This document shows, in pieces, positions 1 to 64,000 of a stretch of 64,000 bases of DNA (its first letter is position 1; each line of letters opens with the position of its first letter). A program made the translations under genes and the position numbers. The notes under the pieces are model-generated. The model did no database searches. It had not been told where the DNA came from and worked only from the letters and a program-made list of their open reading frames with translations. Source of the stretch: Rhodococcus triatomae (GTDB lineage: Bacteria; Actinomycetota; Actinomycetes; Mycobacteriales; Mycobacteriaceae); contig NZ_CP048814.1 of NCBI RefSeq assembly GCF_014217785.1, positions 248,001 to 312,000 of the forward strand. Reading direction: 5' to 3'.

Positions 1-20
1 AGGCCGATCTCGGACTGTGA
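1..20 (+). CDS. 3' end of dihydrolipoamide acyltransferase (partial)
   Basis: Only the last codons are present. Read in the frame ending at the TGA at 18-20, they give Glu-Ala-Asp-Leu-Gly-Leu-stop. That matches my memory of the C-terminus of mycobacterial DlaT/SucB, the E2 acyltransferase of the pyruvate and 2-oxoglutarate dehydrogenase complexes, which lies directly upstream of the next gene in M. tuberculosis. The identity rests on six residues plus gene order, so it is tentative. Confidence 0.5.
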
Positions 21-61
21 CGAACGCGGCGGACCGCTCGGGTCGCGCCGCACACTCGAGT

Positions 62-94
62 AGGGGCACCATTCCAGCAGGGGATGGTGCCCCT
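62..94 (+). terminator. Hairpin terminator after the upstream acyltransferase gene
   Basis: An 11-bp perfect inverted repeat (62-72 with 84-94) encloses an 11-nt loop. No U-run follows, as is usual in actinobacteria. It lies between the stop at 20 and the next start at 201, so it probably ends the upstream transcript. Confidence 0.55.
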
Positions 95-200
95 CTCGTC
101 GCGCGTACGGTCGGCAACACCGAGTCGGCGGTACGCGACCATCCGGACGAGACGCCCGAACACGTCGCCACCGCTGTCGACGGAAAGGAGCTGGTTGCCC

Positions 201-1091
201 GTGCGCGTGGTCATCGCCGGTGCGTCCGGCCTGATCGGAACAGCGCTCGTGTCGACGCTGCGCCGACACGATCACGACGTGATCCGGCTGGTTCGCCGTC
301 CCGCCGCCGGACCCGACGAGTACCGCTGGGATCCGTACACCGCCGCCCTGGACGACGCAGCCCTCGACGGAGCCGATGCCGTCGTCAACCTGTGCGGAGC
401 CGGGGTCGGTGACCGCCGCTGGTCCGGCGCCTACAAACAACTGCTGCGGGACAGCCGGATCGTGCCGACCGACGTACTGGCACAGGCCGTCGCTCGGACC
501 GGCGTGCCGATGTTCGCCGGCGCGAGTGCGGTGGGCTACTACGGCCACACCGGAGACCGGATCGTCGACGAGAGCTCGCCGGCGGGCACCGGCTTCCTCG
601 CCGGCCTCTGCACGGACTGGGAGGCCGCGGCCGATCCGGCACGTGCCGCAGGGGCACGCACGACGACGCTGCGGACCGCGATCGTCCTCTCCCGGCACGG
701 GGGCATGCTGTCCCGGTTGCGTCCGCTGTACCGGGTCCTGCTGGGCGGACGGTTCGGGGACGGACGCCAGTACGTGTCCTGGATCTCCCTCGAGGACCAG
801 GTCGAGGCGCTGCGGTTCGTGCTCGAGCACGAGGTCGAGGGACCGGTCAATCTCACCGGACCAGCCCCGGTCACCAACGCCGAGTTCACCCGCGCCCTCT
901 CCCGGGTGCTGCACCGGCCCGCTCCCTGGGTCGTTCCCGGGTTCGCCGCACGGGCGCTGGTCGGCGAGTTCGCCGACGAGGCGGTACTCGCCGGCCAACG
1001 CGCCATCCCGGCGGTGCTCGAAACCGCGGGCTTCGACTTCCGGCACAAGACGGTCGGCGAGGCCCTCGAGGCCGTGACGGCGCCGCCGTGA
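201..1091 (+). CDS. TIGR01777-family NAD-dependent epimerase/SDR protein
   Basis: Extended short-chain dehydrogenase/epimerase fold of 296 aa. The Rossmann motif [11 protein letters not shown] lies a few residues from the start, and the family segment GASAVGYYG is followed by a C-terminal DUF1731-like region. The substrate is unknown for this family (YfcH/Rv2216 type). The open frame reaches upstream, but GTG at 201 is chosen because AAAGGAG at 184-190 lies 10 nt before it and the Rossmann strand then begins at once. It ends 35 bp before lipB, so the two may be co-transcribed, as in M. tuberculosis Rv2216-lipB. Confidence 0.85.
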
Positions 1092-1126
1092 ACACCTTCT
1101 CGGCGGGCGGCGTAACGTCAGAGGCC

Positions 1127-1900
1127 ATGAGCTCCGTGCCCACGTCCGCCCGCGCCGCACAGTCCCCCGTCGACGTCCGCCGTCTGGGCCGGGTCGACTA
1201 CCTCGACGCCTGGGAGATCCAACGCGATCTCGCGGCCGCCCGCGCCGACGGAGACGGATCCGACACGCTGCTGCTGCTCGAGCATCCCCCGGTGTACACG
1301 GCCGGCCGCCGCACCGCCCCCGAGGATCGGCCGTCCGACGGTACCGCCGTCATCGACGTCGATCGCGGCGGCAAGATCACCTGGCACGGGCCGGGTCAGC
1401 TCGTCGGCTACCCGATCGTCCGGCTCGCCGAACCCGTCGACGTCGTCCGGTACGTGCGCCGGATCGAGCAGGCGCTCATCCAGGTGGTCACCGATCTCGG
1501 TATCGACTGTGGCCGGGTGGAAGGACGATCCGGGGTCTGGCTCTCCGCGGGCCTCCGCGACGGTGTCCTGTTGCCGGAACGCAAGGTAGCCGCGATCGGC
1601 ATCCGGGTGCAACGCGGCGTGACGCTGCACGGCTTCTCGCTGAACTGCAACTCCACCCTCGCCGGCTTCGATGCGATCGTGCCGTGCGGTATTCCCGACG
1701 CGGGCGTCACCACCCTGTCTGCCGAACTGGGCCGCGACGTGACCGTCGACGAGGTGACTCCCGCCGTGACGGCGGCCGTGCTGGACGCGCTCGACGGCAC
1801 GCTTCCGGTCGAGGACCACGACATCGCCCGCGGGCTTCCCGAACTCCCCGTGACCGAGCCCGCGCAGGCTCCCGCCTTCACCACCGTCCGGTACGGCTGA
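1127..1900 (+). CDS. lipB: Octanoyltransferase LipB
   Basis: Moves the octanoyl group from octanoyl-ACP to lipoyl-domain lysines, the first step of lipoate assembly in the cytosol. The 257-aa product has the family segments [30 protein letters not shown] and the KVAAIGIRV lysine region. The LHGFSLNCN...IVPCGI segment carries the catalytic Cys late in the chain. ATG at 1127 is preferred over GTG at 1088 because it gives the length of mycobacterial LipB. lipA follows 64 bp downstream, so the pair forms the lipoylation unit. Confidence 0.95.
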
Positions 1901-1964
1901 GGCTACCGCCGGGTAGCGTCGCCCGGACCGCCCCGGCCGAGTCGACGGGCGTACGATCGACATC

Positions 1965-2975
1965 GTGACTGTGGCCCCAGAAGGACGCAAACTACTCCGC
2001 CTCGAGATCCGAAACGCGGAGACCCCCATCGAACGCAAGCCGAGCTGGATCAAGACCCGCGCCAAGATGGGCCCGGAGTACTCCGAGCTCAAGGGCCTGG
2101 TGAAACGTGAAGGCCTGCACACGGTCTGCGAGGAAGCCGGCTGCCCCAACATCTACGAGTGCTGGGAAGACCGCGAGGCGACGTTCCTCATCGGCGGAGA
2201 ACAGTGCACCCGTCGGTGCGACTTCTGCCAGATCGACACGGGCAAACCGGCCGACCTCGACCGCGACGAGCCGCGCCGGGTCGCCGAGTCCGTCCAGGCG
2301 ATGGGCCTGCGCTACTCGACCATCACCGGCGTCGCCCGCGACGACCTGCCCGACGGTGGCGCGTGGCTGTACGCGGAGACCGTGCGGCAGATCCACGCAC
2401 TCAACCCGGGCACCGGCGTCGAGAACCTGATTCCCGATTTCAACGGCAAGCCCGATCTGCTCGCCGAGGTCTTCGACTCCCGCCCCGAGGTGCTCGCGCA
2501 CAATCTCGAGACCGTTCCCCGCATCTTCAAGCGCATCCGGCCCGCGTTCCGCTACGAACGCTCGCTCGGAGTCCTGTCGGCCGCGCGTGATTTCGGGCTC
2601 GTCACCAAGTCGAACCTCATCCTCGGCATGGGCGAGACCCCGGAGGAAGTGCAGCAGGCGATGATCGACCTCCACGAGGCCGGCTGCGACATCCTCACCA
2701 TCACGCAGTACCTGCGCCCGTCGCCTCGGCACCACCCGGTGGAGCGCTGGGTCAAGCCGGAGGAGTTCGTCGAGCACTCGAAGGCCGCCGAGGAAATCGG
2801 TTTCGCCGGGGTCATGGCCGGGCCACTGGTGCGTTCGTCGTACCGCGCCGGCCGCCTCTACACCCAGGCGATGGCACACCACGGCCGGCCGTTGCCCGCG
2901 TCTCAGGCTCACCTCGCCGACGGCGGCGAAGCCTCTCAGGAGGCCGGCTCGCTCCTCGCCCGACTCGCACGCTGA
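1965..2975 (+). CDS. lipA: Lipoyl synthase LipA (radical SAM)
   Basis: Inserts two sulfur atoms into protein-bound octanoyl groups. The 336-aa product carries the auxiliary cluster cysteines C55, C60 and C66 ([12 protein letters not shown]) and the radical-SAM motif CTRRCDFC (C81, C85, C88). The C-terminal VRSSYRAG segment contains the Ser that ligates the auxiliary cluster in this family. GTG at 1965 matches the N-terminus of mycobacterial LipA. It serves the E2 lipoyl domains, one of which is encoded just upstream; aceE lies at 29703. Confidence 0.96.
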
Positions 2976-2980
2976 CGTGT

Positions 2981-3007
2981 GAACCCCGGTCGAGCCGGTC
3001 GGGGTTC
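2981..3007 (+). terminator. Short hairpin after lipA
   Basis: An 8-bp perfect inverted repeat (2981-2988 with 3000-3007) lies 5 bp after the lipA stop. It may be a weak terminator or attenuator before the DUF4191 gene. Confidence 0.4.
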
Positions 3008-3041
3008 TGATGCCGGATCGCGGGCAAGTATCCTGGTGAGC

Positions 3042-3806
3042 ATGGCGAACGGCAGCAAGTCGGGTAAGGGCAAAGGCAAGCCCAGCAAGGAAGCGAAGGC
3101 CGCGGCAAAGGCGGCCCGCAAGCAGGCGTCGAAGGAACGCAGGTCACAGATGTGGCAGGCGTTCCAGATGCAGCGCAAGGAAGACAAGCTGCTCCTGCCG
3201 CTGATGATCGGCACCCTGGTCGGTCTGACGGTGCTGTTCTTCCTCCTCGGTCTGCTCTGGAACGTTCAGTGGTTCCTGCTTCCGATCGGCCTCATGCTCG
3301 GCGTGCTCGGTGCGTTCATCATCTTCGGCCGCCGAGTGCAGAAGACCGTGTACGCGAAGGCCGAAGGCCAGGCGGGGGCTGCTGCCTGGGCACTGGACAA
3401 CCTGCGCGGTTCCTGGCGAGTCACCACCGCCGTCGCGGGCACCACACAACTCGATGCCGTACACCGCGTCGTCGGGCGCCCCGGCGTCATCTTCGTGGCG
3501 GAGGGCTCACCCCAGCGAGTGCGTTCGCTGATCGCCCAGGAGAAGAAGAAGACCGCACGGCTGATCGGCGACACCCCGATCTACGACGTCGTCATCGGCA
3601 ACGACGAAGACCAGGTCCCGCTGTCGAAGTTGCAGCGCTACCTCAACAAGCTCCCCCGCAACATCGACTCCAAGCAGATGGACACCATCGAGGGCCGGCT
3701 CGCGGCACTGAAGAATCGTGGCGGCGGCGGAGCGGCTCTGCCGAAGGGCCCGATTCCCGGAGGCGCGAAGATGCGCGGCATCCAGCGCACCATCCGCCGC
3801 CGCTGA
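3042..3806 (+). CDS. DUF4191 membrane protein (Rv2219-like)
   Basis: The 254-aa protein has a very Lys/Ala-rich basic N-terminus (about residues 1-48), then two adjacent transmembrane segments (about 53-75 and 78-95). A soluble C-terminal domain follows and ends in a Gly-rich basic tail (GGGGAALPKG...IRRR). This is the layout of the DUF4191 family found next to lipA in mycobacteria. The function is unknown. ATG at 3042 is chosen; the in-frame GTG at 2979 would place the start inside the lipA hairpin. Confidence 0.85.
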   Translation: MANGSKSGKGKGKPSKEAKAAAKAARKQASKERRSQMWQAFQMQRKEDKLLLPLMIGTLVGLTVLFFLLGLLWNVQWFLLPIGLMLGVLGAFIIFGRRVQKTVYAKAEGQAGAAAWALDNLRGSWRVTTAVAGTTQLDAVHRVVGRPGVIFVAEGSPQRVRSLIAQEKKKTARLIGDTPIYDVVIGNDEDQVPLSKLQRYLNKLPRNIDSKQMDTIEGRLAALKNRGGGGAALPKGPIPGGAKMRGIQRTIRRR

Positions 3807-3878
3807 CACTCCCTCTTCACCACCACCCCGCGTTCCACCCCGTTCCTCTTCCGAGGGGGCTGGCTGGACAGGGTGGGA

Positions 3879-4361
3879 TCAGCGGGTACGCAGGATGGCG
3901 GTGCCGGTGGCGCGGTCGTGCATGCCACGGCCGTCGCCGTCGCTGATCGTGGCCGGCACCACGAACGACAGCAGCGCCTGACGCCCCAGTGCGCGGCGGA
4001 AGCCGACGCGATGCGGGCCGTCGATGCGCGCGACCTGGGTGCCGACCACGAACTGGCCGGGGGTGAAGGAGAACAGACTCACGGTGACGACACCGACGAC
4101 GAACCAGACGACCAGGGTGAACGTACCGACCTGTCCCTCGAACGGGTTCTCGCTCTGCCCTACGAGCAGCGCGGCGACACCCATGGCCAGGAGCCAGTCG
4201 ATCATCAGGCCCGCCAACCTGCGGCCCGGGCCGACCATCGCACCCGGCCCGTGTTCGGGCAGCCCCATCCGCTCCCCGCGGTAGGCCTGCGCGGATCCGT
4301 CGGAATCGGGCGGCAGCGCCGCCTCGGGTCCGGACAGCCATGAACCGGTGATGCGTCCCAT
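3879..4361 (-). CDS. RDD-family membrane protein
   Basis: The 160-aa protein has the RDD signature: GPGRRLAGLMIDWLL in the first helix, then further helices (FTLVVWFVVGVVTVSLFSF) and the TPGQFVVGTQVARIDG segment. Such small integral membrane proteins are of unknown or transport-related role. It corresponds in position to Rv2219A. It converges on the DUF4191 gene (72 bp between stops) and is divergent from glnA1. The start at 4361 is chosen at MGRITGSW because the longer frame runs into the glnA1 promoter. Confidence 0.8.
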   Translation of the reverse strand: MGRITGSWLSGPEAALPPDSDGSAQAYRGERMGLPEHGPGAMVGPGRRLAGLMIDWLLAMGVAALLVGQSENPFEGQVGTFTLVVWFVVGVVTVSLFSFTPGQFVVGTQVARIDGPHRVGFRRALGRQALLSFVVPATISDGDGRGMHDRATGTAILRTR

Positions 4362-4462
4362 GCCATCCAGGATAGGCGCGAACCTCGCGAATCCCCTACA
4401 GTGGGACGCTGCCCCTGTGGGAGCAGTCACAGTAGCCGTGAAAACGCTGTACACGGTCACAC

Positions 4463-4500
4463 GTAACATGGGCGAAACAAAAGGTTGACCAGTGGGCAAC
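4463..4500 (+). promoter_or_regulatory. GlnR-type double operator upstream of glnA1
   Basis: GTAAC (4463-4467), N6, GAAAC (4474-4478), N6, TTGAC (4485-4489), N6, GCAAC (4496-4500). The spacing follows the a-b-a-b arrangement known for actinobacterial GlnR (gTnAC-n6-GaAAC, repeated). The first pair is a perfect match and the second is relaxed. It lies 74-111 bp before the glnA1 start, which fits nitrogen-dependent control. Confidence 0.65.
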
Positions 4501-4573
4501 ACCAGGTCCATAGCCTCTGGCTCGACGGATTCGCCAATCATCACTTGGCCGAAGCTAATTAAGGAGCACAAGC

Positions 4574-6010
4574 GTGGCGTTCACCACGGCCGAAGAGGTC
4601 ATCAAGTACATCGCGGACGAGAAGGTCGAGTACGTCGACGTCCGTTTCAGCGACTTGCCCGGCATCCAGCAGCACTTCTCCATCCCTGCTGCCGCCTTCA
4701 ACGAGGACGTCTTCGAGGACGGCCTGGCCTTCGACGGTTCGTCGGTGCGTGGCTTCCAGTCGATCCACGAGTCCGACATGATGCTGCTCCCGGACGTCAC
4801 CACGGCGCGCATCGACCCCTTCCGCGCGGCCAAGACGCTGAACGTCAACTTCTTCGTGCACGATCCGTTCACCCGCGAGGCCTACAGCCGCGACCCGCGC
4901 AACGTCGCGCGCAAGGCCGAGGAGTACCTGAAGAGCACCGGCATCGCCGACACCGCCTTCTTCGGCGCCGAGGCCGAGTTCTACATCTTCGACTCGGTCT
5001 CCTACGACTCGACGATGAACGAGTCCTTCTACCGGATCGATTCGGTGTCCGGCGCCTGGAACACCGGCGCGGACGTCAACCCGGACGGCTCGCCGAACCT
5101 CGGTTACAAGGTGCGCGCCAAGGGTGGCTACTTCCCGGTCGCCCCGTACGACCACTACGTCGACCTCCGCGACGAGATCACCACGAACCTGCAGAACGCC
5201 GGCTTCGAGATCGAGCGCGGCCACCACGAGGTCGGCACCGCCGGACAGGCCGAGATCAACTACAAGTTCGGCACGCTGCTCAGTGCCGCGGACGATCTGC
5301 AGCTGTTCAAGTACATCGTGAAGAACACCGCCTGGGCGGCCGGCAAGTCGGTCACCTTCATGCCGAAGCCCCTCTTCGGCGACAACGGCTCGGGCATGCA
5401 CGTGCACCAGTCGCTGTGGAAGGACGGCAAGCCGCTGTTCCACGACGAGGCCGGCTACGCGGGTCTGTCGGACATGGCGCGTCACTACATCGGCGGCATC
5501 CTGCACCACGCGCCGTCGCTGCTGGCGTTCACGAACCCGACGATCAACTCGTACCACCGTCTGGTGCCCGGCTACGAGGCTCCCATCAACCTCGTCTACA
5601 GCCAGCGCAACCGGTCCGCGGCCGTGCGTATCCCGATCACGGGCAACAACCCGAAGGCCAAGCGCCTCGAGTTCCGCGCTCCCGACTCCTCGGGCAACCC
5701 GTACCTGTCGTTCGCGGCGCAGATGATGGCCGGCCTCGACGGCATCAAGAACAAGATCGAGCCGCTGGCCCCGGTCGACAAGGATCTCTACGAGCTCCCA
5801 CCGGAGGAGGCCAAGGGTATTCCGCAGGCGCCCACCAGCCTCACCGCCGTCATCGACCGGCTCGAGCAGGATCACGAGTACCTCACCGAGGGTGGCGTGT
5901 TCACGTCGGACCTCATCGAGACCTGGATCGCGTACAAGCGCGAGGCGGAGATCGCTCCGGTCAACCTGCGCCCGCACCCCTACGAGTTCCAGCTGTACTA
6001 CGACGTGTGA
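4574..6010 (+). CDS. glnA: Glutamine synthetase type I-beta, GlnA1
   Basis: ATP-dependent amidation of glutamate, the main ammonium-assimilation enzyme, acting as a cytosolic dodecamer. The 478-aa product shows [40 protein letters not shown] (metal and glutamate site), [16 protein letters not shown] (ATP) and NRSAAVRIP. Tyr406 in [10 protein letters not shown] is the adenylylation site of the beta-type enzyme, and its modifying enzyme glnE is encoded at 9831-12860. The GTG start has AAGGAG at 4561-4566. A GlnR-like double box precedes it and a strong terminator follows, so it is probably monocistronic. Confidence 0.97.
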
Positions 6011-6062
6011 GTCGTGTACACCGGGCGAGCCGACCCACCGTCGGCACGTCCTAGCTCTTCCC

Positions 6063-6100
6063 GAGTCCACCCGCGCCGCAGTCGCAGCGCGGGTGGACTC
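6063..6100 (+). terminator. Terminator of glnA1
   Basis: A perfect 14-bp stem (6063-6076 with 6087-6100) has a 10-nt loop. It is GC-rich, begins 52 bp after the glnA1 stop and is followed by a moderately T-rich stretch. Confidence 0.75.
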
Positions 6101-6193
6101 GTCTCGTTCGCCCGACACTCCGGATACCTGGTTCCGGCCGGTTACCGGCGGAATCCGCACTAGTGTCGATTCCGGACACACCGTGGATGCGAG

Positions 6194-6859
6194 GTGGAGA
6201 GTTTGGGAGCGAACGATCTCTGGGAGTTCGTCGTCGCACGTCGGCAGCAGTTGCTCACCGACTCGTGGCTGCACGTCAGCGCGGTGGTGCAATCGGTGAT
6301 CCTGGCGACGATCGTCGCGGTCGGGATCGGAATCCTCGTCTACCGCAGCCCCATCGGATCGTCCGTCGCCACGGCCCTCGCCAGCACGATCCTCACCGTC
6401 CCCTCGTTCGCCCTGCTGGGTCTGCTCATTCCGATCCTCGGCCTCGGGGTGCCTCCGACGATCACCGCGCTGGTGCTCTACGCGCTGCTCCCGATCATCC
6501 GGAACACCATCATCGGCCTCTCGTCCGTGGATCCCGCGATCACCGACGCGGCCCGCGGCATCGGACTCAACCGCATGCGGGTGCTCAGCCGGGTCGAGTT
6601 GCCGCTCGCGTGGCCGTCGATCCTCACCGGCATGCGGGTGTCCACGCAGATGCTCATGGGCATCCTCGCGATCGCCGCCTACGCGAAGGGGCCGGGCCTG
6701 GGAAACATGATCTTCTCGGGCCTGTCTCGGGTGGGCAGCCCGACCGCACTCCCCCAAGCACTCACCGGCACCGTACTGATCGTGATCCTCGCACTCGTCC
6801 TCGACGGCATCTACGTACTGATCGGCCGTTTCACCACTCCGAGGGGTATCCGTGACTGA
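6194..6859 (+). CDS. Osmoprotectant ABC transporter permease (OpuCB/ProW type)
   Basis: The 221-aa integral membrane protein has about five to six hydrophobic helices. The permease coupling motif is near residues 110-130 (DAARGIGLNRMRVLSRVELPLAWPSI, the EAA loop). It belongs to the glycine betaine/carnitine/choline class of permeases, known for compatible-solute uptake. GTG at 6194 gives the longest product; TTG at 6203 is an alternative, and neither has a clear Shine-Dalgarno. The end overlaps the ATPase gene by 8 bp. This gene opens a four-gene coupled operon. Confidence 0.88.
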   Translation: MESLGANDLWEFVVARRQQLLTDSWLHVSAVVQSVILATIVAVGIGILVYRSPIGSSVATALASTILTVPSFALLGLLIPILGLGVPPTITALVLYALLPIIRNTIIGLSSVDPAITDAARGIGLNRMRVLSRVELPLAWPSILTGMRVSTQMLMGILAIAAYAKGPGLGNMIFSGLSRVGSPTALPQALTGTVLIVILALVLDGIYVLIGRFTTPRGIRD

Positions 6860-8045
6860 GACCCGTACCGACACCGCCGACTCGTCGTCCGACGTCTCGG
6901 GTGTGGAAATCGTCCTGGAGAACGTCGTCAAACGCTACCCGGGACAGAACGAACCAGCCGTGGACGGGATCTCGATCACCATCCCCGCCGGCGAGATCGT
7001 CGCGCTCGTCGGTCCTTCCGGCGGCGGGAAGACGACGGTGCTGCGCATGATCAACCGGCTCATCGAGCCGACGTCGGGCACCATCACCATCGGTGGGCGT
7101 GATGCGCTGTCCATCGACCCCGACGTGCTGCGCCGCGGAATCGGCTATTCGATCCAGCAGGCCGGTCTCTTCCCGCACATCACCGTGGGCAAGAACATCG
7201 GTACCGTTCCCGGGCTGCTGAAATGGGACAGGAACCGGATCAGCGCCCGTGTCGACGAGATGCTCGATCTCGTGGGGCTCGATCCGGACACCTACCGTGA
7301 CCGCTACCCACGCCAACTCTCCGGGGGCCAGCAGCAACGGGTCGGCGTCGCACGGGCGTTGGCGGCCGATCCCCCGGTCCTTCTCATGGACGAGCCCTTC
7401 GGTGCCGTGGACCCCATCACCCGCGGCCTGCTCCAGGACGAACTGATGCGGCTGCAGGCAGAGTTGCGCAAGACCATCGTGTTCGTCACCCACGACTTCA
7501 ACGAGGCGGTCAAGCTCGGCGACCGGATCGCCGTGCTGGGACCGCAGTCGCACATCATGCAATACGACACCCCTGCCGCGATCCTGTCGAACCCCGCGAA
7601 CGAGACCGTCGAGGGTTTCGTCGGGGCCGGTGCGGCGCTCAAGCAGCTGACCCTGACCCGGGTACGCGACGTGGACCTGACGGACGTACCCACCGCGCAG
7701 GTCGGAGATCCGGTCGACGAACTGCGCAACCGGATGATCGAGCGAAAGAGCAAGTGGGGCATCGTGCTCGACTCCCGGAACCGACCGCTGCGATGGGTGT
7801 CCCCGAAGCAACTCGCCCACGCCCGCTCGCTCGAGTCGGTGGGCGACCCGATCGGCGAGATGGTGTCGACGCAGTCGACACTGCAGGACGCCCTCGAGGC
7901 TCTCCTCGAGGAAGGCAATGCCTCCGCCGTCGTCACCGGCCGCAGAGGCGGCTACGAGGGGCTGGTCACCATCGACGTCCTCGTCGCCCACCTGTCCCGG
8001 ATCAACGAGGAGTACTCGACCGACGACACCGGGGAGCCGTCGTGA
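6852..8045 (+). CDS. proV: Osmoprotectant ABC transporter ATPase with CBS domains
   Basis: The 397-aa ATPase energises the flanking permeases. Walker A is GPSGGGKT (about residues 54-61), the Q-loop is in YSIQQAGLF, the signature is LSGGQQQRVG, Walker B is LLMDEPFGAVDP, and the H-loop is FVTHD. After the ATPase (about residue 270 on) comes a CBS-like tandem region with QVGDPVDELRNRM and VSTQSTLQDALEALLEEG, the module that senses ionic strength in OpuA/ProV proteins. It overlaps the genes on both sides (8 bp and 4 bp). Confidence 0.92.
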   Translation: MTETRTDTADSSSDVSGVEIVLENVVKRYPGQNEPAVDGISITIPAGEIVALVGPSGGGKTTVLRMINRLIEPTSGTITIGGRDALSIDPDVLRRGIGYSIQQAGLFPHITVGKNIGTVPGLLKWDRNRISARVDEMLDLVGLDPDTYRDRYPRQLSGGQQQRVGVARALAADPPVLLMDEPFGAVDPITRGLLQDELMRLQAELRKTIVFVTHDFNEAVKLGDRIAVLGPQSHIMQYDTPAAILSNPANETVEGFVGAGAALKQLTLTRVRDVDLTDVPTAQVGDPVDELRNRMIERKSKWGIVLDSRNRPLRWVSPKQLAHARSLESVGDPIGEMVSTQSTLQDALEALLEEGNASAVVTGRRGGYEGLVTIDVLVAHLSRINEEYSTDDTGEPS

Positions 8046-8827
8046 CCACCGTCGACGCCGGTGCCGGTGTCGGCACCAAGGAGGTCGCCGCCGCTCGCCG
8101 CGCGGAGCGTGCCCGGCTGTGGGTGCAGCCGATCCTCGTCACCATCCTGGTCGGCGGGGTGCTCGGGTGGGCGTTCACCCGCGATCTGACGGCCACCCAG
8201 CAGGCGAGCATCAACATGCCGAACATCGCGACGCTCACCTGGCAGCACGTGCTCATCACCGCGGTCGTCGTACTCATCGTCGTCGCGGTCGCCGTGCCGC
8301 TCGGAATCCTGCTCACCCGGCCCGGTTTCACCAAGCTGGCACCGATCTTCATCGGTATCGCGAACATCGGTCAGGCAGCTCCCGCCATCGGTCTGCTGGT
8401 CCTGCTGTTCCTCGCCACGAACCGCACCGGATTCTGGATCGGCGTCCTGCCCATCGCCTTCTACTCGCTGCTGCCCGTACTCCGCAACACCATGCTGGGT
8501 CTGCAGCAGGTGGATCCGGCCGTGATCGATGCCGGACGGGGCCAGGGGATGTCGACGCGCCGGGTACTGCGCAAGGTGGAACTCCCCCTCGCGGTTCCCT
8601 ACATTCTCGCGGGTCTGCGTACCTCGCTGGTGCTGGCGGTCGGCACCGCGACGCTCAGCTTCCTGGTGAGCGCGGGCGGGCTCGGTATCCTCATCGACAC
8701 CGGATACAAGTTGCGGGACAACGTCACTCTCGTCGTGGGCGCCGTCCTCGCCGTGGCGCTGGCGCTTCTCGTCGACTGGCTCGGAGCGCTCGCCGAGGAG
8801 TACCTCGGACCGAAGGGGTTGCGATGA
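8042..8827 (+). CDS. Osmoprotectant ABC transporter second permease
   Basis: The 261-aa membrane protein has a basic N-terminus, a first helix at about residues 27-44, then five or more helices. The EAA-loop segment is DAGRGQGMSTRRVLRKVELPLAVP. It is related to the first permease, so the transporter is probably a heterodimer. GTG at 8042 overlaps the ATPase stop (GTGA), and its own stop overlaps the next ATG (ATGA), which is a sign of translational coupling. Confidence 0.9.
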   Translation: MTTVDAGAGVGTKEVAAARRAERARLWVQPILVTILVGGVLGWAFTRDLTATQQASINMPNIATLTWQHVLITAVVVLIVVAVAVPLGILLTRPGFTKLAPIFIGIANIGQAAPAIGLLVLLFLATNRTGFWIGVLPIAFYSLLPVLRNTMLGLQQVDPAVIDAGRGQGMSTRRVLRKVELPLAVPYILAGLRTSLVLAVGTATLSFLVSAGGLGILIDTGYKLRDNVTLVVGAVLAVALALLVDWLGALAEEYLGPKGLR

Positions 8828-9822
8828 GCACGAATACGCGGGTCCGCTGGTCACGCCGGGTGATGACCCTCGCAGTGGCAGCCTCGCTCGCGGCGATCAC
8901 CGGATGCGGGCTCGAATCGGGCAGCGCGATACCACTTCCCGTCGGTCCGGGCAGCATCGAGCCGGTGCCCGAACTCGAGGGTGTTGCCGTGACGGTCGGG
9001 TCCAAGGATTTCACCGAGCAGGTGGTCCTCGGCTACATCATCGAGTTCGCGCTGTCGGCGGCGGGCGCCGACGTCCGCGACCTCACCAACATCCAGGGTT
9101 CCAACAGCACCAGGGACGCCCAGTTGGCGGGGCAGATCGACATCACCTACGAGTACACCGGCACCGGTTGGATCAACTATCTCGGCAACGAATCCCCGAT
9201 CCCCGACCCGACCGAGCAGTACGAGGCGGTCCGCGACGAGGATCTCGCCCGCAACGACATGGTGTGGACCGACCCCGCGCCGATGAACAACACGTACGCG
9301 CTGGCGATGAACCGCCAGACCGCCGCGGAGACCGGGATCCGGACGCTCTCCGACTATGCCGCCCTGGTGAACAGCGACCCGGCGGCCGCGTCCACGTGCC
9401 TCGAGACCGAGTTCAACGTCCGGCAGGACGGGTTCCCCGGCCTGGCCGCGACCTACGGCTTCGATGCCGGACAGGTCGACAAACGCATCCTGCAGACCGG
9501 CATCATCTATCAGGCCACGGCGGACGGGACCGAATGCCGGTTCGGCGAGGTCTTCACCACCGACGGCCGCATCATCGCGCTCGACCTGGTCCTCATCGAG
9601 GACGACCGCTCGTTCTTCCCGAAGTACAACGCGGCGGTGACGATGCGGCGGGAGTTCGCCGAAGCGCATCCCCAGGTCGCCGAGGTGATGGCACCGATCT
9701 CGGCGATACTCACCGACGAGGCGATCACCGAGCTGAACCGCCAGGTCGACGTCGACGGTCGCGAACCCGCGGATGTCGCCAGGCAGTGGCTGGCCGACGA
9801 GGGTTTCGTCACGATCCCCTGA
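8824..9822 (+). CDS. proX: Osmoprotectant-binding lipoprotein (ProX/OpuCC type)
   Basis: The 332-aa extracytoplasmic solute receptor has a basic N-terminus and a hydrophobic stretch. The lipobox ITGC places lipidated Cys at residue 28. The mature protein starts with a Ser/Pro linker, then VTVGSKDFTEQVVLGYI, a hallmark of quaternary-amine-binding proteins (OpuAC family). It is the last gene of the operon. Its stop lies 8 bp from the stop of the convergent glnE. No hairpin of note lies between, so both transcripts may run into each other. Confidence 0.93.
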   Translation: MSTNTRVRWSRRVMTLAVAASLAAITGCGLESGSAIPLPVGPGSIEPVPELEGVAVTVGSKDFTEQVVLGYIIEFALSAAGADVRDLTNIQGSNSTRDAQLAGQIDITYEYTGTGWINYLGNESPIPDPTEQYEAVRDEDLARNDMVWTDPAPMNNTYALAMNRQTAAETGIRTLSDYAALVNSDPAAASTCLETEFNVRQDGFPGLAATYGFDAGQVDKRILQTGIIYQATADGTECRFGEVFTTDGRIIALDLVLIEDDRSFFPKYNAAVTMRREFAEAHPQVAEVMAPISAILTDEAITELNRQVDVDGREPADVARQWLADEGFVTIP

Positions 9823-9830
9823 CCGGCTCC

Positions 9831-12800
9831 CTACTCGCCGAACACCCGCTCCACGACTCCGCGGGCACGGCGGGTCACGCGCAGGTACTGGTCGAGGAAC
9901 TCGCCCGCGTCGTCGCTGCCCCATCCGGCCACCTGTGCGACCGCGGACAACAACCGGCCCGGGCCGGGCAACTGGTCGGTGGGCTTGCCACGCACCAGGA
10001 CCAGCGCGTTGCGCGCCTTGGTCGCCGTGATCCACGCGTCGCGAAGTAGTTCGACGTCCGACTCCGCCAGAAGTTCGGCGGCGCCGATCGCATCCAGCGT
10101 CTCGAGCGTCGAGGTGTTGTGCAGCGCCTGGATCTCGCTCGCGTACCGGAGTTGGAGCAACTGGACCGTCCACTCGATGTCGGCCAGCCCGCCGCGTCCC
10201 AGCTTCGTGTGCGTGGCCGGGTCCGCACCGCGGGGCAGCCTCTCGGAGTCGACTCGCGCCTTGATCCGCCGGATCTCGCGCACCGCCTGCTCGGAGACCC
10301 CGCCGGCCGGATACCGGGTGTGGTCGATCATGTACAGGAAACGCAGCCCGAGGTCACGGTCGCCGGTCACGTGGGTCGCACGGAGCAGCGCCTGCACCTC
10401 CCACGGCTGGGCCCACTGCTCGTAGTACGCCGCGTAGGACGCGAGTGTGCGCACCATCGGGCCGCTGCGGCCTTCCGGACGCAGACCGGTGTCCACTTCG
10501 AGTGGCGGATCGGTACTGGGAGCGCCCAGAAGTGTTCGCACCCGATCGGCGATGCTGTTGGCCCACTTCACCGCGACCGTCTCGTCCGCTCCCTCACGGG
10601 GCTCGCAGACGAACAGGACGTCGGCGTCCGACCCGTAGCCGAGTTCGTAGCCGCCGAGCCGGCCCATCCCGATCACGGTGAACGTCGCGGGCGCCTCGGT
10701 TCCCCGCTTGGCCTCGTCCGCCTTCACGACGGCGGTGAGAGCGGCACCGAGCACCGCGGCCCACACCGAGGACAACGCGCGGCAGACCTGCGGGACGTCG
10801 AGCATGCCGAGCACGTCCGCCGACGCGACTCGCGCGAGCTCGTAGCGCCGCAGCGAACGCGCAGCCGCGACGGCTCTGGCCGGGTCGTCGTATCGAGCTG
10901 CCGCCGTGGCGATTCCCCGGGCGACGTCCTCGGGCTTGGTCTCCAGCAGGCGTGGTCCGGACGGCGAGTCGGCATAGAGTCGGATCACTTCCGGCGCATT
11001 CACCAGGATGTCGGCCAGATACGCCGAGGAGCCGAGTACCCGCATCAGCCGTTCGGCGACGGCACGCTCGTCCCGGAGTAGCCGCAGGAACCACGTCTGG
11101 TCGAAGAGCGCGTCCGAGAGCCGTCGGTACGCGAGCAGTCCGGCATCGGGATCCGGTGTGTCCGCGAGGGATTCGAGCAGGTTGGGCAGGATGAGCGCCT
11201 GGATCCGCCCCTTGCGGGACAGGCCACCCGTGAGCGCGGTGAGATGGCCGAGCGCATTCTCGGGCGCGGTGTACCCGAGCGCCGCGAGCTGACGAATCGC
11301 GGCGTCGGACGTCAGCCGCAGGGCGTCCTTGTCCATCCGCGCCACCGACTCGAGCAGCGGCCGGTAGAACAGCTTGGCATGCAGACGCCGCACGCGGTGC
11401 GCGTTCCGCTTGATCTCGGCCTCGAGGACACCGAGCGCATCCCTCGTGCCGTCCGGCCGCATGTGCGCGGCACGGGCGAGCCACCGCAGTGCTTCCTCGT
11501 CGTCGGCCGGGGGCAGAGTGTGCGTGCGTCGCAACTTCTGCAACTGCAGGCGATGTTCGAGCAGTCGCAGGAACTCGTACGAGGCGGTGAGATTCGCGGC
11601 GTCGTCGCGGCCGACGTACCCGCCCGCCGCGAGCGCGGTGAGAGCGTCGACGGTGCTCTTGACGTGCAGCGACTCGTCGGCGCGGCCGTGTACGAGCTGC
11701 AACAGCTGTACCGCGAACTCCACGTCCCGCAGGCTGCCGCGGCCGAGCTTGAGCTCCCGCTCCCGCAGCTCCGGCGGGACGAGCTCCTCCACCCGGCGGC
11801 GCATGGCCTGTACCTCGGGAACGAAATCCTCGCGTTCCGACGCGGTCCACACCATCGGGCTCAGCGCCTGGTCGTACCGGCGTCCCAGTTCCATGTCGCC
11901 GGTCATCGGGCGCGCCTTGAGGAGCGCCTGGAACTCCCAGGTCTTCGCCCACCGTTTGTAGTACGCGACATGGGAATCGAGGGTGCGCACGAGTTCGCCC
12001 GCCTTGCCCTCCGGGCGCAGCGCGGCATCGACGTCGAAGAACGCGGACGAACCGATCCGCATCATCTCGCCCGCGATCCGAGCGGCACACGCATCGGCCG
12101 GCTCCGCGACGAACACCACGTCCACGTCGCTCACGTAATTGAGTTCGCGCGCACCGCATTTGCCCATCGCGATGACGGCGAGGCGCACCGGGCACGGCTT
12201 GTCCGGACACACCGTCGCGACCGCCACCGACAACGCCGCCGTCAATGCGGCGTCGGCCAGATCCGACAGTTCGTGCCCCACCGTCTGATACGGGATCACG
12301 GGCTCGTTCTCGACCGTCGCGGCCAGGTCGAACGCCGCGATCACCATGAGCTGATCGCGGTAGGTCTTGCGGAGTATCGCCACCGCCTCCGGGCCGGTGA
12401 TCCCGGCACGGTAGAGCAGAGCGTCCCTGTGCGCGCCCTCTTCCGGAACCGCCTGTACGGACCCGAGCAGCGCCTCGAGCGCGCTCTCCCGGGTCGGTGC
12501 CGGCACCTCGCCGGCGAGCAGCTTCCACGCCTCGGGTTCCGCCGCGAGATGATCGGCGAACGCGGCGGACGCACCCAGCAACCCGAAAAGCCGTCCGCGC
12601 AGAGGCTTGTCGACCCGCAGACGCGCGTCGAGCTCGGCCCAGCCCTCGCCCAGGCCCTCCCGCAACCGGACGATCGACCGCAGGGCGAGGTCCGCGTTCG
12701 CGGCACGCGAGAGCGCCCACAGGAGCTCGATGCTGTCGGCGTCGGTCCAGCCGAGTGCGCGGAGATCGTCCGGGGCACCTGGCTCGACCAGACCGAGGCG

Positions 12801-12860
12801 TCCCGGCCCGGGGACGACCGACCGCGCTGTCGGGGGTCTGACCATCCGTCGCTCGCTCAC
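9831..12860 (-). CDS. glnE: Bifunctional glutamine synthetase adenylyltransferase/deadenylase GlnE
   Basis: Adds and removes AMP on the Tyr of GlnA1. The 1009-aa protein has two nucleotidyltransferase domains. The N-terminal deadenylase has [19 protein letters not shown], and the C-terminal adenylylase has [19 protein letters not shown]. Each is followed by a helical PII-uridylyl-transferase-like domain ([10 protein letters not shown] and [10 protein letters not shown]). GTG at 12860 is chosen because it overlaps the glnA2 stop (GTGA) and gives a length close to M. tuberculosis GlnE (994 aa); ATG at 12845 is possible. Confidence 0.95.
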
Positions 12861-14197
12861 AACCCCAGATAGGCTTTGAGCTCGTAGGGAGTGACGTTGC
12901 TGCGGTAGTCCTCCCACTCACGGCGCTTGTTGCGCAGGAAGAAGTCGAACACGTGCTCGCCGAGCGCCTCCGCGACCAGCTCGGACTTCTCCATCTCGCG
13001 CAGCGCCTGATCGAGATTCTGCGGCAGCTCCCGGTAGCCCATCGCGCGACGCTCGGCCGGGGTGAGCGACCACACGTCGTCCTCCGCCTCCGGCGGCAGC
13101 TCGTATCCCTTCTCGATCCCGCGCAGCCCGGCGGCCAGCAGGACGGCGAACGTCAGGTACGGGTTGCAGGCCGAATCGGGGCTACGGATCTCGACGCGGC
13201 GGGACGACGCCTTGTTCGGCGTGTACATCGGCACCCGGATCAGGGCAGACCGGTTCGACGGGCCCCACGACGCCGCGGTGGGCGCCTCGCTACCGTGAAC
13301 CAGCCGCTTGTAGGAGTTGACCCACTGGTTGGTGACGGCGCTGATCTCGTTGGCGTGTTCGAGGATTCCGGCGATGAACGCCTTCCCCGTCTCCGACAGC
13401 TGCATCGGGTCGTCCGGGTTGTGGAACGCGTTGGTGTCGCCCTCGAACAGGCTCATGTGGGTGTGCATCGCCGAGCCGGCCTGATCGCTGAACGGCTTGG
13501 GCATGAAGCTGGCGCGCACGCCCTCCTGGATCGCGACCTCCTTGACGACGTAGCGGAACGTCATCACGTTGTCGGCCATGGAGAGCGCGTCCGCGTAGCG
13601 CAGGTCGATCTCCTGCTGCCCGGGGGCGGCCTCGTGGTGGCTGAACTCCACCGAGATGCCCATCGACTCGAGCGCGTCGATCGCGTGCCGCCGGAAGTTC
13701 GGTGCGGAGTCGTGGACCGCCTGATCGAAGTAGCCGCCGCTGTCCGCCGGCACCGGCGGCGTACCGTCCATCGGTCCGTTCTCGAGAAGGAAGAACTCGA
13801 TCTCCGGGTGCACGTAGCAGCTGAAGCCGAGATCGCCCGCCTTGTTCAGCTGACGGCGCAGGACGTGCCGGGAATCCGCCCACGAGGGCGAACCGTCGGG
13901 CATCGCGATGTCGCAGAACATGCGGGCCGAGTGCTGGTGGCCCTTGCTCGACGCCCAGGGCAACACCTGGAAGGTGGACGCGTCGGGCTTGGCGACGGTG
14001 TCCGCTTCGGACACCCGGGAGAATCCCTCGATCGCGGAACCGTCGAATCCGATCCCCTCCTCGAATGCGCCCTCGAGCTCCGCGGGCGCGATCGCCACGG
14101 ACTTGAGGTATCCGAGAACATCCGTGAACCACAGCCGGACGAATCGGATGTCGCGCTCTTCGAGGGTGCGCAGCACGAATTCCTTTTGGCGATCCAT
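12857..14197 (-). CDS. glnA2: Glutamine synthetase type I-alpha, GlnA2
   Basis: The 446-aa second glutamine synthetase has [66 protein letters not shown] and NRSALIRVP. At the position of the GlnA1 adenylylation loop the sequence is [12 protein letters not shown] with no Tyr, as in alpha-type enzymes that are not adenylylated. The start at MDRQKEF (14197) matches mycobacterial GlnA2; six upstream in-frame codons are left out. It lies upstream of glnE with a 4-bp overlap, so the pair is one operon. Confidence 0.95.
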
Positions 14198-14352
14198 GCT
14201 CGCGAGACTAGGCAAGTCACGTTAAATCCGTGTTACTTCGCAGGTACGGAGTCTGCACCGACAGCCCCACCGGGTCGGCGAACCCCGCGTGATCTCGCCG
14301 GAATCCGGCGGCACTGCGCGCAGCCTCGACCGGCCCGAGGGTGCGGCGGATG

Positions 14353-15912
14353 TCAGCAGGTGAGGCCGTCGGCCGGGACGGTCAGATCCACCAGATAGTC
14401 GGTGATCGCGTCGTCCACGCAGCCCACCCCGTCGAGCACGACGGTGTGCTGGTTGCCCCGGTACGTCACCAGGGACCCGCCCAGCTGGGCAGCCAGGTCG
14501 ACACCCGCCTGGTAGGGAGTGGCCGGGTCCTCCGTGGTCGAGACGACCACGATCGGCGGCACCCCCGGCGCGGAGATCGTGTGCGGCTCCCCGGTGGCGG
14601 GCGCGGGCCAGAACGCGCAGACGTCGCGGGGCGCCAGCCCCGTGCCGCGACCGTCGTCCAGGAAGGGTGCCGCCTGCCGGTAGCGCATGTCCGACTCCCC
14701 CGCCACGGCCGGATCGGTCACCGGCGGGTCGTCCATGCAGCGGATCGCAGTGAAAGCGTCCCCCAGGTTCGAGTAGGTGCCGTCGTCCGCGCGTCCCTCG
14801 TAGAGATCGGCGAGCATGAGCAGGGAATCGCCGGTGCCGTCGGCGAGGCTGGACAGGCCTCCCCTCAGCGGCCCCCACAGGTTCTGCGTGTACAGGCCCT
14901 GTTGCACCCCGGTGATCGCATCCCGGTAACTCAGCCCGCGCGGATCGGTCGTCGCTGCCGGGTTCCCGATCAGCGGATCGACGAGCGCCCGGAAGCGGGC
15001 GACCGCCTGGGCCGGGTCGGTACCGAGCGGGCATTCCGCCGACGTCACACAGTCGGCCACGAACGCGTCGAACGCGACCTGGAAGCCCGCCGCCTGGGCG
15101 ATGACCTCCTCCACCGGATCCTGCTCCGGATCCAGCGCGCCGTCGAGCACCATGGCCCGGACGTTCGCAGGGAACGTCTCGGCATAGGTGGATCCCAGTC
15201 GGGTGCCGTAGGAGAAGCCGAGATAGTTCAGCTCCTCGTCGCCGAGGACCGAGCGGATCACGTCCATGTCACGCACCACCTCGCGAGTGCCGACGTGGGC
15301 GAGGAGATCGACTCCGGCCCGCTCCGCGCACGTGTCCGCGTAGTCGCGGTTGCGTTCCTCCGCGCGAGCGACACCCTCGGGGGTGCGGTCGACGTCGTCC
15401 TCGGTGCGGTCGGCGTCGATCTCGGCGTCGGTGAGGCAGCGCACCTGTGGTGTCGACGCACCCACACCACGCGGGTCGAAGCCGACGACGTCGAACCGCT
15501 CGCCGATCTCGGTGTTCTGCGCGATTCCGGCCATCGCCAGCCCGGACGCGCCCGGGCCGCCGGGATTGATCAGGAGGGACCCGAGGGGCGCACCGGATGC
15601 ACGCATCCGGGAGACGGCGATCTCGGCGGTCTCACCGTCCGGGTTCGCGTAGTCCAGCGGCACGCTCACCCGCGCGCATTCGAGGGCGTCGTCGAGTTCG
15701 CTCTCGGTCTCGGTCTCGTACGGGCCGCAGTCCTCCCACTCCAACTTCTGCGCGTAGAACTCGTCCAGTCCTTCGGGGACCGGCCCGGTCGCAACCGGCT
15801 CCGCGGGTTCTGCCCGGCCCGGATCCACGGCTCCTCCGCCGCACCCCGCCACCAGAACCACCGCGAGGCCGATTCCCACCGGGCCCGCGAGGACCCGCGC
15901 ACGTTTCCACAT
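14353..15912 (-). CDS. Alpha/beta-hydrolase lipoprotein peptidase (CaeA/Hip1-like, TAP C-terminal domain)
   Basis: The 519-aa secreted serine hydrolase is anchored through the lipobox VAGC (Cys24). The oxyanion region is NPGGPGASG, the nucleophile is Ser234 in GFSYGT, and the predicted acid and base are Asp462 (TTEDPATPY) and His489 (GNQHTVV). A TAP-like C-terminal domain ends in a pair of cysteines. M. tuberculosis has two such genes here (Rv2223c and Rv2224c/Hip1), while this window has one. Hip1 is known as a cell-envelope protease; the substrate here is unknown. It is divergent from panB. Confidence 0.88.
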
Positions 15913-16102
15913 ACCCCCGATCGTGCCAGGTCGACGGGACAGGCCTGCGCACGGTCACCGACGGGCTCGGCTCCCCACCGAGGGCGATGTGACCCATTGC
16001 ACCCTCACCGGCCCTTCGAGCTCGAACGCGACGGTGGCAGACTGGAGGCGTCATCACCCAACCCGGGGACCCGACACGGGCCTCGAGGACGAAAGGGACA
16101 CG

Positions 16103-16948
16103 ATGTCCGAGAACACCCCCGTGTACGGCGCTTCCCCCACCTCCGACGCACCGCGTCGCAAGACCCGCGTCCACCACCTCCAGACGATGAAGTCCGAGGG
16201 CACTCGCTGGGCGATGCTCACCGCATACGACTACTCGAGTGCACGGATCTTCGAGGAGGCCGGGATCCCGGTACTGCTCGTCGGAGACTCCGCGGCCAAC
16301 GTCGTCTACGGGTACGACACCACCGTGCCGGTCACCGTGGACGAGTTGCTGCCCCTCGTGCGCGGCGTCGTCCGCGGCGCGCCGCACGCGTTGGTGGTCG
16401 CCGACCTGCCGTTCGGCACGTACGAGGCCTCACCCGAGCAGGCTCTCGCCACCGCGACCCGCTTCCTCAAGGAAGGGCTTGCGCACGCCGTGAAGCTCGA
16501 GGGCGGCGAGCGAGTGGCTCCGCAGATCGCGGCACTGACCGCCGCGGGCATTCCCGTGATGGCACACATCGGATTCACCCCGCAGAGCGTCAACACCCTC
16601 GGCGGCTTCCGCGTGCAGGGCCGCGGAGACGCCGCCGAACAACTGGTCGCGGACGCCATCGCCGTCCAGGAGGCCGGTGCCTTCTCCGTCGTCATGGAGA
16701 TGGTCCCCGCGGAGCTGGCCGGACAGGTCACCCGCAAGCTCGTCATCCCGACCGTCGGCATCGGTGCGGGTGCCGAATGCGACGCGCAGGTTCTGGTCTG
16801 GCAGGACATGGCCGGATACACCAGCGGGAAGACCGCCAAGTTCGTCAAGCGTTTCGGCAACGTCGGCGACGAATTGCGCACCGCCGCAGCCGAGTACGCC
16901 CGCGAAGTGGCAGCGGGCACCTTCCCCGGCCCGGAGCACACGTTCTGA
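16103..16948 (+). CDS. panB: 3-methyl-2-oxobutanoate hydroxymethyltransferase PanB
   Basis: Makes ketopantoate from alpha-ketoisovalerate and methylene-tetrahydrofolate, the first committed pantothenate step, in the cytosol. The 281-aa product has [31 protein letters not shown] (metal and substrate site), [18 protein letters not shown] and [22 protein letters not shown] at 16103 follows AAGGGA at 16093-16098. Its stop shares one base with the ATG of the next lipoprotein gene. Confidence 0.96.
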
Positions 16949-17373
16949 TGCCGCGACCGTCCTGGCGCGTCGCGGGTGCGACGGGCGCCGCCGTCGCCGC
17001 ACTGGCCGCCGCGGTCGCCTGCGGATCCCCGGCGCCCGCCCCCGAGCCCACACCGACGCAGTCCGAGCAGCAACCGCCGTCCGGGACAGCGCCTGCGGCC
17101 GGCGGGGTCACCGAGGCACAGGCCGCCGCGTTGTGCGGAGACCTGGAGGGCCAGCTGCAGAGTTGGCGCACGTACACCCCGACCATCGGCAAGACCGGAC
17201 TCAACGGCCTCGTCCTCACCTGGATCGCACAGAACGGACTCAACCCGATCGAGTTCGCCCAGGACCGCGCCCGGATCGATGCCATCACCACGGCAGCGTG
17301 TCCGCAGGTCCGGCAGGAGGCGATCACCGCGCTCGAAATCCCCGACCTCGCCTCCGGACTGATCGGGCTCTGA
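16948..17373 (+). CDS. Small putative lipoprotein of unknown function
   Basis: The 141-aa protein has a signal peptide (basic start, AAVAALAAAVACGS) and a lipobox-like VAC, so it is probably lipidated. A Pro/Glu/Thr-rich linker is followed by a small compact domain containing GLNGLVLTWIAQNGLNPIEF and two Cys that could pair. I do not recognise the domain. Its ATG overlaps the panB stop by one base and the next gene starts 3 bp after its stop, so the three are probably co-translated. The 108-residue mature domain has no visible catalytic motif. Confidence 0.75.
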   Translation: MPRPSWRVAGATGAAVAALAAAVACGSPAPAPEPTPTQSEQQPPSGTAPAAGGVTEAQAAALCGDLEGQLQSWRTYTPTIGKTGLNGLVLTWIAQNGLNPIEFAQDRARIDAITTAACPQVRQEAITALEIPDLASGLIGL

Positions 17374-17376
17374 CCG

Positions 17377-18345
17377 GTGGGCGGCGAGGTTCGTGGGCTG
17401 TATCCACCGATCGACGCCCACGAATCCGGGTATCTGGACGTCGGTGACGGCCAGCGGATCCACTGGGAGATCAGTGGCAATCCCGACGGCAAACCTGTCG
17501 TGTTCCTGCACGGTGGCCCCGGGGGCGGCACCGAGCCCGCCTACCGCCGGTTCTTCGATCCGGCCGCATATCGGGTCGTCCTGTTCGACCAGCGCGGGTG
17601 CGGCCGCTCGACTCCCCACGTCGCCGACGGCGCCGACCTGGCCGTCAACACGACGCCGCACCTGATCGCCGACATCGAGGCGCTCCGCGAGCATCTCGAG
17701 GTGGACCGGTGGATGGTCTTCGGCGGCTCGTGGGGGTCGACCCTCGCCCTCGCCTACGCCCAGCGCCATCCGGCGCGCGTCACCGAACTCGTGCTCCGCG
17801 GGATATTCCTGCTCCGGCGGCGCGAGATCGACTGGTACTACAACGGGGGCGCCGGTCACCTGTTCCCCGAGCAGTGGCAGCGGTTCCTCGCACCGATTCC
17901 CGAATCCGAACGTGGCGGCGACCTCGTCGAGGCGTACCACCGGTTGCTCCACCACCCCGATCTCGAGGTCGCGACCGACGCGGCGGTCGCCTGGTCCACC
18001 TGGGAAGGCGCGACGAGTTCGCTCCTGCCCTCACCGGATCGTCTCGCCGAGACCGCCGAGCCCCGGTTCGCGCTGGCCTTCGCGCGCATCGAGAACCACT
18101 ACTTCCGGCACCGTGGGTTCTTCGACGAGGGCGCCCTACTCCGCGACGCGGACGCACTGGACTCGATCCCCGGCGTCATCGTGCAGGGTCGCTACGACGT
18201 GGTGTGTCCCGCCGTGAGCGCCTGGGAACTGCACCGGGCGTGGCCGCGGTCCGTCCTCGAGATCATCGACGACGCCGGGCATTCCGCGCTCGAGCCGGGA
18301 ACGTCGGCGGCACTCGTCGAGGCCACCGACCGATTCCGGCCCTGA
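17377..18345 (+). CDS. pip: Proline iminopeptidase (alpha/beta hydrolase, S33)
   Basis: The 322-aa protein should release N-terminal proline from peptides. The oxyanion motif is HGGPGGG, FDQRGCGRS follows, the nucleophile elbow is GGSWGST (Ser118), and the predicted acid and base are Asp274 and His302. The cap region DWYYNGGAGHLFPEQWQ is typical of Pip. Length and motifs match the S33 family throughout. The GTG start at 17377 is 3 bp after the upstream lipoprotein stop. Confidence 0.92.
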   Translation: MGGEVRGLYPPIDAHESGYLDVGDGQRIHWEISGNPDGKPVVFLHGGPGGGTEPAYRRFFDPAAYRVVLFDQRGCGRSTPHVADGADLAVNTTPHLIADIEALREHLEVDRWMVFGGSWGSTLALAYAQRHPARVTELVLRGIFLLRRREIDWYYNGGAGHLFPEQWQRFLAPIPESERGGDLVEAYHRLLHHPDLEVATDAAVAWSTWEGATSSLLPSPDRLAETAEPRFALAFARIENHYFRHRGFFDEGALLRDADALDSIPGVIVQGRYDVVCPAVSAWELHRAWPRSVLEIIDDAGHSALEPGTSAALVEATDRFRP

Positions 18346-18360
18346 GACCGCCCACTCGTC

Positions 18361-18429
18361 CACGCCCCGTCGACTACTCGTTCCACGCCCCGTCGATTAC
18401 TCGTTCCACGCCCCGTCGATTACTCGTTC
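18361..18429. repeat. Three 23-bp tandem repeats at the 3' end of the SPOR gene
   Basis: Three near-identical 23-bp units start at 18361, 18384 and 18407; they differ only at one C/T position. A degenerate fourth copy follows at 18430 inside the coding end of the minus-strand SPOR gene. Each unit contains the sequence of that gene's stop region, so the array looks like slippage duplication of the gene's 3' end. Confidence 0.8.
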
Positions 18430-18605
18430 CACTCCTCGTCGACACGGTCGGCTTCCTTCGTCCGCTCGGCAGCGATCTGCAGGGCGTGCTCGGCGGACTC
18501 CCGATCCGGGTACGGGCCCATCCGGGTGAAGGTGGACGTCTGCTTGCCCTGCGCCACCGTGCCGTTCTCCAGGTCGTAGTACCAGAGCTTGTCGTCGTCA
18601 GTCAT
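18420..18605 (-). CDS. Small SPOR-domain-like protein
   Basis: The 61-aa protein begins MTDDDKLWYYDLENGTVAQG and continues with TRMGPYPDRESAEHALQIAAER. These are features of the short SPOR-like proteins common in actinobacteria, where a tryptophan-rich strand is followed by a DRESAEHAL helix. There is no signal peptide, so it is cytosolic; its role is unknown. The stop codon lies inside the 23-bp tandem repeat array, so the C-terminus (DEEWNE) is set by the first copy. It converges on pip. Confidence 0.8.
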   Translation of the reverse strand: MTDDDKLWYYDLENGTVAQGKQTSTFTRMGPYPDRESAEHALQIAAERTKEADRVDEEWNE

Positions 18606-18747
18606 GCCTCCAGTCTCTCATCACGATCACGTGCGCGCCGCACGTTCGACGGGTGCCCTCGGGTGGCTCGGCGGGGCGGAGCCGAGTTGAGAAACCCCGC
18701 TCGACTGCTACCCTCGATCCGGACCGATACCAAGAATTGGAGTACGA

Positions 18748-18840
18748 ATGTCGACGATCATCTTCGATCAGCTTCTTCCCTACCTCGGGCCGGAGGCGGC
18801 CACGTACTGGGCCCAGCTCCTGGTCATCCAGCCGGTCTGA
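18748..18840 (+). CDS. Candidate 30-aa small protein
   Basis: ATG at 18748 follows TTGGAG (18737-18742) at 5 nt, a good ribosome site. The 30-codon frame starts MSTIIFDQLLPYLGPEAATY and ends ...VIQPV with a TGA. It is moderately hydrophobic with an amphipathic look. Eleven bases after the stop comes an exceptionally long perfect terminator hairpin. A Shine-Dalgarno, short frame and terminator together look like a dedicated small gene, but I know no relative and it could be chance. Confidence 0.5.
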   Translation: MSTIIFDQLLPYLGPEAATYWAQLLVIQPV

Positions 18841-18850
18841 CCACCGACTT

Positions 18851-18889
18851 CGTGAAGGCCCCCGCGGACTGTCCGCGGGGGCCTTCACG
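18851..18889 (+). terminator. Perfect 18-bp terminator hairpin
   Basis: The 18-bp perfect inverted repeat (18851-18868 with 18872-18889) has a 3-nt loop. It lies between the small ORF at 18748 and the 3' end of the minus-strand RNase P RNA, so it could end transcripts from both sides. Confidence 0.8.
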
Positions 18890-18941
18890 TGTTCCGGCGA
18901 CCTGAAGCGGACATCGACGCACAGCCGGGTATCGAGGATGG

Positions 18942-19382
<441 letters not shown>

Positions 19383-19472
19383 ATCGGACAGCCTACCGCT
19401 CGGGCGGCGCCCGTCTCCCGGCGGTGCCCGGAGATGCCGACGGGTGTCGGGGTGATCGCCTATCCTCACCGG

Positions 19473-20030
19473 ATGGACGACACCGGCACACCGAGATTCG
19501 CGGCGCTGCTGCGCGGCATCAACGTCGGCGGGGTCACGATCAAGATGGCCGATCTGCGCCGCGTCTTCGCCGAGCAGGGGTTCGAGGAGGTGCGCACCGT
19601 CCTCGCCTCGGGCAACGTTCTCTTCGATGTTCCGGCAGACAGCGGTCACGCCCCGGATCCGGCGACGTTGCGGTCCCGCATCGAGACGGCGCTCGGTGGG
19701 GAGTTCGGCTACGACGCACGGGTGTTCGTACTCGACGTCGCGACCCTGCGGTCGATCGTGGCGGCGTACCCGTTCGACCCGGAGCAGCCTGGCCGGCACC
19801 CGTATGTCGTTTTCGTGTCCGACCCCGGAGCGCTCGAGGCGCTGGCCTCCGGTCGGGACCGGCTCGATCCCGCCGTCGAGCGCATCGAGACCGGAGACGG
19901 GGTGCTCTACTGGGAGGTGGAACGGGGCAAGACACTCGAGAGCACGCTGGGAAAGCGGACCGCGGCGGCGAAGATCAAGTCCCACACCACCACCCGGAAC
20001 CTCCGCACGCTGACCAGGATGCTCTCGTGA
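19473..20030 (+). CDS. DUF1697 family protein
   Basis: The 185-aa protein opens with the family signature FAALLRGINVGG, followed by IKMADLRRVF, VRTVLASGNVLF and the C-terminal KSHTTTRNLRTLTRML. These are the defining blocks of DUF1697. The function is unknown. ATG at 19473 is chosen; the longer open frame upstream runs through rnpB and is not real. It ends 43 bp before the stop of the convergent RNase H gene. Confidence 0.9.
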   Translation: MDDTGTPRFAALLRGINVGGVTIKMADLRRVFAEQGFEEVRTVLASGNVLFDVPADSGHAPDPATLRSRIETALGGEFGYDARVFVLDVATLRSIVAAYPFDPEQPGRHPYVVFVSDPGALEALASGRDRLDPAVERIETGDGVLYWEVERGKTLESTLGKRTAAAKIKSHTTTRNLRTLTRMLS

Positions 20031-20073
20031 GTCCGGCGGCCGTGGCGACAGGTACTACGCTGCGGCGGCGTGG

Positions 20074-21156
20074 TCAGCTCAGGTGCGAGGTGTCGTTGAC
20101 CAGCCGTACCGAAGCCCCACCGTCACCGTAGAACTCGGCGATGCTCAGCGACGCGAGATCGAGGTGCAGCCGGTACAGGAAGGCCGGGCCGGCATCGAGC
20201 GCGAGCTGCAACACCGTCTTGATCGGTGTCACGTGCGAGACCACCAGCACGTTGGACCCCGCGAAGCGCTCGATCAGGTCGTCCCGTGCGTCCGCCACCC
20301 GCTCACGGACCTCGTCGAAACTCTCACCGCCCGGTGGCCGCACGGACGTGTCCGACAACCACTTCCGGTGCAGCTCCGGATCGCGAGCCGCCGCCTCGGC
20401 AAAGGTCAGCCCCTCCCAGTCGCCGAAGTCCGTCTCGATCAGGCCCTCGTGCACCTGCACCGGCAGATCGAGTGCGCGAGCGGCCGTCTCCGCGGTGACC
20501 CGGGCCCGGTCCAGCGGCGAACTGACGACCGCCGCCACTCCCCCACGGGAACCGAACCGGCGGGCCGCCGATGCGGCCTGCGCGAGTCCTGCCTCGGTGA
20601 GTTCCGGGTTGCCCCGGCCGGAGTATCGACGCTCCACCGACAGCGGAGTCTGCCCGTGCCGCAGCAACAGAAAGCGGGTGGGGGTACCCGTCGTCGCCAT
20701 CCAGCCGGGAGACGACGGCGTGGGTACCGGATCGGCGGAAGGCCCGGCTGCGGCGTCCATCGCCTCGTTCGCGAGGCGGTCGGCGTGCGAGTTCTCCGCC
20801 CGCGGGATCCACGTCCAGCGCACCTCGTCGAAACCACGCGCCAGCTCCGCTGCCCGCCGCTGCAACGGAATCATGTCCGGGTGCTTGACCTTCCAGCGCC
20901 CGGCCATCTGTTCGATCACCAGTTTGGAATCCATCCGGACGTCGACTTCCCCGGCGCCCAGTTCCCTCGCCGCCTCGAGACCCGCGATCAGGCCGCGGTA
21001 CTCGGCGACGTTGTTCGTCGCGATGCCGAGGTGTTCACGCCGCTCCGCGAGCACTGCGTCGCGGTCGGCGTCGAACACCACGGCGCCGTATCCGGCCGTG
21101 CCGGGGTTGCCCCGGGAGCCGCCGTCCGCCTCGACGATCACATGGTCCACCGTCAC
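20074..21156 (-). CDS. Bifunctional RNase HI / histidine-phosphatase protein (Rv2228c-like)
   Basis: The 360-aa fusion has an N-terminal RNase HI domain with Asp11 (EADGGSRGNPG), Glu52 (NNVAEYRG), Asp76 (RMDSKL) and Asp126 (HADRLAN). A linker leads to a histidine-phosphatase domain (LLRHGQTPLS...ETDFGDWEGLTF...VSHVTPIK). The M. tuberculosis counterpart has both RNase H and acid phosphatase/CobC-like activity. GTG at 21156 overlaps the zinc-ribbon gene's stop (GTGA). It forms a coupled minus-strand cluster with the zinc-ribbon gene and probably the Nif3 gene. Confidence 0.93.
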   Translation of the reverse strand: MTVDHVIVEADGGSRGNPGTAGYGAVVFDADRDAVLAERREHLGIATNNVAEYRGLIAGLEAARELGAGEVDVRMDSKLVIEQMAGRWKVKHPDMIPLQRRAAELARGFDEVRWTWIPRAENSHADRLANEAMDAAAGPSADPVPTPSSPGWMATTGTPTRFLLLRHGQTPLSVERRYSGRGNPELTEAGLAQAASAARRFGSRGGVAAVVSSPLDRARVTAETAARALDLPVQVHEGLIETDFGDWEGLTFAEAAARDPELHRKWLSDTSVRPPGGESFDEVRERVADARDDLIERFAGSNVLVVSHVTPIKTVLQLALDAGPAFLYRLHLDLASLSIAEFYGDGGASVRLVNDTSHLS

Positions 21157-21890
21157 AGACCGGACTCCTTGGTACGCACCAGGATCGCGTTGCATTCCGG
21201 GCACCGCACCACGAGCTCCGGCGCGCTGGCCTGGATGCGGGCGATCTCCCCTCGGTCCAGTTCGATCCGGCAGGCGCCGCAGCGACGAGCCTGCAACAGG
21301 GCGGCGCCGATACCGCGGGCGGCACGCTGCTTCTCGTACGCCTCGAGCAGATCGGCGGGCAGGGACGCGACCAGGGTGTCCCGATCCGCGCCGCGAGCAG
21401 CCACCGCGCTGTCCAGATCGGCGATCGCGTCGTCGCGCCGTCGTCCGGCGTCGATCAGCTCGTCCTCGATCTTCGACAGCTGGGCGCCGGCATGTTCGTA
21501 GTCGGCCTGCGAGGCCTCGCGCTGCTCCATCACCTCGAGAAGCTCGTCCTCGAGCAGGCCCTGGCGACGCTCGAGGCTGCCGAGCTCGTGCTCGAGTTCC
21601 GTGAGCTGCTTCGCGCCGACCGTCCCACCCTGCAGCAGCGCGCGGTCCCGTTCCTCCCGCTTGCGGACGGCGTCCACCTCACCCTCGAGCTTGCGGATGT
21701 CGCGGTCCAGGTCGTCGAGGACGATCTCGACGGAGACCGCGGCGTCCTTGCGTGCGGACCGCTCGGTCTCGAGCCGATCCACTTCCTGCTGCTCGGGCAG
21801 GGTCGCCCGGCGGTGCGCGGTCCGGGCCAGCTCGGCGTCGACGCCGGCGAGCTCGAGAAGCTTGGCCTGCACCTGGGGTTCGACGTTCAC
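21153..21890 (-). CDS. Coiled-coil C4-type zinc-ribbon protein (Rv2229c-like)
   Basis: The 245-aa protein is a long alpha-helical coiled coil (about residues 10-190) rich in Glu, Arg and Leu heptads. A C4 zinc ribbon follows, with Cys204/Cys207 (CGAC) and Cys230/Cys233 (CPEC). It belongs to the zf-RING_7/DUF164 group, proposed to bind nucleic acids; its exact role is unknown. GTG at 21890 gives exactly the length of M. tuberculosis Rv2229c. It lies between Nif3 and RNase H genes, a conserved actinobacterial trio. Confidence 0.92.
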   Translation of the reverse strand: MNVEPQVQAKLLELAGVDAELARTAHRRATLPEQQEVDRLETERSARKDAAVSVEIVLDDLDRDIRKLEGEVDAVRKREERDRALLQGGTVGAKQLTELEHELGSLERRQGLLEDELLEVMEQREASQADYEHAGAQLSKIEDELIDAGRRRDDAIADLDSAVAARGADRDTLVASLPADLLEAYEKQRAARGIGAALLQARRCGACRIELDRGEIARIQASAPELVVRCPECNAILVRTKESGL

Positions 21891-21994
21891 GCGTGTTGAC
21901 TCCTGCTGTTGGTACGACGAGAGGATCCGCTCGGCCGGAGGCCGCAGCGGTAGCTGCAACCGTACCCGGACCGCCCGCGCGTCCGGGAGTACCG

Positions 21995-23125
21995 TCAGCG
22001 GGCGCTCGTCGTCCACGGGTCGGTACGCAGCGTCGACACGCGAGTGGCCCAGCCCCGCGCACCGTCGAACGCCGCGTCGAGGACGTCCTTCGCCTGCGCG
22101 CACCACGGCTGCTCGCTCGCCCAGTGGGCGACGTCGACGAGGGCGGGGCCGCCCCCGCGCAGGTGCTCGTCCGCCGGATGGTGACGCAGATCGGCGGTGA
22201 CGTAGGCGTCCACACCGAGCCGGGTGACCGCATCCAGGTAGGAGTCGCCCGCTCCGCCACACACCGCGACGGTGCGCACCGGACGCTCGGGGTCGCCCGC
22301 GGACCGCACGCCCCACTCCGTCGCCGGGAGCGCCCGTGCCACGCGGGCGGTGAACTCCCGCAACGTCACGGGCTCGTCCAGTTCGCCGACGCGGCCGAGT
22401 CCGCGTCCCGTCGGCAGCGCGGCCGGCTCGAGCACGTCGAACGCCGGTTCCTCGTAGGGGTGCGCCGCACGCAACGAGGCGAGTACCTGTTCCCGCGAGC
22501 GTCGGGGAGCGATGACCTCGATCCGCGTCTCGGTGACACGTTCGAGGTCGCCGACCCGGCCCAGCGTCGGCGTGGCCCCGGACGTCGGGAGGAACTGCCC
22601 GGTGCCGGTGACCTGCCAGCTGCAGTCCCGGTAGTTGCCCACGAAACCCGCACCCGCATCGAACATGGCCCGCTGCACCTGCTCGGCGTCGGTGTCCGGG
22701 ACGAGCACCACCCACTTGTCGAGTGGCGCGGTGGGCTTCGCCTCGATCGGGCCGCGTACGCGCAGACCGATCGCGCCGGCCAGCGCGTCGGACACCCCGG
22801 GGTCCGCGGAGTCCGCGTTGGTGTGCGCGGTGAACAGTGCACATCCGGCCTTGACCAGCCGGTGGATCAGTGCGCCCTTCGGGGTGTCCGCAGCCACGGT
22901 GTCGACACCGCGCAACAGCAGCGGGTGGTGCACGAGGAGCAGCTGGGCTCCCGTGGCGATCGCGTCGTCGACCACCGCTGCGGTGGCATCGACCGCGACG
23001 ACGACGTTCGACACCTGATCCGCGGGGTCTCCGCAGACCAGGCCGATCGAGTCCCACGGCTCGGCCAGCGCCGGCGGATACGCGGCGTCCAGTACGTCGA
23101 TCACGTCGGACAGCAGGACGGTCAC
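21995..23125 (-). CDS. Nif3-like dinuclear metal centre protein
   Basis: The 376-aa protein belongs to the Nif3/GTP cyclohydrolase-I-type-2 family. Its metal-site blocks are [22 protein letters not shown] and, at the C-terminus, [16 protein letters not shown]-like insert domain occupies the middle ([13 protein letters not shown]...[10 protein letters not shown]). The biochemical role of the family is unsettled. GTG at 23125 has GAGGAGA just upstream. It begins 13 bp after the cobC stop, so cobC, Nif3 and the genes after it may be one operon. Confidence 0.92.
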
Positions 23126-23138
23126 TTCGGCATTCTCC

Positions 23139-24218
23139 TCACGAGGGCGGGCACTCGGCGAGGCGTGTGGTGACCGCCTCGAATGCCCGGATGAGCTGGT
23201 CCACCTGTGCACGAGGCCGGACGGCGACGCGCAGATGATCTCGGGTCAGCCCCGGGAACGTGTCACAACGCCGGACCGCGACACCTGCCGCGGCCAGACC
23301 GTGCCGCATCGACTCTCCGGCCGGTACCCGCACCAGGAGGAAGGGCGCTCGTGCCGGCACATGGACCCGCACCCCGAGGGCGTCGAGGCGTCGCTCCATC
23401 TCGTTGCGCCTGCCGGCGATGACCGCCGCGTGCCCGGCAGCTTCCGCGACCGCGGCCGGTTCGCTGCATGCGGCGATCGCCTCGAGTTGCAGAGTGCCGA
23501 GTGGCCAGTGCGCGCGGCCCCGGGCGAGCCGGGCGAGGACCGCGGGGTCGCCGAGCGCGTATCCGCAACGGAGACCGGCGAGCGCCCAGGTCTTGGTGAG
23601 GCTGCGCAGCACCAGGATGTCGGGCGCAGAGAGGGCGGCGAGCGAGGATTCCTCACCCGGAATCGCGTCCATGAAGGCCTCGTCGACCACCAGCACCCGA
23701 CCCGGCCGGCGCAACGCCAGCATGTCCTCGGCCCCGTGCAGCACGGACGTGGGATTGGTGGGGTTTCCCACGACGACGAGATCGGCGGACTCCGGCACCT
23801 GCGCGGACCGGAGACGGAACGGCTCGTCGAGGATCACCCGGGTGACGGGTACGCCCGCCTCGCGCAGTGCCAGTTCCGGTTCGGTGAACGACGGATGGAT
23901 GACCGCTGCGTGGGCGGGCGCGAGGCGCGGGAGCATCGCGAAGCCCTCGGCGCCGCCCGCGAGCAGCAGTACCTCGTCGGCGCCGCGCCCGTGCCTGGCG
24001 GCGACGGCCTCGCGGGTGCGTCGATCGTGGTCCGCGGACGGATAGGCGCCGAGACCGCCCATCAGCCCGACGAGCCGCTCGACCAGCCACGACGGTGGCG
24101 CCGCACCCTGGACGTTGACCGCGAAATCCAGCAGACCCGGCGCGGCGTCGACATCCCCGTGGTGGCGCAGCGCCGCCCAGCGGCCGCCGTCCCCGTACTC
24201 GAGTGTGTCCACGGCCAC
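23139..24218 (-). CDS. cobC: PLP-dependent aminotransferase, CobC-like
   Basis: Probable threonine-phosphate decarboxylase or histidinol-phosphate-type aminotransferase (fold type I, about 359 aa). It would make the aminopropanol moiety of cobalamin, consistent with cobD nearby. The PLP lysine lies in [15 protein letters not shown], the [11 protein letters not shown] block binds [11 protein letters not shown] holds the Asp, and the C-terminal HLRVAVR has the carboxylate Arg. It corresponds to Rv2231c. Two GTG starts two codons apart (24218 and 24212) cannot be told apart. It is divergent from the HAD gene with only 35 bp between. Confidence 0.85.
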
Positions 24219-24253
24219 CGAGCCTACGGGGTGTACTCGTGGACAATGGAACG

Positions 24254-24925
24254 GTGCCAGTCCCTTCACCCGACTCCCCGATCCTGCTCTTCGACCTGGA
24301 CGGAACGCTCACCGATTCGGCTCCCGGCATCCACGCCGGGTTCCGGCACGCGCTCGCGGCGGTGGGCCTGCCCGCACCGACGCAGACGCAGCTGGACACC
24401 GTCATCGGGCCGCCGATGATGGACACGATCCGTTCCCTGGGCCTCGACGAGGCCACCGCGCGGCGGGCGCTCGACGCCTATCTCGACCGGTACGACTCGA
24501 TCGGGTGGGCCGAGAACTCCGTCTTCGACGGCATACCCGCCGTTCTGGACACCGCCCGAGACCGCGGGTATCGGATGGCCGTGGCCACCTCGAAGAGCGA
24601 GCGTTTCGCCGTCCGGATCCTGGAGCACTTCGAGCTCGCCGACCGTTTCGAGTTCATCGGCGGGGCCAGCGACGACGGCAGTCGCCGCGCGAAGAAGGAC
24701 GTCATCGCGCACTCGCTGACCGCACTGGGTGTGCCCGCGACCGCCGCGTCGGGCCGCGGCGTCACGATGATCGGCGATCGCGACCACGACATCCTCGGCG
24801 CCGCGCACTGGGGCCTGGCCTCGGTGTTCGCCGGCTGGGGGTACGGCCACCCGGCCGAGTCCGCGGGCGCGGACCACGTGCTCGATTCGGTCGACCAACT
24901 CCGGGAGGTGCTCGATGCCGCATGA
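24254..24925 (+). CDS. HAD-superfamily phosphatase (PtkA-like locus)
   Basis: The 223-aa HAD hydrolase has motif I DLDGT (Asp14/Asp16), motif II in VATSKSE, a Lys in RRAKKDVI and motif IV GDRDHD. It fits the phosphoglycolate-phosphatase-like subgroup. In M. tuberculosis the gene at this place, Rv2232/PtkA, is a HAD protein reported to phosphorylate PtpA and carries an N-terminal extension. Here HAD motif I starts about 14 residues in, so the extension is absent. The GTG at 24254 is chosen by spacing to motif I. It overlaps ptpA by 11 bp. Confidence 0.85.
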   Translation: MPVPSPDSPILLFDLDGTLTDSAPGIHAGFRHALAAVGLPAPTQTQLDTVIGPPMMDTIRSLGLDEATARRALDAYLDRYDSIGWAENSVFDGIPAVLDTARDRGYRMAVATSKSERFAVRILEHFELADRFEFIGGASDDGSRRAKKDVIAHSLTALGVPATAASGRGVTMIGDRDHDILGAAHWGLASVFAGWGYGHPAESAGADHVLDSVDQLREVLDAA

Positions 24926-25460
24926 CGGAGCGGCGGCTGACCAGCCGTCACTGCACGTGACGTTCGTGTGCACCGGCAACATCTGCCGGTCCCCGATGGC
25001 GGAGAAGATCCTTCTCGGCCACCTCGAGCGGGCCGGGCTGGCCGATACGGTGCGGGTGTCGAGCGCCGGGACCGACGGGTGGCACGCAGGCGACGAGGCG
25101 GACGAGCGCACCGATGCGGTGCTGACCGCGCACGGATATCCCACCGGGCATCGGGCCGCGAAGGTCGGGCCCGACCATCTGGCCGCCGATCTGGTGGTGG
25201 CCCTCGACACCGGGCACGATCGCCGGTTGGCCCGCCTCGGCGTCCCCACCGAGCGGCGCCGCCTCCTGCGCAGCTTCGACCCGGAGGCCGACTCGGATTC
25301 GGTGGCCGATCCCTATTACGGCGAGTTGTCCGAATTCGAGACGGTGCGCGCGCAGATCGAGGCCGCGATCCCCGGACTACTCGCCTGGGTGCGCGCGGCA
25401 GCGACCTCGCCTCCGGCCACGGGTCCGCGACCGGTTACCGTGGAACCGTGCGAAGGCTGA
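24915..25460 (+). CDS. ptpA: Low-molecular-weight protein-tyrosine phosphatase PtpA
   Basis: The 181-aa protein has the P-loop CTGNICRS, with nucleophile Cys19 and Arg25, near the N-terminus, and the general-acid loop DPYYG near residue 130. A Pro/Thr-rich C-terminal tail is longer than the 160-aa core. In M. tuberculosis the secreted PtpA acts on host proteins; here the substrate is unknown. ATG at 24915 lies inside the HAD gene, and the stop is 13 bp inside the SURF1 gene, so the three are translationally linked. Confidence 0.94.
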   Translation: MPHDGAAADQPSLHVTFVCTGNICRSPMAEKILLGHLERAGLADTVRVSSAGTDGWHAGDEADERTDAVLTAHGYPTGHRAAKVGPDHLAADLVVALDTGHDRRLARLGVPTERRRLLRSFDPEADSDSVADPYYGELSEFETVRAQIEAAIPGLLAWVRAAATSPPATGPRPVTVEPCEG

Positions 25461-26464
25461 AGTTTCTGCTGCGTCCCAGCTGGATCGTGCTGGCTCTGCT
25501 CGTGGTCGCCTTCGCCTTCCTGTGCTTCTCCGTCCTCGCGCCGTGGCAGCTGGGCAAGAACACCAGTACCGAGCACCGCAACCAGCTCATCGCGGACTCG
25601 ATCGAGGCGGACCCGGTCCCGGTGGAATCCCTGGTGGGCGCGGACGGCACCTCACCCGACGACGAGTGGCGGCAGGTGACGGCCACCGGCTCGTACGTAC
25701 CGGACAGTGACGCCCTCGTGCGCCTGCGGTCGATCGAGTCTCAGCCGGCCTACGAGGTGTTGACCCCGTTCCGTCTCGAGGACGGCCGGGCACTGCTCGT
25801 CAATCGCGGCTACGTGCGGCCTGTGCTGGGCACGCAGGCTCCCCCGGTCGATCCCGCTCCCACGGGCGAGGTGACTCTCGCCGGCCGGATCCGGATGCCC
25901 GAGGGGGTGGCCCCGGGCCGCGACCCGATGGTCGAGGGCGACGTCCGGCAGGTCTACACGATCAATCCCGGACAGGTCGGCGACTTCGTCGGAGTCGATC
26001 TCGTCGACACATACCTGCAGCTGGAGCCGGATCAGCCGGGTGGGCTGGGAACGATCCCGCTACCTCAGCTCGATGCCGGACCGTACCTCTCCTACGGACT
26101 GCAGTGGCTCGCCTTCGGCATCATGGCCCCGCTCGGCCTGGCGTACTTCGTGCGCGCCGAACTGCGCGAGCGCCGCAAGGAGAAGGCGGGCGGCGACGGC
26201 GGACCCGAGCCCACTCCGCCCACGGACCGTCCGGAACCGGAAGGCCCCACTCCCCCGCAGAAACCCTCGAGCCGGAGCGCCTCCGTGGCGGACCCGGTGG
26301 AGGACTCGGTGGAGGATGCGACGGCGAACTCGGCGGGGGCACGCCCGTCGGTGGACGACATCGTGTTACCGCGCGGCCGGTTCCGTCGCGGCCCCAAGGC
26401 GCCGGAGACGCCGCTGTCGGCGGCCGACGCGAAACTGGCCGACCGCTACGGCAAGCGCCGCTGA
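25448..26464 (+). CDS. SURF1-family cytochrome oxidase biogenesis protein
   Basis: The 338-aa membrane protein has one helix near the N-terminus (about 12-33, WIVLALLVVAFAFLCFSVLAPWQ) and one at about residue 215-235. The periplasmic loop between carries the SURF1 blocks WRQVTATGSYV and LLVNRGYVRP. The family helps assemble aa3-type cytochrome c oxidase. After the second helix comes a long acidic, Pro-rich cytoplasmic tail of about 95 residues. The last 99 bases lie antisense to the 3' end of cobD. Confidence 0.92.
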   Translation: MRRLKFLLRPSWIVLALLVVAFAFLCFSVLAPWQLGKNTSTEHRNQLIADSIEADPVPVESLVGADGTSPDDEWRQVTATGSYVPDSDALVRLRSIESQPAYEVLTPFRLEDGRALLVNRGYVRPVLGTQAPPVDPAPTGEVTLAGRIRMPEGVAPGRDPMVEGDVRQVYTINPGQVGDFVGVDLVDTYLQLEPDQPGGLGTIPLPQLDAGPYLSYGLQWLAFGIMAPLGLAYFVRAELRERRKEKAGGDGGPEPTPPTDRPEPEGPTPPQKPSSRSASVADPVEDSVEDATANSAGARPSVDDIVLPRGRFRRGPKAPETPLSAADAKLADRYGKRR

Positions 26465-27394
26465 CACCACCACGGCGCCGGCCTGCACCGCGTGGGACAG
26501 CCGCACCGCCCGGGGGAGATCCGCGACCGTCGGCGCCGGCCCCCGGCCGAGCACCGGACGCATCTCCACCCCGTGCGGATACTCGGTCCGTCCGCCGAGG
26601 GCGATTCCCAGGGCACCCGCCGCGGAGGCCTCCGCCACACCCGCGTTGGGACTCGGGTGGGCGGCGGCGTCCGAGCGCCAGGCCTGCCACGCGCGGCGAG
26701 GCGAACCTCCGACGACGGGTGCCGCCGCGACGGTCAGTGCACCCGCCACTCTCGCCGGCACCAGGTTGAGGGCGTCGTCCAGACGCGCCGATGCCCAGCC
26801 GAAGTTGCGGTAGCGCTCGGAGCGATAACCCACCATCGCATCGAGGGTGTTGGCCGCCCGGTAGGCGAGCAGACCGGGGATGCCGAACGCGCCGCCCCAC
26901 AGCAGCGGGGCGACGGCGGCGTCGGAGGTGTTCTCGGCGACGGACTCGAGCGCCGCCCGGGCCAGCCCGTCCCGATCGAGCGCACTCGGGTCCCGGCCGC
27001 ACAACGACGGCAGCAGCGCCCGGGCATCGTCGAGGCCCGGCTGCCCCAGGCGCTGCGCCATGCCCGCGCCGGTGCGTGCCAGTGACGTCCCGCCCAGGAC
27101 CGTCCAGGTGGCCAGCGCGGTGGTCGCGACGACGGCGCCGGGGCCCACTCGCCGGACCGCCCGGTCCGCCGCGACCCCGGCACACGCGGTGCCAGCCACC
27201 AGGATTGTCGTGTAGGCGATTCCGGCCGCACGGCTGTCCCGGTAGAGCGCGCATTCCGTGCGCAGTGCCAGGGCGCCGAATCCGGCGACCGGGTGCCGTC
27301 GCCGAGGGTCGCCGAATGCCCGGTCCGCCGCGAAGCCGAGTAGCAGTCCGAGGGCCCTGGCGCGGCCGGGACGGGGAGTGAGCGTCACGCCCAC
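26366..27394 (-). CDS. cobD: Adenosylcobinamide-phosphate synthase CobD
   Basis: The 342-aa integral membrane enzyme joins aminopropanol (or its phosphate) to adenosylcobyric acid in cobalamin synthesis. Family blocks are FAADRAFGDPRRRHPVAGFG at the N-terminus, ESVAENTSDAAVAPLLWG, AYRAANTLDAMVGYRSERY, NFGWASARLDDALN and SPNAGVAEASAAGALG. GTG at 27394 starts the frame. Together with cobC it implies aminopropanol-arm synthesis. The last 33 codons lie antisense to the SURF1 tail, an unusual convergent overlap. Confidence 0.93.
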   Translation of the reverse strand: MGVTLTPRPGRARALGLLLGFAADRAFGDPRRRHPVAGFGALALRTECALYRDSRAAGIAYTTILVAGTACAGVAADRAVRRVGPGAVVATTALATWTVLGGTSLARTGAGMAQRLGQPGLDDARALLPSLCGRDPSALDRDGLARAALESVAENTSDAAVAPLLWGGAFGIPGLLAYRAANTLDAMVGYRSERYRNFGWASARLDDALNLVPARVAGALTVAAAPVVGGSPRRAWQAWRSDAAAHPSPNAGVAEASAAGALGIALGGRTEYPHGVEMRPVLGRGPAPTVADLPRAVRLSHAVQAGAVVVSAALAVAVGQFRVGRRQRRLRRLGAATEPAAR

Positions 27395-27435
27395 AGTTGT
27401 ATCAACTACCGTTTCCAGCGGAGTAAAGGAGCATG

Positions 27436-27795
27436 ATGACCCCCACCCTCGACGGGTACCTGGCGGACCAGGACCCCGATGCCGTCCGGCGTCTGCTGAC
27501 CTTCCGCACGATGGTCACGGACCTCGGCGACGACATCGAGGAACGCGTCCACCGCACCGAGGTCGCGTGGGCCCGCACGCGGGTGTTCGCCGCCGCGTTC
27601 ATCTACTCGTCGCGGCTCGAGGTGGCCGTCGATCTGCTCCGCCGCGTACACCATCCCCAGCTGCGCGACGCCTTCCCGACGACGCAGAAGGTCGTTACCC
27701 ATCGCCTGACGATCACCGAGGACGAGCAACTCGACGACGTCCTCGCCGGAATGCTGGCCGAGGCGTACGAGAGCGTGGGGCCGGGGACGCGCTGA
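27436..27795 (+). CDS. DUF5655-like protein of unknown function
   Basis: The 119-aa soluble protein has the arrangement VAWARTRVFAAAFIYSSRLEVAVDLL followed by THRLTITEDEQLDD and a C-terminal helix. I take it for a DUF5655-type domain, but from memory only. AAAGGAG at 27425-27431 is 4 nt from ATG 27436 and 1 nt from ATG 27433, so the second is preferred. It is divergent from cobD with a 41-bp gap, so a bidirectional promoter is likely. Confidence 0.7.
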   Translation: MTPTLDGYLADQDPDAVRRLLTFRTMVTDLGDDIEERVHRTEVAWARTRVFAAAFIYSSRLEVAVDLLRRVHHPQLRDAFPTTQKVVTHRLTITEDEQLDDVLAGMLAEAYESVGPGTR

Positions 27796-27902
27796 GTAGC
27801 TTCATCTATTCCGAATCGCTGTCCGATGCGCTCACCTGGTCGATACGATTCTCGAGAGCGTGACCTGCGATTGCGTAGGCCCCAGTGAGAGGTCGGGTCG
27901 CC

Positions 27903-28055
27903 ATGAACAACGATGAGCACACCGGCGCAGAAGCGGGTCGGTACCCGAGACCGGACGGTCGACGGAGGCGATACTGGGACGGGAGCAGGTGGCTGGAACT
28001 CCCTGACCCGGACGACTCTGCCGGCACCTACACCTACGGGTTCGGAGCGCCGTAG
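27903..28055 (+). CDS. Small DUF2510-like ORF, possibly a remnant
   Basis: The 50-codon frame from ATG 27903 to TAG 28053-28055 contains GRYPRPDGRRRRYWDGSRWLE. That mimics the DUF2510 pattern (W-Y-P-D-P-x-G-x-x-x-R-Y-W-D-G-x-x-W), normally an N-terminal module of actinobacterial membrane proteins. No membrane segments follow, so this is either a solitary DUF2510 peptide or the broken head of a longer gene. No clear Shine-Dalgarno is seen. The rest of 27796-28184 shows no other gene. Confidence 0.45.
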   Translation: MNNDEHTGAEAGRYPRPDGRRRRYWDGSRWLELPDPDDSAGTYTYGFGAP

Positions 28056-28184
28056 GGACATACTCCGCGACACGGAGATCCGCGCATGCTGTTGGCGTCG
28101 CGCGCGCGTTACAGCCCGCGTCGATGCCTGCAGCGTGCGCGGATTCGAAAACGGGGCCTGGCCTCCGGATATTTCGAACAGAAC

Positions 28185-28259
28185 TGGTGGGCGCGGAGGG
28201 TTTCGAACCCCCGACCGCTGGTGTGTAAAACCAGAGCTCTACCACTGAGCTACACGCCC
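28185..28259 (-). tRNA. tRNA-Val (anticodon TAC)
   Basis: The cloverleaf reads 5' GGGCGTG acceptor, D-arm GCTCAGTGGTAGAGC, anticodon stem CTGGT/ACCAG with loop TTTACAC (anticodon TAC), T-arm GGGGGTTCGAAACCCTC, and acceptor CGCGCCC plus discriminator A. Bases 28185-28187 encode CCA, so the 3' CCA is genomic. Confidence 0.95.
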
Positions 28260-28292
28260 GAAGCCACTCGGTGATCGCTCACCGAATGCGCA

Positions 28293-28757
28293 TCAGGACT
28301 CTAATGCAGCGAGGGCCTTCTCCCAAGCTCCCTGGTCACGGGCCTCACCGGGGCCGTTCATCTCGGCGAACCGGATGACGCCGTCCTTGTCGATGACGAA
28401 GGTGCCGCGGTTGGCGAAACCGAGCTTGTCGTTGAAGACCCCGTACGCCTGCGCCACGGCGCCGTGCGGCCAGAAATCGGACAGCAGCGGGAAGGTGTAG
28501 CCCTGTTCCGCGGACCAGATCTTGTGGGTCGGCGAGGCTCCCACCGAGATCGCCAGGATCGCGGTGTCGTCGTTCTCGAACTTGGGCAACTCGTCGCGGA
28601 CACGACACAGTTCGCCCTGGCAGGTGCCGGTGAACGCGAGCGGGTAGAACACCAGCAGCACGTTCTTCTCGCCCCGGTAGTCCGCGAGCGTCACTTCCTG
28701 GTTGTTCTGGTCCTTGAGCGTGAAATCGGGCGCGACGGAACCGACCTCGAGAGGCAT
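28293..28757 (-). CDS. ahpE: Peroxiredoxin AhpE-type
   Basis: The 154-aa thioredoxin-fold peroxidase reduces peroxides and peroxynitrite. The peroxidatic Cys46 lies in YPLAFTGTCQGELC, and the whole chain follows mycobacterial AhpE (SVGASPTHKIW, FPLLSDFWPHGAVAQAYGVF, NRGTFVIDKDG). A second Cys, Cys51, sits five residues on where M. tuberculosis AhpE has Asp. That spacing matches some Prx families that form a Cys-Cys bond, so the resolving chemistry may differ. ATG at 28757; the DUF3052 gene lies upstream on the same strand. Confidence 0.93.
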   Translation of the reverse strand: MPLEVGSVAPDFTLKDQNNQEVTLADYRGEKNVLLVFYPLAFTGTCQGELCRVRDELPKFENDDTAILAISVGASPTHKIWSAEQGYTFPLLSDFWPHGAVAQAYGVFNDKLGFANRGTFVIDKDGVIRFAEMNGPGEARDQGAWEKALAALES

Positions 28758-28807
28758 GGCAAGTCCTTACGTGTAGTGCGTGACGTTGCGGTACGGGTAG
28801 ACGCGAA

Positions 28808-29230
28808 TCAGCGCTTGCCCGCCGGATTCTTCGGCTGCACCAGCCGGCTGCCGGACCACTCACCGAGATTGGCTGCCGAGGTCTGGGTGAGCCCGGCGGT
28901 CGGTGCCGACTCGGCGATCTCACTCGGTTCCACGTGCCCGGGCGTACCCGTCTTGGGCGTGAGCACCCACACGAAGCCCTCGTCCGCGAGCGGGCCGATG
29001 GCATCCATGAGTGCATCGACGAGGTCGCCGTCACCCTCACGCCACCACAACAGGACGACGTCGATGACCTCGTCGGAGTCCTCGTCGAGGATCTCGTCTC
29101 CGATCACCTCCTCGACCGCGGCCCGCAGGTCGTCGTCGGTGTCCTCGTCCCAGCCACGTTCCTGTACCACCATGTCGGGGTTGATCCCGAGTTTCTGAAC
29201 ATAGCTCTGGGCGTCCGCCGCGGCGACCAC
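28808..29230 (-). CDS. DUF3052 family protein (Rv2239c-like)
   Basis: The 140-aa acidic protein has AQSYVQKLGINPDMVVQERGWDEDTDDDLR, a cluster of acidic residues, and VIDVVLLWWREGDGDLVDAL. It also has the block PLADEGFVWVLTPKTGTPGHVEPSEI, all typical of DUF3052. The function is unknown. GTG at 29230 is chosen because AAAGGAGG lies 9 nt upstream; the longer open frame to 29320 has no such site. It lies 50 bp upstream of ahpE, so the two may be co-transcribed. Confidence 0.88.
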   Translation of the reverse strand: MVAAADAQSYVQKLGINPDMVVQERGWDEDTDDDLRAAVEEVIGDEILDEDSDEVIDVVLLWWREGDGDLVDALMDAIGPLADEGFVWVLTPKTGTPGHVEPSEIAESAPTAGLTQTSAANLGEWSGSRLVQPKNPAGKR

Positions 29231-29702
29231 GGTGAGGTCCTCCTTTGGTTGTCGGCCCACGGGATGCCCGGGGACCGCGCGTGTAGATCGGTTGGTGAAA
29301 GCGAACATGCTCGACGGCAATCGCGCAAGCCGACCACGCGGGAAAGTCCCGAGAAATCTCGTTCCACCCTCTGGTCGTCGAGCCTACGACCCGACGAGGG
29401 TGAACGCTGCCGGTACGCGTATCCGGCCGTGATCGCATCAGGTGGCTACCGGAACTCGGCCACCGGATCCGGACCGCCGACGGGTGCTGCCGCGCCTACC
29501 GACACGGCCACGAACGATCCGGACGAAATGCTACCCGCAGGTAACCCGAGGGCCCCGTGCCGGACGCGCCGCGATGGGGGAAGATGAGGCGTGGGCCACA
29601 ACGAAACACGAGGTGACCGGGCCCGACACCGGCCCGGTCACGTGGACGGACGCCATACCGTGCGTCTCCCACCACGGCATCCCACTACCACGAGGAGCAA
29701 CG
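29231..29702. other. Divergent intergenic region between the DUF3052 gene and aceE
   Basis: This 472-bp stretch separates divergent genes. An open frame continuous with aceE runs back to 29442, but its composition is Arg/Pro-rich and unlike the conserved E1 N-terminus, so it is not called. M. tuberculosis has Rv2240c here; no equivalent frame is supported. The region presumably holds both promoters, but I see no clear operator. Confidence 0.6.
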
Positions 29703-32567
<2,865 letters not shown>

Positions 32568-32596
32568 CCCGCTGACCGGCGAAACCGGGAAAACAC

Positions 32597-32641
32597 CGCC
32601 CACCCCCGCGCGTGCGAGTCCGCACCGCACGGGGGTGGGCG
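32597..32641 (+). terminator. Terminator after aceE
   Basis: An 11-bp GC-rich perfect outer stem (32597-32607 with 32631-32641) encloses further pairing (GTGCG/CGCAC) and is followed by TATTTT. It is the most classical intrinsic terminator in the window. It leaves only 13 bp before the mabR start, so mabR is transcribed from close by or leaderless. Confidence 0.85.
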
Positions 32642-32654
32642 TATTTTCGTGGAC

Positions 32655-33929
32655 ATGGCCGAGCAAGCGGTGGGGCGTCAGCGGGTACGCCGGACCACCC
32701 GTGACCCCCTCCCCGACGCGCTGCTCCGCCGGGTCAAGCAGTTCTCCGGCCGCCTCGCCACCGAGGCTGTCACCGCGATGCAGGATCAACTGCCCTTCTT
32801 CGACAATCTCGACGCCGCGCAACGCGCCAACGTCCAACTGCTGGTGCAGACCGCGGTCATCAACTTCCTCGAATGGCTCGAGGACTCGAACAGCGACATC
32901 CGCTTCAGCCTGGATGCCTTCCAGGTCATCCCGCAGGACCTCGCCCGGCGACTGACGTTGCGTCAGACGGTGGACATGGTGCGGGTCGCGATGGAGTTCT
33001 TCGAGCAGTGGCTTCCGGCCCTGGCCCGCAACGACCAGCAGCTCACCGCGCTGACCGAGGCGGTGTTGCGGTACGGACGAGAGCTCGGTTTCGCGGCGGC
33101 GTCGGTGTACGCGAGTGCCGCCGAGTCCCGCGGAGCCTGGGACACCCGGCTCGAGGCGCTCGTCATCGATGCCGTGGTCCGGGGTGACACCGGCTCCGAC
33201 ATGCTCTCGCGGGCCGCCACGCTGAACTGGGACGCCACGGCGCCGGCCACCGTCATCGTCGGGACTCCTCCGGAGGACGAGCGGGTCGGGGTGGTCTCCA
33301 CCGTGCACGCGATCGCGCAGAAGCACGGGCGGGCGGCGCTCGCCGTCGTCCAGGGTTCACGCCTGGTCACCGTGGTGAGTGGCGAGGTCCACGGGTCGAC
33401 CGGGGCCTCCCAGTTCGTCACCGACCTCCTGGCGAAGTTCTCCGACGACCCGGTGGTGATCGGCCCCACCACGCCCACCCTCGGCGCGGCACACTTCAGC
33501 GCGGTCGAGGCGCTGACCGCGATGCAGGCGGTGGCGGGCTGGCGCGGTGCACCCCGCCCCGTTCACGCCGCGGAACTACTTCCGGAACGGGCCCTGCTCG
33601 GGGACGCCGCCGCCATCGGTGCGCTCAACGACTCGATCGTCGCACCACTCGCGGGCGCCGGTTCTGTTCTGACGGACACCCTCGACGCGTACCTCGACTG
33701 TGGAGGTGCGGTGGAGACTTGCGCACGTCAGCTGTTTGTTCATCCAAATACTGTCCGATATCGACTGAAGAAAATTGCCGAGGTGACGGGCCGAGATCCC
33801 ACAAACCCCCGGGACGCGTACGTACTCCGAGTTGCAGCAACAGTAGGTCGACTGACACATTCGCATAACGAACCCATCTCAGGTTTAACATCAGTCACAA
33901 AGTTCACATATGGAGAACTCTCCCAGTAA
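32655..33929 (+). CDS. mabR: PucR-type transcriptional regulator MabR of the FAS-II locus
   Basis: The 424-aa protein is equivalent to Rv2242 (MabR), which regulates the fabD-acpM-kasA operon in mycobacteria. N-terminal helices (LLRRVKQFSGRLATEAVTAM) precede a sensor region and a C-terminal PucR-type helix-turn-helix (LDAYLDCGGAVETCARQLFVHPNTVRYRLKKI). ATG at 32655 is chosen; GTG at 32649 is possible. Beyond about 33725 the codon use turns AT-rich, with AAT, ACT, TAT, AAA, ATT and a TTA Leu codon at 33885. That is unlike the rest of the gene. Confidence 0.92.
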   Translation: MAEQAVGRQRVRRTTRDPLPDALLRRVKQFSGRLATEAVTAMQDQLPFFDNLDAAQRANVQLLVQTAVINFLEWLEDSNSDIRFSLDAFQVIPQDLARRLTLRQTVDMVRVAMEFFEQWLPALARNDQQLTALTEAVLRYGRELGFAAASVYASAAESRGAWDTRLEALVIDAVVRGDTGSDMLSRAATLNWDATAPATVIVGTPPEDERVGVVSTVHAIAQKHGRAALAVVQGSRLVTVVSGEVHGSTGASQFVTDLLAKFSDDPVVIGPTTPTLGAAHFSAVEALTAMQAVAGWRGAPRPVHAAELLPERALLGDAAAIGALNDSIVAPLAGAGSVLTDTLDAYLDCGGAVETCARQLFVHPNTVRYRLKKIAEVTGRDPTNPRDAYVLRVAATVGRLTHSHNEPISGLTSVTKFTYGELSQ

Positions 33930-34025
33930 CGAAACCCCACCCCCGATCGATAGGGCCGCCCGACGTGGGAATTTGGAGGAACCCTACAAATCTGCCTGAC
34001 AGAGTTCATCGCCGACAACATCTCT

Positions 34026-34049
34026 GAGAACCGACCTGACGGTGTTCTC
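34026..34049. promoter_or_regulatory. Inverted repeat just before fabD
   Basis: GAGAAC (34026-34031) and GTTCTC (34044-34049) form a 6-bp dyad with a 12-bp spacer, ending 7 bp before the fabD start. It could be an operator for MabR or another regulator. No match to a remembered consensus is claimed. Confidence 0.35.
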
Positions 34050-34056
34050 TTGAAAG

Positions 34057-34974
34057 GTGATTTCGTTGCTCGCCCCGGGTCAGGGCTCCCAGACTCCCGG
34101 CATGCTCGGCCCCTGGCTGGAGTTGCCCGGTACCGCTGATCGTCTCGCGTTGTGGTCGAAGGCCGCCGGCCTCGACCTGGTCCGCCTCGGCACCTCGGCC
34201 ACCGCCGAGGAGATCACCGACACCGCGGTCACCCAGCCGCTGGTCGTCGCCGCCGCGGTCCTCGCCTACGAGGAAGCCGAAGCGCAGGGCCTCGTACCGC
34301 GCGACGCCGTCGCCGCGGGCCATTCCGTCGGTGAACTCGCTGCGGCCGTGGTGGCCGGCGTCCTCTCCGCGGACGACGCCGTCGCCCTCGCCGCCATTCG
34401 TGGCAGCGAGATGGCCAAGGCCTGTGCACTCGAGCCCACCGGCATGTCCGCCGTGCTGGGCGGCGACGAGGAAGCCGTCCTCGCTCGCCTCGACGAGCTC
34501 GGCCTGGAGCCGGCCAACCGCAACGCGGCCGGCCAGATCGTGGCCGCGGGCCTGCTCACCGCGCTCGAGGAACTCGCTGCGACTCCGCCGGAGAAGGCGC
34601 GTGTCCGCGCCCTGCCGGTCGCCGGCGCGTTCCACACCCGTTTCATGGCCCCCGCCCAGGAAGCGGTCGCGGACGCCGCCGCCAAGATCACCCCCGGCGA
34701 GCCCACCCGCACCCTGCTGTCCAACTCCGACGGGCAGCCCGTCTCCTCGGGAGCGGACGCCCTCACCAAGCTCGCCGCCCAGGTCACCCGGCCCGTCCGC
34801 TGGGACCTGTGCACGGCCACCCTGCGGGAGAAGAGCATCGACGGCATCGCCGAACTCCCGCCCGCAGGCACCCTCGTCGGTATCGCCAAGCGCGAGATGC
34901 GCGGCACACCGGCGTTGGCACTGAAGACCCCCGGAGATATCTCCGCACTGGCTGAACTTGGAAAAGTCGGCTAG
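34057..34974 (+). CDS. fabD: Malonyl-CoA:ACP transacylase FabD
   Basis: Loads malonyl groups onto AcpM for FAS-II elongation of mycolate precursors. The 305-aa product has [13 protein letters not shown] at the N-terminus, Ser90 in GHSVGE, Arg115 in [11 protein letters not shown], the [12 protein letters not shown] block and His193 in [11 protein letters not shown] at 34057 matches mycobacterial FabD; TTG at 34066 has the better spaced AAAGGTGA. It heads the fabD-acpM-kasA-accD6 operon. Confidence 0.95.
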
Positions 34975-35079
34975 TTTGCTGCGCGCACCTCGCGAGGGGT
35001 GCAAGCAGGGCCCGCAGGCGCGGCCGATGGGGACGCGCCTGTTCAACTCGAGAAACACGAAGCAGAAGGGAGCCACTCC

Positions 35080-35391
35080 GTGGCACTCACCCAGGAAGAA
35101 ATCGTTGCCGAGCTCGGACAGATCATCGAGGAGGTCACCGGCATCGAACCCTCCGAGGTGACCGTCGAGAAGTCCTTCGTCGACGACCTCGACATCGACT
35201 CCCTGTCCATGGTCGAGATCGCCGTGCAGACCGAGGACAAGTACGGCGTCAAGATCCCCGACGAGGATCTCGCGAGCCTGCGCACCGTCGGCGACGCCGT
35301 CAACTACATCCAGAAGCTCGAGGCCGAGGGTGGCGAGACCGCGGAGGCCGTGAAGGCGAAGCTCGAAGCCGCGAAGAACGACGACGAGTGA
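35080..35391 (+). CDS. acpM: Meromycolate extension acyl carrier protein AcpM
   Basis: The 103-aa acyl carrier for FAS-II has its 4'-phosphopantetheine attachment Ser41 in [11 protein letters not shown]-terminal extension ([23 protein letters not shown]) distinguishes AcpM from ordinary ACPs. GTG at 35080 is selected by alignment with mycobacterial AcpM; AGAAGGGAG lies 8 nt before it. The stop overlaps the kasA start (GTGA), which fits tight stoichiometric translation. Confidence 0.96.
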
Positions 35392-36650
35392 GCGACGCCG
35401 TGACTTCCGCCTCGCCCCGCAACGGGAACTTCCCCAACATCGTCGTCACGTCGCTCGCGACGTCGACGTCGATCGCTGGTGATGTGGATGGCACGTGGAA
35501 GGGTCTCCTCGCAGGCGAGAGTGGCATCACCCGCCTCGAGGACCCCTTCGTCGAGGAGTTCGACCTGCCGGTGAAGATCGGTGGCCACATCAAGGTCTCC
35601 CCCGACGAGTCGCTCTCGCGGGTGGAAATCCGGCGCATGAGCTATGTCGAACGTCTCGCACTCGTCCTCAGCCGTGAAGTCTGGTCGAACGCGGGCAGCC
35701 CGGAGGTCGACAAGGACCGCCTCGGCGTCGTGATCGGCACCGGGCTCGGCGGCGGCGAGGCTCTCGTCGATGCCGTCGACAAGATGAACGCCGGCGGCTA
35801 CCGCAAGGTGTCGCCGTTCGCGGTGCAGATGGTGATGCCGAACGGTCCGTCCGCGACCGTGGGCCTCGAACTCGGTGCCCGCGCCGGCGTCATCACTCCG
35901 GTCTCGGCCTGCTCGTCGGGCTCGGAGGCCATCGCTCACGCGTTCCGCATGATCGCGATGGGCGATGCCGACATCGTCGTCACCGGTGGCGTCGAGGGCT
36001 ACCTCGACGCGGTGCCGATCGCCAGCTTCGCGATGATGCGGGCACTGAGTACCCGCAACGACGATCCCACCGCGGCGTCCCGTCCGTTCGACAAGGACCG
36101 CGACGGGTTCGTGTTCGGCGAGGCGGGTGCGCTCATGGTCATCGAGACCGAGGAGCACGCCAAGGCGCGCGGAGCCACGATTCACGCCCGACTGCTCGGT
36201 GCGGGAATCACCTCGGACGGATTCCACATCGTGGCACCGGACCCGGAAGGGACCGGCGCGGCGCGCGCGATGACTCGGGCGATCGAGGTCGCAGGCCTCG
36301 CCAAGAGCGACATCGCCCACGTCAACGCACACGCGACGGCGACCCCGATCGGCGACACGGCAGAGGCCAAGGCCATCAACGCCGCTGTCGGCAATCACGC
36401 CGCCGTGTATGCACCGAAGTCCGCGTTGGGGCACTCGATCGGCGCCGTCGGTGCGCTCGAATCGGTGCTCACGGTCCTGGCGTTGCGCGACGGGGTCATT
36501 CCCCCGACGCTCAACCTCGAAAACCAGGATCCAGAGATCGACCTCGACGTCGTCGCGGGTGAGCCGCGCTACGGACAGTTCGATTTCGCACTCAACAACT
36601 CGTTCGGCTTCGGTGGGCACAACGTCGCGCTCGCCTTCGGTCGAGCCTGA
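35388..36650 (+). CDS. kasA: Beta-ketoacyl-ACP synthase KasA
   Basis: Condensing enzyme of FAS-II, elongating acyl-AcpM with malonyl-AcpM. The 420-aa thiolase fold has Cys175 in SACSSGS, His316 in VNAHATATP and His350 in [10 protein letters not shown], plus the GFGGHN C-terminal loop. It matches the KasA/KasB branch with the N-terminal [19 protein letters not shown]. tuberculosis has kasB next to it; here accD6 follows instead, so one synthase may cover this step. Confidence 0.94.
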
Positions 36651-36676
36651 TCCTGCCACCCGCACGGATCGAGGGT

Positions 36677-36711
36677 GGTGGCCTTCCGGCAAGGCTTTCC
36701 GGAAGGCCACC
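36677..36711 (+). terminator. Hairpin between kasA and accD6
   Basis: A perfect 13-bp stem (36677-36689 with 36699-36711) has a 9-nt loop and no T-run. It lies in the 104-bp kasA-accD6 gap and may partly terminate or stabilise the upstream message. Confidence 0.6.
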
Positions 36712-36754
36712 GTCCCACCCGACAACTCGCAGGACACGCACTCAGGAGGACGCG

Positions 36755-38188
36755 ATGACCATCTTGGCACCGGTGACGAAGTCCGATGCACCCACCGATC
36801 CCCGCGATCCGCTGGGCCGCCTGAGTCGTCTGTTCGACCCCGGCACCGTCTCGCTCCTCCACCCTCGTGACAAGTCCGGAGTCCTCGCCGCCGTCGGCCG
36901 CATCGACGGCGTCCGCACCGTCGCCTACGCCTCGGACGCGCAGGTCATGGGTGGCGCGATGGGTGTCGAGGGTTGCAAGCACATCGTGACGGCGATCGAC
37001 ACCGCCCTCGACGAGCAGGTCCCGATCGTCGGGCTCTGGCACTCGGGCGGTGCCCGGCTGGCCGAGGGCGTCGAGGCCCTCCACGCCGTCGGCCTCGTGT
37101 TCGAGGCCATGGTGCGCGCCTCCGGCCGCATCCCCCAGATTTCCGTCGTCCTCGGCTTCGCCGCGGGCGGCGCCGCCTACGGCCCCGCACTCACCGACAT
37201 CGTCATCATGGCGCCGGAGGGACGAGTCTTCGTCACCGGACCGGACGTGGTGCGCAGTGTCACCGGCGAACAGGTCGACATGGAGTCCCTCGGCGGCCCG
37301 GACACCCACAGCAAGAAGTCCGGTGTCGCCCACATCGCGGCACGGGACGAATCCGACGCCCTGCACCGGGCGCGCCGTCTCGTGTCGATGTTCGCCGAGC
37401 AGGGCGAGTTCGACCTGGTGGCCGCCGAACACGGCGACACCGACCTGCGGGCACTGATGCCCGAATCCGCGAAGCGCGCCTACGACGTCAAGCCGATCGT
37501 GCACGAGTTGCTCGACAACGTCGAGGGTGAGTCCACGTTCGAGGAACTGCAGGGCAACTACGCCCGCAGCATGGTCACCGGGCTCGGCCGCATCGGTGGC
37601 CGCACCGTGGGTGTCCTCGCGAACAATCCGATCCGTCTCGGCGGCTGCCTGAACTCCGAGAGTGCGGAGAAGGCCGCGCGGTTCGTGCGGTTGTGCGACG
37701 CGTTCGGTATCCCTCTCGTCGTGCTGGTGGACGTGCCCGGATACCTGCCCGGCGTGAGCATGGAGTGGGAGGGCGTGGTGCGGCGCGGCGCCAAGTTGCT
37801 GCACGCATTCGCCGAGGCGACCGTCCCCCGGGTGACCGTGGTGACCCGCAAGATCTACGGCGGCGCCTACATCGCGATGAACTCCCGCGCACTCGGTGCC
37901 ACCGCCGTGTTCGCGTGGCCGGACTCCGAGGTCGCGGTGATGGGCGCGAAGGCCGCCGTCGGCATCCTGCACAAGCGAGCCCTCGCCGCCGCCCCCGAGG
38001 AGGAGCGCGAGGCCCTGCACGACCGCCTGGCCGTCGAACACGCCGCCCTGGCGGGTGGAGTCGACCGCGCCGTGGAGATCGGAGTGGTGGACGAGGAGAT
38101 CGATCCGGCGAAGACGCGCAGTGTCGTCACCGCCGCCCTCGCCGCCGCCCCCGTCCGCCGCGGCGCGCACAAGAACATCCCCCTCTGA
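36755..38188 (+). CDS. accD6: Acyl-CoA carboxylase beta subunit AccD6
   Basis: Carboxyltransferase subunit that makes malonyl-CoA with an AccA-type biotinylated alpha subunit. The 477-aa two-lobed crotonase fold has the oxyanion-forming Gly-rich blocks GFAAGGAAYGPALTD and IYGGAYIAMNSRALGAT. FAWPDSEVAVMGAKAAVGIL forms the biotin-binding part. It closes the FAS-II operon as in mycobacteria. ATG at 36755 has CAGGAGG upstream. It is followed by a very long terminator palindrome. Confidence 0.94.
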   Translation: MTILAPVTKSDAPTDPRDPLGRLSRLFDPGTVSLLHPRDKSGVLAAVGRIDGVRTVAYASDAQVMGGAMGVEGCKHIVTAIDTALDEQVPIVGLWHSGGARLAEGVEALHAVGLVFEAMVRASGRIPQISVVLGFAAGGAAYGPALTDIVIMAPEGRVFVTGPDVVRSVTGEQVDMESLGGPDTHSKKSGVAHIAARDESDALHRARRLVSMFAEQGEFDLVAAEHGDTDLRALMPESAKRAYDVKPIVHELLDNVEGESTFEELQGNYARSMVTGLGRIGGRTVGVLANNPIRLGGCLNSESAEKAARFVRLCDAFGIPLVVLVDVPGYLPGVSMEWEGVVRRGAKLLHAFAEATVPRVTVVTRKIYGGAYIAMNSRALGATAVFAWPDSEVAVMGAKAAVGILHKRALAAAPEEEREALHDRLAVEHAALAGGVDRAVEIGVVDEEIDPAKTRSVVTAALAAAPVRRGAHKNIPL

Positions 38189-38208
38189 GCACTCCCCTCT
38201 GATCTTCC

Positions 38209-38261
38209 CGGATGAATGGCACTTTCATCGCCTCTGAGGCGATGAAAGTGCCATTCATCCG
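38209..38261. terminator. 26-bp perfect palindromic terminator after accD6
   Basis: The perfect 26-bp inverted repeat (38209-38234 with 38236-38261) has a single-base centre, so the RNA would form a very long stem with a small loop. It lies between the accD6 stop and the end of the minus-strand DUF3145 gene and can serve both directions. It is lower in GC than its surroundings. Confidence 0.8.
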
Positions 38262-38344
38262 TTCGGGATCAGGCGCGGACACGAAGAATCAGGCGCGAAC
38301 GGAAAGGGAGGGAGTGACCGTGGGAGTGCAGAGGGACGGGAGTA

Positions 38345-38854
38345 TCAGCCGACGTCGCGGCGCATCCACGTGACCTCGGCACCCTCGCTGCCGCTGCGGA
38401 ACGGCTCGAGCGCGTCGTCCCAGTCCGTGCCCAGTGCGTAGTCGAGTTCTGCGCGCAGGTCGGCGGCGGTGGCCATGATCGCGCGCAGCCTCATCTCGCC
38501 CACCACGACGTCGCCGCTGGCGCTGGTGCAGCCGTGCCACAGACCCAGTTCGGGGGTGTGGCTGTAACGCTCGCCGTCCACCCCCTCACTGGGATCCTCG
38601 GTGACCTCGAAACGCAGCATGGGCCAGGCGCGCAGCGCGTTGACCAGGCGCGACGCGGTGCCGACCGGCCCTACCCACGTGGTGGTGGCACGCAGCATCC
38701 CCTCGGACGCCGGTTGCGAATTCCAGGTGAGATTCGCAGGGCTGTCCAGGGTCGCGGCCAGTGCCCACTCCACGTGTGGGCACAGCGCGGCGGGCGCGGA
38801 GTGGACATAGACCACTCCGGATGTGCTGTCCGCGAACTGTTCCGATACGCGCAC
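38345..38854 (-). CDS. DUF3145 family protein
   Basis: The 169-aa soluble protein has the DUF3145 blocks GVVYVHSAPAALCPHVEWAL, ATTTWVGPVGTASRLVNALRAWP and DLRAELDYALGTDWDDALEPFR. It is restricted to actinobacteria, and its function is unknown. GTG at 38854 has GGAGG about 7 nt upstream. It converges on accD6 across the long palindrome and lies downstream of the serine hydrolase gene on the same strand. Confidence 0.88.
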   Translation of the reverse strand: MRVSEQFADSTSGVVYVHSAPAALCPHVEWALAATLDSPANLTWNSQPASEGMLRATTTWVGPVGTASRLVNALRAWPMLRFEVTEDPSEGVDGERYSHTPELGLWHGCTSASGDVVVGEMRLRAIMATAADLRAELDYALGTDWDDALEPFRSGSEGAEVTWMRRDVG

Positions 38855-38977
38855 GAGAGCCTCCTGCTTCGACGAGGGACGTCTTCCCCAACGACCTCGG
38901 TCGAGTGCTTCGGCTACACACGCGATATCCAGTGTGCCCCGTGTTGCCGGTGTTTCGCCAGTGAAATCGGAAAACGA

Positions 38978-39796
38978 TCAGCGGAACTGCCGGAGAACGC
39001 CGTCGCTCACGTCCGTCCACAACGGTTTGGCCCAGTCTCCGAACGCCCGATCGGTGAGCACCACACACGACAGTTCCGCGGCCGGATCGACCCACAGGAA
39101 GGTGCCGGACTGGCCGAAGTGTCCGTACGTCCGCGGCGAGTTCTCGGTACCCGTCCAGTGCGGATGCTTCTCGGACCGGATCTCGAACGCCAGGCCCCAA
39201 TCGTTCGGCTTGTGCATGCCGTAACCGGGAAGGATGCCGGCGAGCTCCGGGAACTGCACCGACGTCGCCTCCGCGAACAATTCCGTGGACACCAGCGTGG
39301 GAGCGCACAGTTCCTTCGCGAACGCGGTCAGGTCCCGCACGCTCGCCTGCGCCCCGTGGCCCGCCGGTCCGGCGAGCGCGGCCGTCTCCATCCGCAAGGG
39401 AGCGAAGACCGCCTCGGCGAGGTAGTCGGCAAAGGCGATGCCGCTCTCCTCGGCGACGAAGTCGGCGAGAACCTCGAAACCGGCGCTCGAGTAGATCCGC
39501 TTGGTGCCCGGCGCCGTCTGGACGCGGTTCTCGTCGAACGCCAGCCCCGAGGCGTGCGCGAGCAGGTGACGCACGGTCGAGCCGGGAGGACCCGCGGGCT
39601 GGTCGAGTTCGACCGCCCCCTCCTCGATCGCGACGAGGACTGCGTATCCCACGAGCAGCTTCGTCACCGAGGCCAGGGGGTACACCCGCTCGACGTCGCC
39701 GGCCTCTTCGCGTACACCGCGGCCGGTGGACACCACCGCTCCCGCGGCGTGGTCCACCGGCCACTGGGCTATCCGTTGCAGACTGTCCACGCGCAC
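38978..39796 (-). CDS. Beta-lactamase-family serine hydrolase
   Basis: The 272-aa class C beta-lactamase-like fold has the catalytic SxxK in SVTK (Ser43/Lys46), the Tyr motif YSSAGFE, and the third motif HFGQSGTF in place of KTG. No signal peptide is seen, so the enzyme is probably a cytosolic esterase or peptidase rather than a resistance enzyme. GTG at 39796 is the start. It lies between the alcohol dehydrogenase and DUF3145 genes on the same strand; no functional link is evident. Confidence 0.85.
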   Translation of the reverse strand: MRVDSLQRIAQWPVDHAAGAVVSTGRGVREEAGDVERVYPLASVTKLLVGYAVLVAIEEGAVELDQPAGPPGSTVRHLLAHASGLAFDENRVQTAPGTKRIYSSAGFEVLADFVAEESGIAFADYLAEAVFAPLRMETAALAGPAGHGAQASVRDLTAFAKELCAPTLVSTELFAEATSVQFPELAGILPGYGMHKPNDWGLAFEIRSEKHPHWTGTENSPRTYGHFGQSGTFLWVDPAAELSCVVLTDRAFGDWAKPLWTDVSDGVLRQFR

Positions 39797-39844
39797 AGCC
39801 TACGAGGACGGTCGCACGCCGGGCGCGGTACCCGGATCAGGGAG

Positions 39845-40972
39845 TCACCAGTCCGCCTCCGTGTAGCGCACGACGCCACGGATGTTCTTGCCGTCCAGCA
39901 TGTCCCGGTAGCCGTCGTTGACTTCTTCGAGCGAGTACGTGCGCGTGATCATGTCGTCGAGGTTGAGCTGCCCCGACTTGTAGAGCGCCAGCAGGTTGGG
40001 GATCTCGACCCGGGCACTGCAGCCACCGAAGACGTTGCCGCGAACCTCCTTCTGGAGCATCGACAACAGGAACAGGTTCAGCTTGACGTCCATGTCGCCC
40101 ATGTTGCCCATCGCGGTGACGACGCAGCGGCCGGCCTTGCTGGTCAGGGTCAGCGCCGGATCGACGTACTCGCCCTTCATCTCACCCACGGTGATGATGG
40201 TCTTGTCGGCCATCCGCCCCTGCGTGAGGTTCATGATCGGCTCGATGGCCTCGGCGACGCTCGCGAACACGTGGGTGGCGCCGAACTTCACGGCCTGATC
40301 GCGCTTGAACGCCACCGGGTCGATCGCGAACACCTCGCGCGCACCGGACGCGACCGCCCCCTGGAGGGCGCTCATCCCGACGCCACCGACCCCGATGATC
40401 GCGACGGACTCGCCCGCCTTCACCTCGGCGATGTTGGTCGCCGAACCCCATCCGGTGGGTACGCCGCATCCCACCAGCGCGGCGACCTCGAACGGGATGT
40501 CCTTGTCGATCTTCACCACCGAACTCTGGTGCACCGTCATGTACGGAGAAAACGTCCCGAGCAGGCACATCGGAATCACGTTCTCGCCGCGGGCCTGAAT
40601 CCGGTAGGTGCCGTCGGAGATCGCGAGCCCGCTGAGCAGCCCGGCCCCCAGATCGCAGAGGTTCTGATGCCCGGCGGAACAGGAAGGACATTTCCCGCAC
40701 GCGGGAATGAAGGAGAGGACGACGTGGTCGCCGACCTCGAGATCCTCCACGCCCGGGCCGATCTTCGTGACGACACCGGCCCCTTCGTGTCCGCCCATCA
40801 CGGGGAAGGACGGCATCGGCGTGGCACCGGTGACGAGGTGGTGATCGGAGTGGCACATTCCGGCCGCTTCCATCCGCAGCTGCACCTCGCCGGCGACGGG
40901 ATCACCGAGTTCGATCTCCTCCACGGACCACTGCTCGTTCAGGCCCCAAAGAATTGCACCCTTGGTCTTCAC
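39845..40972 (-). CDS. NDMA-dependent zinc alcohol dehydrogenase
   Basis: The 375-aa medium-chain dehydrogenase has catalytic zinc ligands Cys40 (AAGMCHSDHH) and His62 (GGHEGAG), and structural zinc Cys92, Cys95, Cys98 and Cys106. The Rossmann motif is GVGGVG. The segments LCDLGAGLLSGL and FSPYMTVHQSSVVKI are those of the Rxyl_3153/NDMA-dependent family. Such enzymes hold NAD tightly and rely on the peptide cofactor mycofactocin for electron transfer. GTG at 40972 is chosen. No mycofactocin genes lie in the window. Confidence 0.9.
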   Translation of the reverse strand: MKTKGAILWGLNEQWSVEEIELGDPVAGEVQLRMEAAGMCHSDHHLVTGATPMPSFPVMGGHEGAGVVTKIGPGVEDLEVGDHVVLSFIPACGKCPSCSAGHQNLCDLGAGLLSGLAISDGTYRIQARGENVIPMCLLGTFSPYMTVHQSSVVKIDKDIPFEVAALVGCGVPTGWGSATNIAEVKAGESVAIIGVGGVGMSALQGAVASGAREVFAIDPVAFKRDQAVKFGATHVFASVAEAIEPIMNLTQGRMADKTIITVGEMKGEYVDPALTLTSKAGRCVVTAMGNMGDMDVKLNLFLLSMLQKEVRGNVFGGCSARVEIPNLLALYKSGQLNLDDMITRTYSLEEVNDGYRDMLDGKNIRGVVRYTEADW

Positions 40973-41091
40973 GTCACTCCAACCCTTCATTCATGTCTAC
41001 GCATGCGTGTGACTGTGACCTTAGACACGAATGAGGAAAATTGGAACACGTTCTACATAGCGAGTTGTCTTTCGTTCGGGTCCGCCACGGT

Positions 41092-41230
41092 TCACCGCGG
41101 GTGTCGGCGTCCGGTGACGTCGTACAGATGACGGATCGGGTCGCGCACGTGGGCGGCGTACTCGAGCGCGGACCAGGTTCCCTCGTCGGGGCGGACGGTG
41201 TGACCCGGCAGCGACAGGACCTCGCGAGCC
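41092..41230 (-). pseudogene. Remnant of a DinB-family gene
   Basis: On the minus strand, about 45 codons read LSLPGHTVRPDEGTWSALEY, continue with AAHVRDPIRHL and end in a stop at 41092. GTWSALEYAAHVRD is a typical DinB/mycothiol-transferase block. Nothing of the rest of a DinB domain is seen upstream or downstream, so it looks like a fragment left after deletion. The surrounding 40973-41352 holds no other supported gene. Confidence 0.5.
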
Positions 41231-41352
41231 GGACGAATCGGCACACGATGTTTGACCTGCCGCTGCCGGAGGCATTCTCGGTGAGTGCAGCGGCCCGCGC
41301 TGCGACCTGGGACGACAGACCCCACGACCCGAGAGTCGACGAGAGGATTCCG

Positions 41353-41610
41353 ATGGCGATCAACGACGACGACATCACCACGAGCGGACCGGCAGGCGGC
41401 GAGGGTCCGGCGGACGGCGGCTCCAACCCCGGCGGCCACGACGGCGGTGCCGACGGTGCGGCTGCGGCCGGCGAGGGCCCGGCGGACGGCGGATCGAACC
41501 CGGAGGGACACGACGGCGGCGCCGACGGCACCGCGAACCAGGGTGAGGGTCCGGCGGACGGCGGATCGAACCCGGACGGTCACGACGGCGGCGCCGACGG
41601 GACGGCGTGA
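41353..41610 (+). CDS. Small Gly/Asp-rich peptide with three 24-residue tandem repeats (candidate precursor peptide)
   Basis: The 85-aa peptide has a 15-residue leader-like start MAINDDDITTSGPAG. Three repeats begin at residues 16, 40 and 64, each of the form GEGPADGGSNPxGHDGGADG. The repeats differ only at the x position (Gly, Glu, Asp) and in the linkers. No hydrophobic core or signal peptide is present. GAGAGGA at 41341-41347 gives a good ribosome site. Directly downstream is a JmjC/Cupin_4 oxygenase gene and then an Fe-S protein gene. I infer a substrate or precursor peptide hydroxylated on repeated Asn, Asp or His residues; no function is proven. Confidence 0.8.
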   Translation: MAINDDDITTSGPAGGEGPADGGSNPGGHDGGADGAAAAGEGPADGGSNPEGHDGGADGTANQGEGPADGGSNPDGHDGGADGTA

Positions 41611-41659
41611 GCTGAACACCCCCGTCCCGCACCGGCAGCCGAGTGCGCTCGGTCGCTGC

Positions 41660-42859
41660 GTGGCGGTCGGCCGCGCCGAGTTCGCGGAGCGCCATTGGGA
41701 TCGCGCTCCCGTGCTCTCGCGTGCGGCCGACCTGCCGCGCGACTACCTCGATCTCCTCTCCCCCGACGCGATCGACGAGTTGATCGCCGAACGGGGGGTG
41801 CGTACCCCGTTTCTGCGGATGGCTCGGGACGGCACGGTTCTGGACCGTGGATGTTTCACGCGCTCGGGCGGATTCGGCGCAGAGATGCCCGACCAGATCG
41901 ACTCCGCAGGAGTGTTCACCGAGTTCTCCGCGGGTGCCACCATCGTGTTGCAGGGCCTTCACCGATTGTGGCCACCGATCATCGACTTCGTCCGCGCGCT
42001 CGTCGACGACATCGGCCATCCGGTCCAGGCGAACGCCTACGTCACGCCGCCGAGCAGCCGTGGATTCGACCCCCACTACGACACCCACGACGTCTTCGTG
42101 CTGCAGGTGGCCGGCACGAAGGAATGGGTCGTGCATCCGCCGGTGCAGGAACTGCCGCTCCCCGGCCAGCCGTGGACGGCGCACCGTTCGGGTGTCGCGG
42201 CCGCCGCACGCGTCGAACCCTTCCTGAGCGCGACACTCGAGCCGGGTGACGCGCTGTATCTGCCACGCGGCTGGATCCACTCCGCACGCGCCCGGGGCGA
42301 GACCTCCGTTCACCTGACGATCGGGGTGGCCCCGACCACTCGTCACGACGTGGTGCGCATCCTCGCCGACGCGCTCGGTGAGGACGTGGAGCTACGTCGC
42401 GCTCTCCCGTTGGGCACCGACCACACAGATGCCACGGCGGTGGCCGGCGAAATCGCCCGGACGATCGAGCTCGTCGGTCGGCGCCTCGGTCACCCGCCGG
42501 AGGAGCCGTCGCTGGTCGAATCCGTGGCCGCCGCCGTCGGCGATCGGTTCGTCGCACTCACCAGACCTGCTCCGGTCCGTCCGCTCGCCACCCTCGAGGC
42601 GATCGCGGCATTCGATGCGGGCACGACCGTGCGGTGGCGGTCGGCACTGCACGGCACTGTCACGACCTCGAGCGACGCGGTGTCGCTGGCGCTGCCGGAC
42701 CGGACGATCACCCTTCCGCCGGAGTGTGCCTCGGCTGTCGAGACGATCGCGGGCGGGGGTCGGGTCTGCGCTCGCGACCTGCCCGGGCTTTCGGTCGAGG
42801 ACGGTGTGGTCGTGCTGCGCAGGCTCCTGCGCGAGGGTGTGGTGGTACCCACAGGATGA
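41660..42859 (+). CDS. JmjC/Cupin_4-domain oxygenase
   Basis: The 399-aa protein (from GTG 41660) is a probable Fe(II)/2-oxoglutarate hydroxylase of the ribosomal-oxygenase-like Cupin_4 family. The metal triad is visible: His139 and Asp141 in FDPHYDTHD and His207 in LPRGWIHSA, with ATLEPGDALYLP between. A winged-helix-like C-terminal region follows. Family similarity (SALGRCVAVGRAEF) seems to continue upstream to 41612, where only a CTG could start, so the true N-terminus is uncertain. It follows the repeat peptide at once and overlaps the next gene (ATGA). Confidence 0.85.
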   Translation: MAVGRAEFAERHWDRAPVLSRAADLPRDYLDLLSPDAIDELIAERGVRTPFLRMARDGTVLDRGCFTRSGGFGAEMPDQIDSAGVFTEFSAGATIVLQGLHRLWPPIIDFVRALVDDIGHPVQANAYVTPPSSRGFDPHYDTHDVFVLQVAGTKEWVVHPPVQELPLPGQPWTAHRSGVAAAARVEPFLSATLEPGDALYLPRGWIHSARARGETSVHLTIGVAPTTRHDVVRILADALGEDVELRRALPLGTDHTDATAVAGEIARTIELVGRRLGHPPEEPSLVESVAAAVGDRFVALTRPAPVRPLATLEAIAAFDAGTTVRWRSALHGTVTTSSDAVSLALPDRTITLPPECASAVETIAGGGRVCARDLPGLSVEDGVVVLRRLLREGVVVPTG

Positions 42860-43794
42860 ACGATTCCGAATGGCGTCCGTGTAGCGACAACGCCCTGAGC
42901 CGAGGAGACCCACTCGCCGGGACCGGCTCGCGTGGCCTGCACTGGCTGTTGGTGGAACTGTCCGGACCATGGGGCTTCTCCGCGTTCCTGGACTCCCCGG
43001 CGACGATCGATCCGGAGATCGGCCGTGCGCTGGTACGGCGGGCCGAGTCGGCGGGTATGCGCATCGTCGGTATCCGCCGACCGGGGCGCAGGCAGGCGGA
43101 GCCGCGCTGGCGCTGGGCGATCGCCGACTCCCGACCGGGACACGAATCCCTGTACCGGGGCGAGGTTTCCGATCCGACCGAACTCCTGGACGTTCCGCTC
43201 GACGGTTCGGCGGGCACTCTGTCCCACGAGCCGATCGTCGCCGTCTGCGCCCACGGCAAGCACGACCGCTGCTGCGCCGTGCGGGGCCGATCCGCCGCGG
43301 CCGACATCGCCCGCCGCTATCCGGAGCTGACCTGGGAGTGCTCGCATCTCGGTGGCGACCGCTTCGCCGCCACGATGATTCTCCTGCCACATGGGCTCTA
43401 CTACGGCCGGGTCGATGCCGCCGACGATCCCGCGGACCTCGTACACCGGTATCTGCGGGGGAGCCTGGACGATCGCTACCTGCGCGGACGCAGCTCGCTG
43501 CCGGAGGTCGTCCAGGCCGCCCAACACCACGCGCGGGCGGTGACCGGCGAGGACCGGATCGATGCGCTCGCCCCCGTGTCCGTCACGGCGAGCGACGACG
43601 AGTACGTCGTGGTCCTGCGACACGGCGAAGGCCGAGTGGCGGTTCGGCTCGCGGAGACCCTGTCCGAGCCCATCCTGTCGACCTGCTCGGCGCGAGTTCC
43701 CGGCCGTGTCCGGCAGTTCCGCCTCGTCGCTCTCGCCGAGGACGGCACCGAAGGCATGGGGACCGGAGCCGACGGCACGGGGGAAAACGGCTGA
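42856..43794 (+). CDS. Sucrase/ferredoxin-like thioredoxin-fold Fe-S protein
   Basis: The 312-aa protein is of the Suc_Fer-like family (PF06999), related to yeast Aim32. The N-terminal signature is WRPCSDNALSRGDPLAGTG, and the 2Fe-2S-type thioredoxin domain has VCAHGKHDRCCAVRG (Cys131, Cys139, Cys140) and ECSHLGGDRFAATMI (Cys162, His164). The eukaryotic HxxxH pair is HxxxD here. ATG at 42856 overlaps the oxygenase stop by 4 bp, so both are co-translated. I infer a redox partner for the oxygenase. Confidence 0.85.
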   Translation: MNDSEWRPCSDNALSRGDPLAGTGSRGLHWLLVELSGPWGFSAFLDSPATIDPEIGRALVRRAESAGMRIVGIRRPGRRQAEPRWRWAIADSRPGHESLYRGEVSDPTELLDVPLDGSAGTLSHEPIVAVCAHGKHDRCCAVRGRSAAADIARRYPELTWECSHLGGDRFAATMILLPHGLYYGRVDAADDPADLVHRYLRGSLDDRYLRGRSSLPEVVQAAQHHARAVTGEDRIDALAPVSVTASDDEYVVVLRHGEGRVAVRLAETLSEPILSTCSARVPGRVRQFRLVALAEDGTEGMGTGADGTGENG

Positions 43795-43822
43795 CGCACT
43801 CGTCGTTCACCGGGACGATCGG

Positions 43823-44914
43823 TCAGTAGCCCGCCGAACGCAGCCCCTCTGCCAGCTTCTCGACGGCATCGACTTCGCGGATTCCGGGGTCCAGCTCGGA
43901 GCCGGTGAGGACGACGTATCGTTGACCCCGCACCGCATCCAGCTGCGCCGTCACGGGATTCGATTCGAGGAATGCGATCTTCGTGTCCAAGGCGTCACCG
44001 TCGACGCGGACGCGGCTGAGATCGCCGAGAACCAGCACATCGGGATTCCGGTCCGCGACCGCCTCCCAGTTGACCTCCGGCCAGTCGTCACGGGTGTCGG
44101 CGAAGACGTTGATCGCACCGGTCTCCGCGGCGTAGAGACCCGGTGCCGAGCAGCAACCGGCCATGTACGGCGCATCGATACCCGAGAACCAGAAGGCCAC
44201 CGTCGGTTCCTGTCCGTCGGCGCGGTCGGCACCCGCGGTCGCGGTGTCCATCCGGGATTGCAGCGACGAGACGAGTTCCGCGCCACGTTCCTGGACGTCG
44301 AAGACGGCCGCGAGTTCGCGGATCTCCCGGTAGAGCGTGTCGATGGTCAGGGGCGCGGTGCGCGAGACATTCTCTCCGTCGACATCGGCATCGGTGCACA
44401 CCGACGGGGACTGGTAGGTGGGTACGCCCAGGTCCGTGAAGGTCTCCCGGTCCGCCACCACGGAGCGGGTGAAGGTGTGCGCGCTTCCGGAGGTGACCAG
44501 ATCCGGTTCCGTGTCCAGGACGGTTTCGAGCGACGGGTCGTTGTCCGCAAGACGCGGCACCTGTTCGTTGTCGGCAGCCAGGTCCGGCAGGACGGGATCG
44601 AACCAGGTGGAGGTGCCCACCATGCGGTCGGCCAGACCGAGGGACAGCAGGATCTCGGTCGAGCTCTGATAGAGCGACACCGCCCGCTCCGGCGGCGCCT
44701 CGAAGGTGACGGTCTCGCCGCAGTTCTCCAGCGTGAGGGGGTAGGACGTCGCGGCGGGCTCGTCGGAGACGGTGGTGGGCCCCGAGGCCTCGTCGCCGAC
44801 CGATCCACACCCCGCGACGAGGAGTGCGGCGGCCGCCACGGCGATACCGGCGGCCGGGCCGCCACGGGAGAACCGCGCCGACAGACGGCGGCGAGGTGTG
44901 AGTGGACGAGGCAC
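43823..44914 (-). CDS. ABC transporter substrate-binding lipoprotein, BtuF-like
   Basis: The 363-aa class III periplasmic-binding protein has a signal with lipobox LLVAGC (Cys36). The family blocks are PERAVSLYQSSTEILLSLGLADRMVGTS and NPDVLVLGDLSR. The group binds Fe-siderophores or cobalamin. A cobalamin riboswitch lies directly upstream, so vitamin B12 or a corrinoid is the likely ligand. GTG at 44914 has AAGGACC upstream. No permease or ATPase gene adjoins it, so it must use a transporter encoded elsewhere. It converges on the Suc_Fer gene. Confidence 0.88.
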   Translation of the reverse strand: MPRPLTPRRRLSARFSRGGPAAGIAVAAAALLVAGCGSVGDEASGPTTVSDEPAATSYPLTLENCGETVTFEAPPERAVSLYQSSTEILLSLGLADRMVGTSTWFDPVLPDLAADNEQVPRLADNDPSLETVLDTEPDLVTSGSAHTFTRSVVADRETFTDLGVPTYQSPSVCTDADVDGENVSRTAPLTIDTLYREIRELAAVFDVQERGAELVSSLQSRMDTATAGADRADGQEPTVAFWFSGIDAPYMAGCCSAPGLYAAETGAINVFADTRDDWPEVNWEAVADRNPDVLVLGDLSRVRVDGDALDTKIAFLESNPVTAQLDAVRGQRYVVLTGSELDPGIREVDAVEKLAEGLRSAGY

Positions 44915-44961
44915 GGGTGGTCCTTCGATCGGGGGCCCGGTCGCGGGGCCCGATGACGCCG

Positions 44962-45100
44962 GACGGTGGCGGTGCCACCGTCTCCCGCGAGCATTCGGAC
45001 TTCGGGAGCTCCCCGTCACGCGGGAGACCCGTCACCGCTGCGCGTCAGCTCCGGATTCGCACCGGATTCCCTCGCAGGAGCGGGTCCACCCTATCGCGCG
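44962..45100 (-). promoter_or_regulatory. Cobalamin riboswitch
   Basis: On the minus strand the core GGGAATCCGGTGCGAATCC (reverse complement at 45052-45070) is followed by GCTGACGCGCAGCGGT. The B12-box-like AAGTCCGAATGCTCGC lies near 44987-45002. A GC-rich hairpin at 44962-44982 then probably acts as expression platform before the binding-protein gene at 44914. The ends are approximate. Cobalamin binding is expected to turn the downstream gene off. Confidence 0.88.
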
Positions 45101-45121
45101 GCACGGCGTACCGTGGCGGAG

Positions 45122-45535
45122 GTGAGCACTTCATGGCAGGACCCGAAGGCAGTGTCCCTCATGCTCGACGACTGCGAGACGTGGGCCGTGGTCGGCCTGT
45201 CCGGGGACCCGGGCAAGACGGCCTACGAGATCGCTCAGCTGCTGCAGTCCCGGGGCAAGCGCATCGTCCCGATCCATCCGAGTGCGCCGACGGTGCTCGG
45301 TGAGCAGGGGTATGCGACCCTCGCCGATGTTCCGTTCCCCGTCGACGTGGTGGACGTGTTCCGCCGTTCGGAGTCCGCGGGCGAGTTCGCCGATCAGGCG
45401 GTGGCGATCGGCGCCCGCGGTGTGTGGTTCCAACTCGGGGTGGTCGACGAGGACGCGTTCTCCCGGACCACCGAGGCCGGGCTGGCCATGGTGATGGATA
45501 CCTGCCCGGCCATCGAGTGGCGTCGACGCGGATAG
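45122..45535 (+). CDS. CoA-binding-domain protein (YccU type)
   Basis: The 137-aa Rossmann-like protein has WAVVGLSGDPGKTAYEIAQLLQSRGKRIVPIHPS and GVWFQLGVVDEDAF, hallmarks of the stand-alone CoA_binding family related to succinyl-CoA synthetase alpha. Its role is unknown. GTG at 45122 is chosen; GTG at 45113 is also in frame. The gene is divergent from the riboswitch-controlled gene and converges on the dioxygenase gene, whose stop is 6 bp away. Confidence 0.85.
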   Translation: MSTSWQDPKAVSLMLDDCETWAVVGLSGDPGKTAYEIAQLLQSRGKRIVPIHPSAPTVLGEQGYATLADVPFPVDVVDVFRRSESAGEFADQAVAIGARGVWFQLGVVDEDAFSRTTEAGLAMVMDTCPAIEWRRRG

Positions 45536-45540
45536 TCCGC

Positions 45541-46518
45541 TCAGTTCGCGGCGAAACCCGGTAGGCGCTGCGGCTCCTCGATCACCGAGAAGTGCGCCGC
45601 GTCACCCTTGCGGATCCGGCTGGACGCTCCGCGCACGTCCACGGGGACGTCACCGGCGAGCGTCGTCCGGTGGATCTTGCGCGGGTTGGTCCCGTAGTCG
45701 GAGATCCCGTAGTGCTGAGTGGCACGGTTGTCCCAGATCGCGACGTCGCCCGGCTGCCACGCCCAGCGAACGGTGTTCTCCAGCTTCGTGATCCGATTCT
45801 GCAGCAGCTGGAAGAGCGCCGTCGTCTCCGACGGCTTGAAGCCGACGAACTCCTTGACGAAGTGCCCGAGCAGCAGCGTCTTCTCGCCGGTCTCCGGATG
45901 TACCCGGACGACGGGGTGCTCGGTCTCGAAGACGGTGCGGGTGAACTCGTTCAGGTACTTCTCCCGCCTCGCGGCGTCCTGCACCTTGTCCCGGATCGTG
46001 TTCGCGACCTCGGCGTAGTCGTATTCGTTCGAGTGCACGGCCCACAGATTCTCCACCAGCGCCTTGAGCGCGTCCGGAAGCTGCTCGTAGGCCGCGGTCG
46101 TCGACGCCCAGGTGGTGGCGCCGCCGTACTCGGGGACGGTGACGGCACGCAGGATCGACGCCTTCGGGATGCGGTCGATGAAGGTGACGTCGGTGTGCCA
46201 GCTGCTCGCGGCGGCCTCGAGGACGAGGGTCTTGTTGTCGTCCGACCTCAGGGTCGGGTGCGTCGTCGTCTGCGATCCGAGGCGTCCCGCGAACGCGTAC
46301 TGGATCTCGTCGGTTAGGTGGTGCTGATCGCGGAAGAAGATCACCTTGTTCGCAGCCAACGCGTATCGGATCGCAGAGGCGGTCTCGTCGGAGATGTCGC
46401 CGGACAGGGTGATGCCGCCGATCACCGCGCCGAGGTGATGGCCGTGCTTGGCGACGGTGATTCCGCCTGCGGCATAGATGTCCTCGGCGGTGTCGGGGCG
46501 CTGTTCGAGAGTGGTCAT
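45541..46518 (-). CDS. TauD/AtsK-type Fe(II)/2-oxoglutarate dioxygenase
   Basis: The 325-aa jelly-roll dioxygenase probably releases sulfite or sulfate from taurine, alkylsulfonates or alkylsulfates. Metal ligands are His108 and Asp110 (SSWHTDVTF) and His269 ([13 protein letters not shown]); Arg280 or Arg284 should bind 2-oxoglutarate. The closest remembered type is AtsK alkylsulfatase. It is last in the five-gene operon with the ABC transporter (36-bp gap), divergent from which stands a sulfatase gene, so a sulfur-scavenging role is likely. Confidence 0.9.
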
Positions 46519-46554
46519 GTGAGGTGTTCCTTTCGTCGATGCGGGGACGGGCGT

Positions 46555-48282
46555 TCAGTGCGAGAGGGCATCCGCGGGAAGCGGCGTGGCAGGTTCCGGC
46601 GGGGTGAGCGAGCGGGCCCGCTGCCGCACGGGATCGGGAACGGGTACCGCGTCGACGAGCCGACGGGTGTAGTCGTGGCGCGGCGCGAGGAGAACCTCGT
46701 CGGCCGGGCCGGACTCGACGATCCGGCCTCCGCGCAACACCGCGACCCGGTCCGCCACGCGGTGCACGACGGCGAGGTCGTGACTGACGAACAGGCAGGC
46801 GAAGTGGTACTCCTCCCTCAGGCTCTCGAACAGGTCGAGGACCTCTGCCTGCACCGACACATCGAGTGCACTGGTCGGTTCGTCGGCAACCAGGAGCCGG
46901 GGCGCGAGTGCGAGCGCCCGTGCGAGCGCGGCCCGTTGACGTTGACCGCCGGACAGTTCGGCAGGACGGCGGTCCGCATACGACCTGGGCAGCCGCACCG
47001 AATCCAGCAGATCCGCCGCCCGTGCCCTGGCGAGCGAGCCGGTGGCGACCCGGTGGACGTGCAGGGGCTCGGCGATGGACCTGCCGATCGACCAGCGTGG
47101 ATCGAGTGATGCCGCCGGGTCCTGGTGCACCAGCGCGATTCCCTTGCGAAGAAGGCGTCGTTCCCGCCCACCTGCGGTGGTCAGATCGATGCCGTCGACC
47201 CGCACGCGCCCGCTGATCGCCTTCACGATCCCCAGTGCGACCCGGCCGAGAGTCGTCTTGCCCGAACCGGATTCGCCGACGACGCCGACAACCTCGCCGC
47301 GGGCCAGGGTCAGGTCCGCGGCGGCGAGCGCGTCGAACGCGGGGCTGCCGCCGCGGGCCGGGTATCGCACGGTCACCGCGTCGAGCTCGAGCGCCGGGGT
47401 CTCCTTCCGGGTCCCGGCACTCTCCCCGTCCCCGTCGTCCGACGGCTCCGCCGGTTCGGTGCGAGCCTCCGCGGTGACCGGCAGGCGGGGCACCGCGCCC
47501 AGGAGAAGGCGCGTGTATTCCTCGGTGGGCCGTTCGAACAACTCGTACACGTCCCCGGTTTCGACGACCTGCCCGGCGCGCATGACGACCACACGGTCGG
47601 CGATGTCGGCGACCACGCCCATGTTGTGCGTGATGAGCAGGACCGCGGTGCCGGTGTCGCGAGCCAGCCCCTTGACGAGCGCCAGAATCTCCGCCTGGAC
47701 GGTGACGTCGAGTGCCGTCGTCGGTTCGTCCGCGACCAGTAGGTCGGGCTCTCCGGACAGCGCCAGTGCGATCACGACGCGCTGCTTCTGGCCGCCGGAA
47801 AGCTGGTGCGGGTACCAGTCGATGCGGGTCTCCGGGTCCGGGATCTCGACGCGGCGCAACAATTCCACTCCGGTGGCGCGGGCCTGGGCTCGTGAGATCT
47901 TGCGGTGGGCCCGCAACGCAGCGGACAACTGGGTGCCCACCGTCTGTACCGGATTCAGGGCGGTCTGTGGTTCCTGGAACACCATCGCGGCCGTGGTCCC
48001 CCGGACCCCGCGGAGGGTCGTCTCGTCGGCTCCGGTGATCTCTGTGTCCGACAACAGGATCGATCCACGCGACGAGGCACCGGTGGGCAACAGGCCGAGC
48101 ACTGCCCGGGCGGTCATCGACTTGCCGGATCCGGATTCGCCGACGAGGGCGACGATCTCGCCCGCATCGACGACGAGATCGACGTCGTCGACGACCGGGT
48201 GCTCACCGAAGGTGACGGTGAGCGATTCGATTGCCAGGACGCGACCGGTCTGCGACTCGGTGGCGTGGCGGGGTGCGGTCAT
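46555..48282 (-). CDS. Fused double-ATPase subunit of a peptide/nickel-type ABC transporter
   Basis: The 575-aa protein combines two ATPase domains of the DppD/DppF kind. The first has Walker A GESGSGKS, signature LSGGQKQR and Walker B LLVADEPTTALD. The second, after about residue 290, has GESGSGKTTLGR, LSGGQRQR and LLVADEPTSALD. Oligopeptide-transporter C-terminal tails follow each domain. ATG at 48282 has CAGGAG upstream. It is fourth in order among the genes on this strand, after the receptor and two permeases. Confidence 0.93.
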   Translation of the reverse strand: MTAPRHATESQTGRVLAIESLTVTFGEHPVVDDVDLVVDAGEIVALVGESGSGKSMTARAVLGLLPTGASSRGSILLSDTEITGADETTLRGVRGTTAAMVFQEPQTALNPVQTVGTQLSAALRAHRKISRAQARATGVELLRRVEIPDPETRIDWYPHQLSGGQKQRVVIALALSGEPDLLVADEPTTALDVTVQAEILALVKGLARDTGTAVLLITHNMGVVADIADRVVVMRAGQVVETGDVYELFERPTEEYTRLLLGAVPRLPVTAEARTEPAEPSDDGDGESAGTRKETPALELDAVTVRYPARGGSPAFDALAAADLTLARGEVVGVVGESGSGKTTLGRVALGIVKAISGRVRVDGIDLTTAGGRERRLLRKGIALVHQDPAASLDPRWSIGRSIAEPLHVHRVATGSLARARAADLLDSVRLPRSYADRRPAELSGGQRQRAALARALALAPRLLVADEPTSALDVSVQAEVLDLFESLREEYHFACLFVSHDLAVVHRVADRVAVLRGGRIVESGPADEVLLAPRHDYTRRLVDAVPVPDPVRQRARSLTPPEPATPLPADALSH

Positions 48283-48304
48283 GACTGCTCCTGGAGGTCG
48301 TGTC

Positions 48305-49180
48305 TCATCGGGCCCGGTGCGCCTGGGCCAGGCCCTGGGCGACGAGCAGGAAGCCGAGGACGAGTGCGGTGACGACCGCCAACGGGCCGATCGCATACAT
48401 GGGGTTCGCGTCGAGATTCGCGACGGAGTTCGAGATCAGCGATCCCAGCGAGGGCTCGGGCGCCCGCACGCCGACCCCGATGAAACTCATTCCCGCCTCG
48501 ACGAAGACGGCCACGGACAGGGACAGCGCCACCTGCACGCCGAGCGGCTCGAGCGAGTTCGGGAGGATGTGCGAGCGCAGGATCCACCAGTGCCCGGCGC
48601 CGATCACCTCGGCCGATTCGACGAACTGCAGCTCACGCACCTTCAGCACCGAGGAGCGGACCAGACGACCGAAGATGGGCACCTCGACGACGACGATGAC
48701 GATGCCCACGGTGACCGCGCCCGGACCCACCACGGCGGCCAGGGCGATACCGAGGATCAGTGCCGGGAACGCGAGCACGACATCGAACACCCGCTGGGTC
48801 ACGACGTCGGCGAACTGGTTCGTCGAGGACACCAGCCCCAGTGCGGTGCCCAGTGCCGCACCGACCGCGACCGCGGCGAACACGATCAGCAGGTTGGTCC
48901 GGATGCCGTGCGCGGTGCGCGTGAAGACGTCCCGGTTGACCTCGTCGGTGCCGAACCAGTGCGCCGAACCTGGCCCGACCAGGTTGGCGCCCTGGATCTG
49001 GTCGAACGGACCGTACGGCGTCAGCAGGGGCGCGAGGAGGCCGACCGCCGCGACGACGCCGACCAGCACCAGTCCGGCCAGCCCCTGACCACGGGTGAGT
49101 CCACGTAACGTACTGTGGCCGGGCGCTTTCCGCGCCACCGCGTCGTCGCCGGTGGGGGCCTCGGGGATCAGGACGGTCAT
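48305..49180 (-). CDS. ABC transporter permease, DppC type
   Basis: The 291-aa membrane protein has a cytoplasmic N-terminus and about six helices. The motif FGTDEVNRDVFTRTAHGIRTNL is typical of DppC/OppC, and the EAA region is SAEVIGAGHWWILRSHILPNSLEPL. ATG at 49180 overlaps the upstream permease stop by 4 bp. With the DppB-type subunit it forms the membrane channel, presumably for an organosulfur substrate, inferred from neighbours. Confidence 0.93.
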   Translation of the reverse strand: MTVLIPEAPTGDDAVARKAPGHSTLRGLTRGQGLAGLVLVGVVAAVGLLAPLLTPYGPFDQIQGANLVGPGSAHWFGTDEVNRDVFTRTAHGIRTNLLIVFAAVAVGAALGTALGLVSSTNQFADVVTQRVFDVVLAFPALILGIALAAVVGPGAVTVGIVIVVVEVPIFGRLVRSSVLKVRELQFVESAEVIGAGHWWILRSHILPNSLEPLGVQVALSLSVAVFVEAGMSFIGVGVRAPEPSLGSLISNSVANLDANPMYAIGPLAVVTALVLGFLLVAQGLAQAHRAR

Positions 49181-50136
49181 GAGCGGGCTCCGATACGGAT
49201 ACGGGGATCGAGAGTGGCGTTGAGGACGTCGGTGAGCAACTGCACGGCCACGAACACGGTGACCGACAACAACAGCAGCGCCTGGACGACGGGGTAGTCG
49301 CGGCGGCTGATCCCCTGTTCGACGAGCATCCCCACCCCGGGCCACGCGAAGATCGCCTCGACCAGAATCGCTCCGCCGAGCAACGACCCCGCCTGGATTC
49401 CGAGAACGGTCGTGACCGGGGGCAGCGCCGCGCGCAATGCCCCGTGGGTGACGATGTGGAAACGAGAGATTCCCAGCGCCTCCTGCGTGAGCACGTGCGG
49501 GGCGTTCATCTCGGTGCGCAGGGATTCGGTGAGGAAGCGGGTGAGTGCGGCCGCCGTCGGCAGCCCGAGGCACAGTGCGGGGAGCAGCAGATACTGCACG
49601 GTGATGTCCGGTCGTGCCAGGTACCCCTCGGGGGGGACACCACCGGCGGGCAGGATCGGAAGCGCGACCGCGAACACCAGGACGAACAGCACTCCGGTCA
49701 CGAAGGGCGGGAGCGCCACCGCGAGGGTGTTGGCACCGTTGACCAGCGCGGTGAGCCATCGGCGTGGCCACGCGACCGACGCGATGGACACGACGAGGGC
49801 GGTCACGATCGCGAACAGCAGCGCGGTGCCGGCGAGGACTGCGGTGTTGAGGAGGGCGTCGGCGAGCAGTTCGCCCACGCTGCCTCCGATCTGGTAACTC
49901 CGACCCAGATCACCGGTGACCGCACCGGTCATCCAGGAGAGGTACTGCTGCAGGACCGAGGCATCGAGGCCGAGCTCGCTGCGGATCGCGTCGATCGCCT
50001 CCGGCGTCGCGTCCGGTCCGGCGAGGGTCACCGCGGGGTCGCCGGGCACCAGGCGCAGGAGCAGGAAGATCGCGACCGAGGCGAGGAAGAGGACGACCAG
50101 CGCCGAGGGTAGTCGGGTGAACAGATAGCGTGTCAT
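49177..50136 (-). CDS. ABC transporter permease, DppB type
   Basis: The 319-aa membrane protein has a characteristic N-terminus MTRYLFTRLPSALVVLFLAS, the loop LVPGDPAVTLAGPDATPEAIDAIRSELGLD and the EAA region TQEALGISRFHIVTHGALRAALPP. All are typical of DppB/OppB. It is coupled to the DppC gene by a 4-bp overlap. It is separated from the upstream receptor gene by 127 bp containing 15-bp tandem repeats. Confidence 0.93.
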   Translation of the reverse strand: MTRYLFTRLPSALVVLFLASVAIFLLLRLVPGDPAVTLAGPDATPEAIDAIRSELGLDASVLQQYLSWMTGAVTGDLGRSYQIGGSVGELLADALLNTAVLAGTALLFAIVTALVVSIASVAWPRRWLTALVNGANTLAVALPPFVTGVLFVLVFAVALPILPAGGVPPEGYLARPDITVQYLLLPALCLGLPTAAALTRFLTESLRTEMNAPHVLTQEALGISRFHIVTHGALRAALPPVTTVLGIQAGSLLGGAILVEAIFAWPGVGMLVEQGISRRDYPVVQALLLLSVTVFVAVQLLTDVLNATLDPRIRIGARS

Positions 50137-50216
50137 CGCACAGTCTTTCGGCGGGAGAGATGTGGGGATACCGGAGGAACCGGGTCGGTCGCGGCGACGA
50201 CGAACGCGGCGCGGGC

Positions 50217-50270
50217 GATCACGGTGTGGCCGATCACGATGTGGCCGATCACGATGTGGCCGATCACGAC
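50217..50270. repeat. 15-bp tandem repeat between receptor and permease genes
   Basis: Three 15-bp units (50217-50231, 50232-50246, 50247-50261) differ by one base, and a partial fourth unit runs to about 50270. The array starts in the intergenic gap and runs over the stop codon of the receptor gene at 50264-50266. Confidence 0.85.
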
Positions 50271-51865
50271 AGGTACGCATTCGCCAATAGCGGCTCGGCA
50301 CGCCGATTCCACGCGAAGCCACCCACGCGCGCCGAGAGAACAGTGCGCGGGTCGATCACCGCGAGTTCGACGAGGAACAGCCCGTCCAACAGTGCGTCGT
50401 TGAGATCCGCGTAGCGTTCGATCGCCTCCGGGCCGGTGCCGTCGGCGATCTGCCACGCCGACTCCGCGGCGGCCAGATAGGTATCGGAGACGTAGTTGGA
50501 CGCGTTCTTCCTGGCGTTGAACGGGTAGGCGCTCACGGTCAGTGTCGACGGCGTGTACTGGGCGAAACCGTGTTGCAGGATCCACAGCCCCGCGAACTCG
50601 CCACCGATGAGCCGCTGCACGGCCACCGTCTGTTCCACCGGGTCCAGGTCCACGGTCACCCCGACGTCGGCGAGGTTCGCCTGGACGATCTGCGCGACCA
50701 CCTCGTACGTGGGGCTACCCGCCGGATACGTCAGGGGCAACGACGGCAGCGCGCCGAGCTCGGCGACGAGGGCGCGGGCGGCATCGCGATCCAGCGCGTA
50801 GCGCCGATCCTTCGACTCGTCGTAGGCGGGAGAATCCGCCGGCCAGGGAAGATTGGCCGCCCGGGCCGACCCTCGATAGACCTCCTCCACGATGCGCTCC
50901 CGGTCGACGGCGTACGCGATCACCTGGCGCAGCCGCACGTCGTCGAGCGGAGTCGCGGCGACGTTGACCCCCACGTACGTGTTCGACGTGGCACCTGCCA
51001 GGTCCACCACCCGGAAGCCACCGAGCCTGGCGAGGTTGTTCGCGTCGCGGAAGGTCAGGTCGCCGCTCAGGTCGATCCGTCCGGCCCGCACACTGGACAG
51101 CAACGCGGTCGCGTCCGGAATGACGTTCATCTCGATCGCGTCCAGGTACGGCCGTTCCGGTTCCCAGTAGTCGTCGTTGCGTTCGAAGACCACGCGGGCG
51201 TTGGGAGTTCGCGACGCGAAGCGGAACGGTCCGGTGCCGACATATGCCGTGCCGGCGAGAAGCTCGTCCACGCTCTCGGAGTCGATCATCGGCACCATCG
51301 AGAGCAGGTCGAAGAGATTTCCGATCGGGCGGGCCAGGGTGAGGACGAGCACGTGCGGATCGGTGCTGTCGTACCCGACGATCGCCGCGGCGGTGCTGCG
51401 CAACTGCGCTGTCCAGACCGGGTCGGCGTAGGTGCGCAGAGCGAATTCTGCGTCAGCGGACGTAAATTCGCGGCCGGTGTGGAATCGGACATCCGGGCGC
51501 AGACGGAGCGTGTAGGTCAGCCCGTCGTCCGAGCGACTCCACTCGGTCGCGAGTGACGGCCTCGGATCGAGCCCCTCACCGGAGTACTCGACGAGCCGGT
51601 CGAACACGACACCCGTGGTGAGCATCTGGGTGTTGTTGGTGCCCGTCATGACCGCCCCGGCCACCAGGTCGGCGAGAACGCCGACGCGCAACGTCCCGCC
51701 CCGGACGGGTGTTCCGTCACCGACCGGCTCTCCGGCGGAACGCAATTCGGCCACCGCGGAGGAGCAGCCGGAGGCGGCGGCCGTGCCCGCGACGGCGACC
51801 GCGGCGAGCCCCGCGATCCGCAGGAACGAACGCCGGGAAGCCGGCAGGGAGGGGTGCGTACTCAC
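50264..51865 (-). CDS. ABC transporter substrate-binding lipoprotein, DppA type (family 5)
   Basis: The 533-aa family-5 receptor has a Tat-type signal (SRRSFLRIAGLAAVAVAG, Arg11-Arg12) ending in lipobox ASGC (Cys34), so it is exported folded and lipidated. The body has the SBP_bac_5 blocks LATEWSRSDDGLTYTLRLRPDVRFHTG and VNVAATPLDDVRLRQVIAYAVDRE. The ligand is unknown; the dioxygenase and sulfatase nearby suggest sulfonates or sulfate esters. GTG at 51865 is chosen over longer frames. It is the first gene of the operon. Confidence 0.92.
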   Translation of the reverse strand: MSTHPSLPASRRSFLRIAGLAAVAVAGTAAASGCSSAVAELRSAGEPVGDGTPVRGGTLRVGVLADLVAGAVMTGTNNTQMLTTGVVFDRLVEYSGEGLDPRPSLATEWSRSDDGLTYTLRLRPDVRFHTGREFTSADAEFALRTYADPVWTAQLRSTAAAIVGYDSTDPHVLVLTLARPIGNLFDLLSMVPMIDSESVDELLAGTAYVGTGPFRFASRTPNARVVFERNDDYWEPERPYLDAIEMNVIPDATALLSSVRAGRIDLSGDLTFRDANNLARLGGFRVVDLAGATSNTYVGVNVAATPLDDVRLRQVIAYAVDRERIVEEVYRGSARAANLPWPADSPAYDESKDRRYALDRDAARALVAELGALPSLPLTYPAGSPTYEVVAQIVQANLADVGVTVDLDPVEQTVAVQRLIGGEFAGLWILQHGFAQYTPSTLTVSAYPFNARKNASNYVSDTYLAAAESAWQIADGTGPEAIERYADLNDALLDGLFLVELAVIDPRTVLSARVGGFAWNRRAEPLLANAYLS

Positions 51866-52377
51866 TTCGAGCCCTTCGAGATGTGCGAGAGCCGGCCCGC
51901 ACACCGAAGGCGGACCGACCGGCGCGTCGGCACCGCGGACAGCGGCCGCCGACGACGGGACGGTGGATGACTGCGGTGCGCAGGGAATCGGGATCCGGAC
52001 GCGAGGCCGGAGACCGGTCAGACGTGGGAGCGCACCGTGACGCTGCGACAGCGCAGCGCACGGGGACAACACAACTCACGAGCCAGTGGCAGCCGAGAGC
52101 CCAGCGCGACGGTCACATACGTGACCCGCGGGGCGGGGACTCGACTGGTGGGCATGCGGAAGAAACTAAGGGCCCCGGGTATTTCCCGCAAGCGCCGGAG
52201 AACCCGGGAGAGTTTTACTCACCCTGGTTCGAGAGTGCTTCAACCTCTGTACCTGCACGGATATTTGCTCACACCGATTTCATCGCTGTCATGTCGAATG
52301 AGCTGGTGATGTACTGGCCGGGTTCCCGCCGGTGAGGTACCGGTGCGGGTTCCGGTCCGAGAGAAGGTTGATACTCC
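51866..52377. other. Divergent regulatory region between the ABC receptor and sulfatase genes
   Basis: This 512-bp stretch separates the two sulfur-related units. A Cys-rich small ORF lies on the minus strand (52018-52116). Bases 52156-52377 are less GC-rich and probably hold promoters for both directions. I see no dyad convincing enough to call an operator. Confidence 0.6.
52018..52116 (-). CDS. Possible Cys-codon leader peptide upstream of the ABC operon
   Basis: The GTG-initiated frame of 32 codons starts MTVALGSRLPLARELCCPRA and ends RSHV. It has tandem TGT-TGT codons (Cys16-Cys17) and a third Cys at 23. An in-frame ATG at 52155 would lengthen it to 45 aa. It lies 152 bp upstream of the receptor gene. 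In mycobacteria, short ORFs with runs of Cys codons act as cysteine-responsive attenuators of sulfur operons; the position here fits. No Shine-Dalgarno is evident, so the call is tentative. Confidence 0.35.
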   Translation of the reverse strand: MTVALGSRLPLARELCCPRALRCRSVTVRSHV

Positions 52378-54696
52378 ATGCCCCTCCCCCCGTACGCCCG
52401 CGGCTACGAAGGATTCGACGGCACCGTCGGCCGTACCGGTGCCGACTCCAGCCCGAGTTGGCCCGCGTCCGTCACCGCGCCGAGCGGGGCGCCGAACATC
52501 GTCGTCGTCCTCATCGACGACATGGGCTTCTCCGACATCGGCCCGTTCGGGTCGGAGATCGACACGCCCCACCTGGATCGGGTCGCGGAATCCGGTGTCC
52601 GGCTGACGAACTACCACACCACTCCCCTGTGCTCACCGTCGCGCGCGGCCCTGCTCACCGGGCTCAATCCGCACCGGGCCGGTTACGGATTCGTCGCCAA
52701 CGCCGATCCGGGCTACCCGGGTGTGCGCCTCGAGTTGGCCGACGACGTTCTCACTCTGCCGGAGATCCTGCGGGATTCGGGTTACGCGACCTACGCGGTC
52801 GGCAAGTGGCACCTGGTACGCGACGCGAACATGAGCCCGGGACGCACTCGGGACTCCTGGCCGACCCAACGTGGCTTCGATCGCTACTACGGCTCGCTGG
52901 AGGGGCTCAACTCGTTCTTCCATCCCAATCAGCTGGTGTCGGACAACTCCGTGGTGGACGTCGAGGAGTACCCGGAGGACTACTACCTGACGGACGATCT
53001 CACCGACAAGGCCGTGTCCTACATCAAGGACCTGCGCGCCCACGACGCCGACAAGCCGTTCTTCCTGTATTTCGCGCACGTCGCGATGCACGGCCCGCTG
53101 CAGGCGAAGGAGACCGACATCGCCAAGTACCGCGGCCGGTACGCACAGGGCTGGGACGAGGTCCGCCGGTCCCGGTTCGCCCGGCAACTGGCCGCGGGCC
53201 TGTTTCCCGAGGGAACGCAGGACGCCCGCAACGTGCTGGGCGGCTTCGAGGTTCCGTCGTGGGACTCGCTCACCGACGACCAGAAGGACCGTTTCGCCCG
53301 CTACCAGGAGGTGTACGCGGCGATGGTCGATTCGATCGACCAGTCCGTCGGCCGCATCCTGGACACCCTGGACGAACTCGGCGAGGCCGACAACACCATC
53401 ATCGTGTTCACCACCGACAACGGCGGAACCGCCGAGGGCGGAGCCGAAGGCACCCGCAGCTACTTCGCCGAGTTCGCGCACGTCCAGGACCCGGAGTGGG
53501 TGGGTGACACGCCCCACGATCCCGAGTTGATCGGCTCGGCACAGCTCGGTGTGCACTATCCCCGCGGATGGGCGCAGGCGTCGAACACCCCGTTCCGCTT
53601 CTACAAGGGCCAGTCGTATGCCGGAGGTGTGCGGGTGCCGCTCCTGGTCTCGTGGCCGCAGGGCCTGCCCCGGGCCGAGGGCGACGACGGTGTCCGCACC
53701 GAGTTCACCTACGTCACGGACTTGGCGCCCACGCTGCTCGACCTCGCCGGAGTCGACCGCCCGGGCGAACGCAAGGGTCTGTCCGCCAAGGACTTCGACG
53801 GGGTGTCGGCGGCGGGTGTGCTGCGTGACGCCGCGGCCGGCTCGCGGCACACCGAGCAGTACACCGAGATGACCGGCAATCGCGGGTTCTACCGAGACGG
53901 GTGGAAGTTGCTGGCGCTCAACCCGACACTGCTGGATCCGGGTTCGGACATCGACGCACCGACGTGGGAACTGTTCGATGTCCGCTCGGATCCGACGGAG
54001 CTGAACGATCTCGCCGGCGAGTACCCGGAGAAGGTCGAGGAACTGGCTCGGGCCTGGGACGAGGCCGCGTGGGCGAACACCGTGTTCCCGCTTCTCGGTA
54101 ACCAGGTGGGGGCCCGCCGCCGGCCGGACGAGGAGCGCTACACCCGTCCGGTGCGACTGCTGGCGGGCACCCCGACACTCGAACGCTACCGCAGCTCGCG
54201 TCTCGTCGCCTTCAGGAACTGGAGCGCCGAGGTCGAGCTCGAGGGCTATCGCCCCGGCGACGAGGGCGTGCTCGTCGCACACGGCGATCCCCAGGGCGGC
54301 TACCTGCTGTACGTCGAGGACGGTCGGCTCCACTTCGGCTACAACGCCTATGGCGTCTACCGGGATCTCGACGCCGGTCCGGTGCCGTCGGGGGCGACAC
54401 GGATCGCGCTGTCCGCGACGGTGGTCCCGCGCCTGCGCTCGAACTTCGAGGTCCGCATCGACGACACCCCGGCCGCGTCCGTCGAGCAGATCCAACTCGT
54501 CGGCATGGCGCCGTGGACGGGGATCTCCGTCGGTCTCGATGCCCGAGGACCGGTCGCGTGGGACCTGCGGGAACGTCGCGGCGTATTCCGCTACACCGGC
54601 GCCCTGCGGGCCGTGACGTACACCCCCGGCCCGGTGAGCACTCCGGCCGCGGTGGTCGAGGCCGTCGAGCGCGAGTACGAACTGATCGCCGACTGA
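52378..54696 (+). CDS. Type I (formylglycine) sulfatase
   Basis: The 772-aa arylsulfatase-family enzyme has metal residues Asp47/Asp48 (VVLIDDMGFSD) and Cys85 in CSPSRAALLTG, the Cys to be oxidised to formylglycine. VGKWHL and DNGGTAEGG complete the site. A C-terminal beta-sandwich of about 200 residues follows. There is no signal peptide, so it acts in the cytosol on imported sulfate esters. ATG at 52378 with AGAAGG upstream is used. It is divergent from the ABC/TauD-type operon. A formylglycine-generating enzyme must be encoded elsewhere. Confidence 0.93.
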   Translation: MPLPPYARGYEGFDGTVGRTGADSSPSWPASVTAPSGAPNIVVVLIDDMGFSDIGPFGSEIDTPHLDRVAESGVRLTNYHTTPLCSPSRAALLTGLNPHRAGYGFVANADPGYPGVRLELADDVLTLPEILRDSGYATYAVGKWHLVRDANMSPGRTRDSWPTQRGFDRYYGSLEGLNSFFHPNQLVSDNSVVDVEEYPEDYYLTDDLTDKAVSYIKDLRAHDADKPFFLYFAHVAMHGPLQAKETDIAKYRGRYAQGWDEVRRSRFARQLAAGLFPEGTQDARNVLGGFEVPSWDSLTDDQKDRFARYQEVYAAMVDSIDQSVGRILDTLDELGEADNTIIVFTTDNGGTAEGGAEGTRSYFAEFAHVQDPEWVGDTPHDPELIGSAQLGVHYPRGWAQASNTPFRFYKGQSYAGGVRVPLLVSWPQGLPRAEGDDGVRTEFTYVTDLAPTLLDLAGVDRPGERKGLSAKDFDGVSAAGVLRDAAAGSRHTEQYTEMTGNRGFYRDGWKLLALNPTLLDPGSDIDAPTWELFDVRSDPTELNDLAGEYPEKVEELARAWDEAAWANTVFPLLGNQVGARRRPDEERYTRPVRLLAGTPTLERYRSSRLVAFRNWSAEVELEGYRPGDEGVLVAHGDPQGGYLLYVEDGRLHFGYNAYGVYRDLDAGPVPSGATRIALSATVVPRLRSNFEVRIDDTPAASVEQIQLVGMAPWTGISVGLDARGPVAWDLRERRGVFRYTGALRAVTYTPGPVSTPAAVVEAVEREYELIAD

Positions 54697-54716
54697 GCCG
54701 TCGAGCCCGACACACA

Positions 54717-54752
54717 CGGCGGGGGTGGTGCTCGTGGGCACCACCCCCGCCG
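54717..54752. terminator. Terminator between sulfatase and binding-protein genes
   Basis: The perfect 15-bp GC-rich stem (54717-54731 with 54738-54752) has a 6-nt loop. It lies between two convergent genes and can serve both. Confidence 0.85.
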
Positions 54753-54784
54753 CGACGGTTCACCGGGCCGATCGACCCACCGGG

Positions 54785-55816
54785 TCAGCCGATCAGTTCC
54801 TCGAATTCGGACCACCGGGCGTCGGCGTCGTCCGCGCCGGCTACGCCTGCGTAGTCCTCGGCCTCGAGCACCTGGAGATCGCGGATGATCCAGAACGTGC
54901 CGAACGGATGGTTCGCCGCCCACAGGTCACCGTTGACGCGGGCGAGGTTTCCGTCGCGGACACCCTGGAGACTGTCGAATCCGGGAGTGCGCTCCACGAC
55001 CTCCGCCGAGTAGATGCCCTCGTCGAACACGACGATGATGTCGGCATCCTGGGTGCCGAGATTCTCCTCCGAGACCGGCGTGAACGGACGTCCGCCGGAC
55101 CCCTCGGGCAGCGGCGCCGTCTGGAGTTCGGGGCCGGTGAACCCGGCGGCGCGCAGGATCGTCGAGGACGCGGAGTCCGGGGTGGGGACGGCGACGATGC
55201 CGCGGGCGGACTCGAGCACCGACAGCGAGCGTGGGTTCTCCTGCGTCGCGGACTTCAGCTCGTCGAGTTGGCCCTCGAGCGCGGTCGTCACCTGAGCCGC
55301 CTCGTCGGCGCGGTCGAAAGCCTCACCGTAGAAGTCGAGGTTTTCCTGCCAGCTGACGGTGGTGGCCGGGCCGGGGAGGGTCGGAATGGCGTCGGCCATC
55401 GAGCGGTAGTAGCGGTCGTCGCCGTAGGAGGTGAGGACGACGAGGTCGGGATCCTCGGCGAGCACCTGCTCCGGGTCCGGTAGGCCCATCGGCGGCACCT
55501 CGATGACCTTCGAGCCGGCGTTACCCAGGATCTGGGCTCCGATCTGCGAGCCGAAGCTGGTGAACGTCACGTCCGGCACGATGCCGACCGCGAGGAGGTT
55601 CAGTCCCGCGTACTCGTCGGTGACGACGATGTTGTCGAGTTCCGCCGGAATCACGGTGCTGCCGTACTCGTGCTCCACCGTCCGCGGCTCGGCCGGGGCC
55701 GCCGTGGTCGTCGTGGCTTCCTCGGAGCTCTCGTCCGACGAGCACGCCGATGCTCCGACGAGGAGCCCGATCGTGGCGATCGCACCCAGAACCCGTCCGA
55801 ATCCTGCTCTCTTCAC
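54785..55816 (-). CDS. Iron-siderophore-type substrate-binding lipoprotein
   Basis: The 343-aa class III binding protein has a signal with lipobox ASAC (Cys25), then an acidic Thr-rich linker. The family blocks are RTVEHEYGSTVIPAELDNIVVTDEYAGLNLLAVG and DPEQVLAEDPDLVVLTSYG. The ligand is probably a ferric siderophore. GTG at 55816 has GAGGTGA upstream. There is no permease or ATPase beside it and no riboswitch like the one before the other class III protein at 43823. It converges on the sulfatase. Confidence 0.88.
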   Translation of the reverse strand: MKRAGFGRVLGAIATIGLLVGASACSSDESSEEATTTTAAPAEPRTVEHEYGSTVIPAELDNIVVTDEYAGLNLLAVGIVPDVTFTSFGSQIGAQILGNAGSKVIEVPPMGLPDPEQVLAEDPDLVVLTSYGDDRYYRSMADAIPTLPGPATTVSWQENLDFYGEAFDRADEAAQVTTALEGQLDELKSATQENPRSLSVLESARGIVAVPTPDSASSTILRAAGFTGPELQTAPLPEGSGGRPFTPVSEENLGTQDADIIVVFDEGIYSAEVVERTPGFDSLQGVRDGNLARVNGDLWAANHPFGTFWIIRDLQVLEAEDYAGVAGADDADARWSEFEELIG

Positions 55817-55937
55817 TGTTTCACCTCGTGGGATCAGCCTTGACCGCCGAGTCTCGGCAGCTCTTCCAGGATCGCGCGTCCGCCCCGCCACGTCCACAGG
55901 CTCGATTCGACACGGCCGGCTCTCGGCAGGACTCGAG

Positions 55938-56486
55938 TCAGCGAGGCGCGTACCGCAACGCCAGCGCCCCCGAACCGAACTCGTACCGACTCAGGAGCCT
56001 CAGGTCGACATACTCCGACAGCCCCGCGAACAGTGTCGGTCCGTGGCCTGCCAACCTGGGGTGCACCACGAACTCGTACTCGTCGATCAGGCCCAGCTCC
56101 GTCAAGGCGAACGCGAGCCGTACGCCTCCCACGAACAGGCCCTCGCCCGGCTCCTGCTTCAGTGCGCGGACAGCTGTCTCCAGATCCCCGCGCAGCAGCT
56201 CCGCATTCCAGTCGACCCGTTCCAGGGTGCTCGACACGACGTACTTCTTCGCCGCGTCGATCGTCTCGGCGAACGGTCTCGTCCACTCGGGCATCTCCTC
56301 GGACCGTCCCGAGGACGGCCGCCACGCCGCCTCCATCAGCTCGTAGGTCACCCGCCCGAAGAGGAGCGCATCGGCCTGACCGATGTTCTCCATCGCCCGA
56401 CGATGCAGCTCCTCGTCCGCGACCGCCGCGCGATGATCGCAGCACCCGTCGAGGGTGACGTTGACGGAGTATCGAAGAGGCCGCAT
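55938..56486 (-). CDS. Dihydrofolate-reductase-fold protein (RibD C-terminal family)
   Basis: The 182-aa protein belongs to the RibD_C/YwjB group: RPLRYSVNVTLDGCCDH, ADALLFGRVTYELMEAAW, KKYVVSSTLERVDWNAELLRGD and LFVGGVRLAFALTELGLIDEYEFVVHP. Such proteins bind NADPH but the substrate is unknown. They often accompany general detoxification genes. ATG at 56486 is chosen over the frame reaching 56645. The alpha/beta-hydrolase pseudogene lies divergently upstream. Confidence 0.88.
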   Translation of the reverse strand: MRPLRYSVNVTLDGCCDHRAAVADEELHRRAMENIGQADALLFGRVTYELMEAAWRPSSGRSEEMPEWTRPFAETIDAAKKYVVSSTLERVDWNAELLRGDLETAVRALKQEPGEGLFVGGVRLAFALTELGLIDEYEFVVHPRLAGHGPTLFAGLSEYVDLRLLSRYEFGSGALALRYAPR

Positions 56487-56610
56487 CACCTCAGCGTATC
56501 GACGCGCGCGCCCGCGAAAGGGGAAACGGACTGCCCTCCGGGCTCTGTACATGCCACCGTCGACCTCCTTCCCCTTCCTAGGATGGGAGTAATCGCGGAA
56601 GGGCAGGAGC

Positions 56611-57097
56611 ATGCCGAATGTGACGTCGGCCGATGGCACACACATCGGCTACGACTGGTTCGGCCACGAAGGCCCGGCGCGGACGCGGCGACAGCGGCGA
56701 CACTCATCCGTACGCGGTGCAACGCGAGGTGGAGGACCTCGCGGCCGTCGTCGACGCGGCCGGTGGGCGAGCACACCTGTTCGGCGCGTCCTCGGGTGGC
56801 GCACTCGCCCTCGAGGCGGCCGCCGCCGGACTGCCTGTCGAGCGGATCGCCGCGTTGGACGCCGACGACCGAGACGAGGCGCTGCGCCTGTTCATGCGGC
56901 TCGCCTGCTCGTCCGACGAGGACATCGCCACCGCCGAAGCCGCACCGATCTGGCCGGAGCTGCGAACGCTCGCGCCGACCCTTCGCTACGACGCCGCCTG
57001 TCTCTCCGACGCACGACGAGCCACGATCGAGGTCCCTGGACACGTCCCCGAACCGGTGCTCCTCGGGCCGATCCTGGCCAGCTTCTATACCCGCTGA
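56611..57097 (+). pseudogene. Deleted and frameshifted alpha/beta hydrolase
   Basis: The start MPNVTSADGTHIGYDWFG is intact in one frame. The chain then jumps frame into GRGDSGDTHPYAVQREVEDL with loss of the expected oxyanion region. The nucleophile elbow FGASSGGALALEAA is present, but the following segment, the acid residue and the histidine region are missing. The 3' part (VEVPGHV-like, ending LASFYTR) is short. At least two internal deletions relative to this hydrolase type are inferred from memory of the family, so it is non-functional. Confidence 0.8.
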
Positions 57098-57135
57098 ACG
57101 CCTGCCGGGGCGCAGCACGAACTACGACTTTCCGG

Positions 57136-57209
57136 TGGGGCGGGCGGGGCTCGAACCCGCGACCAATGGATTATGAGTCCACGGCTCTAACCGACTGAGC
57201 TACCGCCCC
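57136..57209 (-). tRNA. tRNA with CAT anticodon (Ile2 or elongator Met)
   Basis: The 74-nt cloverleaf has acceptor GGGGCGG/CCGCCCC with discriminator A, D-arm GCTCAGTCGGTTAGAGC, anticodon stem GTGGA/TCCAT with loop CTCATAA, and T-arm GCGGGTTCGAGCCCCGC. No CCA is encoded. A CAT anticodon outside the initiator class is either Met or lysidine-modified Ile2. The TTGGTCGC variable region resembles E. coli ileX, so Ile2 is favoured but not proven. Confidence 0.93.
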
Positions 57210-57347
57210 ATCGCTGCAGTACAGCGCGTTCGCATGGTACCGACCGGGCGCGTGCGTGGTGCACGCGGGACGGGTGTGGTGTCCATCGTTCGAGATCGAA
57301 GTAACCGGTCCGTGACGAACCGGCCGCGGATCGTTATGCTCGCCGCC

Positions 57348-57581
57348 ATGCCTCGACAAAACTGGGGTCAGTTCGTCCGCGAGAATCTGCAGGCGAACGA
57401 CATGACCCACATCCAACTGGCCAGCGCGCTGGGAATCAGTCCCAGCTGCGTGCAGGCATGGTGTTCCGACCGCCGGCCGAGCTGTTCCGAACCCGCGCTG
57501 CTGGTGCAGGCCACCGCGCGCGCCCTGGGCGTGTCGCCCTTCACCGCCCTCTCCGCCGCCGGGTACCGCTCCGCCGGCTGA
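57348..57581 (+). CDS. Small XRE-like helix-turn-helix protein
   Basis: The 77-aa protein is nearly all helix-turn-helix domain: WGQFVRENLQANDMTHIQLASALGISPSCVQAWCSDRRPSC, then a helix VQATARALGVSPFTALSAAGY. It is a likely DNA-binding regulator with no effector domain. ATG at 57348 is chosen; ATG at 57336 is also in frame. It stands alone between the tRNA and the oleate hydratase pseudogene. Three cysteines near the recognition region are notable for so small a protein. Confidence 0.75.
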   Translation: MPRQNWGQFVRENLQANDMTHIQLASALGISPSCVQAWCSDRRPSCSEPALLVQATARALGVSPFTALSAAGYRSAG

Positions 57582-57712
57582 CCGTCCACTCCAGAGTGTG
57601 ACGCAACCCACGTCACCCGGCTCGGCCAGGTGGTCTGTCGGTGTCGGGAACGTCGGCCCGGCCTGGCTGCGCCCTGAGCAGCTCGTGTCCGTCCCCTACT
57701 CGGCGGCGGCGA

Positions 57713-59488
57713 TCAGCCCCGATGCGGTTTCGGGAGCAGCCCGTACTCCTCGAGCAGATGCCCGATCTCGTTCGAGTCGATCTTGCCGAGCATCGCCTCA
57801 CGCAGCCGCCCCCGCGCGGGGAACGGGAGTTCCTTGCCGTCCCGCAGGCGCGCGGTCGCGGTGAGCAGAGAACGCACGTCATACGTCGAGTTGAACACTT
57901 CGGGCACACCGCGCTCGACGCCGAGAAGCTGATAGGCGGCTTCCATACCGGTCCGCACCGAGTACTCGGTGGTGAAGATCGTGTCCCGGGTCGTTTCCGC
58001 GAACTGGCCGATGAAGGCGAAGTTGAGTGCGCCGTCGGGCACCACATCAGGTCGGTCGCCCGCACGACGAGGCATGAAGAACGACGTGACGTACGGCATC
58101 ATCACCGGCACACACGTTGCGGCTTCTGCCGCCAGCGTCGGGATGTCCTGTTCCGGCACACCGATCTGATACAGTCATTCCTGGGTGATCTCCTCCCCCG
58201 TGCACTCCTGGAGTGTCTTCTTCACGAAGTCACCGGGGACGTCGACGAACAGGCCGTAGACCCACACGACGATCTCTTCCGGGTCCTGCGCCTTGAAATG
58301 CGGCTGACGGTTGACTGTCCAACTCATCAGCCATGACGAGTCACGCGCGGTCACGATGCCGCCGGTCACCACCTTGCCGCTGAACGGATCGCGTTTGCAG
58401 ATGCGCTCGATGTACTCGGGTATCCGCCTGTCCTTCGTCGTGACGGTGGCCGACTCCCACTTCGTCCTCGCGATGTCGCCGCAGAAGACTTCCGGGTGTC
58501 CGAACGACGGATGCTTGGCGGCGATCCGCTTCCACAGCTCCCATCCGGCCGCCGGCCCCTCGTCCAGCTTCGCGGGGGTGTGCTGATCCCCTTCGTCCGA
58601 GTTCTCCGTCAGGCCGCCGATCGTCATGAGCACGAGGTCGTTCTCGCCGAGGTCGATGCCGCCGCGCTCGCCGTCTCGGAGCCAGTCGATACGGGTGGCC
58701 TGGATCCGACCGTCACTCTCGACGAAGTCGACATCGGTGACCTCCGTACCGAAGTGGAAGGTGACGCCCTGGTCGAGCAACCACCGGTACATCGGCAGGA
58801 CCATGGACTCGTACTGGTTGTACTTGGTGAACTTCAGCGCGCTCAGATCGGGCAAGCCGCCGACGTGGTGAACGAACCGATGGAGGTAGAGCTTCATCTC
58901 CAACGCGCTGTGCCACTCCTCGAACGCGAACATGGTGCGCCAGTAGAGCCAGAAGTTGCTCGCCAGGAAGTTCTTCGAGAACACCTCGTCGATGCGTGTG
59001 CCCTCCATCTCCTCGCGGGTGGCGAGAAAGATCCGGACCAGGTCCTTCTGCGCCTTGTCGTCGAGACCGAAGAGGTTGTCGGTGTGCGCGTCCCGGCCCT
59101 GCTTCTCCGTCACCCGGCACAATGAGAAATTGGGGTCGTCCTTGTTGAGCCAGTAGAACTCGTCGAGCACGCTCGCGCCCTCGATCTCCATCGAGGGAAT
59201 CGTCCGGAAGGCATCCCACAGGCACTCCATGTGGTTCTCCATCTCCCGGCCGCCGCGGATCACGAATCCCTTCTCGGGCTTCTTGATGCCATCGAGTGCG
59301 CCACCGGGCAGCGGCAGGCGCTCGAGGATCGTGATCGCGGCTCCCGGCAACTGCCCGTCCCGGATCATGAACGTCGCCGCCGACATGGAAGCGAGACCGG
59401 CTCCGACGAGCCACGCCGTCTTGTCGTCCACTCCCTCGGGCTTGCGGGGGCGAGCGAATGCCTCGTAGTTGCCGCTGCTGTAGTACAT
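57713..59488 (-). pseudogene. Oleate hydratase gene interrupted by one in-frame TGA
   Basis: FAD-dependent hydration of oleate is the family role. The chain from MYYSSGNYEAFARP has the FAD-binding WLVGAGLASMSAA and PGGALDG...GGREMENHMECLWD, and continues to CTGEEITQE, where TGA lies at 58175-58177. The same frame then resumes with LYQIGV and goes on to the normal C-terminus ([31 protein letters not shown]...). Family members have Trp at or near that point, so a single TGG to TGA change is likely. Total length is 591 codons plus stop, as for intact enzymes. Confidence 0.88.
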
Positions 59489-59624
59489 GGCACCTCTTCT
59501 CCGAATCACCGGGCCGAGTAGTCGGGCGGGCGCACCGTCCCCTCATCAGCAACGTATCCAGCAGAGGCGGGTGGCGAGCGAAATCGGAGAACTTGTCGAT
59601 TCAGGCAACGGAAGAGTGGATCAG

Positions 59625-60242
59625 CTACGACACTCGGCCCGCAGCCGTCCGGGGCCGCCGCACCATCGCCCAGACCTTCGGCCCGTCATCGGGCAGCGAC
59701 ACGCTTCCGGTGACCTCGAATCCCAGACGTTCGTAGAAGGCGACATTGGCCGGAGACGACGTCTCCAGGTACGCCGCGCGGCCGTGATCCTCCGCCGCCG
59801 CGAGCTCGGGTTCGAGCACTGCCCGACCCAGACCCCGTCCCTGCGAGGTGGGCGCGACACCTACCGTCGCCAGATACCAGACGGGGTCCGTCGGCCGCAG
59901 ATGGGCGGTCGCCTCGTCAGCCCTCGCAGCGACGTCGGCTCGATCTCCGTACAGGTCGGTGACCTGCTCGGCAATCTCTCCGAAAGCTGCGTCCAGACCT
60001 GTCGACAACGGCGTCGTCCATACCGCCACCGCTGCCACATCATCGGACACCCAGACTTTTCCGCATCTCAATCCGATCTCCGCCAGGAACAACCGCTGCA
60101 ACGCCAGCACACGGTCCTGGTGGTCACGCGCGTCGACGGTGTGCCGGGTGAACGGGTAGTCGGCGAAGGCGCGACCGAGGGTCTGCGCGGCAACGGCGGC
60201 GTCTCTCGACGTCGCCGGCCGAATCCGAAAGCTGTAACTCAC
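59625..60242 (-). CDS. GNAT-family acetyltransferase
   Basis: The 205-aa protein has RIRPATSRDAAVAAQTLGRAFADYP at the N-terminus and the acetyl-CoA-binding motif VAPTSQGRGLGRAVLEPELAAAEDHGRAAYLETSSPANVAFYERLGFEVTG. These are typical of GNAT N-acetyltransferases. The substrate is unknown. GTG at 60242 is the start. It is divergent from the SDR gene across 168 bp, a stretch in which I see no operator. Confidence 0.88.
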   Translation of the reverse strand: MSYSFRIRPATSRDAAVAAQTLGRAFADYPFTRHTVDARDHQDRVLALQRLFLAEIGLRCGKVWVSDDVAAVAVWTTPLSTGLDAAFGEIAEQVTDLYGDRADVAARADEATAHLRPTDPVWYLATVGVAPTSQGRGLGRAVLEPELAAAEDHGRAAYLETSSPANVAFYERLGFEVTGSVSLPDDGPKVWAMVRRPRTAAGRVS

Positions 60243-60410
60243 GTGCGGTCACGTTACCGGCGGATCGGGGATCGAACCGGTCCACGACGCCCTCCGCCAC
60301 GTCCCGCCGAGCGGTCATTCCTCTCGGCCACCGCCGGCACTTCGCCTAGCGTCGGGCGTGCGGCGGATCTCGGGCATCCGCCTCCCCTTCCGCGAAAGGC
60401 GACCTCACCC

Positions 60411-61202
60411 ATGAACCGATTCCACGACCGTCGCGTCCTCGTCACCGGTGCTGCCTCCGGCATCGGCCAGGCGACCGCGCTGCGTCTCCTCGCCGAAGGC
60501 GGCCACGTCGTCGCCGCCGACATCGCCGAGGACGGTCTGGCCGTCACCCGCGCCCGCGCCGAGGAGTCGGGAGCGGCAGACCGCCTGCACACCCTGGTCA
60601 TCGACATCGGGACCGAGGACTCCGTCATCGAGGGCGTCCGCCGCGCCGTCGACACCCTCGGAGGGCTGGACGTGCTGGTCAACGCCGCCGGCATCCTGCG
60701 GGCCTCGCACACCCACGAGACGCCGCTGGACCTGTGGAACCGGATCGTCACGGTCAACCTCACCGGCACGTTCCTGATGGTCCGGGAGGCGCTTCCGGCC
60801 CTGCTGGCCACCGGAAACGGGGTGATCGTGAACTTCGGCTCCACCTCCGCGACATTCGCCCACCCGTACATGGCCGCCTACGCAGCCAGTAAGGGCGGCA
60901 TCCAGTCCTTCACCCACGCGCTCGCGTTGGAGTACGGCAAGCAGGGTCTGCGCGCGGTCGCGGTCGCGCCGGGAAGCGTCAAGAGCGGCATCACCGACAA
61001 CACCGGCTCGTATCTACCCGAGGACACCGACTGGTCGCTGTTCGCCAAGCTGTCCCCGATCCTGCCCACCGACCAGGAATCCGGCGGCGCCCCGATGGCC
61101 GGACCGGAGAGCGTCGCCGGCGTCATCGCGATGCTGGCCTCCGGCGACGGCGCCTTCGTCACGGGCACCGAGATCCGGATCGACGGCGGCACCCACGCCT
61201 GA
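60411..61202 (+). CDS. Short-chain dehydrogenase/reductase
   Basis: The 263-aa classical SDR has the cofactor motif TGAASGIG (residues 12-19), NAAG at 91-94, catalytic Asn116, Ser144, and YxxxK Tyr157/Lys161 (YAASKGG). VAPGSVKSGI and RIDGGTHA close the fold. Acid residue Asp37 after strand beta-2 suggests NAD preference. The substrate is unknown. ATG at 60411 is chosen; GAAAGGC lies upstream. The longer frame to 59487 overlaps the GNAT gene in antisense and is not real. Confidence 0.9.
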   Translation: MNRFHDRRVLVTGAASGIGQATALRLLAEGGHVVAADIAEDGLAVTRARAEESGAADRLHTLVIDIGTEDSVIEGVRRAVDTLGGLDVLVNAAGILRASHTHETPLDLWNRIVTVNLTGTFLMVREALPALLATGNGVIVNFGSTSATFAHPYMAAYAASKGGIQSFTHALALEYGKQGLRAVAVAPGSVKSGITDNTGSYLPEDTDWSLFAKLSPILPTDQESGGAPMAGPESVAGVIAMLASGDGAFVTGTEIRIDGGTHA

Positions 61203-61263
61203 GTCCTTCGCTCGCCCGACGACACACCCCTACGCGCGGGAGGGGTTGGCTACGTCGGCTCGC

Positions 61264-61650
61264 ATGGGAGAATTCACCGCATTCGATGAGCGGTACATCG
61301 AGATCCTTGCCGTCGCAGACGAAGTCGCGTTTCGACGATCGCATTACGCGCCGGGGCTAGGACTCCTGCGACCCTCGATCGACGCACGAGCGGTTACGGC
61401 GCGTTCACCTTCGCGGTGGACGTGCCCGACGCGCAGGCTCACGCCACTCGGCTACCAGGTGCGTGAGCTCGACGTCGAGCTGGAAGAGTTCGGCGTCTCC
61501 TTCACCGAGATCTTCGTGCTCGACGGCCCGGGGCGGCTCCCGTTCTTCATCACCTACACGCCGACGCGCGAGGAGAATCTGGCGGGATACCGGAGGGCGC
61601 GTTCGACCCGGGCAAACGTGGGTCTGACATCCGCCAGGTTCGACACAGAC
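61264..61650 (+). pseudogene. Truncated, frameshifted glyoxalase-like gene
   Basis: The frame starting MGEFTAFDERYIEILAVADE looks like the middle of a Glyoxalase_3-type domain, so the 5' part is missing. At about 61370-61390 the similarity moves to another frame (SGYGAFTFAVDVPDAQAHAT). It returns at about 61440 to the first (LGYQVRELDVELEEFGVSF, LPFFITYTPTREE). Two compensating shifts plus a missing N-terminus mark a decayed gene. Confidence 0.7.
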
Positions 61651-61756
61651 TTGTTCGCCGGTGTCGAACAAGCACACTCGGACTATCCCCGCCAATGCCG
61701 TGATCAACTCTGGTCAATGTCGAGTAATTCCGAAATGTCTGTTGTCTAATTCTTTC

Positions 61757-62383
61757 ATGACAGGTGCGGCTCCAGCCGGTTGGTATCCGGATCCCACCAA
61801 TGCGCAGGAGGCTCTGCGCTACTGGAACGGGACCACGTGGACAGACCGACTCGTGCAGTGCCCGCCCGCGGATCCGCCTCCCCCTGTGGGCTATGGGGTT
61901 GCTCCCGTGGGCTATCCGGCTGTTGCAGCTAGTTCCCGCCCGAGCCCGACCCGGGGTGTCGAACGTGGACACCTTCCGTACCTGTACGTCGGGTTCGGGG
62001 ATTGCACTGCGCTCGTCATCGGCGCACTCGGGCCGTGGGCGACTCTGCTCACTCTCAGTGTGCCGGGTACGGAGGGGGACGGCATCATCGTGATAGTTCT
62101 TGCACTGATTGCGGCTGCCGCACTCCTGAGCGTCCTTGTACGAGGTTCGTCGAAGCTCGGAGAGCAGTGGGCCCCGCCAGCCATCGGCATACTGTGTATC
62201 GTCATCGCGATCATCGACATCGGCAATGTTTCGAGCAGCGAGACCGAGTGGCTTGGACAATCCATCGGCGCGAGCCCCGGGTGGGGGCTCTGGCTGACAC
62301 TGGTCGGCGGCGTGGTGCTCACCGTTGCCGGCGGCCTCGCGGTGAAACAACTGAAATCGGGACTGTCCCGTAGGTCTGGCTGA
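61757..62383 (+). CDS. DUF2510-domain membrane protein
   Basis: The 208-aa protein has an N-terminal DUF2510 module, PAGWYPDPTNAQEALRYWNGTTWTD, then a Pro-rich linker (PPADPPPPVGYGVAPVGYP). Four predicted transmembrane helices follow, roughly at residues 75-92, 100-122, 132-150 and 173-193. Its role is unknown; DUF2510 modules are common in actinobacterial membrane proteins. ATG at 61757 is chosen because the module starts five residues later. Base composition is a little lower in GC than the core genes. Confidence 0.85.
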   Translation: MTGAAPAGWYPDPTNAQEALRYWNGTTWTDRLVQCPPADPPPPVGYGVAPVGYPAVAASSRPSPTRGVERGHLPYLYVGFGDCTALVIGALGPWATLLTLSVPGTEGDGIIVIVLALIAAAALLSVLVRGSSKLGEQWAPPAIGILCIVIAIIDIGNVSSSETEWLGQSIGASPGWGLWLTLVGGVVLTVAGGLAVKQLKSGLSRRSG

Positions 62384-62405
62384 CTCAGTATGCCCCCCTG
62401 CACGA

Positions 62406-62445
62406 GAAAGGCCCCGCACCTGCTCTCGCAGGTACGGGGCCTTTC
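62406..62445. terminator. Terminator between the DUF2510 gene and tRNA-Asn
   Basis: A 17-bp arm at 62406-62422 pairs with 62429-62445 with one mismatch, around a 6-nt loop. It separates a plus-strand gene from the 3' end of a minus-strand tRNA and may serve both. Confidence 0.8.
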
Positions 62446-62449
62446 ACTG

Positions 62450-62522
62450 CTCCCCCGGCTGGACTCGAACCAGCAACCGTCCGATTAACAGTCGGAAGCT
62501 CTGCCAATTGAGCTACAGGGGA
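62450..62522 (-). tRNA. tRNA-Asn (anticodon GTT)
   Basis: The 73-nt cloverleaf has acceptor TCCCCTG/CGGGGGA with discriminator G, D-arm GCTCAATTGGCAGAGC, anticodon stem CCGAC/TCGGA (one non-Watson-Crick pair) with loop TGTTAA and anticodon GTT. The T-arm is GCTGGTTCGAGTCCAGC. The 3' CCA is not encoded. Confidence 0.95.
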
Positions 62523-62660
62523 TTACTCACAAGCCTCGCCGTTCCCGGCGACGCCTGAGAAACTGTAGCGCATTGCCCCACCCGAGTACCAAATCGCCTG
62601 TCCGTCGATCCATCAGGCAGGATGGAGACTCGGATCGTGAGCGTCGGAGGGAAAGCAGGG

Positions 62661-62906
62661 ATGATGCGGCTGTTGATCGGTATCGCGGCAGGCTACGTGC
62701 TGGGCACACGCGCCGGACGGGCACGGTACGAACAGATCAGCCGGGCCACCAAGGCCGTCGCGACCAGCCCCGTCACCCGCAAGGTGTTGCAGGCGTCACG
62801 GCAGAAGCTGTCCGACACCCTCAACACCCAGCCCCGGCTGGAACCGATGAAGCCGATCGACGAGCAGACCATCCTCGTCCCTCAGGACCAGCTCAAGAAG
62901 AAGTAA
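62661..62906 (+). CDS. Small membrane-anchored protein (Rv2342-like)
   Basis: The 81-aa protein has a short hydrophobic N-terminus MMRLLIGIAAGYVLGTRAGRARYEQI, then a basic helical part and the tail MKPIDEQTILVPQDQLKKK. It matches in size and place the small protein beside dnaG in M. tuberculosis (Rv2342). The function is unknown; the GYVLGTRAGRARYEQI block recurs in small actinobacterial membrane proteins. ATG at 62661 is chosen, with GGAGGG a few bases upstream; a GTG at 62638 is also in frame. It converges on dnaG. Confidence 0.8.
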   Translation: MMRLLIGIAAGYVLGTRAGRARYEQISRATKAVATSPVTRKVLQASRQKLSDTLNTQPRLEPMKPIDEQTILVPQDQLKKK

Positions 62907-62935
62907 CCGCCCGCTCCTCGGTATCGGCGGGAGCC

Positions 62936-64000
62936 TCAGCCCGCCATCCCGCCGGCCTGGCTGTCCCCGACCGCCTGGTCCTTGAGGCTGCGGCGGTACT
63001 GCTCGAGCGCGGTGAGGTCACCCAGCAACAGGTAGTACCGGTCGGCGTCGTCCGCGGGCGAGATCCGCTGCAGCTTGGACTTGAGATCGGCAACCTGCTC
63101 CCCCACCCACTGCTCCTGCAGCCGGGCCATCACCCCGTTGATGTATCGCGGAACGGTGTCCTCCTCCGCGGGAAGCGCCTCCACCGCCAGCTCCGAGACC
63201 ACCGACACCGCGGTCGGGTCCTCGAGGCCACGAGTGACCACGTCGACCCACTCGGCGCCGCCGATACCCGCGCTGGTACCACCCGCCGCGCTCATCGACT
63301 CGCGGATCGCGGCGTACGTCGGGTGGGTGAACGTCTCCGCAGGCAGTGAATCGAACACGGTGCCCGCCACCCCGGGGTACTGCAGTGCCGCCTTCAGCGC
63401 GTCACGCTGCGGCCACAGAACCGGATCCGCCGGGCGAGGACGCGGCAGCCCGACCGGCAACTGCGCGGGCTCGGGGGTTTCCTCGCGGACGGCGCGGCGA
63501 CGCGGGGGCTCCGCCGAACCACGGCCGGAGGCCCGTTTGCGTGCCTCCTCGCGCACTCGCGCCCGCACGGCGGGCAGATCGTCCCAGCCGACCCACCCGG
63601 CAAGTTGCACCGCGTAGCTGTCCCGCAACGTGCGCTCCCGGATCTGCGCGACGACGGGGACGGTGCGGCGCAGCGCCTCCACCCGCCCCTCGGCGGTCTC
63701 GAGGTCGTGCTCGGCGAGGATCGACTTCACCACGAACTGGAACATCGGCGTCCGCCGCGCGACCAGATCACGCACCGCGACGTCGCCGGACTTCTGACGC
63801 AACTCGCACGGGTCCATGCCGTCCGGCGCCACCGACACGAACGACTGCCCCACCATCTTCTGATCGCCTTCGAACGCCTTCATCGCCGCGGCCTGGCCGG
63901 CCGAGTCCCCGTCGAAGGTGTAGATGATCTCGCCACGGTGGTAGCTGTCGTCCATGAGCAACCGGCGCAGCATGGCCAGGTGGTCCTCGCCGAACGCCGT
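62936..64000 (-). CDS. dnaG: DNA primase DnaG (3' part, runs off the right edge)
   Basis: Makes RNA primers at the replication fork. The visible 354 C-terminal residues include part of the Toprim domain (IIYTFDGDSAGQAAAMKAFEGD, PDGMDPCELRQKSG). A Pro/Arg-rich linker and a C-terminal helicase-binding domain (YYLLLGDLTALEQYRRSLKDQ) follow. The N-terminal zinc-binding domain and the start lie beyond base 64000, so the gene is incomplete here only because of the window. It converges on the Rv2342-like gene. Confidence 0.94.
   Translation of the reverse strand, partial: TAFGEDHLAMLRRLLMDDSYHRGEIIYTFDGDSAGQAAAMKAFEGDQKMVGQSFVSVAPDGMDPCELRQKSGDVAVRDLVARRTPMFQFVVKSILAEHDLETAEGRVEALRRTVPVVAQIRERTLRDSYAVQLAGWVGWDDLPAVRARVREEARKRASGRGSAEPPRRRAVREETPEPAQLPVGLPRPRPADPVLWPQRDALKAALQYPGVAGTVFDSLPAETFTHPTYAAIRESMSAAGGTSAGIGGAEWVDVVTRGLEDPTAVSVVSELAVEALPAEEDTVPRYINGVMARLQEQWVGEQVADLKSKLQRISPADDADRYYLLLGDLTALEQYRRSLKDQAVGDSQAGGMAG

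Follow-up and report, generated by a model that had tools for sequence, protein, structure and literature searches.

What does an oxygenase of the ribosomal-oxygenase type act on when the gene beside it encodes a small repeat peptide? The question is raised by a locus in the window, by which we mean the whole 64,000-nucleotide stretch of DNA that was analysed. The original prediction described a peptide of 85 aa in which a 24-residue repeat occurs three times, and both the open reading frame (41353-41610) and the tandem array within it (41397-41607, period 72 bp, 2.9 copies) agree with that description. The peptide gene is laid out as follows.

41353-41610, + strand: gene for the 85-aa type A peptide, the putative substrate, present in 105 of 401 family genomes
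41353-41397, + strand: acidic, leader-like N-terminus MAINDDDITTSGPAG, a possible recognition segment, kept in a 19-row alignment
41398-41457, + strand: peptide repeat unit 1, GEGPADGGSNPGGHDGGADG (tandem-array scan and ORF)
41470-41529, + strand: peptide repeat unit 2, GEGPADGGSNPEGHDGGADG (tandem-array scan and ORF)
41542-41601, + strand: peptide repeat unit 3, GEGPADGGSNPDGHDGGADG (tandem-array scan and ORF)

The window peptide matched no family in Pfam or NCBIfam at an E-value of 1. Eight of nine peptides linked to relatives were likewise without an NCBIfam match, and the ninth gave three weak low-complexity matches, far below the cut-off. Identity between the window peptide and its relatives is 74-92% in the 19-row alignment, which omits L042 (70%) and L046 (58%), the most divergent peptides of type A, and the window oxygenase is 49-67% identical to the peptide-bearing rows of the oxygenase alignment. 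Across 69 type A genes, synonymous sites have diverged while the protein has been conserved (pS 0.53 versus pN 0.11), which rules out chance or recent duplication as the source of the repeats. Together with the retention of the gene pair in two orders, this selection on the protein places the peptide locus far beyond chance. Three HDGG copies are present in 55 of the 69 genes, two in 12, four in one and one in one. Variation in the type A unit is concentrated at its third residue, at the position following NP, at the Ser/Ala before NP and in the linkers; its N and H hardly vary. In the Agromyces terreus peptide (L046:4726-4980) the first repeat has degenerated and two repeats are intact.

The reading frame that follows the peptide (41606-42859) matches PF08007 with an E-value of 5e-26. 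Its nearest standard in-frame start 3' of the peptide is a GTG at 41660, 50 nt on; use of this start would remove a short N-terminal segment present in relatives, and the true start may be further upstream. The features of the enzyme are given below.

41660-42859, + strand: JmjC_2 (PF08007) oxygenase, from the nearest standard start
42074-42076, 42080-42082 and 42278-42280, + strand: His, Asp and His of the oxygenase triad, invariant in a 79-row alignment
42587-42856, + strand: C-terminal winged-helix, RRE-like domain of the oxygenase (predicted structure)

An intact HxD...H triad had been described for this JmjC/Cupin_4 oxygenase, and its invariance across the 79 rows confirms this. The PF08007 match is above the cut-off, and the predicted fold is of the NO66/MINA53 type, with NO66 as the closest fold relative and the full ROX architecture including the C-terminal winged helix. 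PF08007, the triad and this full-chain architecture are common to NO66, MINA53 and YcfD/RoxA, but those enzymes modify ribosomal proteins, whereas the window gene is linked to one for a repeat peptide and has a patchy distribution. The best named match to the window oxygenase, from a scan of named genomes, is in Rhodococcus sp. (L041, 67% identity). The resemblance of the C-terminal domain to an RRE is weak by Foldseek, with E-values between 0.02 and 0.4, and PqqD (PF05402) was matched by sequence in none of 42 oxygenase C-terminal domains. Since NO66 and MINA53 are not RiPP enzymes and yet have the same kind of domain, the RRE-like fold may simply be inherited.

Peptide and oxygenase travel together. 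They occur in the same four of 28 genomes of the genus sample. Of the 401 genomes in the family sample, 105 contain the peptide and 111 a strong oxygenase match. The oxygenase is present in all 105 peptide genomes and adjoins 107 of the 108 peptide matches. The one that does not is a second, weak match in G030 (C1:603530-603730, 44% identity, E 4e-5). Six family genomes have the oxygenase but no peptide match: in five, a diverged repeat peptide occupies the same place, and in one the locus is cut off by a contig end. Eight more genomes have weak oxygenase matches only (under 200 bits). The class sample of 394 genomes contained 29 with a peptide-profile match, and all 31 matches lie beside a strong oxygenase match. 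Such peptides thus recur beside Cupin_4 oxygenases in both the family and class samples, which was the co-occurrence check set out with the original prediction. The pair recurs in Micrococcales. Of 12 oxygenase loci in the scan of named genomes, 10 have the peptide just upstream, in genera that include Agromyces, Microbacterium, Brachybacterium, Glaciibacter and Nesterenkonia; the loci without an upstream type A peptide are L051 (Dactylosporangium) and L052. As in a RiPP pair, a gene-encoded putative precursor adjoins its putative modifying enzyme and the two are kept together.

The L052 locus, from a MAG, has a GDSDAG(EG)-repeat protein (L052:4424-4996) directly 5' of its JmjC_2 gene, and the pairing may extend past actinobacteria. 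Plasmid or viral cargo was set aside as an origin of the system. Plasmids contain no peptide matches and only distant oxygenases (48 records, each under 60% identity), and viral contigs likewise contain only distant oxygenases (7 loci, up to 32% identity).

From this pairing we infer that the peptide is very probably the substrate of the adjoining JmjC_2 oxygenase. It would also be conceivable, if very improbable, for the oxygenase to act on a ribosomal or other protein, with the repeat peptide as its regulator, iron donor or inhibitor. The whole-chain similarity to ribosomal oxygenases is consistent with such an arrangement, acidic repeats could bind metal, and the enzyme may have a ribosomal substrate because it is the sole PF08007 match in the window genome (4.77 Mb, single contig). 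However, a ribosome modifier would not usually be so patchily present in the family, the peptide is better conserved than the enzyme, and a unit that occurs several times over looks like a repeated substrate.

In order to compare the putative substrates, upstream peptides were read at 117 JmjC_2 loci by taking the frame with the stretch richest in G, D, N, H, S and E, a choice that is biased towards such peptides. More distant oxygenases proved to be paired with diverged Asp/Gly-rich repeat peptides. Type B peptides have the form EGPADGGA..PG.HDGGADGGA, type C peptides consist of GGAD runs and type D peptides of Asp/Thr/Gly repeats. Type E, found at nine loci of one other family that we take to be Streptomyces-like, is a single-copy peptide whose end is GGDSDGTDSSSDFI or near it. 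For counts of composition we used 82 linked peptides drawn from the 90 loci at 200 bits or more, leaving out the window itself (L093), L045 (the same as L098), L054 (contig end), four loci without such a peptide (L051, L155, L157 and L158) and L094, which bears a type A peptide. The same frame choice at the 27 loci under 200 bits gave the nine type E peptides and two short DGSDG peptides (L176, L178); no such upstream peptide was seen by eye at the other 16.

Type A falls within one oxygenase clade of 25 rows (100% SH-aLRT), with two hybrid cases elsewhere. Mapping all peptide types onto the oxygenase tree requires 20 label changes, where shuffled labels require 63.4 on average, on a quick tree that has several long branches and covers all but 10 of the 117 loci (L093, L094, L045, L054 and six partial matches). 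Much of this agreement would be expected from the vertical inheritance of adjoining genes.

The composition of the linked peptides bears on the residue that is modified. Asp is present in all 82, Asp-Gly in 81 and Cys in none, whereas 52 lack Asn, 20 lack His and 17 lack both. Asn and His, which had been put forward as targets alongside Asp, therefore do not hold as general ones, and Asp hydroxylation becomes the best guess; on composition, we would give Asp an even chance of being the modified residue. There is a precedent for Asp hydroxylation on repeats in the JmjC oxygenase FIH, which, according to the accessible part of PMC4543633, hydroxylates Asn, Asp or His in ankyrin repeats. Unlike the window system, FIH is an animal enzyme that works on folded repeat domains, with no gene pairing.

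That the same pair hydroxylates the His or Asn of each repeat seems unlikely to us, given the counts above and the finding that the His place in type B is Gln or Ser in some peptides (L134, L131). In its favour, type A peptides hardly vary at N and H, and NO66, the nearest relative by fold, hydroxylates histidine; hydroxylation of His or Asn could hold for type A alone. We consider it quite improbable that the pair carries out some other 2OG-driven reaction, such as crosslinking, desaturation, epimerisation or backbone cleavage of Asp-Gly units. Such units are chemically labile, and their presence in all but one of the linked peptides would suit this chemistry. A 2025 paper, by its title, reports 2OG-dependent macrocyclisation in RiPPs (10.1021/jacs.5c07332) and may cover related enzymes. 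Against this, the characterised JmjC_2 relatives NO66, MINA53 and ycfD and the JmjC RiPP enzyme BipG are all hydroxylases, as far as the accessible portions of the sources describe them.

The acidic N-terminal motif is less uniform than the Asp content. A loose pattern finds it in 59 of the 82 linked peptides, several of these instances appearing spurious (DETR in L110, DESSTG in L151), and it is absent from the other 23, of which 15 are type B.

The third gene of the cassette encodes a putative iron-sulfur protein.

42856-43794, + strand: accessory Suc_Fer-like protein of thioredoxin fold, bearing CX8C and HX3D (PF06999, E 4e-15)

As predicted, its ATG overlaps the oxygenase stop by 4 bp. The PF06999 match is above the cut-off, and with CX8C the protein resembles the thioredoxin-like ferredoxins Aim32 and Apd1. 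Aim32 has HX3H (PMC8482512, accessible part), whereas the window protein and 61 of 61 Suc_Fer neighbours have HX3D in place of this bis-histidinyl motif. Among 30 PF06999 matches elsewhere in the relatives' genomes, 22 have HX3H and seven HX3D, with one unread. A Suc_Fer gene lies 3' on the same strand at 64 of 77 strong loci, and a genome-wide search for PF06999 at an E-value of 0.001 found none in three genomes that all bear the pair (G021, G032, G490). The three genes had been proposed to form one coupled unit; the peptide and oxygenase do so, but the Suc_Fer protein is only a frequent companion, an accessory and not part of the core. At six of the nine type E loci there is a downstream gene cluster whose tested member has an FhuF [2Fe-2S] C-terminal domain. 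These two unrelated kinds of iron-sulfur helper only hint at a redox role, and a helper function for the Suc_Fer protein is a tentative but plausible assignment.

Beyond Suc_Fer, no widely shared neighbour family was found in the short flanks of the 117 loci, and around the main cassette no protease or exporter recurred in flanks of 1.5-3.5 kb. IdeR-, Zur- or Fur-like patterns were absent from 57 upstream stretches; the commonest 10-mers there are barely above shuffles, and some resemble Shine-Dalgarno sites. In the window, a Peripla_BP_2 (siderophore-type) binding protein gene (43823-45019, - strand) follows directly after the cassette in convergent orientation. The neighbourhood also includes, all on the - strand, a beta-lactamase-fold serine hydrolase (38978-39796), a zinc-type alcohol dehydrogenase (39845-40990) and a TauD-family dioxygenase (45541-46518).

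All nine type E loci (L159, L160, L163, L167-L170, L172, L180) have a large same-strand upstream gene of one family, which by eye resembles an S9 prolyl oligopeptidase and is a possible processing protease. A Streptomyces clavuligerus plasmid (L221:2760-2906) encodes a 48-aa Asp-Pro-rich peptide just 5' of a distant cupin/JmjC_2 gene, and an S9 peptidase (Pfam) then follows on the opposite strand. At L067 and L165, distant JmjC_2 genes are preceded by what, judged by eye, resemble an ATP-grasp enzyme and TfuA; these would be further RiPP-like contexts.

Building on the genes, their co-occurrence and conservation, the intact triad and the predicted folds of the enzyme and its C-terminal domain, all of which are shown, we propose that the JmjC_2 oxygenase has the peptide encoded just upstream as its dedicated substrate, the two forming a RiPP-like enzyme/precursor pair. 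The RRE-like domain would probably grip the peptide, in type A through the acidic N-terminus MxIxDDDITT, and the oxygenase would then oxidise the repeats one by one with Fe(II), 2-oxoglutarate and O2. The likeliest reaction would be beta-hydroxylation of Asp in the DGG/DG motifs. The product would be an acidic chain with regularly spaced hydroxy-Asp, perhaps for metal binding, although we find this last function doubtful. The Suc_Fer protein could act as a helper, perhaps holding the oxygenase iron in a reduced state. Enzyme and peptide are both net acidic, which counts against this scheme, as do the weak RRE matches, the peptides that lack the N-terminal motif and the absence of a recurring protease or exporter from the flanks. 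To the scheme as a whole we give a probability of roughly 60%.

JmjC hydroxylation within RiPP pathways is already known from biphenomycin, as set out in the accessible parts of PMC12707348 and PMC12257519. There BipG/PbsQ are likewise JmjC or cupin-like hydroxylases and act on a ribosomal precursor peptide, but their target is an ornithine residue within an aromatic core and they are accompanied by MNIO and B12-radical-SAM enzymes, whereas the window peptide has Asp/Gly repeats and nearly no aromatics. Bregman et al. 2025 (PMC12710340) describe PF08007 proteins with a fused RRE-like domain, as in the window oxygenase, and state that bacterial homologues sit in RiPP-like contexts. Their cases, in the accessible part of the article, are from fish and algae with no precursor nearby, and the window peptide family goes unmentioned in that part. 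Our searches of open-access text, which excludes most subscription journals, found nothing on this family, and the accessible part of a review of aspartimide in RiPPs (PMC13001092) mentions neither JmjC nor hydroxylation. The system is apparently an undescribed Asp/Gly-repeat peptide with a putatively dedicated JmjC oxygenase and a predicted modification of the repeats. Sequence comparison and structure prediction support a RiPP-like reading of the pair, in which the JmjC enzyme is of the ribosomal-oxygenase type.

More tentatively, the pairs may represent an unreported, actinobacteria-wide class of ribosomal peptides in which an RRE-bearing JmjC oxygenase carries out processive Asp beta-hydroxylation on tandem Asp-Gly repeats to give a poly(hydroxy-Asp) metal-binding chain, aided by lineage-specific [2Fe-2S] helpers. 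If our reading is true, it would add a widespread peptide-modification class whose substrates have regular Asp-Gly repeats, and the pairs (EGPADGG..HDGGADG, poly-GGAD, DGTD) would offer a natural series of enzymes and substrates for residue choice by JmjC enzymes. The 2025 suggestion of functional RRE-like domains on PF08007 proteins would become testable, and such domains would bear on the kinship of ribosomal oxygenases (NO66) and peptide-tailoring enzymes.
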